Assembly: GCF_014645315.1 (NCBI RefSeq)
Contig: NZ_BMLQ01000001.1
Span: 1-34,756 of the forward strand
Source: Citricoccus zhacaiensis
Lineage (GTDB): Bacteria; Actinomycetota; Actinomycetes; Actinomycetales; Micrococcaceae
DNA: 34,756 nt
Reading direction: 5' to 3'
The notes beneath the pieces were generated by a model. The model was not told the origin of the DNA. It saw only the letters and a list, made by a program, of their open reading frames with translations, and ran no database searches. Positions 1-34,756 of the stretch are shown in pieces. Positions within the stretch are counted from its first letter, which is position 1. Each line of letters starts with the position of its first letter. A program made the translations under genes and the position numbers.

Positions 1-399
1 CGGCCAATGCCACCTTTCCTGACGTGATGGACATGGTTTCAACGGCCGTCACCGGCCGGTACCAGTCCGGGTTGCGATCACATCGGAACAGCACTGTGAT
101 GAGTCACACCCCCAGGGTGGACAATCTTCTGATCAAGCTACCGAGGTGGGCCGGACGGGTACCGGCCGCCCACCCCGATGAATGGACAAGTCCCGAAAAA
201 GACACCCGAAGGTCAGTGGGTTTTTGAGCCACATCCATGGGACGGAACGGCCGGTAGCCATCCTGCCAGCCAGTCCCAGACCAGCCACCACCAAGACTCA
301 CAGTGGGTCTTGACACCCCAGACCCACCCGAAGTCGACGGACAACGCGGGGTTGAGTGCGCCGCAGGCCGGCGCGGACGCCGCGGACTAGGCTGGCCCC
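1..399. other. Non-coding upstream region of the moeB operon
   Basis: No convincing gene is visible. A 70-codon open frame at 178-390 has third-position GC well below its neighbours, and its TAG stop forms part of the moeB -10 box, so I do not call it. The stretch contains the palindrome ACCGGCCGGT (51-60), whose overlapping GGCCGGTACC (54-63) is repeated in inverted form at 158-167. It also holds the 8-bp direct repeat CAGTGGGT at 214-221 and 301-308, and an operator-like inverted repeat at 303-327 described separately. The far end carries TAGGCT at 388-393, six bases before the moeB ATG, which fits a leaderless promoter. No 5' leader long enough for a molybdenum-cofactor riboswitch is predicted from that promoter. 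Confidence 0.6.
303..327. promoter_or_regulatory. Inverted repeat GTGGGTC-N11-GACCCAC upstream of moeB
   Basis: Perfect 7-bp arms (303-309 and 321-327) flank an 11-base spacer that contains TTGACA (310-315), a consensus -35 hexamer. No matching -10 box sits 16-18 bp downstream. The repeat lies about 75 bp before the moeB start. A dimeric regulator site for the molybdenum-cofactor operon is an inference; a chance GC-rich hairpin is possible. Confidence 0.3.
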
Positions 400-1551
400 A
401 TGCCCCAGGACCGCCCCGCGCACACCGCAGAACGGACGCTCCGCCAGCGGACCCTGCCCCAGATCGGCGATTCCGGACAGGAACTCCTCTCACAGGCCTC
501 CATCGCCGTCGTCGGCGCAGGTGGACTCGGCTCGCCCGTCATCAGCTACCTCGCGGCCGCCGGTATCGGCACCCTGCACGTCATCGACGACGACCAGGTG
601 GAGCTGAGCAACCTCAACCGCCAGACCCTGCACGGCGTGGACACCCTCGGCGGGCTCAAGACCGACGGCGCGGTGTCTGCGGCCCGGCGCCTCTCCCCCG
701 AGACCACGGTCATCCCGCACACCGTCCGCCTGACGGACGCCAACGCGGCGGACCTGCTCGCCGGCGCCGATCTGATCATGGACGGCAGCGACTCCTTCAC
801 CACCCGATTCATCGTCCACCGGGCGGCCACCGCCCTCGGCACGCCGGTGGTCTTCGGAGCCCTGATGCAATGGAGCGCCCAGGTCACCGTCTTCTGGTCC
901 GATCCTCCCGTGGCCTCCCGCCTGCCCGCCGTCGTCCTCACCGACGTCTTCCCGGACAATGCCTCCACCCATGCCGCACCCGGCTGTGCCGAGGCCGGGG
1001 TCCTGGGCGCCGTCGTCGGGATCACCGGCTCCCTGATGGCCCTGGAGGCGATCAAGCTCGTCCTCGGCACCGGCACGCCGCTGTTGGGTCGGATGATGCT
1101 GATCGATGGGCTCTCCGGCACCACCACGGACATCCCCCTCACGCCGTCCGCCGCGTCAGCCGGCGGCACCGCCCGCGTGGTCCCGATCGACCGCGCTGAC
1201 GTGGATCCGGCGGCCGTCTGGCTCGACGTCCGGAGGCCGGAGGAATCCCGTGAGCGCCCCGGCCCGCCCGGCACGGTCGAGCTGCCCCTCGACCGGCTCC
1301 TGCGTCTGCGCCACGGCCCGGAACTGCCGCTGCCACCCGATCACCCGCTGGCGCCCGTCCAGGCTGCCCTGGCACCCGGTGGCATGGTCGGGCCGCCGGA
1401 AGAAGCGACGCTGCTGCCCTTCTGCGCGGCCGGCCCCCGGAGCGCGACGGCGGCCCGTCACCTGGCGCGCCTCGGCTGGCCCGTCCAGGGGTACCTGGAC
1501 GGCGGACTTCCCACCGCAATCATCGAGCCCCCGGGAGACCATCGTGGCTGA
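400..1551 (+). CDS. moeB: MoeB/ThiF-type adenylyltransferase with C-terminal rhodanese domain
   Basis: By family it adenylates the C-terminal Gly-Gly of the sulfur carrier MoaD, and the rhodanese domain can then supply sulfur to make the MoaD thiocarboxylate for molybdopterin synthase. The nucleotide-binding GAGGLG is at residues 39-44, with NLNRQ at 71-75, the DGSDSF loop at 128-133 and the GCAEAGVLG region around Cys196. The C-terminal domain has a rhodanese loop of CAAGPRS form at Cys342. The 383-residue protein contains only these two cysteines, so the two CxxC pairs that bind structural zinc in typical MoeB/ThiF are absent: the first would sit where TDVFPDN (181-187) is found. The ATG follows TAGGCT by six bases, suggesting a leaderless transcript. 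The gene heads the moeB-moeA-moaC-mobA-moaD operon and overlaps moeA by 8 bp. Confidence 0.88.
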   Translation: MPQDRPAHTAERTLRQRTLPQIGDSGQELLSQASIAVVGAGGLGSPVISYLAAAGIGTLHVIDDDQVELSNLNRQTLHGVDTLGGLKTDGAVSAARRLSPETTVIPHTVRLTDANAADLLAGADLIMDGSDSFTTRFIVHRAATALGTPVVFGALMQWSAQVTVFWSDPPVASRLPAVVLTDVFPDNASTHAAPGCAEAGVLGAVVGITGSLMALEAIKLVLGTGTPLLGRMMLIDGLSGTTTDIPLTPSAASAGGTARVVPIDRADVDPAAVWLDVRRPEESRERPGPPGTVELPLDRLLRLRHGPELPLPPDHPLAPVQAALAPGGMVGPPEEATLLPFCAAGPRSATAARHLARLGWPVQGYLDGGLPTAIIEPPGDHRG

Positions 1552-2872
1552 GGCCCGCTACCGCAGCACCGTCGAGGACCACCAGCACCGGGTCCTCACC
1601 CTGGCCCCCCTCCTGCCCGCAGACACCCGGCCCCTGGCCGAGGCCGCCGGGCTCACCCTGGCGGCCGACGCCACCGCCACCCTGGACCTGCCCCCGTGGG
1701 ACAACTCCGCCATGGACGGATACGCCGTCCGATCGGAGGACACCACGCGAGCCTCCGCGGAGGCACCGCTCCGCCTGGACCTCGTGGCGGAACTTCCCGC
1801 CGGCACGGAGGCCGACCCGGCGCTGGCCCCCGGCCAGGCGGCCCGCATCATGACCGGCGCACCGATGCCCACGGACGCGGACGCCGTCGTGCCCCTGGAG
1901 GATGCCGTGGGCTGGGACCCGGCCGCACCCACCGCCGGCACCGAGACCCCCACTCACGTGGAGCTCCACCACGAGGCCGCGGCGGGACGCCATCTGCGGC
2001 GGCGCGGGGAGGACGTGCGCGCCGGCGACCTCGTCTCCCCCGCCGGCCGGCCGTTGACACCGCACCGGCTGTCCGCACTCGCCGCCGCAGGCATCGTCGA
2101 GGTGCGGGTCCGGCGCCGGCCGCGGGTCGTGGTGGTCAGCACCGGATCAGAGTTGGTGGCCCCCGGCGAATCGGTCCGCCGCGGCCAGATCCCCGACTCC
2201 AACAGTCTCCTGCTGGCGTCCCTGGTGGCGGCCAGCGGCGGGCTGGTGGTGCACCGGGGCCGCGTCTCCGACGACCCCGCTGAGCTACAGGCCGTGCTGC
2301 AGTCCACCCAGGGCGCCTCCGACGCCGTGATCCTCACCGGAGGGGCCAGCGTGGGGGCCCATGACGTCGCCCGCCTCGTCCTCGCGCCGGACTCACCGGG
2401 CGGCACGGTGCGGTCCGCGCCCGACGGCGGGGCCCCGGTCCCCGAGGATCCCACCGTGCGCTTCGACCGGGTCGCGGTCCAGCCGGGCAAGCCCCAGGGC
2501 TTCGGCCTGCTGCCGGACGGGCGGGCCGTGTGGTCGCTGCCGGGCAACCCGGTCAGTGCGTGGGTGTCCTACCTGCTGTTCGTGGAGCCGGGGCTGCTGG
2601 CCATGCAGGGCCGCGACGCCCCCGTGGCCCCCTGGCAGCCGGTGATCACTGAGGAGGACTGGCGTTCACCGCCAGGGCGCGAGCAGTTCGTGCCGGCACG
2701 GGTGGTCTCCGCTCCCGGGGAACCGTTGCGGATCGCCCAGGCCACCGAACGTGGCTCCGGATCCCATCTGGCCGGCCGGATGGCCCGCGCCACTGGACTG
2801 GCCCGCGTGCCCGCCATCACCGACGCGGTGTCCGCCGGAGACACCGTCCTCTACCGAGCCCTGGAGGCCTGA
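1544..2872 (+). CDS. moeA: Molybdopterin molybdenumtransferase MoeA
   Basis: MoeA inserts molybdate into adenylylated molybdopterin, the last step of cofactor formation. The 442-residue protein has the expected family motifs in order: MDGYAVRSED near the N-terminus, IMTGAPMPTDADAVVPLED, the STGSEL(V) and IPDSNS elements, LTGGASVG, and PGKPQGFG followed by SLPGNPVSAWVSY. Length is typical (about 400-440). The start is GTG at 1544, lying inside the last codons of moeB so that GTGGCTGA serves as both the moeA start and the moeB stop. An in-frame extension further upstream would run through moeB and is unlikely. Translation is probably coupled to moeB. The stop shares one base with the moaC start (TGATG). 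Confidence 0.93.
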   Translation: MAEARYRSTVEDHQHRVLTLAPLLPADTRPLAEAAGLTLAADATATLDLPPWDNSAMDGYAVRSEDTTRASAEAPLRLDLVAELPAGTEADPALAPGQAARIMTGAPMPTDADAVVPLEDAVGWDPAAPTAGTETPTHVELHHEAAAGRHLRRRGEDVRAGDLVSPAGRPLTPHRLSALAAAGIVEVRVRRRPRVVVVSTGSELVAPGESVRRGQIPDSNSLLLASLVAASGGLVVHRGRVSDDPAELQAVLQSTQGASDAVILTGGASVGAHDVARLVLAPDSPGGTVRSAPDGGAPVPEDPTVRFDRVAVQPGKPQGFGLLPDGRAVWSLPGNPVSAWVSYLLFVEPGLLAMQGRDAPVAPWQPVITEEDWRSPPGREQFVPARVVSAPGEPLRIAQATERGSGSHLAGRMARATGLARVPAITDAVSAGDTVLYRALEA

Positions 2873-3468
2873 TGACCGAATCCCCCGCTGTCCAAACCAC
2901 CGCTATCGGCTCCAGTGACGCTGGAGCCGACGGCTTCACCCACCTTTCCGGTGACGGCTCGGCCCGCATGGTCGACGTGACGGCCAAGACGCCGACGATC
3001 CGCAGCGCCACCGCTGAGGCCACCGTGCTCGTGGCCCCGGAGGTCCTCGAGGCCCTGACCGGGGGGACTGTGCCCAAGGGTGATGTCTGGGCCGTGGCCC
3101 GGATCGCCGGCATCCAGGGTGCCAAGAAGTGTGCCGAGCTCTTGCCGCTCGCCCATGTGATCGGTGTCCATGGCGCCACGGTGGACTTCGAGGTCGGCGA
3201 GGGTCGCATCCGCATCATCGCCACCACCCGGACCGCCGACCGGACCGGGGTGGAGATGGAGGCCATGTCCGCCGCCTCCGTGGCCGGTCTGGCCGTGGTG
3301 GACATGGTCAAAGGTCTGGACCGGGCCGTCGAGCTGACCGGAGTCCGGCTGCTGGAGAAGACCGGCGGCCGCTCCGGCACATGGCGCCGTGACGACGCGG
3401 AGCACCCGGCAGCGCCGGAAGCGCCGGAGGCTCCGATGTCCCCAGGTGCACCGGTCGACCGTGGCTGA
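2872..3468 (+). CDS. moaC: Cyclic pyranopterin monophosphate synthase MoaC
   Basis: MoaC converts the MoaA product (3',8-cyclo-7,8-dihydro-GTP) into cyclic pyranopterin monophosphate. The 198-residue protein has the family's N-terminal HLSGDGSARMVDVTAK block, the AKKCAELLPLAH block with the conserved His, then TGVEMEAMSAASVA, the DMVK catalytic Asp/Lys pair and LLEKTGGRSG. The usual LCHP is LAHV here, which I believe is common in actinobacterial MoaC. The final 25 residues are an Ala/Pro-rich tail beyond the family core. The ATG overlaps the moeA stop by one base, and the end overlaps mobA by 8 bp with the same GTGGCTGA arrangement seen between moeB and moeA. Confidence 0.93.
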   Translation: MTESPAVQTTAIGSSDAGADGFTHLSGDGSARMVDVTAKTPTIRSATAEATVLVAPEVLEALTGGTVPKGDVWAVARIAGIQGAKKCAELLPLAHVIGVHGATVDFEVGEGRIRIIATTRTADRTGVEMEAMSAASVAGLAVVDMVKGLDRAVELTGVRLLEKTGGRSGTWRRDDAEHPAAPEAPEAPMSPGAPVDRG

Positions 3469-4660
3469 GATGCTGGCGGCGATCGTCCTGGCGGGAGGAG
3501 CGTCCACTCGCATGGGCCGGGACAAGGGTTCGATCGTGGTGGATCCCGCCGAGGGAACCACCCTGCTCGAGCGCACCGTCCAGGCCGCGCTGTCGGTCGG
3601 CGCCACCACCGTCGTGGTGGCCGGTGACCGGTCGGTGCCCGCTGCGCCCACGGTGCAGGCTGTGCCGGCATCCTCCACAGGTTCGGCGGCCTATCAACGC
3701 TCCATTCAACGCTCGATCCTGGACTCGCCGGTTGTCCGGTTCGTGCGTGAGGACCCACCGCAGTCCGGCCCGGTCGCGGCCCTGGACGCCGCACTGGCCG
3801 CCCTGACAGCCCTGACCGCCCTTGAGGCAGACCGCGTCCTGGTGCTGCCGTGCGACCTGGCCGATCCGGTGGCGGCGGCCCGTGAGCTCGTCCGGGCCTC
3901 CGACCGCACCCGGGCCGGCGCCCTGAGCGGAGCCCTGGACACGGCCCTGGATGGAGCCCTGGACAGCGGCGGCCACGACGGCGGCCACGACGGCGTCGTC
4001 GCCGTGGACTCCACCGGTCGCCGCCAGCACCTGACGGCCCTCTTCCGGCTTCCGGCCCTGCGCCAGTACGCGGCACCTGCCACGATGGACGGTGGCACCC
4101 GCGTCACCCGGGTGCGGGATCGGGTCGCCGGCCTGGACCTGCTCGAGGTTCCCGAACCGGCAGGCAGCCCCGGTCTCTGGGACGATATGGACACCCCCGA
4201 GGATCTGGAACGCCACCGGCCCCACCAGGCAGGATCTGCCACGACACCACCAGGAGCACCTTTGCCTGAGAACAGCACCACCAAACCCGACTCCACGGAA
4301 CCCCACTCGACTGAACCCCGCGCCGGCGAGGTCCCGGCCGGCACGCACCGCGGCCCCCACCGCGAGCACCAGCGTGACATTCCCGGACTGGCGGACTGGC
4401 TGGACGCCGTCGCCGCAGAGCTGGGCCTGCCGGCCTCTGTCGTGCTCCCCGGCCCCCTGCTGGACGTGGCCCGAGACGTGGCCCACGGGGTCCTGCGCCC
4501 CGGGGCCCCGACCTCGACCTACCTGATCGGCGTCGCAACCGGACTGCAGCTGGCCGGTCAGGAGCGAACACCGGAGGAGATCGCCGACCTGGTGGACCGG
4601 CTCTCGGCTCGGATCCAGGATCTGGCCCTCGGCTATCACCCGGCAGGGGGTGAGGGTTGA
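3461..4660 (+). CDS. mobA: MobA-like molybdenum cofactor nucleotidyltransferase fused to a DUF6457 domain
   Basis: The N-terminal part (about residues 1-270) is a MobA-type transferase, which by family attaches GMP to the cofactor to make the guanine-dinucleotide form. It shows VLAGGASTRMGRDKG, then PPQSGPVAALDAAL and LVLPCDLADP. A Pro/Ser/Thr-rich linker follows, and residues about 307-399 match my memory of DUF6457, a small actinobacterial domain of unknown function associated with mobA. The GTG at 3461 gives coupling to moaC; ATG at 3470 is a possible start three codons later. An insert with period 12 bp (3920-3991) encodes six four-residue units. Inside the linker an AGGAG lies 5 bases before an in-frame TTG at 4262, which could start a separate 132-residue DUF6457 protein. 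The stop shares one base with the moaD ATG. Confidence 0.85.
   Translation: MAEMLAAIVLAGGASTRMGRDKGSIVVDPAEGTTLLERTVQAALSVGATTVVVAGDRSVPAAPTVQAVPASSTGSAAYQRSIQRSILDSPVVRFVREDPPQSGPVAALDAALAALTALTALEADRVLVLPCDLADPVAAARELVRASDRTRAGALSGALDTALDGALDSGGHDGGHDGVVAVDSTGRRQHLTALFRLPALRQYAAPATMDGGTRVTRVRDRVAGLDLLEVPEPAGSPGLWDDMDTPEDLERHRPHQAGSATTPPGAPLPENSTTKPDSTEPHSTEPRAGEVPAGTHRGPHREHQRDIPGLADWLDAVAAELGLPASVVLPGPLLDVARDVAHGVLRPGAPTSTYLIGVATGLQLAGQERTPEEIADLVDRLSARIQDLALGYHPAGGEG
3920..3991 (+). repeat. In-frame 12-bp tandem repeat inside mobA
   Basis: Four imperfect 12-bp units beginning GCCCTG (3920-3967) are followed by two perfect copies of GGCGGCCACGAC (3968-3991). They encode ALSG, ALDT, ALDG, ALDS, GGHD, GGHD, an insertion in the transferase domain downstream of the PCDLADP motif. 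Because 12 is a multiple of three, copy-number change would not shift the frame. Confidence 0.8.
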
Positions 4661-4899
4661 TGGCCCGGATCCGTCTCTTCGCGGGGGCCGCTGACATCCT
4701 GGGCGCTTCCGAACTCACTCTCGAGGCCGCCACCGCGGGCGAACTGCGCCGGCTCCTGGTCGCCGGCCACGGAACCACCGCCGAGCAGGTCGTCTCCCGT
4801 TGCTCTCTGATGGTGGACGGCGTGCGCGCGGCCGAGGACGACCACCCGGTCCAGGCGGACTCCCTCGTGGACGTCCTGCCCCCCTTCGCGGGCGGATAA
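4660..4899 (+). CDS. moaD: MoaD, small sulfur-carrier subunit of molybdopterin synthase
   Basis: A 79-residue ubiquitin-fold protein of MoaD/ThiS type. It begins MARIRLFAGAADILG and ends in FAGG, with the C-terminal Gly-Gly that is adenylated by MoeB and carries the thiocarboxylate used by MoaE. Length and the terminal PPFAGG are typical of the family. The ATG at 4660 overlaps the mobA stop by one base (TGATG); a TTG directly before it would add only one residue and is less likely. This is the last gene of the plus-strand cofactor operon and converges on moaA across 50 bp. Confidence 0.92.
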   Translation: MARIRLFAGAADILGASELTLEAATAGELRRLLVAGHGTTAEQVVSRCSLMVDGVRAAEDDHPVQADSLVDVLPPFAGG

Positions 4900-4908
4900 C
4901 TGACAGCC

Positions 4909-4936
4909 GACGGGCCGGCGTCAAGAGCCGCCCGTC
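4909..4936. terminator. Hairpin between convergent moaD and moaA
   Basis: GACGGGC (4909-4915) pairs with GCCCGTC (4930-4936). The stem can extend by GGC/GCC past a one-base bulge, leaving a loop of about seven bases. There is no T-run, which is common for high-GC actinobacteria. Its place in the only gap between two convergent operons fits a bidirectional terminator. Confidence 0.5.
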
Positions 4937-4949
4937 CAGAAACGAGCCG

Positions 4950-6122
4950 TCAGCCGCCGATGGCGTTCATGCCGCGGCCGGGCTGGACGAAGTCCGGGTC
5001 GTCGATGCCGTGGCCGGCCTTCTTGGCGCCGACCGAGATCTTCATGGCCGCGGCCAGGTCGGCGTCCGAGGCGGAGCCAGCCAGTAGGGTCCGCAGATCG
5101 GTCTCCTCCCGGGCGAACAGGCAGTTGCGCATCTGCCCGTCAGCGGTGAGTCGCAACCGGTCACAGTCCCCGCAGAAGGGCTTCGAGACGGAGGCGATGA
5201 CGCCCACGGTGTGGGGGCCGCCGTCGACCGTGTAGAGCGCGGCCGGGGAGGAACCGCGGCCGGGGACCTCGGCGAGGTCGAAGCGCTCGGCGAGCCGGGC
5301 GAGGATCTCCTCGCCGGAGACCAGGTTGTCCCGCTTCCAGGTGTGCCCGGCGTCCAGAGGCATCTGTTCGATGAACCGCATCTGCGCGTCCTGGGACACG
5401 GCGAAGGCCACGAGGTCCGCCAGCTCGTCGTCGTTGACCCCGCGCATGGCGACCGCGTTGAGTTTGAGCGGGCGCAGCCCGGCGTCCCGGGCGGCGGCGA
5501 TCCCGGCCAGGACGTCCGCGTGCCGGTCACGGCGCGTCAGCTGACGGAACTTCTCCGGCTGGAGGGTATCGATGGAGATGTTCACGCGGGACAGCCCGGC
5601 CTCCTGCAGGGCGGGAAGCCGCCGGTCCAGGGTGATCCCGTTGGTGGTCATGGCCACCGGCAGGCACCCGCCCCCGGACGCCTCGGACAGCTCGATTCCG
5701 GCGAGCCGAGTCACGATGTCCTCGAGGTCCTGGCGCAGCAGCGGTTCACCGCCGGTCAACCGCACCCCGGTGATGCCGTGATCCACCGCGATCCGCACCA
5801 ACCGTTCAATCTCGGCGGCCGAGAGCAACTGGTCCTTCGGCATGAACGGGCCGGCATCCTCGGGCATGCAATACGTGCAGCGCAGCGAGCACTTGTCCGT
5901 CAGCGAGACGCGCAGGTCCCGGTGCACGCGTCCGAAACCGTCCGTCAAGGACCGGCCGGTCCCCTCATGGGGTCCGACGCCGGCAAGCTCGGCCGGGGTG
6001 GGCAGCAGCCGCCTGGCCTCGGGGCCGGGTGCCGGTGCTGACGCGGTGTCCGCAGCGCCGGTGGGGCGTGCGCCCGGCCCGGTCGCGGTCCGGGTGGTCA
6101 GAGTGATCGGCACCGAACTCAT
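4950..6122 (-). CDS. moaA: GTP 3',8-cyclase MoaA
   Basis: A radical-SAM enzyme that performs the first committed step of molybdopterin synthesis from GTP. The CxxxCxxC cluster motif reads CSLRCTYC, with TGGEPLL and the MTTNG motif following. The C-terminal second-cluster motif is C-x2-C-x13-C (CGDCDRLR through NC). The protein ends in Gly-Gly, needed for activity in characterised MoaA. I chose the ATG at 6122, giving 390 residues; it overlaps the moaE stop by four bases (ATGA), which indicates translational coupling. The first 60 residues or so before the TDGFGRVHRDLR core form an Ala/Pro/Thr-rich extension longer than in E. coli MoaA. Third gene of the minus-strand moaB-moaE-moaA operon. Confidence 0.94.
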   Translation of the reverse strand: MSSVPITLTTRTATGPGARPTGAADTASAPAPGPEARRLLPTPAELAGVGPHEGTGRSLTDGFGRVHRDLRVSLTDKCSLRCTYCMPEDAGPFMPKDQLLSAAEIERLVRIAVDHGITGVRLTGGEPLLRQDLEDIVTRLAGIELSEASGGGCLPVAMTTNGITLDRRLPALQEAGLSRVNISIDTLQPEKFRQLTRRDRHADVLAGIAAARDAGLRPLKLNAVAMRGVNDDELADLVAFAVSQDAQMRFIEQMPLDAGHTWKRDNLVSGEEILARLAERFDLAEVPGRGSSPAALYTVDGGPHTVGVIASVSKPFCGDCDRLRLTADGQMRNCLFAREETDLRTLLAGSASDADLAAAMKISVGAKKAGHGIDDPDFVQPGRGMNAIGG

Positions 6123-6625
6123 GGCAGTCCCACCCAGTGAGCCTCGCCGGAGGCGGTCTGTTGCTTCTTCCAGATCGGGACCTCGGCCTTGATGTCCTCC
6201 ACCACGGTCCGGCACACCTCAAAGGCTTCGGCCCGGTGCGCGGAGGCCACGGAGACCACCAGGGCGAGGTCGCCGACGTCGAGGTGTCCGATCCGATGCG
6301 CCGCGGCGACCCGAACCTCCCCGCGTGGGTCCCCGGGGCCGCGGACGTGACGCGCCACGATCTCCGTCAGCACGGCGTCCGCATCCGGATGCGCCGAATA
6401 GTCCAGCGAGGTCACGGTGCCGATGGCTTCCGGATCATGGTTCCGGACGATGCCGGTGAACGTCAAGGCCGCCCCGCAGGCGGAGGTCACGACGGAGGAT
6501 TCCAAGGCCACCGGGTCCAGGGGTTCCTCGGTCACCCCGGTGTGGACGGCTGCGGCCGACCGGGGTGCCGAGGCGAGCGTTGTCGGGACGGGCCGCACGG
6601 TGGCTGCATCCTCAGTGGCGGGCAT
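6119..6625 (-). CDS. moaE: MoaE, catalytic subunit of molybdopterin synthase
   Basis: MoaE transfers sulfur from MoaD thiocarboxylate to cyclic pyranopterin monophosphate. Visible family blocks are ALTFTGIVRNHD, LDYSAHPDADAVL, AAHRIGHLDVGDLALVVSVAS, HRAEAF and VPIWKKQ (the catalytic lysine region), ending in HWVG. I chose the ATG at 6625 (168 residues) because GGAGG (6634-6638) lies 8 bases upstream; a GTG at 6640 would add five residues. The start lies inside the 3' end of moaB (14-bp overlap), and the stop overlaps the moaA start by 4 bp. Residues 1-35 are an Ala/Thr-rich extension before the MoaE core. Confidence 0.92.
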   Translation of the reverse strand: MPATEDAATVRPVPTTLASAPRSAAAVHTGVTEEPLDPVALESSVVTSACGAALTFTGIVRNHDPEAIGTVTSLDYSAHPDADAVLTEIVARHVRGPGDPRGEVRVAAAHRIGHLDVGDLALVVSVASAHRAEAFEVCRTVVEDIKAEVPIWKKQQTASGEAHWVGLP

Positions 6626-7172
6626 GGTCGCCGCCTCCACCGAGTTGTTCGACCAGGTGCGCCAGCAGGGGCGCGAGCAGAGGGATGCTCTGGTCCGTGG
6701 CCCGCAGGGACCCGGGGAGGTTCACGACCACGGTGGGCTTGCTGCCCTGCCCGCCAGCTGTGGTTGACGTGGCTGCCGTGGCTGCCGTCGGATTCGCGCC
6801 CGCGGATCGGCCGATGATCCCGGCGCGTCCGCGTCCCAGGGCAGCGGTGGGGGTCTGCGAGGCACCCTCGCGGCGCAGCATCTCAGCGATGCCGGGCAAC
6901 TCCGTGCCGATGAGCCCGTCCATGGCCTCAGGCGTCAGGTCGCGCGGAGACACGCCGGTCCCGCCCAGGGTGATGACCACGTCTGCCCCGTTGCTCCGTG
7001 CCGTCCGGACACCGGACCGGACGGATTCGACCCCGTCCGCCACAACGGCCCCGTCCGCCGTCCACTCGCTCAGATACTGGGCCGCCAGCTCGAGAGCGCG
7101 CGGGCCCGCCGTATCCGCGGCCTGGCCCGCATGGGCCCGGTCGGAGACGGTCAAGATGTGGATGTGTGGCAT
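6612..7172 (-). CDS. moaB: MogA/MoaB-family molybdopterin adenylyltransferase
   Basis: A member of the MoaB/Mog fold that activates molybdopterin by adenylylation before molybdenum insertion by MoeA. Family motifs are HILTVSDRA at the N-terminus, DVVITLGGTGVSPRD with the conserved TGGTG-type loop, PGIAEMLRREG and VVNLPGS. A Ser/Thr/Ala/Gly-rich insert of about 25 residues (SAGANPTAATAATSTTAGGQ region) separates GRAGIIGR from the PTVVVNLPGS block, longer than usual. The ATG at 7172 has a Shine-Dalgarno GGGAGG four bases upstream; a TTG one codon earlier is less likely. First gene of the minus-strand operon, with a -10 box TAGACT (complement of 7194-7199). Confidence 0.88.
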   Translation of the reverse strand: MPHIHILTVSDRAHAGQAADTAGPRALELAAQYLSEWTADGAVVADGVESVRSGVRTARSNGADVVITLGGTGVSPRDLTPEAMDGLIGTELPGIAEMLRREGASQTPTAALGRGRAGIIGRSAGANPTAATAATSTTAGGQGSKPTVVVNLPGSLRATDQSIPLLAPLLAHLVEQLGGGGDHARH

Positions 7173-7193
7173 CAAACCTCCCAGCGTCTCTCG

Positions 7194-7199
7194 AGTCTA
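7194..7199 (-). promoter_or_regulatory. -10 box of moaB-moaE-moaA operon
   Basis: TAGACT on the minus strand ends 21 bases before the moaB ATG, leaving a leader of about 14 nt with a GGGAGG ribosome site. No clear -35 hexamer is seen. Confidence 0.5.
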
Positions 7200-7316
7200 G
7201 GGTGACGAGGGCAGTCCGGCCAGCGCACCACCCAGCAGCACCCACCGGCACCACCTATGCGGACCGTGGCGGAGCCGCAGCACGGCTGCGACGCCGCGGG
7301 CGGTACCGTAGAGGAC

Positions 7317-8402
7317 GTGGAACACTCCTTCTCCCTGCATGCCGAATGGACCGGAAATCGGGGCTCCGGCACCTCCGGTTACAAGGACTACGGCCGTGAG
7401 CTCGTGGTCCGCGCCGAGGGCCCCGGCGAACTCAACGGCTCCGCCGCGCGGGCCTTCCACGGAAGCGACTCCCGGTGGAACCCCGAACAGCTCCTGCTCG
7501 CGGCCCTCGCCGAGTGCCACCTGCTGTCCTATCTCCAGGCCGCCACGCAGGCCGGGGTGGTCGTCACCGGCGCCTCCGTGCGCGCGGAGTGTGTGCTGAC
7601 CCATGACCACGACGGCGGCCGTGTCACCTCCGCGACCCTGGTCCCGGAGATCTGGCTCGCCGACGAGGACCAGCGCCGCACCGCGGACGGGCTGCACGCA
7701 AAGGCCCATCAGCAGTGCTTCATCGCCCGGTCCGTCAGCTTCCCTGTCACCATCAAACCCCAGCAGGTGCGCCGCCACCAGAACCAGAACCTGCCAGAGT
7801 TCGGCAGCCGCCTGGGCGCGCCCATCGCGGTGCTGAAACCGCGCCAGGGCAAGGCACCCAGCCAGGTGACCGGTCTGCAAGACCGGCCCGCCGCCTCGAC
7901 GGGTCACCGCCCGCCGCAGGTGATGGCTCCCGCCTCCGGCGCCGCTGCCAGCACCGGTGGTGGTGCTGGGGCCGCGGCCGGCGGAGGCGGAGCTGCTGGT
8001 GCTCGTGCCGATGCGGGAGCCCAGCCGGAGAACGCGAGCTTCTACGAGCAGGTCGGCGGGCACGAGACCTTCGTGAAGCTGGCCCGGGTGTTCTACGAGC
8101 AGGTCGCGGCGGACCCCGAGTTCAGGGCCATGTACCCAGAAGAGGATCTCGGCCCGGCCGAGGAACGGCTGCGGATGTTCCTGGAGCAGTACTGGGGCGG
8201 GCCGAAGACGTACAGCGAGCAACGCGGCCACCCTCGGCTGCGGATGCGGCACGCGCCCTACACCGTGGACTTCGCGGCCCGGGACACCTGGCTGCGGCAC
8301 ATGCGGGCAGCCGTGGATTCCCTCAACTTGGCACCGTTGCTGGAGGAGACCCTCTGGGACTACCTGGAGCGGGCCGCCCACTCGATGGTGAACTCGGCCT
8401 AG
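7317..8402 (+). CDS. OsmC-family peroxidase domain fused to group II truncated hemoglobin (GlbO type)
   Basis: A single frame encodes two domains. Residues about 1-150 are OsmC/Ohr-like, with [14 protein letters not shown] (Cys67) and [11 protein letters not shown] (Cys134), the two redox cysteines of thiol peroxidases of this family. Residues 150-235 are a linker that becomes Gly/Ala-rich. Residues about 238-361 closely match M. tuberculosis GlbO, with Tyr260 (B10), Tyr273 (CD1), the block [24 protein letters not shown] with proximal His312 (F8), and Trp325 (G8). I chose the GTG at 7317 (361 residues) because TACCGT (7304-7309) lies seven bases upstream, the leaderless pattern, and because the OsmC homologies begin there; ATG at 7257 would add 20 residues of non-family sequence. 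The fusion implies peroxide chemistry coupled to heme O2/ligand chemistry (inference). The stop overlaps the stop of the convergent gene. Confidence 0.85.
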
Positions 8403-9142
8403 AGCAGCATCGGCTGACGGCAGAGCACGTACCCGGCCGCGTTCGAGAGGCGCACCCAAGGCCCCGAGGTGTGGACCGCCGTCGTGCCCTGCGGGCTGAG
8501 GAAGCCCAGGCCGTGCGCCGCGAACGCCGCTCCGGCCGGCAGGAAGCCGTCACCGGCCTCCGCCGAGGTGCCTCCCAACAGCCGTCCCCAGACCGCGGCG
8601 CGAGCCTGGGCGACCATGGAGGCCCCCGGGTCCTGGGGCAGTGCGTCGGCCAGCTCACGGATCCCGTCCCGGGCGATCTGCTGGAGTTCGCCATCCTCCA
8701 CCGTGGCCACCGGCGTCCATCCGCCCCGGGGCGGGGTCACCGCCGTCCACGGGGCACTCTCGGGCGCCGGAGGCAGCGTGAAGGCCGTGGATCCCGTGGC
8801 AGCCATGCGGGCCAGCCGCTCCAGCACGGAGGACAGGGCATAGACCGCATCGACCCCGTCATGCCGGCCCTCCACCAACCGAACCGTCCGTAGGCCCAGC
8901 GCCACCGGAACCCGGTCCCCCAGGCCGCGCGGGTGCAGCACGGAGACCCAGGAGGCGAGCACGTTGCCGGCCACCTGGAGACGCAGGCCCGTATCGGCCA
9001 TGGTCTTGGCCCGCGCTGCGTACCGTTCGAGGTCCTTGGCCGCCTCCAGATCCTCCAGGCGCAGTTCCGGGCCGGCCGGGCCTCGGGGGGGCGTGGAGTC
9101 GGGACGGAACGGATCGACGGGTGAGGAGGACATGAGATCCAT
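8399..9142 (-). CDS. Conserved-looking hypothetical protein
   Basis: I do not recognise the family. The 247-residue product is soluble, with no signal peptide or membrane segment. It opens with a Pro-rich stretch, then an [21 protein letters not shown] helix-like block, a central [13 protein letters not shown] segment, a [24 protein letters not shown] proline-rich stretch and a C-terminal [13 protein letters not shown] region ending PMLL. Codon use matches its neighbours, supporting a real gene. I chose ATG 9142, six bases after GACGAT, a near-match to the leaderless -10 box; GTG 9160 and ATG 9133 are alternatives. It converges on the OsmC-hemoglobin gene, and both stops lie in the same CTAG at 8399-8402. 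It is divergent from the thioesterase gene. Confidence 0.7.
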
Positions 9143-9233
9143 TGTCCCATCGTCGGGCACCTGGGACAGATCACCTCGGCGATCCCTGGACGCCCCCCGG
9201 GCAGGTCAACGCGATGGTTCCACGCCGGCGGAG

Positions 9234-9239
9234 TAGACT
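9234..9239 (+). promoter_or_regulatory. -10 box of the thioesterase gene
   Basis: TAGACT lies about 82 bases before the tesB ATG, predicting a leader of roughly 75 nt. The leader's ribosome site is AAGGGG at 9311-9316. Confidence 0.4.
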
Positions 9240-9321
9240 GCCGGGACGGTTACCGGCCGGTACCGAGAGAGTCGGGCAGGCCGGATCAGCCGGGCGGCTC
9301 GGAGACAGCGAAGGGGCATTC

Positions 9322-10302
9322 ATGAGTACTGGCAAGGTCCACAAGGGGCGCAACGACTTCCCAGAGGATCCTACCGACGTGCTCCGCAGCGTCCTGGACC
9401 TGACCCCGGCTGGCGAGGACGCCGCCACGGGCGATCTCCTCTTCACCGGTGAGACCCCACCTCAGGCCCGCGGCCGTGTGTTCGGCGGGCAGGTCATGGC
9501 CCAGTCCCTGATGGCCGCCATCGCCACCGTGGACGGGGAGCGTGGCATCCACTCGATGCACGGGTACTTCCTCCGCCCCGGCAACGCCCTGCTGCCCATC
9601 ACCTTCGCGGTCGAGACCCTGCGTGACGGACGGTCCTTCTCGGCGCGTCGCGTCCAGGCGATGCAGGAGGGCAAGACCATCCTGTCCCTGATCAGCTCCT
9701 TCCAGGATCCGGTGTCCGGCCTGGACCACCAGTCCCCCATGCCCACGGCGGTACCCGACCCGGAATCCCTGCCGTCCACCTCGGACCGGCTCGGCCGGAT
9801 GCGTCACCCGATCGCGCAGGAGTGGTCCTGGGCCCGGCCCTTCGACATCCGGCACGTGGATCCACCCATCGAGATCGCGCCGGACCGGAGTGAGGTGGCC
9901 ACCAACATGGTGTGGATGAAGACGTTCTCCGCCATGGAGGGTAACGCGAACCTGCACCGGGCGGCCCTGGCCTATGCCTCGGACTACACCCTCCTCGAGC
10001 CAATCCTGCGCCGGCACGGCATCTCCTGGGTTCGGCCCGGGATCTCGGTCGCGTCCCTGGACCATGCCATGTGGTGGCACCGGCCGGCTCGCGTGGATGA
10101 GTGGCTGCTGTACGTCCAGTCCAGCCCCTCGGCTCAGGGCGCCCGCGGGCTCAGCAACGGGCGGATCTACTCGCGTGACGGTGAGCTGGTGGCCTCGGTG
10201 GCCCAGGAGGGGATGATCCGGGTGCCCGGCGACCTGCAGTACCGGGTCAAGAACTCGGTCCAGAGCCTGCTCCTGAAGGGCGCCGGCCGGCCACGTCGGT
10301 AG
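9322..10302 (+). CDS. tesB: Acyl-CoA thioesterase II (TesB family)
   Basis: Double hot-dog enzyme hydrolysing acyl-CoA to free fatty acid and CoA in the cytoplasm. The N-terminal hot-dog carries GRVFGGQVMAQSLMAA and SMHGYFLRPG, and the second carries ALAYASDYTLLEPI. The catalytic triad of E. coli TesB (Asp204, Thr228, Gln278) aligns by constant offset with Asp221, Ser245 and Gln295, so the usual Thr is Ser. At 326 residues it is slightly longer than E. coli TesB (286). The ATG at 9322 follows AAGGGG with a 5-base gap. The gene stands alone: the upstream gene is divergent, and the downstream cassette has its own promoter and a hairpin in between. Confidence 0.92.
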   Translation: MSTGKVHKGRNDFPEDPTDVLRSVLDLTPAGEDAATGDLLFTGETPPQARGRVFGGQVMAQSLMAAIATVDGERGIHSMHGYFLRPGNALLPITFAVETLRDGRSFSARRVQAMQEGKTILSLISSFQDPVSGLDHQSPMPTAVPDPESLPSTSDRLGRMRHPIAQEWSWARPFDIRHVDPPIEIAPDRSEVATNMVWMKTFSAMEGNANLHRAALAYASDYTLLEPILRRHGISWVRPGISVASLDHAMWWHRPARVDEWLLYVQSSPSAQGARGLSNGRIYSRDGELVASVAQEGMIRVPGDLQYRVKNSVQSLLLKGAGRPRR

Positions 10303-10325
10303 CCGGCCGGTGGTCAGCGGCCGGC
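10302..10325 (+). terminator. Hairpin after the thioesterase gene
   Basis: GCCGGCCG (10302-10309) pairs with CGGCCGGC (10318-10325) around an 8-base loop. It starts at the last base of the tesB stop codon. There is no T-run. It separates tesB from the next promoter. Confidence 0.45.
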
Positions 10326-10380
10326 GAAGTAGTCGGTGGAAACTGGCCGACCTCCAGGGCTGGTGGTCTACGTTGAAGAC

Positions 10381-11223
10381 ATGGACGACGACACCCTGAC
10401 GACCACGCATGGTTCCGGGAACGCCGATCTCCTGACGGCGCTCGGCCCCTGGGACGGCCAGATCGTCTTCACGGCGGTCCACGCGGGCCACGGCCTGCGC
10501 CCTGAGGTCCGGGACCTGATGGTGCTGGACGAGGCCACCCGCTACCGCGAGGAGGACCCGCATACGGACCGGATCGGCTCGGGACTGGAATCGGGCATGG
10601 TCATGCACCGTTCCCGGTTCGAAACCGATCTCAACCGCGCACGCGACACCGCCGTGTACCTGGACCCGGAAGACTCCTGGGGCCTCCACGTCTGGAGGGA
10701 CGGCCAGTTGCCGGACGACGTCGCCGAGCGGAGCCGGCGGGTACACGATGCCTGGTACGAGGAGCTGGCGCACCGCATCGCCCCGATGGCCGCCCGGGGA
10801 CCCTTCGTGGTCTATGACCTGCACAGCTACAACTACCGCCGGGACGGTCCCGACGCCGGCCCAGCACCCCAGGAGGGGAACCCCGACGTGAACGTCGGGA
10901 CCGGATCCCTGGACCGCGAACCCTGGAACCCGGTGGTGGACGCCTTCATCGAGTCGATGTCCGCCGAGGTCATCCCGGCCACGGGACGCCGGCTTGATGT
11001 TCGCGAGAACGTCCGGTTCTGGGGTCAGAACGAGGGCCGCTGGGCCCACCGGCTGTTCCCGGACACCGCTTGCGTCCTGGCCCTGGAGTTCAAGAAGACC
11101 TTCATGGACGAGTGGACCGGAGAAGTCGACGAGGAGCACTTGGCGCAGCTGGCGGACGCCTTGGCACGTACCGTCCCGGCCGTCACCGCCGCGCTGGGGG
11201 AGGTCGAGGTGCCGACACCATGA
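10381..11223 (+). CDS. N-formylglutamate amidohydrolase-family hydrolase
   Basis: The family (PF05013, HutG type) hydrolyses amide-linked glutamate derivatives with a metal-bound water. Family landmarks are TAVHAGHG (His34, His37), REEDPHTD (57-63), DLNRARDTAVY and the SWGLHVWRD block, DLHSYNYR (Asp146, His148) and VLALEFKKTFMDEWTGE near the C-terminus. The protein has 280 residues. No histidine-degradation genes (hutU, hutI, hutH) are nearby, so a HutG role is unlikely; the partners are a DUF1704 peptidase and an ATP-grasp ligase. The ATG at 10381 follows TACGTT (10369-10374) by six bases, indicating a leaderless start; an ATG 15 codons upstream lies before this box and is unlikely. Its stop overlaps the next start by 4 bp (ATGA). 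Confidence 0.82.
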   Translation: MDDDTLTTTHGSGNADLLTALGPWDGQIVFTAVHAGHGLRPEVRDLMVLDEATRYREEDPHTDRIGSGLESGMVMHRSRFETDLNRARDTAVYLDPEDSWGLHVWRDGQLPDDVAERSRRVHDAWYEELAHRIAPMAARGPFVVYDLHSYNYRRDGPDAGPAPQEGNPDVNVGTGSLDREPWNPVVDAFIESMSAEVIPATGRRLDVRENVRFWGQNEGRWAHRLFPDTACVLALEFKKTFMDEWTGEVDEEHLAQLADALARTVPAVTAALGEVEVPTP

Positions 11224-12491
11224 GTGCCAAGAAGCCCACCAGCTCCGAGGACAAGAAGACCCGGCGCGATCAGGCCGAAGGCAAGCGCACCGAGGTCATG
11301 CGGAAGGACAGCACCCGAATCGACGGCCCGCGGGCCGTCGTCGGGCTCTCAACCCGGGACCGGGCGATCGACCATGAGTTGGCGTTGCTGTCCGGCTCCA
11401 TTCGGTTCCTGCTGGACATCACGCCGATGAACGTGGAGCAGGCACGTACCGAATTCCTCGCCACCGGCGAGTTGCCCGAGTTCGTCTACCGCGACGTGGT
11501 GGACGACCCCGAGGTGCTCAAGCGGGTGCTGCAGGACGTGCCGATCCATTTGGTGGACGATACGGTGCTGGGCACCTTACTGCGCAACAAGCACAAGGAG
11601 ATGTCCCTGCAGCTCGACATGCTCGCGGCCCGTGACACCGAGGACTTCATGCCGCTGAGTATCGAACTCTACGGGGCCATCCTTCCGGACCTGCGGCGCT
11701 CGGCCGAGTTGATCCTCGAAACGGTCACGGCCACGGAATCAGCGTCGGCGGGTAGCCTCGGGGCGAAGGAGATCCTCGATCTCGCCCGGGCGGAAATAGA
11801 CCATTACCGCAAGCAGGACCCGGACATCGAGATGCACGCCGAGATCCGCGACGACGTGTCCGGGGTGATGGTCTCGGGGAGTTCGCTGCTCCTGGGGCCC
11901 GAATCCAAGGTCCGGAAGGCCCGCGCGCACGCGCTGCTCCAGCACGAAGTCGGGACCCACCTGGTCACCCACTTCAACGGCTCAGCCCAGCCCATCAAGA
12001 TCCTCGGCACCGGGCTGGCCCGCTATGACGAGACGCAGGAGGGCCTGGCCGTGCTGGCGGAGGTAGCCTGCGGTGGGCTCACGGCCTTCCGGCTGCGGCA
12101 ATTGGCCTCCCGGGTACTGACGGTGCACCGCATGGTCACCGGGGCCACCTTCGCCGAAGCGCACGCGGCCCTCGTGGCGGACGGCGTCCCTGCCTCGTCC
12201 GCCTTCACCACCACCATGCGTGCGTACCGTGCCGGAGGGTTGACCAAGGACGCCATCTACTTGCGTGGCATGCTCGATCTCCTGGGGCACCTGCGCCGGG
12301 GAGGCAGCCTCGACCTGTTGCTGTTGGGCAAGTTCTCACTGGAGGACCTGCCGCTCATCGACGATCTCCAGGAGCGAGGAGTCCTGGAGCCGGCGATGCT
12401 CCAGCCTCGGTGGCTGGACGACCAGGACGCCACGGCCAGACTCGGCCGGGCTGCCGCATTGGACGACCCCACGGCGTTCGTCAACGCCTGA
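11220..12491 (+). CDS. DUF1704 / 'QEGLA motif' zinc metallopeptidase-like protein
   Basis: Annotated in databases, as I recall, as 'flavohemoglobin expression-modulating QEGLA motif protein' (TIGR02421, DUF1704). The same family contains the eukaryotic MATCAP tubulin tyrosine carboxypeptidases, so a bacterial carboxypeptidase-type activity is plausible. The 423-residue protein has the metal motif HEVGTH (residues 242-247) and, 27 residues later, QEGLA (273-277), whose Glu274 would be the third zinc ligand. The first 35 residues are Lys/Arg/Asp/Glu-rich and probably disordered. There is no signal peptide, so it acts in the cytoplasm. The ATG overlaps the stop of the upstream hydrolase (ATGA), implying co-translation. 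The substrate is unknown; the adjacent ATP-grasp ligase suggests it removes what the ligase adds (inference). Confidence 0.82.
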   Translation: MSAKKPTSSEDKKTRRDQAEGKRTEVMRKDSTRIDGPRAVVGLSTRDRAIDHELALLSGSIRFLLDITPMNVEQARTEFLATGELPEFVYRDVVDDPEVLKRVLQDVPIHLVDDTVLGTLLRNKHKEMSLQLDMLAARDTEDFMPLSIELYGAILPDLRRSAELILETVTATESASAGSLGAKEILDLARAEIDHYRKQDPDIEMHAEIRDDVSGVMVSGSSLLLGPESKVRKARAHALLQHEVGTHLVTHFNGSAQPIKILGTGLARYDETQEGLAVLAEVACGGLTAFRLRQLASRVLTVHRMVTGATFAEAHAALVADGVPASSAFTTTMRAYRAGGLTKDAIYLRGMLDLLGHLRRGGSLDLLLLGKFSLEDLPLIDDLQERGVLEPAMLQPRWLDDQDATARLGRAAALDDPTAFVNA

Positions 12492-12515
12492 GCACGTCCC
12501 GCGGACACGGTGCTC
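12490..12515 (+). terminator. Hairpin in the gap between the DUF1704 and ATP-grasp genes
   Basis: GAGCAC (12490-12495) pairs with GTGCTC (12510-12515), and inner GTCC/GGAC can pair with a small bulge. The rest of the 99-bp gap to 12590 is strikingly rich in C with few G, the composition favoured by Rho loading. It could be an attenuator that lowers expression of the ligase relative to the two upstream genes. No promoter box is clear. Confidence 0.35.
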
Positions 12516-12590
12516 GTCACTCCACACCGGCCGTCACCACCCCGGCACCACGCCCCCCGGCCCCCGGCCCCCCGAATGATCGGAGCACGT

Positions 12591-13634
12591 ATGAAAATCG
12601 GATTCGTTGTCAACGACGTGGCCACGGAGAAGCCCCACTACACGACCAACCGACTGGCCCTGGCCGCCACTCGGGCCGGCCATGAAGTCCTCCTGACCGG
12701 AACGGGAGACTTCGCCTATGAACCCGACGGCACCCTGTCCGTGCTGGCCCGCGGTGGGGCGGACAAGAACTACCGTTCCCTGGAGCGTTACCTACAGGAT
12801 ATCCAGCGACCGGCGACCGAGCGGCAGGTCGCCGTGAACGACTTCGATGTGGTGCTCCTGCGCAATGACCCGGCCGACGACGCCGTGGACCGGCCCTGGG
12901 CGCCCACCGCCGCCGTCGCCTTCGGCCAACTGATCACCGACTCCGGGGTGCTGGTGGCCAACGACCCCCACACCTTGGCCAACGCGCTGTCCAAGGCCTA
13001 CTTCCAACACTTCCCGGAGGCAGTACGTCCTCGCACGCTGATCTCCCGGGACGAATCCATGATCTCGGACTTCATCGATGACATGGGCGGCAAGGCCGTG
13101 CTCAAGCCGTTACAGGGGTCAGGCGGGTCGGGGGTGTTCCTGGTGAACCGCAAGGAGTCGCCCAACCTCTCGCAGATCATCGGGGCCATCGGTCGGGACG
13201 GCTACATCGTGGCCCAGGAGTACCTGCCGGAGGCCGAGAACGGCGACGTGCGCCTCTTCCTCCTGAACGGCCGGCCCCTCACGGTCAACGGGAAGATCGC
13301 CGCATTCCGCCGCCGGAACACGTCCAACGATGTCCGGTCGAACATGTCGGCCGGCGGAAACGCCGAACCGGTTGACCTCACCGACGAGATGCTGCACCTC
13401 GTGGAGGTCGTCCGGCCCAAGCTGGTGTCCGACGGGATGTTCCTGGTCGGCCTGGACATCGTGGGCGACAAGCTCATGGAGATCAACGTGTTCTCCCCGG
13501 GCGGACTGGGCTCCTGCCAGAGTCTCTACGGGGAGGACTTCGCCGTCGCGGTCATCGCTGACCTGGAGCGCAAGATGGACGTGCGGAAGCACTATGGGGA
13601 CACACTGCAGAACGCCCGGCTCGCGACCATCTGA
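12591..13634 (+). CDS. GshB-like ATP-grasp amide ligase
   Basis: ATP-grasp ligases of the glutathione synthetase/RimK group join an amino acid to a carboxylate through an acyl phosphate. The 347-residue protein starts MKIGFVVNDV with a GshB-like N-terminal domain. It shows AVLKPLQGSGGSGVF (Lys172, glycine loop), QEYLPEAENGDVRLF (Glu209, Asp219, Arg221) and MEINVFSPGG (Glu297, Asn299), which resembles the GshB Mg-binding EINVTSP. Actinobacteria generally use mycothiol rather than glutathione, and no gshA is seen, so true glutathione synthesis is unlikely. The ATG at 12591 has GGAG (12582-12585) five bases upstream. It lies 99 bp behind the DUF1704 gene on the same strand, with a hairpin between. 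It converges on ettA. Confidence 0.82.
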   Translation: MKIGFVVNDVATEKPHYTTNRLALAATRAGHEVLLTGTGDFAYEPDGTLSVLARGGADKNYRSLERYLQDIQRPATERQVAVNDFDVVLLRNDPADDAVDRPWAPTAAVAFGQLITDSGVLVANDPHTLANALSKAYFQHFPEAVRPRTLISRDESMISDFIDDMGGKAVLKPLQGSGGSGVFLVNRKESPNLSQIIGAIGRDGYIVAQEYLPEAENGDVRLFLLNGRPLTVNGKIAAFRRRNTSNDVRSNMSAGGNAEPVDLTDEMLHLVEVVRPKLVSDGMFLVGLDIVGDKLMEINVFSPGGLGSCQSLYGEDFAVAVIADLERKMDVRKHYGDTLQNARLATI

Positions 13635-13668
13635 ACCGGGCGCCTGAAGTGATCAGTCCGTCGGTCCG

Positions 13669-15351
<1,683 letters not shown>

Positions 15352-15367
15352 GGGCCCAAGGCTAGTG

Positions 15368-15411
15368 GGTGGCCGCCGGAATGCCCGCATCCGTTGCGTC
15401 CGGCGGCCACC
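15368..15411 (-). terminator. 13-bp stem hairpin between ssb and ettA
   Basis: A perfect 13-bp inverted repeat (15368-15380 with 15399-15411) encloses an 18-base loop. It lies just downstream of the ssb stop and immediately upstream of the ettA -10 box, so it can insulate the two genes. It has no T-run. Confidence 0.6.
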
Positions 15412-15419
15412 GGGCGCCC

Positions 15420-15995
15420 TCAGGCCGCTGACAGGGCCTGCGAGTCAGCCGAGTCCTCCCCTGCCTCTGAGCCCTCAGCACCTTCGACCGCCCCGGCCCC
15501 AGCGACCTCGTGGCCCAGCAGCTCGCCGGTCTCCCGGTCGAAGGCCTCCTCACTGGGACCGTCTGACCCGACCGGCCCGACCGGCTCGCCCGACCCCGTC
15601 CCGGCCTCCGCCGCTCCGGCCGCCACCTCGCCCGGTCGCCCGGAGGAACGCTGGAAGGTGGCCGTACCCAGGGACAGGTCATGACCGATGGTGTCCGCCT
15701 CGATCTCCACGGCGGTCCCGGAACGCTCCTCCGTCTCCCAGGGACGGACCTTGAGCCGGCCGGTGACCACCACGGGCTGACCCTTCTGCAGGGACGTGAA
15801 GGCGTTCTGGGCGAGACTGCGGAAGAGATTGACGGTGAACCAGTTCGTGTTCCCGTCCACCCACGCATTCTGCTCGCGGTCGAAGCGCCGGTCCGTGGCG
15901 GCCAGCCGAAAATTGCCGACCGGGAACCCGGCCTGGGCGTTGCGGATGGTCGGATCGGTGGCCACGAAGCCGCGGACGGTGATGTGCTGACTCAT
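15420..15995 (-). CDS. ssb: Single-stranded DNA-binding protein (second, SsbB-like type)
   Basis: An OB-fold protein that coats single-stranded DNA. The N-terminal domain (about 1-115) starts MSQHITVRGFVATDPTIRNA, with NWFTVNLFRSLAQNAFTSLQKGQPVVVTGRLKVRPWE, which is the SSB core. The C-terminal 75 residues are Gly/Ala/Glu-rich and end in ALSAA, without the DDIPF-type acidic tip that recruits repair and replication partners. It also lacks the rpsF/rpsR neighbours of the essential actinobacterial ssbA. I therefore take it as the accessory SsbB-type paralogue (inference from family knowledge). The ATG at 15995 has AAAGG upstream within a structured leader. Confidence 0.85.
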   Translation of the reverse strand: MSQHITVRGFVATDPTIRNAQAGFPVGNFRLAATDRRFDREQNAWVDGNTNWFTVNLFRSLAQNAFTSLQKGQPVVVTGRLKVRPWETEERSGTAVEIEADTIGHDLSLGTATFQRSSGRPGEVAAGAAEAGTGSGEPVGPVGSDGPSEEAFDRETGELLGHEVAGAGAVEGAEGSEAGEDSADSQALSAA

Positions 15996-16013
15996 GCTGG
16001 TGCCTTTCGGTGA

Positions 16014-16085
16014 GCCGGCCCGCGGCCGGCGAGGGGCCGCCGCCGGGCACGGTGTCCGACGGCGGCAGGAAGAGGACTTCCTGCC
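16014..16085 (-). promoter_or_regulatory. Structured leader region upstream of ssb with competing hairpins
   Basis: Three inverted repeats lie in a row: GCCGGCC-CGC-GGCCGGC (16014-16030), GCCGCCG (16036-16042) with CGGCGGC (16060-16066), and a perfect 9-bp stem with AGGA loop (16064-16085). The second and third share bases 16064-16066, so they cannot both form fully. All lie between the ssb ribosome site and the region divergent to tRNA-Arg. I could not place the ssb -10 box, so whether all three are transcribed is unknown. Confidence 0.4.
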
Positions 16086-16185
16086 CTTCCAGCACAGCCG
16101 CACCGGCACTGCAGCGACAGAGTGGCACGGTTGATCCGTGGACAACCCACCGGGGACGGTTTCCTGTGGAGGAGGGCCATCCCGC

Positions 16186-16191
16186 TAGAAT
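16186..16191 (+). promoter_or_regulatory. -10 box of tRNA-Arg
   Basis: TAGAAT lies 11 bases before the tRNA, placing the transcription start just ahead of the mature 5' end. A weak TTCCTG (16161-16166) lies 19 bases upstream. Confidence 0.5.
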
Positions 16192-16202
16192 GACGGGGCC
16201 CA

Positions 16203-16275
16203 GCCCCAGTAGCTCAGTGGATAGAGCAGGAGCCTTCTAATCTCTTGGTCGGGGGTTCGACTCCCTCCTGGGGCA
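16203..16275 (+). tRNA. tRNA-Arg (anticodon UCU)
   Basis: 73 bases fold as a cloverleaf. The acceptor stem is GCCCCAG/CTGGGGC, the D stem GCTC/GAGC, the anticodon loop CTTCTAA with TCT at 16236-16238 (reads AGA/AGG), and the T arm GGGGG-TTCGACT-CCCTC with one G-T pair. Discriminator A is at 16275 and CCA is not encoded. The anticodon stem GGAGC/TCTCT has a closing C-T mismatch at 31-39 and a G-T at 27-43. Confidence 0.93.
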
Positions 16276-16283
16276 CTCCGCCG

Positions 16284-17228
16284 TCAGCCGGCGCGGGAGA
16301 CCAGGCCACCCAGGCCCCGATCCCCGGCGGCGAGCGCATCGGCCGTCCGCAGGATCATCCGGTGCATGGCCGCCGCGGCACGCGTGGGCTGCACGTCCTG
16401 GCGGCGGGCGAGGCTGATGGTCCGGCTGAGCCGGGGTTCCGTCAGCCGGACCGAGCGCAGGCCGGGGCGGTCCCCCAACACCATGGCCGGCACCAGCGCC
16501 ACCCCCATCCCCAGTTCGACGAATCGCAGCACTGCATCCATCTCGGCACCCTCCAGCACCACCTTCGGCATGAGTCCGGCGGCACGGAAGGCCTCGTCCA
16601 GGGTGCCGCGTAGGTCATAGCTGGACGGGAAGACGATCTGCGGCATGCCGGCCAAGTCCTTCAGCGTGACCGAGGTGCGACCTCCGAACGGTGCGTCCCC
16701 GCCGCCCACGACCACCAGCTCCTCCGTCAACAGCCGGCTGCGGGTGAGGCTCGGTGCGGTCGCCGGATGCGCGTCCGAGGTGATGACGAGGGCCAGGTCA
16801 AGGGCCCCGGAGGACAGCTCGTCGATCAGCCCGCGCGAGCCCCGCTCCGTCAGGTGCAGCTCGATCCCCGGGTGGGCAGCGTGGAAGGCTGACACGGCAT
16901 CGGCCACGATGCTCACGCACAGCGTCGGAGTGGCTCCGAGCCGCACCCGGCCGCGCTGCAGGCCGGCCAGTTCCGCCATCTCCCTGCGCACCGTCTCCGC
17001 ATCCGCCAGCATCCGGCGTGCCAGGGGCAGCAGGGTCTCTCCCGCGGCCGTCAGGGTGATGTGCCCCCGCGCCCGGTGGAACAACTCGGACCCCAGGTCG
17101 TGCTCCAGGGTCGCGATCTGCCGGCTCAGCGAGGGCTGGGTCAGGTGCAGGGACTCGGCGGCGCGGGTGAAGTGCCCCACTCGGGCCACCTCCAGGAAAC
17201 CCCGCAGCTGCTCCAGGTTCATGGTCAT
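16284..17228 (-). CDS. LysR-family transcriptional regulator
   Basis: A 314-residue LysR protein with an N-terminal winged helix-turn-helix (about residues 3-62: LEQLRGFLEVARVGHFTRAAESL, then LTQPSLSRQI and LEHDLGSELFHR). It is followed by the periplasmic-binding-like effector domain, with RVRLGATPTL and the GMGVALVPAM block near the end. It is divergent from the flavoprotein gene, the usual arrangement for a regulator controlling its neighbour in response to that pathway's metabolite. The ATG at 17228 is six bases after TACGCT (complement of 17235-17240), so the transcript may be leaderless; ATG 17222 is an alternative start. The effector is unknown. Confidence 0.92.
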   Translation of the reverse strand: MTMNLEQLRGFLEVARVGHFTRAAESLHLTQPSLSRQIATLEHDLGSELFHRARGHITLTAAGETLLPLARRMLADAETVRREMAELAGLQRGRVRLGATPTLCVSIVADAVSAFHAAHPGIELHLTERGSRGLIDELSSGALDLALVITSDAHPATAPSLTRSRLLTEELVVVGGGDAPFGGRTSVTLKDLAGMPQIVFPSSYDLRGTLDEAFRAAGLMPKVVLEGAEMDAVLRFVELGMGVALVPAMVLGDRPGLRSVRLTEPRLSRTISLARRQDVQPTRAAAAMHRMILRTADALAAGDRGLGGLVSRAG

Positions 17229-17299
17229 AGCAAAAGCGTATCGTCTCCACTCCTATTATTTATTGGAGTAATGAAGGGTGCCCTCTCTACGGTGGTCCC
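17229..17299. promoter_or_regulatory. Divergent lysR/flavoprotein control region with LysR-type operator
   Basis: Two -10 boxes face outward: TACGCT for lysR (complement of 17235-17240) and TACGGT for the flavoprotein gene (17288-17293), each six bases before its ATG. Between them lies ACTCC-N11-GGAGT (17249-17269) with an AT-rich spacer, in a region otherwise about 70% GC. The repeat spans roughly -51 to -31 relative to the flavoprotein start and overlaps its -35 zone. A dyad with an 11-base spacer is the classic LysR site format. Confidence 0.6.
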
Positions 17300-19087
17300 A
17301 TGACTTCCACAGCACGTCTTACAGCGCCCCCTACGCCACGTCCCACCGGACGCCCCACCGCCGTGGCCGAACACCAGATCTCCACCACCGTCCTCGTCAT
17401 CGGCACCGGCGGCTCCGGCCTGCGGGCGGCGATCGAGGTGGCCGAACAGGGCGTGGACGTCCTGGCCGTGGGGAAACGCCCGCGGCAGGACGCGCACACC
17501 TCGCTGGCCGCCGGCGGCATCAACGCGGCCCTGGGCACCATGGACGCGGAGGACAGCTGGCAGCAGCACGCCGCGGACACCATCAAGGAGAGCTACCACC
17601 TCGCCAACCCCCACACGGCGGAGATCGTCGCCCGCGGCGCCGCTCAGGGCATCGCCGACCTGGACCGCTATGGGATGGCCTTCGCCCGCGAGGAGGACGG
17701 CCGCATCTCGCAACGGTTCTTCGGTGCCCACACCTACCGGCGCACCGCCTTCGCCGGGGACTACACCGGACTGGAGATCCAGCGGACCCTGGTGAACCGG
17801 GCGGAACAGCTCGAGGTCCCCATCCTGGACACCGTCTACATCACCCGGTTGCTGGTCAAGGACAACGTGGTCTTCGGCGCCTATGGCTTCGACATCCAGG
17901 ACGGTACGCGCTACCTCATCCACGCCGACTCGGTCATCCTCGCCGCCGGCGGGCACAACCGGATCTGGCGGCGTACCTCCTCCCGCCGCGACGAGAACAC
18001 CGGGGACTCGTTCCGCCTGGCGGTGGAGGCAGGGGCCCGGCTCCGCGACCCTGAGCTCGTGCAGTTCCACCCCTCCGGCATCATCGAGCCCGAGAACGCC
18101 GCCGGCACGCTGGTCTCCGAGGCCGCCCGCGGCGAGGGTGGGATCCTGCGCAACGGCCGCGGCGAGCGATTCATGGCCGCCTACGATCCGGAACGGATGG
18201 AACTCTCCACGCGTGACCGGGTGGCCCTGGCCGCCTACACCGAGATCCAGGAGGGTCGCGGCACCGAAAACGGGGGCGTGTGGCTGGACGTCTCCCACCT
18301 CCCGCGGGAGACGATCATGACGCGTCTGCCGCGTGTCTACCAGACGCTGCTGGAACTGCAGATGCTGGACATCACCACCGATCCCATCGAGATCGCCCCG
18401 ACCGCGCACTACTCCATGGGCGGGGTCTGGGTCCGGCCCGAGGACCACAGCACGGACGTCGAGGGCCTCTATGCCATCGGCGAGGCCTCCTCCGGGCTTC
18501 ATGGTGCCAACCGGCTGGGCGGGAACTCCCTGATCGAGCTCCTGGTGTTCGGACGCATCGTCGGCCAGGCCGCCGTCGAGCATTCCGCCGGTCTCGACGC
18601 GCAGCGCCGCTCGCCCGAGGCCGTGGCGGCCGCCCGCGCCGACATCGAGGAGTTGTTGGCGGCGGACGGGCAGGAGAACGTCCGTGCCCTTCAGCGGGCC
18701 ATCCGCAACACGATGACCGAGCACGCCGGCGTCGTGCGCAGTGAGGCAAGCCTCTCAGCGGGACTGGCCGAGCTGGACGCTATCGAGGCGCGCCTGCAGG
18801 ACGTCGGCATTCACCCGGACATCGCCGGCTACCAGGACCTGGCCCACGCCTTCGACCTGAAGGCCTCGGCCCTGGCCGCCCGGGCCACGCTGGAGGCCGC
18901 CCGTGAACGCCGCGAGACGCGCGGCTGCCACAACCGCAGCGACTTCCCGGACACTGATCCCGAGCTGCAGGTCAACCTCGTCTGGTCACCCACCGCCGGG
19001 ATCACGCGCGAACAGATCCCGCCGGTGCCGGAGGAGATCGCCGCACTGATCCGGGAGGTCTCCCAGGACGGCAAGCTGGTCGAGTAA
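17300..19087 (+). CDS. SdhA/FrdA-type FAD flavoprotein (fumarate reductase/succinate dehydrogenase or L-aspartate oxidase group)
   Basis: A 595-residue soluble flavoprotein. It has a Rossmann GTGGSG (35-40), AHTSLAAGG with His66 at the position of covalent FAD attachment in SdhA/FrdA, QFHPSGI (His257), ARGEGG (Arg277), TAHYSMGG (His370) and ANRLGGNSL (Arg405). These match the catalytic His, Arg, His and Arg residues of fumarate reductase/succinate dehydrogenase. ANRLGGNSL favours SdhA/FrdA over NadB. No iron-sulfur or membrane-anchor subunit genes and no nadA/nadC lie nearby, so electron partner and substrate are unclear. The ATG is six bases after TACGGT. A divergent LysR gene and an operator-like dyad suggest substrate-induced expression. 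A strong palindromic hairpin follows. Confidence 0.83.
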   Translation: MTSTARLTAPPTPRPTGRPTAVAEHQISTTVLVIGTGGSGLRAAIEVAEQGVDVLAVGKRPRQDAHTSLAAGGINAALGTMDAEDSWQQHAADTIKESYHLANPHTAEIVARGAAQGIADLDRYGMAFAREEDGRISQRFFGAHTYRRTAFAGDYTGLEIQRTLVNRAEQLEVPILDTVYITRLLVKDNVVFGAYGFDIQDGTRYLIHADSVILAAGGHNRIWRRTSSRRDENTGDSFRLAVEAGARLRDPELVQFHPSGIIEPENAAGTLVSEAARGEGGILRNGRGERFMAAYDPERMELSTRDRVALAAYTEIQEGRGTENGGVWLDVSHLPRETIMTRLPRVYQTLLELQMLDITTDPIEIAPTAHYSMGGVWVRPEDHSTDVEGLYAIGEASSGLHGANRLGGNSLIELLVFGRIVGQAAVEHSAGLDAQRRSPEAVAAARADIEELLAADGQENVRALQRAIRNTMTEHAGVVRSEASLSAGLAELDAIEARLQDVGIHPDIAGYQDLAHAFDLKASALAARATLEAARERRETRGCHNRSDFPDTDPELQVNLVWSPTAGITREQIPPVPEEIAALIREVSQDGKLVE

Positions 19088-19121
19088 CCACCGAGGCGTC
19101 GTCGAGTAGCCACTGCACCAC

Positions 19122-19151
19122 TCCGGCCGGCGCCGCGCGGCGCCGGCCGGA
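19122..19151 (+). terminator. 30-bp perfect GC palindrome downstream of the flavoprotein gene
   Basis: A perfect palindrome with 15-bp arms and no spacer (13-bp stem plus tetraloop as RNA), entirely G/C apart from its end bases. It begins 35 bases after the stop codon and ends 34 bases before the predicted start of the next transcript. Most simply a terminator without a T-run; cruciform formation or a protein site is possible. Confidence 0.6.
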
Positions 19152-19197
19152 TGACTGTGGCACCGCCGGCCCACCCCGGGTCATTACGATGGAGGGG

Positions 19198-20919
19198 ATG
19201 TCCCGATTCCGATCCCCCAGGTGGCCCGTGCAGCAGAATCCCGCCGTTGACGACTCCCGTTCCGGCGACGCCCCGGCACCCTCGCTGGACCGCACCGCAG
19301 GGCGGACACCCCGCTGGGTGATCGGGCGCCAACCGGACCGCCGCGACGGCGCGGTGACCGTGGGGCCGCGCACCACCGGCCGCCAATGGTGGCAGTTGGG
19401 CGCCGTCATGGCCGTGGCCGCGGTCCTCTACCTGGTCCACTCGTTCCTGCGCTTCCGGAATTTCGAGGCCAAGGGGTACGACCTCGGGATCTTCGATCAG
19501 GCCGTGCGCCAGTACGCGCTGTTCCGAGAGCCGATCGTGCCCATCAAGGGCGTGGACTTCAACATCCTCGGCGATCATTTTCACCCGATCATCGCGCTGG
19601 CGGCCCCGCTGTACTGGATCTGGGACGACCCGCGCATGCTGGGCATCGCGATGACCGCGCTGCTGGTCTCCACCGCCATCCCGGTCTACCTCTTCGCGCG
19701 CCGTCGCTTCAGCCACGCCACCGCGCTGGTCGCCGCCGGTGCCCTGCTGCTGTGGTGGCCGTTCCAGGCGATGGTGAACTGGGACTTCCACGAGGTCTCC
19801 TTCGGCGTGCCGATCGTCGCCTGGATCGTCTGGGCCATCGACGGCCGCCGGTACTGGCTGGCCACCCTCCTCGCGGTGTCACTGCTGACGGTCCGCGAGG
19901 ACATGGGCATCACCCTGCTGGCGATCGCCATGGTGCTGGCGATCAAGCGGGCCTGGCTGCCCGCCGTCGTGACCGCCGTGCTGGGGGTGGCCGGCTACGT
20001 CTTCGCCACCTCCGTGGTGATCCCGCACTTCTCCCCCGAGGGCGAGTTCGGCTACTGGCAGTTCACGGCGCTCGGCCCGGACATGGGATCCTCGATCGCG
20101 TTCATCCTGTCCCAGCCCCTCGACGCCATCGCCGTGCTGTTCGACCACCCGCTGAAGATCGGGTTGTGGCTGCTGCACTTCGTGGCGCTGTGGCTCTTGC
20201 CGTTCCTCTCCCCGTACACGCTGATCGGTGCGCCGATCCTGCTCTCGCGCCTGTTCAACGACCGGCTCAACGTGTGGAGCCCGGTCTATCAGTACGACGC
20301 GATCCTGGCCCCGATCTTCCTCCTGGCCGCGCTCGAGGCGCTTGCCCGGATCGGTGCCTGGCGTGAGGCACGCCGTCAGTCGTCCGGTGGTTCTTCAGAC
20401 CCAGCACGACGCCGACGCACCCGTTCCACAGCCACGGCCGGCCTGGGTGCTCCGGGCTTCGCACAACCCGGGCGGCCCGGGCGGCTGCCCCTCGTGTTCG
20501 TCTCGGTCCTGCTCGGCTGCGGCGTCCTGGGCACCGCGGTCTTCCCGCAGGTCTTCCCGTTCCACCGCACGGTGACCGGCGACAACTGGCAGATGACGGA
20601 GTGGGCCCATGCCCTGGACCGGGCCGTGGAGTCCATCCCGGACGACGTCTGCGTCGAGGCCGCGGACAACGCCGTGCCCCACCTCGTGGACCGGACCTAT
20701 GTGGGCCTGCACGGGGACATGGGCGACGAACTGGCCACATGGATGATCATCGACACCACCGTGGAGGAGCTCGGCGGCTGGGATCCGCTGACCCCGGATC
20801 AGGCACTGGACCGCGCGCAGCGGCTGGGCTACGAGCCCGTCACGCAGGACGACCACGGCATCTGGGTGCTGCACCGCGATCGGCCGGTGGACCCGGTCTG
20901 CGCCACCTACGTGCCGTAG
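19198..20919 (+). CDS. DUF2079 multi-pass membrane protein
   Basis: A 573-residue integral membrane protein recognised by the DUF2079 block GYDLGIFDQAVRQYA followed by GDHFHPI, which resembles the luminal substrate region of GT-C glycosyltransferases. After a charged cytoplasmic N-terminus of about 65 residues, roughly ten hydrophobic segments follow. They include AVMAVAAVLYLVHSF and ALVAAGALLLWWPF. A Ser/Arg/Ala-rich loop and one further membrane segment precede a C-terminal extracytoplasmic domain of about 120 residues with two cysteines. The function is unknown; a role in sugar or lipid transfer is an inference. I chose ATG 19198 because TACGAT (19185-19190) ends seven bases before it; ATG 19189 would lie inside that box. 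It converges on the desaturase gene. Confidence 0.8.
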   Translation: MSRFRSPRWPVQQNPAVDDSRSGDAPAPSLDRTAGRTPRWVIGRQPDRRDGAVTVGPRTTGRQWWQLGAVMAVAAVLYLVHSFLRFRNFEAKGYDLGIFDQAVRQYALFREPIVPIKGVDFNILGDHFHPIIALAAPLYWIWDDPRMLGIAMTALLVSTAIPVYLFARRRFSHATALVAAGALLLWWPFQAMVNWDFHEVSFGVPIVAWIVWAIDGRRYWLATLLAVSLLTVREDMGITLLAIAMVLAIKRAWLPAVVTAVLGVAGYVFATSVVIPHFSPEGEFGYWQFTALGPDMGSSIAFILSQPLDAIAVLFDHPLKIGLWLLHFVALWLLPFLSPYTLIGAPILLSRLFNDRLNVWSPVYQYDAILAPIFLLAALEALARIGAWREARRQSSGGSSDPARRRRTRSTATAGLGAPGFAQPGRPGRLPLVFVSVLLGCGVLGTAVFPQVFPFHRTVTGDNWQMTEWAHALDRAVESIPDDVCVEAADNAVPHLVDRTYVGLHGDMGDELATWMIIDTTVEELGGWDPLTPDQALDRAQRLGYEPVTQDDHGIWVLHRDRPVDPVCATYVP

Positions 20920-20964
20920 CCCGGCCAGCACCGTCCCGGCCGTGGACGCCTCAGATGATGGGCG

Positions 20965-22224
20965 TCAGGCCTTGTTCGGCAGCGCCAGGCGGAAGATCTT
21001 GCCCCAGGTGGAGCCGATCTGCTTGTGCAGGGGCCCGATGTTGTAGGGCAGCCCGTAGCGCTCGCAGATCTCGCGGACCTGCACGGCCACCTCGGCGTAG
21101 CGGTTGGACGGCAGGTCCGGGAACAGGTGGTGCTCCACCTGGTGAGAGAGGTTGCCGGTCATGAAGTGCATGGCCTTGGAGCCGGAGATGTTGGCCGAGC
21201 CGATCATCTGACGGACGTACCAGTCACCCCGGGTCTCCCCCTCGACCATCTCCTCGGTGAACGTCTCCGCCCCCTCCGGGAAGTGGCCGCAGAAGATCAC
21301 GGCGTGCGCCCAGATGTTGCGCAGTCCGTTGGCGGTGCCGGTCGCCAGCAGTGCCGCGAGCCCGGAGCCGGTGAGGACCTGCGCCGCCACCGGGGTGGCC
21401 GCGTAGTCCTTGGCGAACTGCCGGGCGGCCTTCGCCCCCACCACCTTGAGGTCCCGGACCAGCTCGGCCTTGGACTTCTCGCCGGTCTTGACCCGGTCGA
21501 GTTCCAGGTCGTAGAGCGCGATGCCCCATTCGAAGACGGGGGCCAGGCCTGCATTGATGACCGGGTTCAGGATGTGCTTCGGCTCCCAGGGCTGGTCCCG
21601 GTCCACCCGCAGCACGTTGTAGCCGACATCCCGGTCCTTGCCGATCACGTTCGTCCAGCGGTGGTGCATGTCGTTGTGCGTGTTCTGCCAGGACTTGGAC
21701 GGGGTGACGAAGTCCCACTCCCACGTGGTCGAGTGAATGTCCGGGTCCCGCATCCAGTCCCACTGGCCGTGCAGGACGTTGTGCCCGATCTCCATGTTCT
21801 CGATGATCTTCGCGACCGTCAGCATGGCGGTTCCCGCCACCCAGGCCAGCTTGTTGTTGGCGCCCAGCAGGCAGGTCCGCCCCCCGAACTCCAGGGCCCG
21901 CTGCCACCGGATGACCTTGCGGATGTAGGCGGCGTCCGTGGCCCCGCGCTCGGCCAGGACCGCGTCCCGGACCGCGTCGAGCTCACGGCCGAGATCGGCC
22001 ACCTGCTCGTCGGTCAGGTGAGCGGCTGCCGGTGGGCGCACGGTGGGGCTGCCGGTGGCCGCCAGGGAGCCCGGTCGCGGCGCTCCGTTTCCCGGCGCAC
22101 GACGCCGGCCGGGCGCCTCGGTGTGCGGCTCCGGCGGGCCGTCGGGGCCTTTGCCCCGGCCCGGGGCCCAGCTGACCGTGTCCGGTTCGCTGATGGTCTT
22201 GGCATGGGTGTTGGTCTTGAACAC
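20965..22224 (-). CDS. Membrane fatty-acyl desaturase (DesA3-like)
   Basis: A di-iron acyl desaturase placing a double bond in membrane fatty acyl chains, similar to M. tuberculosis DesA3. It has three histidine boxes: HNVLH (148-152), HNDMHH (183-188) and HQVEHH (361-366). The surrounding NMEIGHNVLHGQWDWM and HHLFPDLPSNRYAEV are strongly diagnostic. The 419-residue protein carries about 65 Pro/Gly-rich residues before the family core (which starts near LTDEQVADLG), an unusual extension. GTG at 22224 is chosen because AGGAG lies five bases upstream; GTG 22041 would remove the extension but lacks a ribosome site. It is second in the operon behind the reductase that feeds it electrons. Confidence 0.9.
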   Translation of the reverse strand: MFKTNTHAKTISEPDTVSWAPGRGKGPDGPPEPHTEAPGRRRAPGNGAPRPGSLAATGSPTVRPPAAAHLTDEQVADLGRELDAVRDAVLAERGATDAAYIRKVIRWQRALEFGGRTCLLGANNKLAWVAGTAMLTVAKIIENMEIGHNVLHGQWDWMRDPDIHSTTWEWDFVTPSKSWQNTHNDMHHRWTNVIGKDRDVGYNVLRVDRDQPWEPKHILNPVINAGLAPVFEWGIALYDLELDRVKTGEKSKAELVRDLKVVGAKAARQFAKDYAATPVAAQVLTGSGLAALLATGTANGLRNIWAHAVIFCGHFPEGAETFTEEMVEGETRGDWYVRQMIGSANISGSKAMHFMTGNLSHQVEHHLFPDLPSNRYAEVAVQVREICERYGLPYNIGPLHKQIGSTWGKIFRLALPNKA

Positions 22225-22283
22225 GAGGCTCCTAGAGGTGGGCGTCGGATGGTCTGGGGGATGCGTGACGACACTGCGGACCG

Positions 22284-22303
22284 GCAGGCCGTACAGGGCC
22301 TGC
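22284..22303 (-). other. Hairpin in the reductase-desaturase intergenic gap
   Basis: GCAGGCC (22284-22290) pairs perfectly with GGCCTGC (22297-22303) around a 6-base loop in the 93-bp gap. It could be a processing, stability or attenuation element in the bicistronic message. No separate promoter for the desaturase is evident. Confidence 0.35.
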
Positions 22304-22317
22304 AGTCCTGCCGCGCG

Positions 22318-23388
22318 CTACAGCGCGAGACTGACGGGGCCGGCGGCCGCACTGACGCAGGTCTGGATGAGTTCACCGGGATCTCCGTGCACCTCGCCGG
22401 TGCGCAGGTCGGTGACCTGGCCGGAGCGCAGCGGGACCAGGCAGGCATGGCAGATGCCCATGCGGCAACCGCTGGGAGCGGCCACCCCGGCGTCCTCGGC
22501 GACCTCGAGCAAGGGGGTGTCCCCGGCGGCCTCGGCCTCGAGGTCAGAGTTCTCGAAGACGGCCAGGCCGCCCGCGCCGGCGACCCCGCCGGCCAGGTCC
22601 GCCTGGAAACGCTCGATCTTGAGCCCAGCCGCACCGACACCGGTCTCGCGTTCCCAGAGGTCCTCGGCATCGTCAAGGAACCCCGTGGGGCCACAGGCGT
22701 AGGCCGCACGGTCACGCCAGTCGGGACACAGGGCGTCCACGGCATGCGGGCCGGTCAGGTCGAGCCGGCCCTCGTCCGCCGTGGCGTGGTGGTGCACCCG
22801 CAGCCCGGGGAACTGCTGGGCCAGCTCGTCCAGTTCCTCGCGGAACGGGGAGGATTCTGAGGTGCGGGTGGAGTGGATGAGGACGATGTCCGCATCGGGG
22901 CGCCGGGGCACGAGGGTCCGGACCATGGACATCACCGGAGTGATGCCGGAGCCGGCGGTGAGCATCAGCAGCGGCCGGGGGTGCTCGGGAAGGGTGAAGT
23001 CACCCTCCGGACGGTCCAGGAAGAGGACATCCCCGGGCTCAGTGTCGCGGACCAGGGCGCCGGAGACCTTGCCGATGTCCGTGACCGTGATCTCCGGATC
23101 CTCCCCCGCAGCGGCGGAGAGAGAGTAGGAGCGCCACTGGCGCACCCCGTTGACGTCCACTCCGATGCGAGCCCACTGGCCGGCCTCATGGGACTTCCAG
23201 CCGGGACCGGTGCGGAAGGAGATGGTGGCCGTGCCGGGCACTGGACGGGAGACGTGGGTGACGATGCCGCGCAGTTGCCGGGAGGAGTGCACTGGATCCA
23301 GCAGGGCCAGGAAATCCCGAGGCGAGCGGGGCGTCGCCAAGACAGAGGAGAACAAGGAGAATACCGACACCAGGGGACGACGAGCCAT
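22318..23388 (-). CDS. Ferredoxin reductase-type protein, electron donor to the desaturase
   Basis: It moves electrons from NAD(P)H through FAD and a [2Fe-2S] cluster to the desaturase, as Rv3230c does for DesA3. The 356-residue protein has the FAD motif RSYSLS (86-91), the nucleotide-binding GSGITP (146-151), the CGPTGF reductase signature, and a C-terminal plant-type ferredoxin domain with Cys308, 313, 316 and 344 (C-x4-C-x2-C-x27-C). The order FAD-NAD-ferredoxin is that of the family. The ATG at 23388 lies six bases after TATTGT on the minus strand, another leaderless-type start. It is divergent from the PucR-type regulator gene across 59 bp. Confidence 0.92.
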   Translation of the reverse strand: MARRPLVSVFSLFSSVLATPRSPRDFLALLDPVHSSRQLRGIVTHVSRPVPGTATISFRTGPGWKSHEAGQWARIGVDVNGVRQWRSYSLSAAAGEDPEITVTDIGKVSGALVRDTEPGDVLFLDRPEGDFTLPEHPRPLLMLTAGSGITPVMSMVRTLVPRRPDADIVLIHSTRTSESSPFREELDELAQQFPGLRVHHHATADEGRLDLTGPHAVDALCPDWRDRAAYACGPTGFLDDAEDLWERETGVGAAGLKIERFQADLAGGVAGAGGLAVFENSDLEAEAAGDTPLLEVAEDAGVAAPSGCRMGICHACLVPLRSGQVTDLRTGEVHGDPGELIQTCVSAAAGPVSLAL

Positions 23389-23447
23389 ATGTCCACAATA
23401 TGCGCCCCGTCAACTAATTTCTGCACCGAACGGATACGATTGCCGCC
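23389..23447. promoter_or_regulatory. Divergent desaturase-operon/PucR-regulator control region
   Basis: Only 59 bp separate two start codons. TATTGT (complement of 23395-23400) serves the reductase-desaturase operon and TACGAT (23435-23440) serves the regulator; each lies 6-7 bases from its start. The -35 zones overlap around 23409-23418, so the two promoters probably compete. The gap is AT-richer than its surroundings. Confidence 0.55.
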
Positions 23448-24761
23448 ATGAATCTATCGTCAGAAGATAGTCCTCCATCTCACCCCCTGGCCGGCGGCCC
23501 ACCAGCGCCGCAGGTCCGGGAGACCCCGCAAGCGCAGCGTTCCCGGGGAGCCGCCGAGGCCAGGGACGCTTCCCGGCCCCCGTGGCTGTCACTGCCCCCG
23601 GAGCTGGCGGAACTGCTGGCACCTGCAGTGCCCGCCGTCGTCGAGCAGATCATCCAGACGGTGCCGAACCAGATCCCCGCCTATCAGATCACCAAGACCG
23701 AGCGGTTCAGCGAGGTGCTCTTCCTCGGTGTGCAGGGCGCCCTGGAACAATTGCTGTCCCTGCCGGGCACGGCCAATCCTGCCCTGAACGAGGAGTCGCG
23801 CGAGCTGGTGGCGGCACTCGGGGCCGGTGAGTACCGGCAGGGCCGCAGTATGGACGCCCTGCTGGCGGCCTACCGCACGAGCGCCCGGATCACGTTCCGC
23901 GGCCTGTCCGAGGCGTGTGCCGAGCAGGGCATGGCGATGGACGTGGTGGTGGATCTCGGGGAGACGATCCTGGCCTACATCGACGAGCTGTCCGCCGTGA
24001 GCGTTCAGGCCTACGCGGTCGAGCAATCGGCCCACGCGGGCGCTCTCGAGCTGCGGCGTGCCGACCTCGTGGCGGCGCTGGTGGGCGGCGGCGTCGAGAT
24101 CCACGAGGTGCGGCGGCTGGCCTCGGGAGCCGACTGGCACCTGCCTCAGCGCATGGCGGCGGTGGTGTTGCCCCTGGCCGCGGCGTCCGGGGTCCGCACC
24201 CGGCTGGGCACCTCGGGGATCGTGGTGGAGCGCGAGTCCGAGGCTACGGCGATCGTGGCCGCGCCCCAGTCCGAACGCCTGCGCCCCCGGTTGCGGGAGG
24301 TCTTCGCCGGCACCTCCGCCGTCCTCGGCCCCGCCGTGGAGTGGGACGGGGTGGCGCACTCCCACCGCGTGGCACGGCTCGTCGCCGCTCAATTGCCGCA
24401 ACTGCAGACCGAGTCCCCGGGGGACGGAGACCCGGTCTTCGCCTCGGACCACCTGGCACAGATCGTCCTCGGAGCGGAGACCCAGGTGATGGCGGACCTC
24501 GCCGCGCGGCGCCTGGCACCCTTGGGTGGGCTCAGCGGCACGAAGCGCGCGACCCTGGAGGAGACCCTGTTGTCCTGGCTGGTTCACTGGGGCCAGCGCA
24601 ATCCCGTGGCCGATGAACTGGGCATCCATCCGCAGACGGTGGGGTACCGGGTGGCCCAGTTGCGTCAGTTGTTCGGCGGCGAGCTGGATCGACCGGCAGT
24701 GCGGTTCGAACTGGAACTCGTGCTGCGCGCCCGGAGGATGGCGGAGGGGCCGGCCGAGTAG
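23448..24761 (+). CDS. PucR-type helix-turn-helix transcriptional regulator
   Basis: A 437-residue regulator. The C-terminal 68 residues (370-437) hold the PucR-type HTH with NPVADELGIHPQTVGYRVAQ. The middle part (LVAALVGGGVEIHEVRRLASG onward) resembles the GGDEF-like/CdaR region of this family, and residues about 50-190 form a helical N-terminal domain (ETILAYIDELSAVSVQAYA). It is divergent from the reductase-desaturase operon, so it probably controls membrane-lipid desaturation; this pairing is inference from position. The ATG lies seven bases after TACGAT. It converges on the GT87 gene with a 23-bp gap. Confidence 0.85.
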   Translation: MNLSSEDSPPSHPLAGGPPAPQVRETPQAQRSRGAAEARDASRPPWLSLPPELAELLAPAVPAVVEQIIQTVPNQIPAYQITKTERFSEVLFLGVQGALEQLLSLPGTANPALNEESRELVAALGAGEYRQGRSMDALLAAYRTSARITFRGLSEACAEQGMAMDVVVDLGETILAYIDELSAVSVQAYAVEQSAHAGALELRRADLVAALVGGGVEIHEVRRLASGADWHLPQRMAAVVLPLAAASGVRTRLGTSGIVVERESEATAIVAAPQSERLRPRLREVFAGTSAVLGPAVEWDGVAHSHRVARLVAAQLPQLQTESPGDGDPVFASDHLAQIVLGAETQVMADLAARRLAPLGGLSGTKRATLEETLLSWLVHWGQRNPVADELGIHPQTVGYRVAQLRQLFGGELDRPAVRFELELVLRARRMAEGPAE

Positions 24762-24784
24762 AGCGAGGAAAGCGGGGACTGCGG

Positions 24785-26209
24785 TCAACCGGTCTGGACG
24801 CGGCCTCGACCGGCTGGAGGCAACAGGAAACGATCCGGTTCCTCCGCCAGGATTCCCGCTGACGGGTCAAAGGGCGGCAGGGACGCCGCAGGAATGCCGT
24901 CGGTGGCCGAGGCGTCGGTGGTGACACCCGGTGCGGAGCGGCGGATCGGGTCACGGTCGGGGTCGAGGATGTCCCGGATGACGGAGACGCAGATCCAGAT
25001 CACGGCGGCCATGTGCAGCACGATCCCGGACCCGTACCAGAGCGGAATCCATAGCGCTCCCCCGCCGAAGGCACCCTCCGACGTGATGCGGGCAGACTCC
25101 ATCCACACGCCGCCCCAGTGGTAGACCTCCACCGCCTGCCAGATCCAGAACTGCCGCCAGTTCGGGCGGGCCAGCACGACCAGCGGGATCAGCCACATCA
25201 CGAACTGCGGTGAGTACACCTTCCCCAGCAGGATGAAGGCCGCGACGATCAGCAGGCACAGCTGGGCCATCCGGGGCCGGTGCCGGGACGAGAGCCCCAG
25301 GTAGGCGATCCCCAGACAGCACAGGGCGAACAGTCCGTTCGAGATCAGCGAGAACGTCTCGCCGGACCAGCCGGTCCACGTGAAGGCCAGCCACATCGAG
25401 GAGAAGGACACCTCACGATCTCCCGAGAAGGTGTAGAACCGGCTCCACTGGTCGAAGGCGGTCAGCATGAAGGGCACGTTGACGGCCAGCCAGGCCACCG
25501 CGCCGGCGGCCAGGGACTTGAAGAAGACACCCAGCTTCCCGGCGCGCCAGCACAGCACCAGGATCGCGCCGAAGAAGAACAGCGGATACAGCTTCATGGC
25601 TGCTCCGAGGCCGAGCGCCACTCCGGCGAGGACCGGGCGATTGCGGGACCAGAGCAGCAGGCCGAGGGCGGCCAGCATGACGGCCCACAGGTCCCAGTTC
25701 AGGAAGGAGGTCAGGATGATGCCCGGCGCCACCGCCACCATGAGTGCGTCCTTGGACCGGCCGCGTGCGGTGTAGGCGGTCGCCACCACGACGATCAGCC
25801 AGCAGAGCAGGGCACCGACCGCATTGATGTCGAAGTAGGTGACCGTCCGTTCCAGCAGCGTCCCGTCCTGGGGCACGAACCACGAGGTCACCCCGGCGAC
25901 GACGGCCAGCAGCGCCGGGTACTCCATCCATTGGTCCTCCGGCAATGGCGTGAAGAACGGGAAGTATCCCTCGGCCAGGCCACGCGTGGGGAAGAGCTGT
26001 CCGAAGTCCGAATAGCACATGTGGATGTGCACCCCCGGGGCCTCCCAGCCGTTGAGGCGGCACCACTGCTTGGACAGCACCGCCACCACGGCCGCCAGTA
26101 GGGTCGCCCCCACCAACACCAGCAGCAGCCGACGGTCCGGGCCGCCGGCACGGGCCACTGCGTGAGACCCCGCCGTGGGTGCGGCCTTCGCTGGTCCGGT
26201 CTGGTTCAC
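24785..26209 (-). CDS. GT87-family (DUF2029) polyprenol-linked glycosyltransferase
   Basis: A 474-residue multi-pass membrane enzyme resembling GT-C mannosyltransferases of the PimE/DUF2029 group, which use polyprenyl-phosphate mannose on the outer face of the membrane. It starts with a short cytoplasmic tail and a first membrane helix (LLLVLVGATLLAAVVAVLS). Family-like blocks follow: WMEYPALLAVVAG, NWDLWAVMLAALGLLLWSRNRPVLAGVALGLGAAMKLYPLF, and GKVYSPQFVMWLIPL. The C-terminal 60 residues are hydrophilic and Pro-rich. GTG 26209 overlaps the upstream stop by 4 bp (GTGA), with AGGAG upstream. Third gene of the mannosyltransferase operon; it probably extends or branches the glycan made by the first two. 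Confidence 0.82.
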   Translation of the reverse strand: MNQTGPAKAAPTAGSHAVARAGGPDRRLLLVLVGATLLAAVVAVLSKQWCRLNGWEAPGVHIHMCYSDFGQLFPTRGLAEGYFPFFTPLPEDQWMEYPALLAVVAGVTSWFVPQDGTLLERTVTYFDINAVGALLCWLIVVVATAYTARGRSKDALMVAVAPGIILTSFLNWDLWAVMLAALGLLLWSRNRPVLAGVALGLGAAMKLYPLFFFGAILVLCWRAGKLGVFFKSLAAGAVAWLAVNVPFMLTAFDQWSRFYTFSGDREVSFSSMWLAFTWTGWSGETFSLISNGLFALCCLGIAYLGLSSRHRPRMAQLCLLIVAAFILLGKVYSPQFVMWLIPLVVLARPNWRQFWIWQAVEVYHWGGVWMESARITSEGAFGGGALWIPLWYGSGIVLHMAAVIWICVSVIRDILDPDRDPIRRSAPGVTTDASATDGIPAASLPPFDPSAGILAEEPDRFLLPPAGRGRVQTG

Positions 26210-27837
26210 AAGGTCTCCTGATTGGTCTGGCGAGTGGTGGCGTCCGGGCGTCTTCGCGACCTCCACCGTGCAGTGAAGGGGAACAGCCTGGACGTCTTGG
26301 GATCGAGAAAGACAATGAACACCATATAGGCGAGCCCGACGACCGCAGCGGTGATCCGCACCCAGAACAGGGAGATCCACTGTGCCACGGAGAGCTGGTC
26401 CACCACGCCGACCACCACGAGCACCATGACCAGCAGGTACAGCGTCCACACGGGCCATCCGCGCCAGCGCTGGACGACGGCGAACATCGGCAGCACCCAC
26501 AGTAGGTACCAGGGCTGGATGATCGGGGCGAGCAGGACGGCGGCCAGCAGGGCCAGGCCGGTGGCCAGCACGGGGTGGACGGGCCGGCGCGTGAGGGCCA
26601 GCCAGGCGGTGAAGACGACCGCCACGACCTTACCCAGCGTGTAGACGAGGTCGGCGACCGTGCGGGCCTCCGCACCGGCCACCGCCTCCACGGCCCAGCC
26701 GACCCCCAGGCCGAGGATCCCGAAGGGCGCATAGGGGAAGGCGGCACCGCCTGAGGTCAGCATGGCCGGGATCCAGCCGAACCAGAGCCCGGTGAGGGCG
26801 CCCATGCCCGTCAGCACCACCGCCGCCACCAGCAGGCACCAGGTCCAGACCTTGGCCCGCGCGCCCCAGTGCGGAGACCCTGGAGCGCCCCGGAGCAGCA
26901 GCAACCCGGCGAAGGGCAGCGCGAGGACCGTCAGCGGCTTGATGGCGATCGAGAGGGACACGAGAACGAGCCCGGCGAGACTGCGGCCGCGTGATGCTCC
27001 CGGGGTCAAGAGCACGAATCCGGCCAGCAAGAGGCCCACCATCAGCGAGTCGTTGTGGATGCCGGCGATCATGTAGAGCGCGAACAGCGGGTTGGCCACG
27101 GAGATCCATACCGACCACCCGGGTTCGGTGCCGAACCGCCGGGCCAGTCGCGGCACGGCCCACAGGCACAGGGCCAGCCCCGCCACCGAGACGAGGCGGA
27201 ACAGCAGCAGGGCCGGCTCCGGGCTGCCGCCCGTCAGGAACCAGACGGCCCGGGCGATCAGCAGAAAAACGGGGCCGTAGGGCGAGGGTGATTCGGCCCA
27301 GATGGAGTCCGCACCCTGCATGAACCAGCCGGGCAGTTCGGAGATCCAGTCCTCGTAGGGGTTCAGTCCGGCATGCAGGAGCCGCCCCTGGCTGAGGTAG
27401 GAGTAGACGTCTCGCGAGAACACGGGGAAGGCCACCATGAGCGGGGCGGCCCACAGCCAGGTCGCCCGGATCACCACCGGCCCGGCCGTGGCCCAACGGC
27501 CCTCCAGGCGTTGGCCCAGTCGCAGCCAGGCCCGGACCAACAACAGTGAGCCCAGGACCAGCAGGATGGCGCAGACCACCACGCCCACCGGTTCCACGCG
27601 GAGCGGGTTGAGCACGGTGGTCCGGGCGAAGACCGACGCCGGTGTCATGGCGAGCCAGCCGACACCCCAGGAGCCGAACATGATCAGGAGTGATCCGATC
27701 AGCCCCTGCCACAGGCTGGGGGCCGTCTCCTCGTCCGGACCACCGACCAGTCGGTGGGTCAGCGGGAAGGCGCCGAGCCGGCGTCGTAGTCCGGCCAGGG
27801 CTCCGGAGGCGTCGCCCGGGGGTTCGGATGCGGTCAC
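26206..27837 (-). CDS. MptB/MptA-like alpha-1,6-mannosyltransferase, paralogue 2
   Basis: A 543-residue GT-C enzyme of the polyprenol-phosphomannose-dependent alpha-1,6-mannosyltransferase family, which builds the lipomannan backbone in related actinobacteria. The external-loop motif FSRDVYSYLSQG (catalytic-type Asp143) precedes GLNPYED, with SPYGPVFLL, GIHNDSLMVGLLLAGF, SIAIKPLTVLALPFAGLLL and APIIQPWYLLWVLP, each with a near-identical counterpart in the upstream gene, which makes these tandem paralogues. There are about 13 membrane segments, with a charged cytoplasmic N-terminus of about 45 residues. GTG 27837 overlaps the upstream stop (GTGA). Which paralogue is MptA and which is MptB cannot be decided by eye. 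Confidence 0.87.
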   Translation of the reverse strand: MTASEPPGDASGALAGLRRRLGAFPLTHRLVGGPDEETAPSLWQGLIGSLLIMFGSWGVGWLAMTPASVFARTTVLNPLRVEPVGVVVCAILLVLGSLLLVRAWLRLGQRLEGRWATAGPVVIRATWLWAAPLMVAFPVFSRDVYSYLSQGRLLHAGLNPYEDWISELPGWFMQGADSIWAESPSPYGPVFLLIARAVWFLTGGSPEPALLLFRLVSVAGLALCLWAVPRLARRFGTEPGWSVWISVANPLFALYMIAGIHNDSLMVGLLLAGFVLLTPGASRGRSLAGLVLVSLSIAIKPLTVLALPFAGLLLLRGAPGSPHWGARAKVWTWCLLVAAVVLTGMGALTGLWFGWIPAMLTSGGAAFPYAPFGILGLGVGWAVEAVAGAEARTVADLVYTLGKVVAVVFTAWLALTRRPVHPVLATGLALLAAVLLAPIIQPWYLLWVLPMFAVVQRWRGWPVWTLYLLVMVLVVVGVVDQLSVAQWISLFWVRITAAVVGLAYMVFIVFLDPKTSRLFPFTARWRSRRRPDATTRQTNQETL

Positions 27838-29528
27838 GAGGGGGTCGTCCCCTGGTCTGCCCGTTCGTCCCCCGTCCGGCCCGCCGCCCGGTCAGGCTTT
27901 CCGGTGGAGGCGACGCCGGCCTGGGAGCCGGGTTCCATTCCGGGCGTCATCCCGAGGGAGTCCTCGGAGGCGTCGGCATCGTCGGCGGCGCCGCGGCCTC
28001 TGAGCCGGGCCACCGTCCGGCGCAGGGCGGCCCGCACGTGCCACTCCTCCTTCAGGATGGAACTGGTCCAGGGGTCCAACAGCAGGATCCACAGCATGCA
28101 GGCCCAGGACAGGAACGTGGCCAGGTGGGCCAGCTGCTCACCGATGCCGAGGAACTGCCACACGAACAGCTGATCGGCGGCGCCGAAGGCCACGAAGAAG
28201 GCCACCGTGAACACGACCCATTTCAGCTGCCAGTCACTGCGGATCCCCAGCACGGCGAAGAACGGGAGGAGCCACAGCAGGTACCAGGGCTGGATGATCG
28301 GCGTCAGCACCACCAGTGCGGTGAAGGCCCACGTCAGCCGTTGCATGAGGTGTTCGTGCCGGCCGCGGAACATGAGCCAGACGACGATGAGGATGGACAA
28401 CAGGCGGCCGGCGGTCTTGAAGGCGTCGAGCACCCAATTGTCCTCGAACCCGAGCGAGCCGAGGATCACCTTGGTGCCCTCGGCCAGGATCCCGACCGGG
28501 GACCAGGGCACGGAGCCGGTTCCGGTGCCGAGCATGACCGTCAGCCACCCGAAACCGAACTCGTTGAGCAACCCGACCACGACCATGATCGCGCCGGCGA
28601 TCCCGGCCGTGAGGAACCAGTAGCCGAAGCGCCGGGCCCAGCTGGCTCCCCGGCCGGCCCAGAGCAGGCCGATGAAGGGCAGCAGCACCATGGTGATCGG
28701 CTTGATGCCGAGCGAGGCGGTGACCAGCAGGACACCGAGCAGCCCCCGGTTGGTCGCCGCGTACCAGACGCCGGCGACCGCCAGGCCGACCATCAGCGCA
28801 TCGTTGTGACCGGAGGCCACGAAGCTGATGAGGAACAACGGGTTGGCCACGGTGATCCACTGGGCCCGGGCCGCATTCGTGCCGAGCAGGGCGGCCAGCT
28901 TCGGGACGTAGATCATGATGAGTACCACGCCGGCCACGGCGACGAGGCGGAACAGGAAGATCGCCAGATCAGGGTCGTCCGGTCCGGCCACGGCCATGAC
29001 GAACTGCTCGATCCACAGGAACACCGGCCCGTAGGGGGTCTCGGTCTGCGCCCACGTGGTGTCCGCGCCCAGCTGGAACCAGTTGGAGAGCGTGGAGATG
29101 CCATCCTCGTAGGGATCGCGGTCGGCGATCATCAGCCGGCCCTGGCCGATGTAGGCGAAGATGTCCCGGGAGAAGATCGGCAGGCAGGCCAGCAGCGGCA
29201 CGATCCAGGCCGTCGTCGTGAGCGTGACGATCCGCAGCGTGCCGGGGCCGAAGGGCCGCAGGACCTGGCCCAGGCGGAGCCAGCCCCAGAACATGAGCCA
29301 GCAGCCGAGGGTGAGCACCACGGTGCCCGTGATGACCCCGGATTCGGTGGTGCGCCACGGGATCAGCCAGCCCCAGCGGTTGATCGGTGACACGGAGGCC
29401 AGCCAGCCCACGGACAGCGATCCGGCCATCACGGCCACCGAGCCGACGAAGCCGAGGACGGCCGGGATCCACACCGAGACCGTCCAGGAAGCGGAAGAAC
29501 GTTCCGTCCGGGTGCCGGACACATTCAT
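27834..29528 (-). CDS. mptB: MptB/MptA-like alpha-1,6-mannosyltransferase, paralogue 1
   Basis: A 564-residue membrane mannosyltransferase and first gene of the operon. Key blocks are FSRDIFAYIGQGRL (Asp122), DPYEDG, TPYGPVFLW, SGHNDALMVGLAVAG, LGIKPITMVLLPFIGLL and TPIIQPWYLLWLLP. The C-terminal 80 residues are a hydrophilic, Gly/Asp-rich cytoplasmic tail missing from paralogue 2. The ATG at 29528 has GGAAGGA about 14 bases upstream. The promoter box TACTTT (complement of 29579-29584) predicts a leader of about 44 nt. It is divergent from orn. Confidence 0.88.
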   Translation of the reverse strand: MNVSGTRTERSSASWTVSVWIPAVLGFVGSVAVMAGSLSVGWLASVSPINRWGWLIPWRTTESGVITGTVVLTLGCWLMFWGWLRLGQVLRPFGPGTLRIVTLTTTAWIVPLLACLPIFSRDIFAYIGQGRLMIADRDPYEDGISTLSNWFQLGADTTWAQTETPYGPVFLWIEQFVMAVAGPDDPDLAIFLFRLVAVAGVVLIMIYVPKLAALLGTNAARAQWITVANPLFLISFVASGHNDALMVGLAVAGVWYAATNRGLLGVLLVTASLGIKPITMVLLPFIGLLWAGRGASWARRFGYWFLTAGIAGAIMVVVGLLNEFGFGWLTVMLGTGTGSVPWSPVGILAEGTKVILGSLGFEDNWVLDAFKTAGRLLSILIVVWLMFRGRHEHLMQRLTWAFTALVVLTPIIQPWYLLWLLPFFAVLGIRSDWQLKWVVFTVAFFVAFGAADQLFVWQFLGIGEQLAHLATFLSWACMLWILLLDPWTSSILKEEWHVRAALRRTVARLRGRGAADDADASEDSLGMTPGMEPGSQAGVASTGKPDRAAGRTGDERADQGTTPS

Positions 29529-29578
29529 CGCAGGCGGGTTCCTTCCGTGGCTTGGCGGGCCGTCTCAGGGCCTTCCAC

Positions 29579-29584
29579 AAAGTA
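29579..29584 (-). promoter_or_regulatory. -10 box of the mannosyltransferase operon
   Basis: TACTTT on the minus strand, 50 bases upstream of the first ATG. It faces away from the orn -10 box (29601-29606), so the two promoters lie back to back. Confidence 0.45.
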
Positions 29585-29613
29585 CCACTGGGCATCAGGC
29601 TACTGTGGGAGGC

Positions 29614-30246
29614 GTGGCAGCTACTGCAGAGAACCTCGTATGGATCGATTGTGAGATGACCGGGCTGGACCCCGTCAAGGACGCACTGGTGGAGATCGCC
29701 GTCCTGGTGACGGACTCCGAGCTCAACGTCCTGGGCGAGGGGGTGGACGTGGTCATCAAACCCCCACGTGAGGCGTTGGACCAGATGGTCCCCTTCGTGC
29801 GGGACATGCACACCACCTCAGGACTGCTGAACCGGCTGGACGACGGCGTCTCCCTCGCCGAGGCGTCCGAGGCCTGTATGGCCTATATCACCCAGCACTG
29901 CCCGCAGCCGGGCAAGGCGGTATTGGCCGGCAACTCGGTGGGCCAGGACAAGCTGTTCCTCACCCGGGACCTGCCGGCCATCACGGACCACCTGCACTAC
30001 CGGATCGTGGACGTGTCCACCCTGAAGGAGCTGGCCCGCCGCTGGTACCAGAAGGCCTACTTCCAGGCGCCGGCCAAGACCGGCGGACACCGCGCCCTCG
30101 GGGACATCATCGACTCCATCAACGAGCTGCGGTACTACCGTGAGGCCCTCATGGTGCCGGCTCCCGGCCCGGACTCGAAGACCGCCCAGCGGATCGCCGC
30201 CGGCCTGCAGGCAGTGGCCGCGCCAGAGGCCTCAGCCGAAGCCTGA
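29614..30246 (+). CDS. orn: Oligoribonuclease Orn
   Basis: A DEDDh 3'-5' exonuclease that finishes RNA decay by cutting dinucleotides and, in many bacteria, degrades pGpG. Catalytic residues are visible: Asp12 and Glu14 in WIDCEMTGLD, Asp112 in GQDKLFL, His159 in GGHRALGD, and Asp164. At 210 residues it is a little longer than the usual 180-200 owing to an Ala-rich tail. The start is GTG at 29614, seven bases after TACTGT (29601-29606), a leaderless pattern; GTG 29605 would overlap that box. tRNA-His follows on the same strand with its own promoter. Confidence 0.95.
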   Translation: MAATAENLVWIDCEMTGLDPVKDALVEIAVLVTDSELNVLGEGVDVVIKPPREALDQMVPFVRDMHTTSGLLNRLDDGVSLAEASEACMAYITQHCPQPGKAVLAGNSVGQDKLFLTRDLPAITDHLHYRIVDVSTLKELARRWYQKAYFQAPAKTGGHRALGDIIDSINELRYYREALMVPAPGPDSKTAQRIAAGLQAVAAPEASAEA

Positions 30247-30263
30247 CCGGACGGCGGGGCCGA

Positions 30264-30293
30264 TTCGGACCCACCGCGAAATCCATGTATGAT
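30264..30293 (+). promoter_or_regulatory. Promoter of tRNA-His
   Basis: TTCGGA (30264-30269), an 18-base spacer and TATGAT (30288-30293) form the most canonical promoter seen in the window. The transcription start would be about 30300, 30 bases before the tRNA. Confidence 0.6.
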
Positions 30294-30331
30294 GGAACGC
30301 GCTGTCAAGGTCCGTTCAGCGGGCCAGCATG

Positions 30332-30407
30332 GTGGGTATAGCTCAGCTGGTAGAGCGTCTGGTTGTGGTCCAGAAGGTCGCGGGTTCAAGCCCCGTTACT
30401 CACCCCA
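30332..30407 (+). tRNA. tRNA-His (anticodon GUG)
   Basis: A cloverleaf of 76 bases including an encoded CCA (30405-30407). The acceptor stem is GTGGGTA/TACTCAC with one G-T, the D stem GCTC/GAGC, the anticodon stem TCTGG/CCAGA with loop TTGTGGT and GTG at 30365-30367, and the T arm GCGGG/CCCGT. The base at 30331 is G, supplying the G-1 identity element, opposite C73 at 30404. Confidence 0.96.
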
Positions 30408-30412
30408 GAGAC

Positions 30413-30444
30413 GAGGCTCGGACTTCTACGGAAGTCCGGGCCTC
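30413..30444 (+). terminator. Strong hairpin terminator after tRNA-His
   Basis: A 14-bp stem (30413-30426 with 30431-30444, one G-T pair) closes a TACG tetraloop and begins five bases after the tRNA CCA. GAC/GTC can extend the stem past a bulge. The following TGTCGTTTCC is only weakly T-rich. Confidence 0.75.
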
Positions 30445-30555
30445 TGTCGTTTCCACCGTCGCTTGACCCAGTTCCGGTCATTGACACGACCTTCTCCCCC
30501 TGCCTGCTGGCGCCTGCCTGCCGAACACTCATGTGAGGTCTGCTACAAACAGACC

Positions 30556-31512
30556 ATGACGGTGTACGGATTCCATGCCTCCCATGAGCAGATCTCCCCG
30601 CGGCAACTCCTGGCGGACGTCCAGCTCGCCGAACAGGCCGGCTTCGCCGCGGCCATGTGCTCGGACCACCTGGAACCGTGGTCCGAGCGCCAGGGTCACT
30701 CCGGCATGGCCTGGCCGTGGCTCGGTGCCGCGCTGGCCACCACGAACCTGACGTTCGGCACCGTGACCGCACCCGGACAGCGCTACCACCCGGTCGTCGT
30801 CGCCCAGGCCGTGGCCACGTTGGGTCAGATGTTCCCCGGCCGGTTCTGGACGGCTCTGGGCTCCGGACAGTATGCCAACGAGCACGTCACGGGTGAGGCC
30901 TGGCCACAGAAGGAGGTCCGCCAGCAACGGCTCGAGGAGTGCACCGACATCATCTCCCGGCTGCTGGCCGGTGAGACCGTCTCCCATGACGGCCTCGTGC
31001 AGGTCGACGAGGCCACCCTCTGGGAGGTGCCGGATCCCAGACCGGCCCTCATCGCCCCGGCGATCACAGTGCCGACCGCCGTGCGGGGAGCCCGATGGGC
31101 GGACGGACTGATCACCATCAACCAGGACCGGGACACCCTCCGGCAGATGCTGGACCGGTGGGACGAGGCTGGCGGCGCCGACCACCGTATCCTGCAGATC
31201 CACCTCTCCTGGGCTCCGACCGAGCAGGAGGCCTTCGCCCTGGCCTACGAGCAGTGGCGCTCCAACGTCTTCGCCCCGCCAGCCAACACGGACCTGCGGC
31301 GTGAGGCCTATGACGCCGTCAGCGCGCAGGGCATCACGGAGGGACAGATCCGCTCCTCCGTGATGGTCGGCTCCGACTTGGGCGAGATGACCCAGCGGAT
31401 CCACGACATCGCCACCCTGGGCTTCGACGCCGTCTACCTGCACCACGTCGGCCAGGAACAGCGCCCCTTCATCGAGGCCTTCGGGGAGCACGTCCTGCCG
31501 AAGCTGGGCTGA
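30556..31512 (+). CDS. LLM-class flavin oxidoreductase (probable non-F420, TIGR03885-like)
   Basis: A 318-residue luciferase-like (beta/alpha)8 oxidoreductase. The opening TVYGFHASHEQISPRQLL, then AAMCSDHLEPWSERQGHSG, TAPGQRYHPVVVAQAVATL and FPGRFWTALGSGQYANEH, match my memory of TIGR03885. That family is described as F420-type sequences that may have reverted to FMN. The substrate is unknown. The ATG at 30556 lies six bases after TACAAA, a weaker leaderless-type box. It is monocistronic by spacing: the tRNA terminator precedes it, and a separate promoter follows before the ABM gene. Confidence 0.85.
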   Translation: MTVYGFHASHEQISPRQLLADVQLAEQAGFAAAMCSDHLEPWSERQGHSGMAWPWLGAALATTNLTFGTVTAPGQRYHPVVVAQAVATLGQMFPGRFWTALGSGQYANEHVTGEAWPQKEVRQQRLEECTDIISRLLAGETVSHDGLVQVDEATLWEVPDPRPALIAPAITVPTAVRGARWADGLITINQDRDTLRQMLDRWDEAGGADHRILQIHLSWAPTEQEAFALAYEQWRSNVFAPPANTDLRREAYDAVSAQGITEGQIRSSVMVGSDLGEMTQRIHDIATLGFDAVYLHHVGQEQRPFIEAFGEHVLPKLG

Positions 31513-31573
31513 CCGTCTCGGTCGGCCATCACGGCTGGTCATCACAACGCGGGCGCGCAGGAGCCCGTGCCCT

Positions 31574-31579
31574 TAGGAT
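31574..31579 (+). promoter_or_regulatory. -10 box of the ABM-M20 gene pair
   Basis: TAGGAT predicts a start near 31586 and a leader of about 27 nt carrying GAAAGGG (31599-31605), seven bases before the ATG. Confidence 0.45.
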
Positions 31580-31612
31580 GGCCGTGACCGCCGCCGTCGA
31601 AAGGGCCCTTCC

Positions 31613-31918
31613 ATGTCCGTCGTCAAGATCAATGCCATCAGCGTCCCCGAGGGGTCCGGCTCCGAGCTCGAGTCCCGCTTCGCCGCCCGCAAGCACGCGG
31701 TGGACAGCTCCCCCGGGTTCGAGGGCTTCCAATTGCTGCGTCCTACAGCCGGCGATGACCGCTACTTCGTGGTCACCCAGTGGGCCACCGAGGCCGATTT
31801 CCAGGACTGGCGGGACAACCGGGCCGCCGCGGCCCATGGCGGGCCGGAGGGAGAGCAGCGCAAGCCCGTGGCCACCGGCGCCGAACTGCTCGAGTTCGAG
31901 GTCGTCGAGCTGGACTGA
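31613..31918 (+). CDS. Antibiotic biosynthesis monooxygenase (ABM)-domain protein, HmoA-like
   Basis: A 101-residue dimeric ferredoxin-fold protein. VVKINAISVPEGSGSELESRF, SSPGFEGFQLLRP and YFVVTQWATEADFQDW are typical of small ABM-domain proteins. This group includes heme-degrading HmoA/MhuD types and quinone or polyketide monooxygenases, and I cannot tell them apart by eye. A heme or oxygen-dependent activity is only suggested. A GAAAGGG ribosome site lies seven bases upstream. The M20 amidohydrolase gene follows after 25 bp and is probably co-transcribed. Confidence 0.85.
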   Translation: MSVVKINAISVPEGSGSELESRFAARKHAVDSSPGFEGFQLLRPTAGDDRYFVVTQWATEADFQDWRDNRAAAAHGGPEGEQRKPVATGAELLEFEVVELD

Positions 31919-31943
31919 CCTGCCGATCGCACCAGGAGGTCTG

Positions 31944-33167
31944 ATGACTGTCCACCCGTTCCTTGACAACCTCGACACGCAGCTCGACTGGCAACGCGAG
32001 CTGTACCGCCACTTCCACCGCCATCCGGAGCTCGGCCTGGAAGAACACCGGACCGCCGACCGTATCGAGTCGGAGCTCACCGGGCTGGGACTGAACGTCC
32101 AGCGCATCGGTGGCACCGGCGTCGTGGGCGTCCTGGAGAACGGCGCGGGACCCACGGTGCTGGCCCGTGCGGACATCGACGCGCTGCCGGTCACCGAGGA
32201 CACCGGGTTGGAGTACTCCTCCACCGTGGACGGGGTCATGCACGCCTGCGGTCATGACCTGCATATCACCGCGCTGCTCGGGGCCGTCAAGCTGATGGCC
32301 GAGAATACGGAGGCGTGGTCCGGTACCTACATCGCTCTGTTCCAGCCGGCCGAGGAAACCGCGGCCGGGGCCCAGGCGATGATCGACGACGGACTGGTCC
32401 AGAAGCTGCCGAGACCGGACGTGGCGCTGGCCCAGCACGTCATGCCCGCCGAGGCGGGCACCATCGGCACCGCGCCGGGCCCCGTTCTGTCCGCCGGCGA
32501 CTCGCTCAGGATCACCGTGCATGGCCGCGGAGCCCACGGCTCGATGCCGCACACCTCCGTGGACCCGGTGGTGCTCGCCGCCTCGATCGTGTTGCGCCTG
32601 CAGACGATCGTGTCCCGGGAGACCGAGCCCGGCCAGTTCGCCGTGGTCACGGTGGGAGCTTCCAACGCCGGAACGAAGTCCAACATCATCCCGGACCGCG
32701 CCGAACTGCTACTGAACCTGCGGACCTATGATCCCGCGCTGCGCAGACAGGTCATCGCCTCGATCGAACGGATCGTCCGGGGCGAGTGCGCCGCCGCCGG
32801 GGCGCCCCGGGAGCCGGAGTTCGAGTACTACGACCAGTTCCCGCTGACCAGCAACGATGCGAGCGCGCACCGGACGGTAACCGAGGCCTTCACCGACCAC
32901 TTCGCCCCCGGGCGAGTCTTCGAGGCCGTCCCTGCCACCGCCTCCGAGGACTTCAGCCGCATCCCCGACGCCTTCGGCATCCCCTACGCCTATTGGTTCG
33001 TGGGTTCCGTGGCCCCGGAGACGTTCCGCGCCGCCGTGGAGGCCGGCACGGTGTCCTCGGCCATCCCGGCCAACCACTCGCCGTTCTTCGCCCCGGCCCT
33101 GGACCCGACGCTGGAGATCGCCACCCGCGCACACGTGGTGGCGGCGTGTGCCTACCTGACGCCATAG
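31944..33167 (+). CDS. M20 (M20D-type) metal-dependent amidohydrolase
   Basis: A 407-residue zinc or manganese amidohydrolase/carboxypeptidase of the hippurate hydrolase-IAA-amino acid hydrolase group, which releases an acyl group from N-acyl amino acids. Metal ligands are the HACGHD motif (His100, Cys102, His104), the PAEE pair (Glu137-Glu138), His165, and a C-terminal NHSPFF histidine. The dimerisation lid domain contains HGRGAHGSMPHTSVDPV. There is no signal peptide. The ATG at 31944 has a perfect AGGAGG (31934-31939) four bases upstream. It is second gene after the ABM protein; the substrate is unknown. Confidence 0.9.
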   Translation: MTVHPFLDNLDTQLDWQRELYRHFHRHPELGLEEHRTADRIESELTGLGLNVQRIGGTGVVGVLENGAGPTVLARADIDALPVTEDTGLEYSSTVDGVMHACGHDLHITALLGAVKLMAENTEAWSGTYIALFQPAEETAAGAQAMIDDGLVQKLPRPDVALAQHVMPAEAGTIGTAPGPVLSAGDSLRITVHGRGAHGSMPHTSVDPVVLAASIVLRLQTIVSRETEPGQFAVVTVGASNAGTKSNIIPDRAELLLNLRTYDPALRRQVIASIERIVRGECAAAGAPREPEFEYYDQFPLTSNDASAHRTVTEAFTDHFAPGRVFEAVPATASEDFSRIPDAFGIPYAYWFVGSVAPETFRAAVEAGTVSSAIPANHSPFFAPALDPTLEIATRAHVVAACAYLTP

Positions 33168-33190
33168 CCGGGCCCGGCCGTCGCGGAGAC

Positions 33191-33196
33191 TAGACT
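33191..33196 (+). promoter_or_regulatory. -10 box of def
   Basis: TAGACT predicts a leader of about 35 nt with AAGGAG (33221-33226) 11 bases before the def ATG. Confidence 0.5.
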
Positions 33197-33237
33197 CTCT
33201 GCTGTCCCGCACGGCACCTGAAGGAGCATCCACCGCC

Positions 33238-33837
33238 ATGACCATCCGCCCGATCACCATCCACGGCGAGCCCGTCCTCCACCGACGGGCAGCCGAGGTC
33301 ACGCAGATCGACAACGAGATCCGGGCGCTGGTGGCTGACATGTTCGAGACCCAGGACGCCGCCCACGGCGTCGGGTTGGCGGCACCCCAGGTGGGCGTGG
33401 GACTGCGGATCTTCACATGGACCTTCGAGGACTCCGGGGACGCCCCGGCACGCGGGCACGTGATCAACCCCGTGCTGACCCGGATCGGCAAGACGTCCCA
33501 GGAGGATCCGGACCCAGACGAGGAGTCCGAGGGCTGCCTGTCCGTGCCCGGCTACAGCTTCCCGCTCAAACGCTCCGACCACGTGCGCCTGACCGGCCTC
33601 GACGTGGACGGCAATGACATCGACTTCGAGGGCACCGGCTGGTTCGCCCGCGTCATGCAGCACGAGTACGACCACCTCGACGGCTACCTCTACATCAACC
33701 GCCTCAACGGCAAGTGGACCCGGCGGTGGAAGAAATCCCTGCGCCGCGAGGGATGGACGGTGCCGGGCCACACCTGGCTGCCCGGCGTGGACCCCGACCC
33801 GTTCGGTCACGACGACGTCCCGGAGGACGACCAGTAG
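33238..33837 (+). CDS. def: Peptide deformylase
   Basis: It removes the formyl group from the initiator methionine of new proteins. All three family motifs are present: GVGLAAPQ (44-51), EGCLSVP with metal-binding Cys100, and QHEYDHLDG with His142, catalytic Glu143 and His146. The 199-residue length includes a C-terminal extension of about 30 residues, rich in Trp, Pro and Asp, after the RLNGKWTRRWKK segment; such tails are known in actinobacterial deformylases. The ATG has an AAGGAG ribosome site. Next on the strand is a membrane protein gene 29 bp downstream, which may be co-transcribed. Confidence 0.96.
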   Translation: MTIRPITIHGEPVLHRRAAEVTQIDNEIRALVADMFETQDAAHGVGLAAPQVGVGLRIFTWTFEDSGDAPARGHVINPVLTRIGKTSQEDPDPDEESEGCLSVPGYSFPLKRSDHVRLTGLDVDGNDIDFEGTGWFARVMQHEYDHLDGYLYINRLNGKWTRRWKKSLRREGWTVPGHTWLPGVDPDPFGHDDVPEDDQ

Positions 33838-33866
33838 CTGACTCGCGACGCTGGGATACAGGGCCC

Positions 33867-34691
33867 ATGCCGCCCACTGCCGCCTCGTCCGTCGATCGCA
33901 CCCGGATCTCGTCGGGGTCACTCGCCGCGGCCGCGGGAGTCTCGGCGTCCGCGTTCGTGCTCTTCGCCCTGCTGCTGCCCGGCTGGGGGCATGCACTGCT
34001 GGGGCTCAGCGTGCTGCTGGCCTGGCGGACGGACAGGGAACTCGGGCGGGACCTGACGCTGATCGGCGCAGGCATCGCCGTCGTCAGCACCACGTCCGTG
34101 GAAGCCGACCTGCGCTGGGACCGGTTCTTCCTCCTGGGCGCGGTGCTCACCGCCGCCGTGGCCGTCCCGCTGGCGCTGGACCGGCTGTGGCTGAGACGCC
34201 GTGCCATCGTCTATCCATGGCGCACCGGCAAGAGGTGGACCCGGGTGCAGTGGTCCTATGTGGTCGCGGTGCCGGTCCTGGGCTGGGCGATCCTGCCCGC
34301 CTACTTCATCCACTCCGGCGCCTACCGGAACTGGCCGGCCGTGGAGGGCCCCTCCGAACTGGCGCGGTTCCTCATCGGGGTGAACTTCGTGGGCCTGTGG
34401 GACGAGCTGTTCTTCATCTGCACGTGCTTCGCCCTGCTGCGCCGCCACTTCGGGCTGTGGACGGCCAATGTGCTGCAGTCGGTGATCTTCGTGTCCTTCC
34501 TCTGGGAGCTCGGCTACCGGTCCTGGGGACCGTTGCTGACCATTCCCTTCGCACTGCTGCAGGGATGGATCTTCAACCGCACCCGCAACCTGACCTACGT
34601 GGTGGTGGTGCACCTACTGTTCGACGTCATCGTGTTCCTGGCGATCGTGCACGCCCACCACCCGGACGTGTTGCGCATCTTCGTCTACTGA
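33867..34691 (+). CDS. CPBP (Abi/Rce1-like) family membrane protein, divergent active site
   Basis: A 274-residue membrane protein with about seven hydrophobic segments, a charged loop (LRRRAIVYPWRTGKRWTR) in the middle and a short C-terminus. The region WDELFF (Asp179-Glu180), followed by LWELGY and the terminal HLLFD (His249, Asp253), aligns with CPBP intramembrane proteases. However, the usual EExxxR and FxxxH motifs are altered: there is no Arg after DE and no His in the second motif. Protease activity is therefore uncertain. The ATG at 33867 lies six bases after GATACA, a poor match to the leaderless box; it may instead be read through from def. Confidence 0.65.
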   Translation: MPPTAASSVDRTRISSGSLAAAAGVSASAFVLFALLLPGWGHALLGLSVLLAWRTDRELGRDLTLIGAGIAVVSTTSVEADLRWDRFFLLGAVLTAAVAVPLALDRLWLRRRAIVYPWRTGKRWTRVQWSYVVAVPVLGWAILPAYFIHSGAYRNWPAVEGPSELARFLIGVNFVGLWDELFFICTCFALLRRHFGLWTANVLQSVIFVSFLWELGYRSWGPLLTIPFALLQGWIFNRTRNLTYVVVVHLLFDVIVFLAIVHAHHPDVLRIFVY

Positions 34692-34756
34692 ACCGCGGGA
34701 GCACTCCGCTCCCCGGACAGCACGACGGCGGCCGGTCACCTCCGTACGGAAGGTGA
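34692..34756. other. Window end, no feature seen
   Basis: Sixty-five bases after the CPBP-type gene show no start of a recognisable gene, hairpin or promoter I can support. Confidence 0.5.

Follow-up and report, generated by a model that had tools for sequence, protein, structure and literature searches.

A conserved three-gene cassette of an FGase-like hydrolase, a MATCAP-family peptidase and an atypical GshB-like ATP-grasp ligase

In Citricoccus zhacaiensis, genes for a metallohydrolase, a metallopeptidase and an ATP-grasp ligase labelled glutathione synthetase lie in a row, which raises the question of what the three enzymes make or break together and whether the product is glutathione at all. 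The locus is part of a stretch of 34,756 nucleotides (contig NZ_BMLQ01000001.1, positions 1 to 34,756; the window), previously annotated from its letters alone (the sequence-only reading). To our knowledge, none of the three enzymes has an established substrate, product or activity in bacteria.

Gene layout and catalytic residues

When open reading frames and Pfam matches were compared, both agreed with the row of three genes at 10381-13634 proposed by the sequence-only reading. All three are on the forward strand: an FGase-like metallohydrolase gene (10381..11223; 280 aa; PF05013), a MATCAP/DUF1704 (TIGR02421-like) gluzincin peptidase gene (11220..12491; 423 aa; PF08014) and a PRK12458-type ATP-grasp amide ligase gene with a GshB fold (12591..13634; 347 aa). 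The suggested translational coupling of the first two is borne out by the forward-strand ATGA at 11220..11223, where the hydrolase stop overlaps the peptidase start. At the second junction of the Citricoccus window no overlap was observed; the ligase starts 99 nt past the peptidase stop, with an alternative start possible at an in-frame ATG at 12576. The left flank is the acyl-CoA thioesterase II gene tesB (9208..10302, forward strand) and the right flank is ettA, for the EttA ABC-F protein (13669..15354, reverse strand). The tesB-ettA interval is the site of the unit in this genus, and in one congener the site is empty, with the cassette absent and tesB adjoining ettA.

The window peptidase belongs to PF08014 (266.9 bits; cut-off 27). 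On the TIGR02421 QEGLA equivalog it scored 301.1, under the cut-off of 338.65, which is exceeded by the Mesorhizobium cassette peptidase (373.6). The HEVGTH metal-binding motif (11943..11960, forward strand; residues 242-247) and the QEGLA motif (12036..12050, forward strand; residues 273-277), both picked out earlier, are present, and H242, E243, H247 and E274 are invariant in 16 aligned sequences. In animals, PF08014 peptidases act on microtubules; the bacterial relatives have, as far as we know, no assigned function. The family is shared with the MATCAP/TMCP tubulin carboxypeptidases, and the HExxxH, (E/Q)EGLA and KDxxYLxG motifs of KIAA0895L (7z5g) align with the window protein, although the similarity is distant only (E 3.2e-5). 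Unlike MATCAP/TMCP, the bacterial peptidase has an ATP-grasp ligase as operon partner, and tubulin is not expected as its substrate. In addition, the rhizobial and two deep actinobacterial cassette peptidases are extended at the N-terminus by about 240 residues. We suspected that this stretch might be a degenerate hydrolase domain, but profile comparison with that domain aligned 137 columns at a probability of only 11 %.

In the case of the hydrolase, the window protein belongs to PF05013 (73 bits; cut-off 28.9), a family known for small substrates, and is the only match to it in the genome. Residues H34, G36, H37, E57, H148, N151 and E236 are invariant in 52 aligned sequences including that of the window. 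The closest solved folds to the predicted model (pLDDT 91.9) are N-formylglutamate amidohydrolases of the HutG type (2q7s and 2odf; TM 0.61-0.69 by model length, 2q7s being closest at 0.69), which have the same Pfam family but only 15-16 % identity, and the window protein has no match among NCBIfam models. We also considered HutG of the histidine pathway. It was ruled out, as the window hydrolase has no match to TIGR02017 at E 0.01 and the Mesorhizobium cassette hydrolase scores 22.8 bits against a cut-off of 278.75.

Conservation and spread of the three genes

Of the 80 named loci that matched best, 78 have all three genes in the same order, and this order recurs on four annotated rhizobial plasmids; the laboratory organism Sinorhizobium meliloti also carries the cassette. 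When 396 Actinomycetota genomes were searched, every strong ligase match (7/7) was located directly downstream of a MATCAP gene. The association is far beyond chance. Co-occurrence past close relatives had been set as a check by the sequence-only reading; the three genes are a real, widely conserved unit, and an objection from lack of co-occurrence therefore fails. Coupling and gene fusion were observed directly: among the 78 complete named loci, the peptidase-ligase junction is a 4-nt overlap in 56, and start and stop overlap at both junctions in 49. A fusion of hydrolase to peptidase occurs in one Tessaracoccus record and in three from Vibrionaceae. In a mirror-tree comparison the three genes gave high correlations, 0.88, 0.88 and 0.91 for 90 loci and 0.81-0.89 for the 85 actinobacterial ones, although much of this would follow from shared organismal descent alone.

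Some loci count against a self-contained module, which is our preferred reading (see below). The hydrolase is absent from two of the seven cassette genomes, with no PF05013 match anywhere in either, and an Ensifer plasmid has a ligase copy with neither the hydrolase nor the peptidase gene within 6 kb. Vibrio sp. HDW18 has fused hydrolases and no ligase within 5 kb, and on two Pseudoalteromonas plasmids a distant MATCAP-family gene was found with neither partner nearby.

A fourth recurrent gene was also sought: the queries were ORFs of at least 90 aa from seven representative loci, and alignments had to span at least 70 residues. Shadow ORFs apart, none recurred in more than 22 of the 86 other loci. 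The highest counts reflect local synteny among loci such as L029 (Nocardioides). A RiPP pathway with a dedicated precursor gene was ruled out by the lack of a recurrent fourth gene among ORFs of at least 90 aa. Anti-phage defence was likewise ruled out, since the three proteins matched 0 PADLOC families.

The ligase and the glutathione question

The window ligase matched PF02955 (162.6 bits; cut-off 23) and passed the curated cut-off of PRK12458/NF009110 (436.4 versus 408), a subfamily that NCBI names glutathione synthetase. It failed both glutathione synthase equivalogs, TIGR01380 (182.4 versus 299.05) and PRK05246 (197.9 versus 272), which a Gordonia plasmid GshB, used as control, passes with 348.9 and 347.8. 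The closest fold to the predicted ligase model is E. coli GshB (1gsa; TM 0.82/0.90, 27 % identity), followed by RimK, the ribosomal protein S6 glutamate ligase (5zct; TM 0.67/0.79), whose family model the window ligase matches below cut-off (82.4 versus 143.4). The ATP-grasp catalytic residues are common to GshB and the cassette enzymes, and K135, K172, R221, D289, E297 and N299 are conserved in 93 cassette ligases. In GshB, the TSPTG loop sits after the metal-binding E-x-N. In the cassette ligases, unlike GshB, this loop reads FSPGG, the first T being replaced by F in 96 % and the second by G in 99 % of the 93 sequences, and a C-terminal tail is added. Both T residues are kept in all five GshB controls (four annotated gshB genes and one unannotated Sinorhizobium ORF). 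By both the equivalogs and the loop, the enzyme is not a typical glutathione synthetase, in line with the earlier doubt about a glutathione role. The ligase labelled glutathione synthetase is probably something else: given the altered loop on its GshB fold, it probably makes a product other than glutathione.

The genomic setting differs from that of GshB as well. The cassette has no gshA-type neighbour, whereas the Gordonia plasmid gshB adjoins a glutamate-cysteine ligase family gene. The sequence-only reading had taken the host for a mycothiol-type actinobacterium, and the mycothiol gene mshC was found in the genome above cut-off. It had also named a true glutathione synthetase with gshA elsewhere in the genome as a possible refutation, a check that is only partly answered: the PF04262 type was absent in a profile search, but one GCS2-family enzyme (PF04107) of the YbdK type is present and barely passes a model named glutamate--cysteine ligase. 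The YbdK-type enzyme could supply a gamma-glutamyl substrate, and therefore a glutathione-like product is possible. A ligase that is a genuine glutathione synthetase, or that forms a near analogue from a YbdK-supplied gamma-glutamyl dipeptide for the two hydrolases to recycle, would fit this enzyme, the subfamily name and the nearest fold; we nevertheless judge this improbable, given the failed equivalogs, the replaced loop residues, the missing PF04262 GshA and the lack of a recurrent fourth gene beside the cassette to match the neighbour of the Gordonia gshB.

Proposed function and alternatives

As an account of the whole locus, we give about an even chance to a self-contained module of three enzymes, mobile between genomes by horizontal transfer, that would both form and break down a single amide-linked product in the cytosol; the reaction directions, the cytosolic location and the mobility are inferred. 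The ATP-grasp ligase would activate a carboxylate with ATP and couple it with an amino acid or small peptide, the MATCAP-family metallopeptidase would take a C-terminal residue off the product or its carrier, and the FGase-like metallohydrolase would split an N-acyl (glutamate-type) amide. The cassette for N-acetylglutaminylglutamine amide (NAGGN) likewise has an ATP-grasp ligase and a peptidase for a small dipeptide, but its peptidase is of another family, and the window ligase gave no match to TIGR03103, the model for its ligase.

A protein tag and a small metabolite are not separable by sequence, and reversible protein tagging was weighed accordingly. Here the ligase would add an amino acid, perhaps glutamate, to a protein C-terminus and the MATCAP and FGase-like enzymes would remove it, as a bacterial counterpart of the tubulin tyrosination/glutamylation cycle. 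TTLLs, like the cassette ligase, are ATP-grasp enzymes. According to PMC10499314, eukaryotic MATCAP/TMCP enzymes remove the C-terminal Tyr and shorten the glutamate chains that TTLLs build. The cassette ligases end in a fixed tail, N-x-x-L-A-T-x-COOH (codons 13611..13631 in the window, forward strand), with N at -7 in 89/90 and A at -3 in 87/90, which could be a substrate or regulatory mimic; it is absent from all five GshB controls and from the ligases of the two cassette genomes without the hydrolase. Against this, two Photobacterium ligases lack N at -7 although the hydrolase is present, the neighbourless Ensifer copy has a similar tail, and the final block of the window ligase model has a pLDDT of 93, which predicts an ordered tail, unlike an exposed tag. 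No recurrent acceptor gene was found nearby, and the small substrates of the FGase family also speak against a protein target. We regard tagging as rather unlikely. A mobile write-and-erase operon like the tubulin code, in which the ligase modifies a C-terminal carboxylate, MATCAP-type and carboxypeptidase-like-fold enzymes act as erasers, and the ligase's own tail is substrate or switch, is quite unlikely. A short peptide or amino-acid amide is the more likely product.

It is also conceivable, if very doubtful, that the module is catabolic or serves repair, the two hydrolases breaking down a damaged metabolite or a peptide with an N-acyl group, after which the ligase would rebuild the useful part. 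Two of the three genes do encode hydrolases, these two fuse, and no transporter or tailoring gene is recurrent in most loci; yet across the 396 genomes it is the ATP-grasp gene with which this MATCAP subtype is constantly paired, even where the hydrolase is lacking.

Among the matches listed in a literature search, no paper describing the three genes together was found, but an earlier mention may exist; the amidoligase survey of Iyer and colleagues (2009) would be the likeliest place for one. Two later surveys of ATP-grasp enzymes (PMC4431377, PMC8939145) contained none of the six terms sought in each. In Photobacterium damselae at low salt, two genes whose locus tags follow one another, one named GshB and the other QEGLA motif protein, are up 38-fold and 27-fold, respectively (PMC10308900), and both appear to be cassette members. 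The "GshB" gene in at least this transcriptome study may be a cassette ligase.

For the PF08014 family, these results link one bacterial branch with a single ATP-grasp ligase type and, in most cases, with a single hydrolase type, across actinobacteria as well as rhizobia and Photobacterium. They also give a reason against reading PRK12458-type cassette ligases as second glutathione synthetases. The question of what the cassette makes has become testable, as its three genes are naturally absent in one congener and present in Sinorhizobium meliloti.

The hydrolase-peptidase-ligase cassette and its conservation

The three genes that the sequence-only reading had set in a row were placed correctly, and all three family assignments stand: an N-formylglutamate amidohydrolase-like hydrolase (PF05013; 10381-11223, +), a MATCAP/DUF1704 metallopeptidase (PF08014; 11220-12491, +) and a PRK12458-type ATP-grasp ligase (12591-13634, +). 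The first two genes share an ATGA (11220-11223, +) and a gap of 99 nt separates peptidase and ligase. An acyl-CoA thioesterase II gene (9208-10302, +) forms the left flank and ettA (13669-15354, -) the right. Elsewhere in the window, in a 381-aa ORF (7257-8399, +), a glycine/alanine-rich linker connects an OsmC-like domain (69-167) with a truncated globin domain of bacterial type (261-379), both above the Pfam cut-off. A MoaA-type radical SAM protein (4950-7175, -) also exceeded the cut-off; its adjoining ORFs resemble further molybdenum cofactor genes, by eye only.

When the peptidase alignment was searched against the genome collection, 450 relatives were obtained and the best 80 were retained. 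These were all actinobacterial, judged by record titles (Micrococcus, Citricoccus, Nocardioides, Janibacter, Knoellia, Tessaracoccus, Microbacterium, Ornithinimicrobium and others), and as top matches to the window protein they do not represent the whole family. Cassette order and strand were identical in 78 of these 80 loci; in L080 the contig starts near the peptidase and the hydrolase possibly lies beyond its end. Among the 78 complete loci, a 4-nt start/stop overlap was observed at the first junction in 67 (with a fusion in one), at the second in 56 and at both in 49. The peptidase also matched 126 plasmid records. The four rhizobial ones examined with annotation (Sinorhizobium meliloti, Mesorhizobium, Shinella and Aminobacter) all have the cassette order and ATGA overlap of the window, as does S. 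meliloti 1021 pSymB, judged by ORFs. The proposed three-gene unit is therefore borne out by the order in 78 of the best 80 loci and in the four plasmids; the cassette is real, and conserved far beyond what could have been known from the window.

Less regular loci were also found. The hydrolase match spans just 61-78 % of the profile in L090, L092 and L101, and is divided between two ORFs in L090 and L101. Tetrasphaera australiensis (L099, 9300-11133) retains a remnant with truncated hydrolase and peptidase matches and without the ligase. In Tessaracoccus antarcticus (L068), the hydrolase gene is duplicated in tandem (8327-9139 and 9219-9986).

Distribution, possible loss and fusion

Co-occurrence was analyzed in 396 evenly drawn Actinomycetota genomes, including that of the window. 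The peptidase family was present in 13 and the ligase family, at 331 bits or more, in seven, the next match scoring 90 bits. All seven strong ligases sit directly downstream of a peptidase match, with 41-59 nt between match ends in six and 153 nt in the window (where 99 nt separate the peptidase stop from the ligase start). The other six peptidase genomes gave no ligase match above 90 bits; five carry a HEAYVH-like subtype and one (G217) a weaker relative. This second subtype, with HEAYVH-like instead of HEVGTH, is seen in loci L008-L011 and L013 of other actinobacteria, where neither ligase nor hydrolase was found within the flanking 1.5 kb or less on each side. PF05013 was found in 29 of the 396 genomes. 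Five of the seven cassette genomes have exactly one match, located in the cassette, and two (G089 and G103) have none. The cassette-type hydrolase of one genome (G222; L188, 6256-7086, -) is an orphan, lacking both partners within about 6 kb.

Among 59 genomes, the peptidase was found in the window's own and in six of seven congeners, and in none of 51 from other genera of the same family and order. The remaining congener, G001, has an empty site with 38 nt between thioesterase and ettA. Its EttA is 98 % identical to that of the window, versus 92-94 % for four cassette carriers (G006 is divided between contigs in this comparison). Because the G001 protein is nearer to the window's than those of the carriers, EttA identity suggests that G001 lost the cassette, as opposed to a recent gain. 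Six of eight same-family genomes of other genera have the thioesterase close to ettA, within 1.5 kb of its 3' end; none was found there in G011 or in G013, which is interrupted by a contig end.

Hydrolase and peptidase form a single protein in Tessaracoccus sp. SD287 (L087), which a single-base error at the overlapping junction could mimic. They are likewise fused in Photobacterium sp. DA100 and GJ3 (L106 and L193), where the ligase gene lies directly upstream with its end overlapping the fused ORF, and in Vibrio sp. HDW18 (L192, 4965-6956), where the hydrolase domain has Y in place of the DxHSYN histidine and no ligase lies within 5 kb. The three Vibrionaceae fusions back one another up. According to PMC10308900, a P. 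damselae gene named as a glutathione synthase and one named as a QEGLA motif protein, with consecutive locus tags (A0J47_RS17020 and RS17025), are up 38.4-fold and 27.5-fold, respectively, in 1 % versus 3 % NaCl. From the gene order in the two other Photobacterium records, we infer that this pair corresponds to the ligase and the fused hydrolases.

Evidence against a universal link comes from two Pseudoalteromonas plasmids, in which a distant MATCAP-family gene lacks both cassette partners in 6-8 kb. About 240 residues precede the MATCAP domain in L105, L022-L024, L014 and L015, and are perhaps a degenerate hydrolase domain. In Ensifer sp. PDNC004 (L108, 6001-7047), a cassette-type ligase without hydrolase or peptidase adjoins a GNAT acetyltransferase gene; a MATCAP match is on a different plasmid.

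The ligase and its C-terminal tail

The predicted ligase model (pLDDT 87) shares the fold of E. coli GshB (1gsa; TM 0.82/0.90), followed by RimK (TM 0.67/0.79). As the ATP-grasp residues are conserved, the enzyme is probably active. It misses both glutathione synthase equivalog cut-offs; a plasmid-borne GshB of Gordonia, whose gene adjoins one of the glutamate-cysteine ligase family, passes them. At the GshB TSPTG loop, which we take to lie at the acceptor site, 93 cassette ligases have mostly F-(S/T)-P-G-G (F 96 %, G 99 %), unlike the T,T of all five GshB controls (four annotated gshB and one unannotated Sinorhizobium ORF). The window's genome contains mshC and gave no match to PF04262 (GshA). 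Its single PF04107 protein is of the YbdK type, but also narrowly exceeds the cut-off of a model called glutamate--cysteine ligase (428.6 versus 427) on a 286-residue piece.

Numbered backwards from the last residue, 90 cassette ligases (excluding L106, L012 and L016) share a tail with N at -7 (89 ligases), L at -4 (82), A at -3 (87) and T at -2 (82). Residues between these positions vary, as does the last (commonest L, 39, or S, 21), and 80 of the 93 ligases end in x-A-T-x. The tail, predicted to be ordered rather than floppy, was found in none of the five GshB controls nor in E. coli RimK; the Ensifer copy without cassette neighbours ends similarly. Its fixed distance from the C-terminus suggests that the free terminus itself is important. 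The L012 and L016 ligases (one family, in genomes without a hydrolase match) lack the tail, but it is also missing from the two Photobacterium ligases, which have the hydrolase and show A-T or A-A-T close to the terminus without the N; any tail-hydrolase link is at most a hint.

The two hydrolases and the candidate product

The predicted hydrolase model (pLDDT 91.9) is nearest in fold to the N-formylglutamate amidohydrolases 2q7s and 2odf, despite 15-16 % identity; much weaker matches (TM 0.3-0.4) were M14-type carboxypeptidases, including 4b6z, and the poly-gamma-glutamate hydrolase 3a9l. The HExxxH motif and the glutamate of QEGLA are intact in the peptidase, as is a KDxxYLxG motif that the tubulin carboxypeptidase KIAA0895L also has. 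Its eukaryotic relatives cleave off C-terminal tyrosine and trim polyglutamate chains, according to PMC10499314. Among the remaining readings, a possible protein tagging cycle of the tubulin type holds the most interest. In the best-supported mechanism, a single amide-linked, cytosolic product would be made by the ligase and turned over with the help of the two hydrolases.
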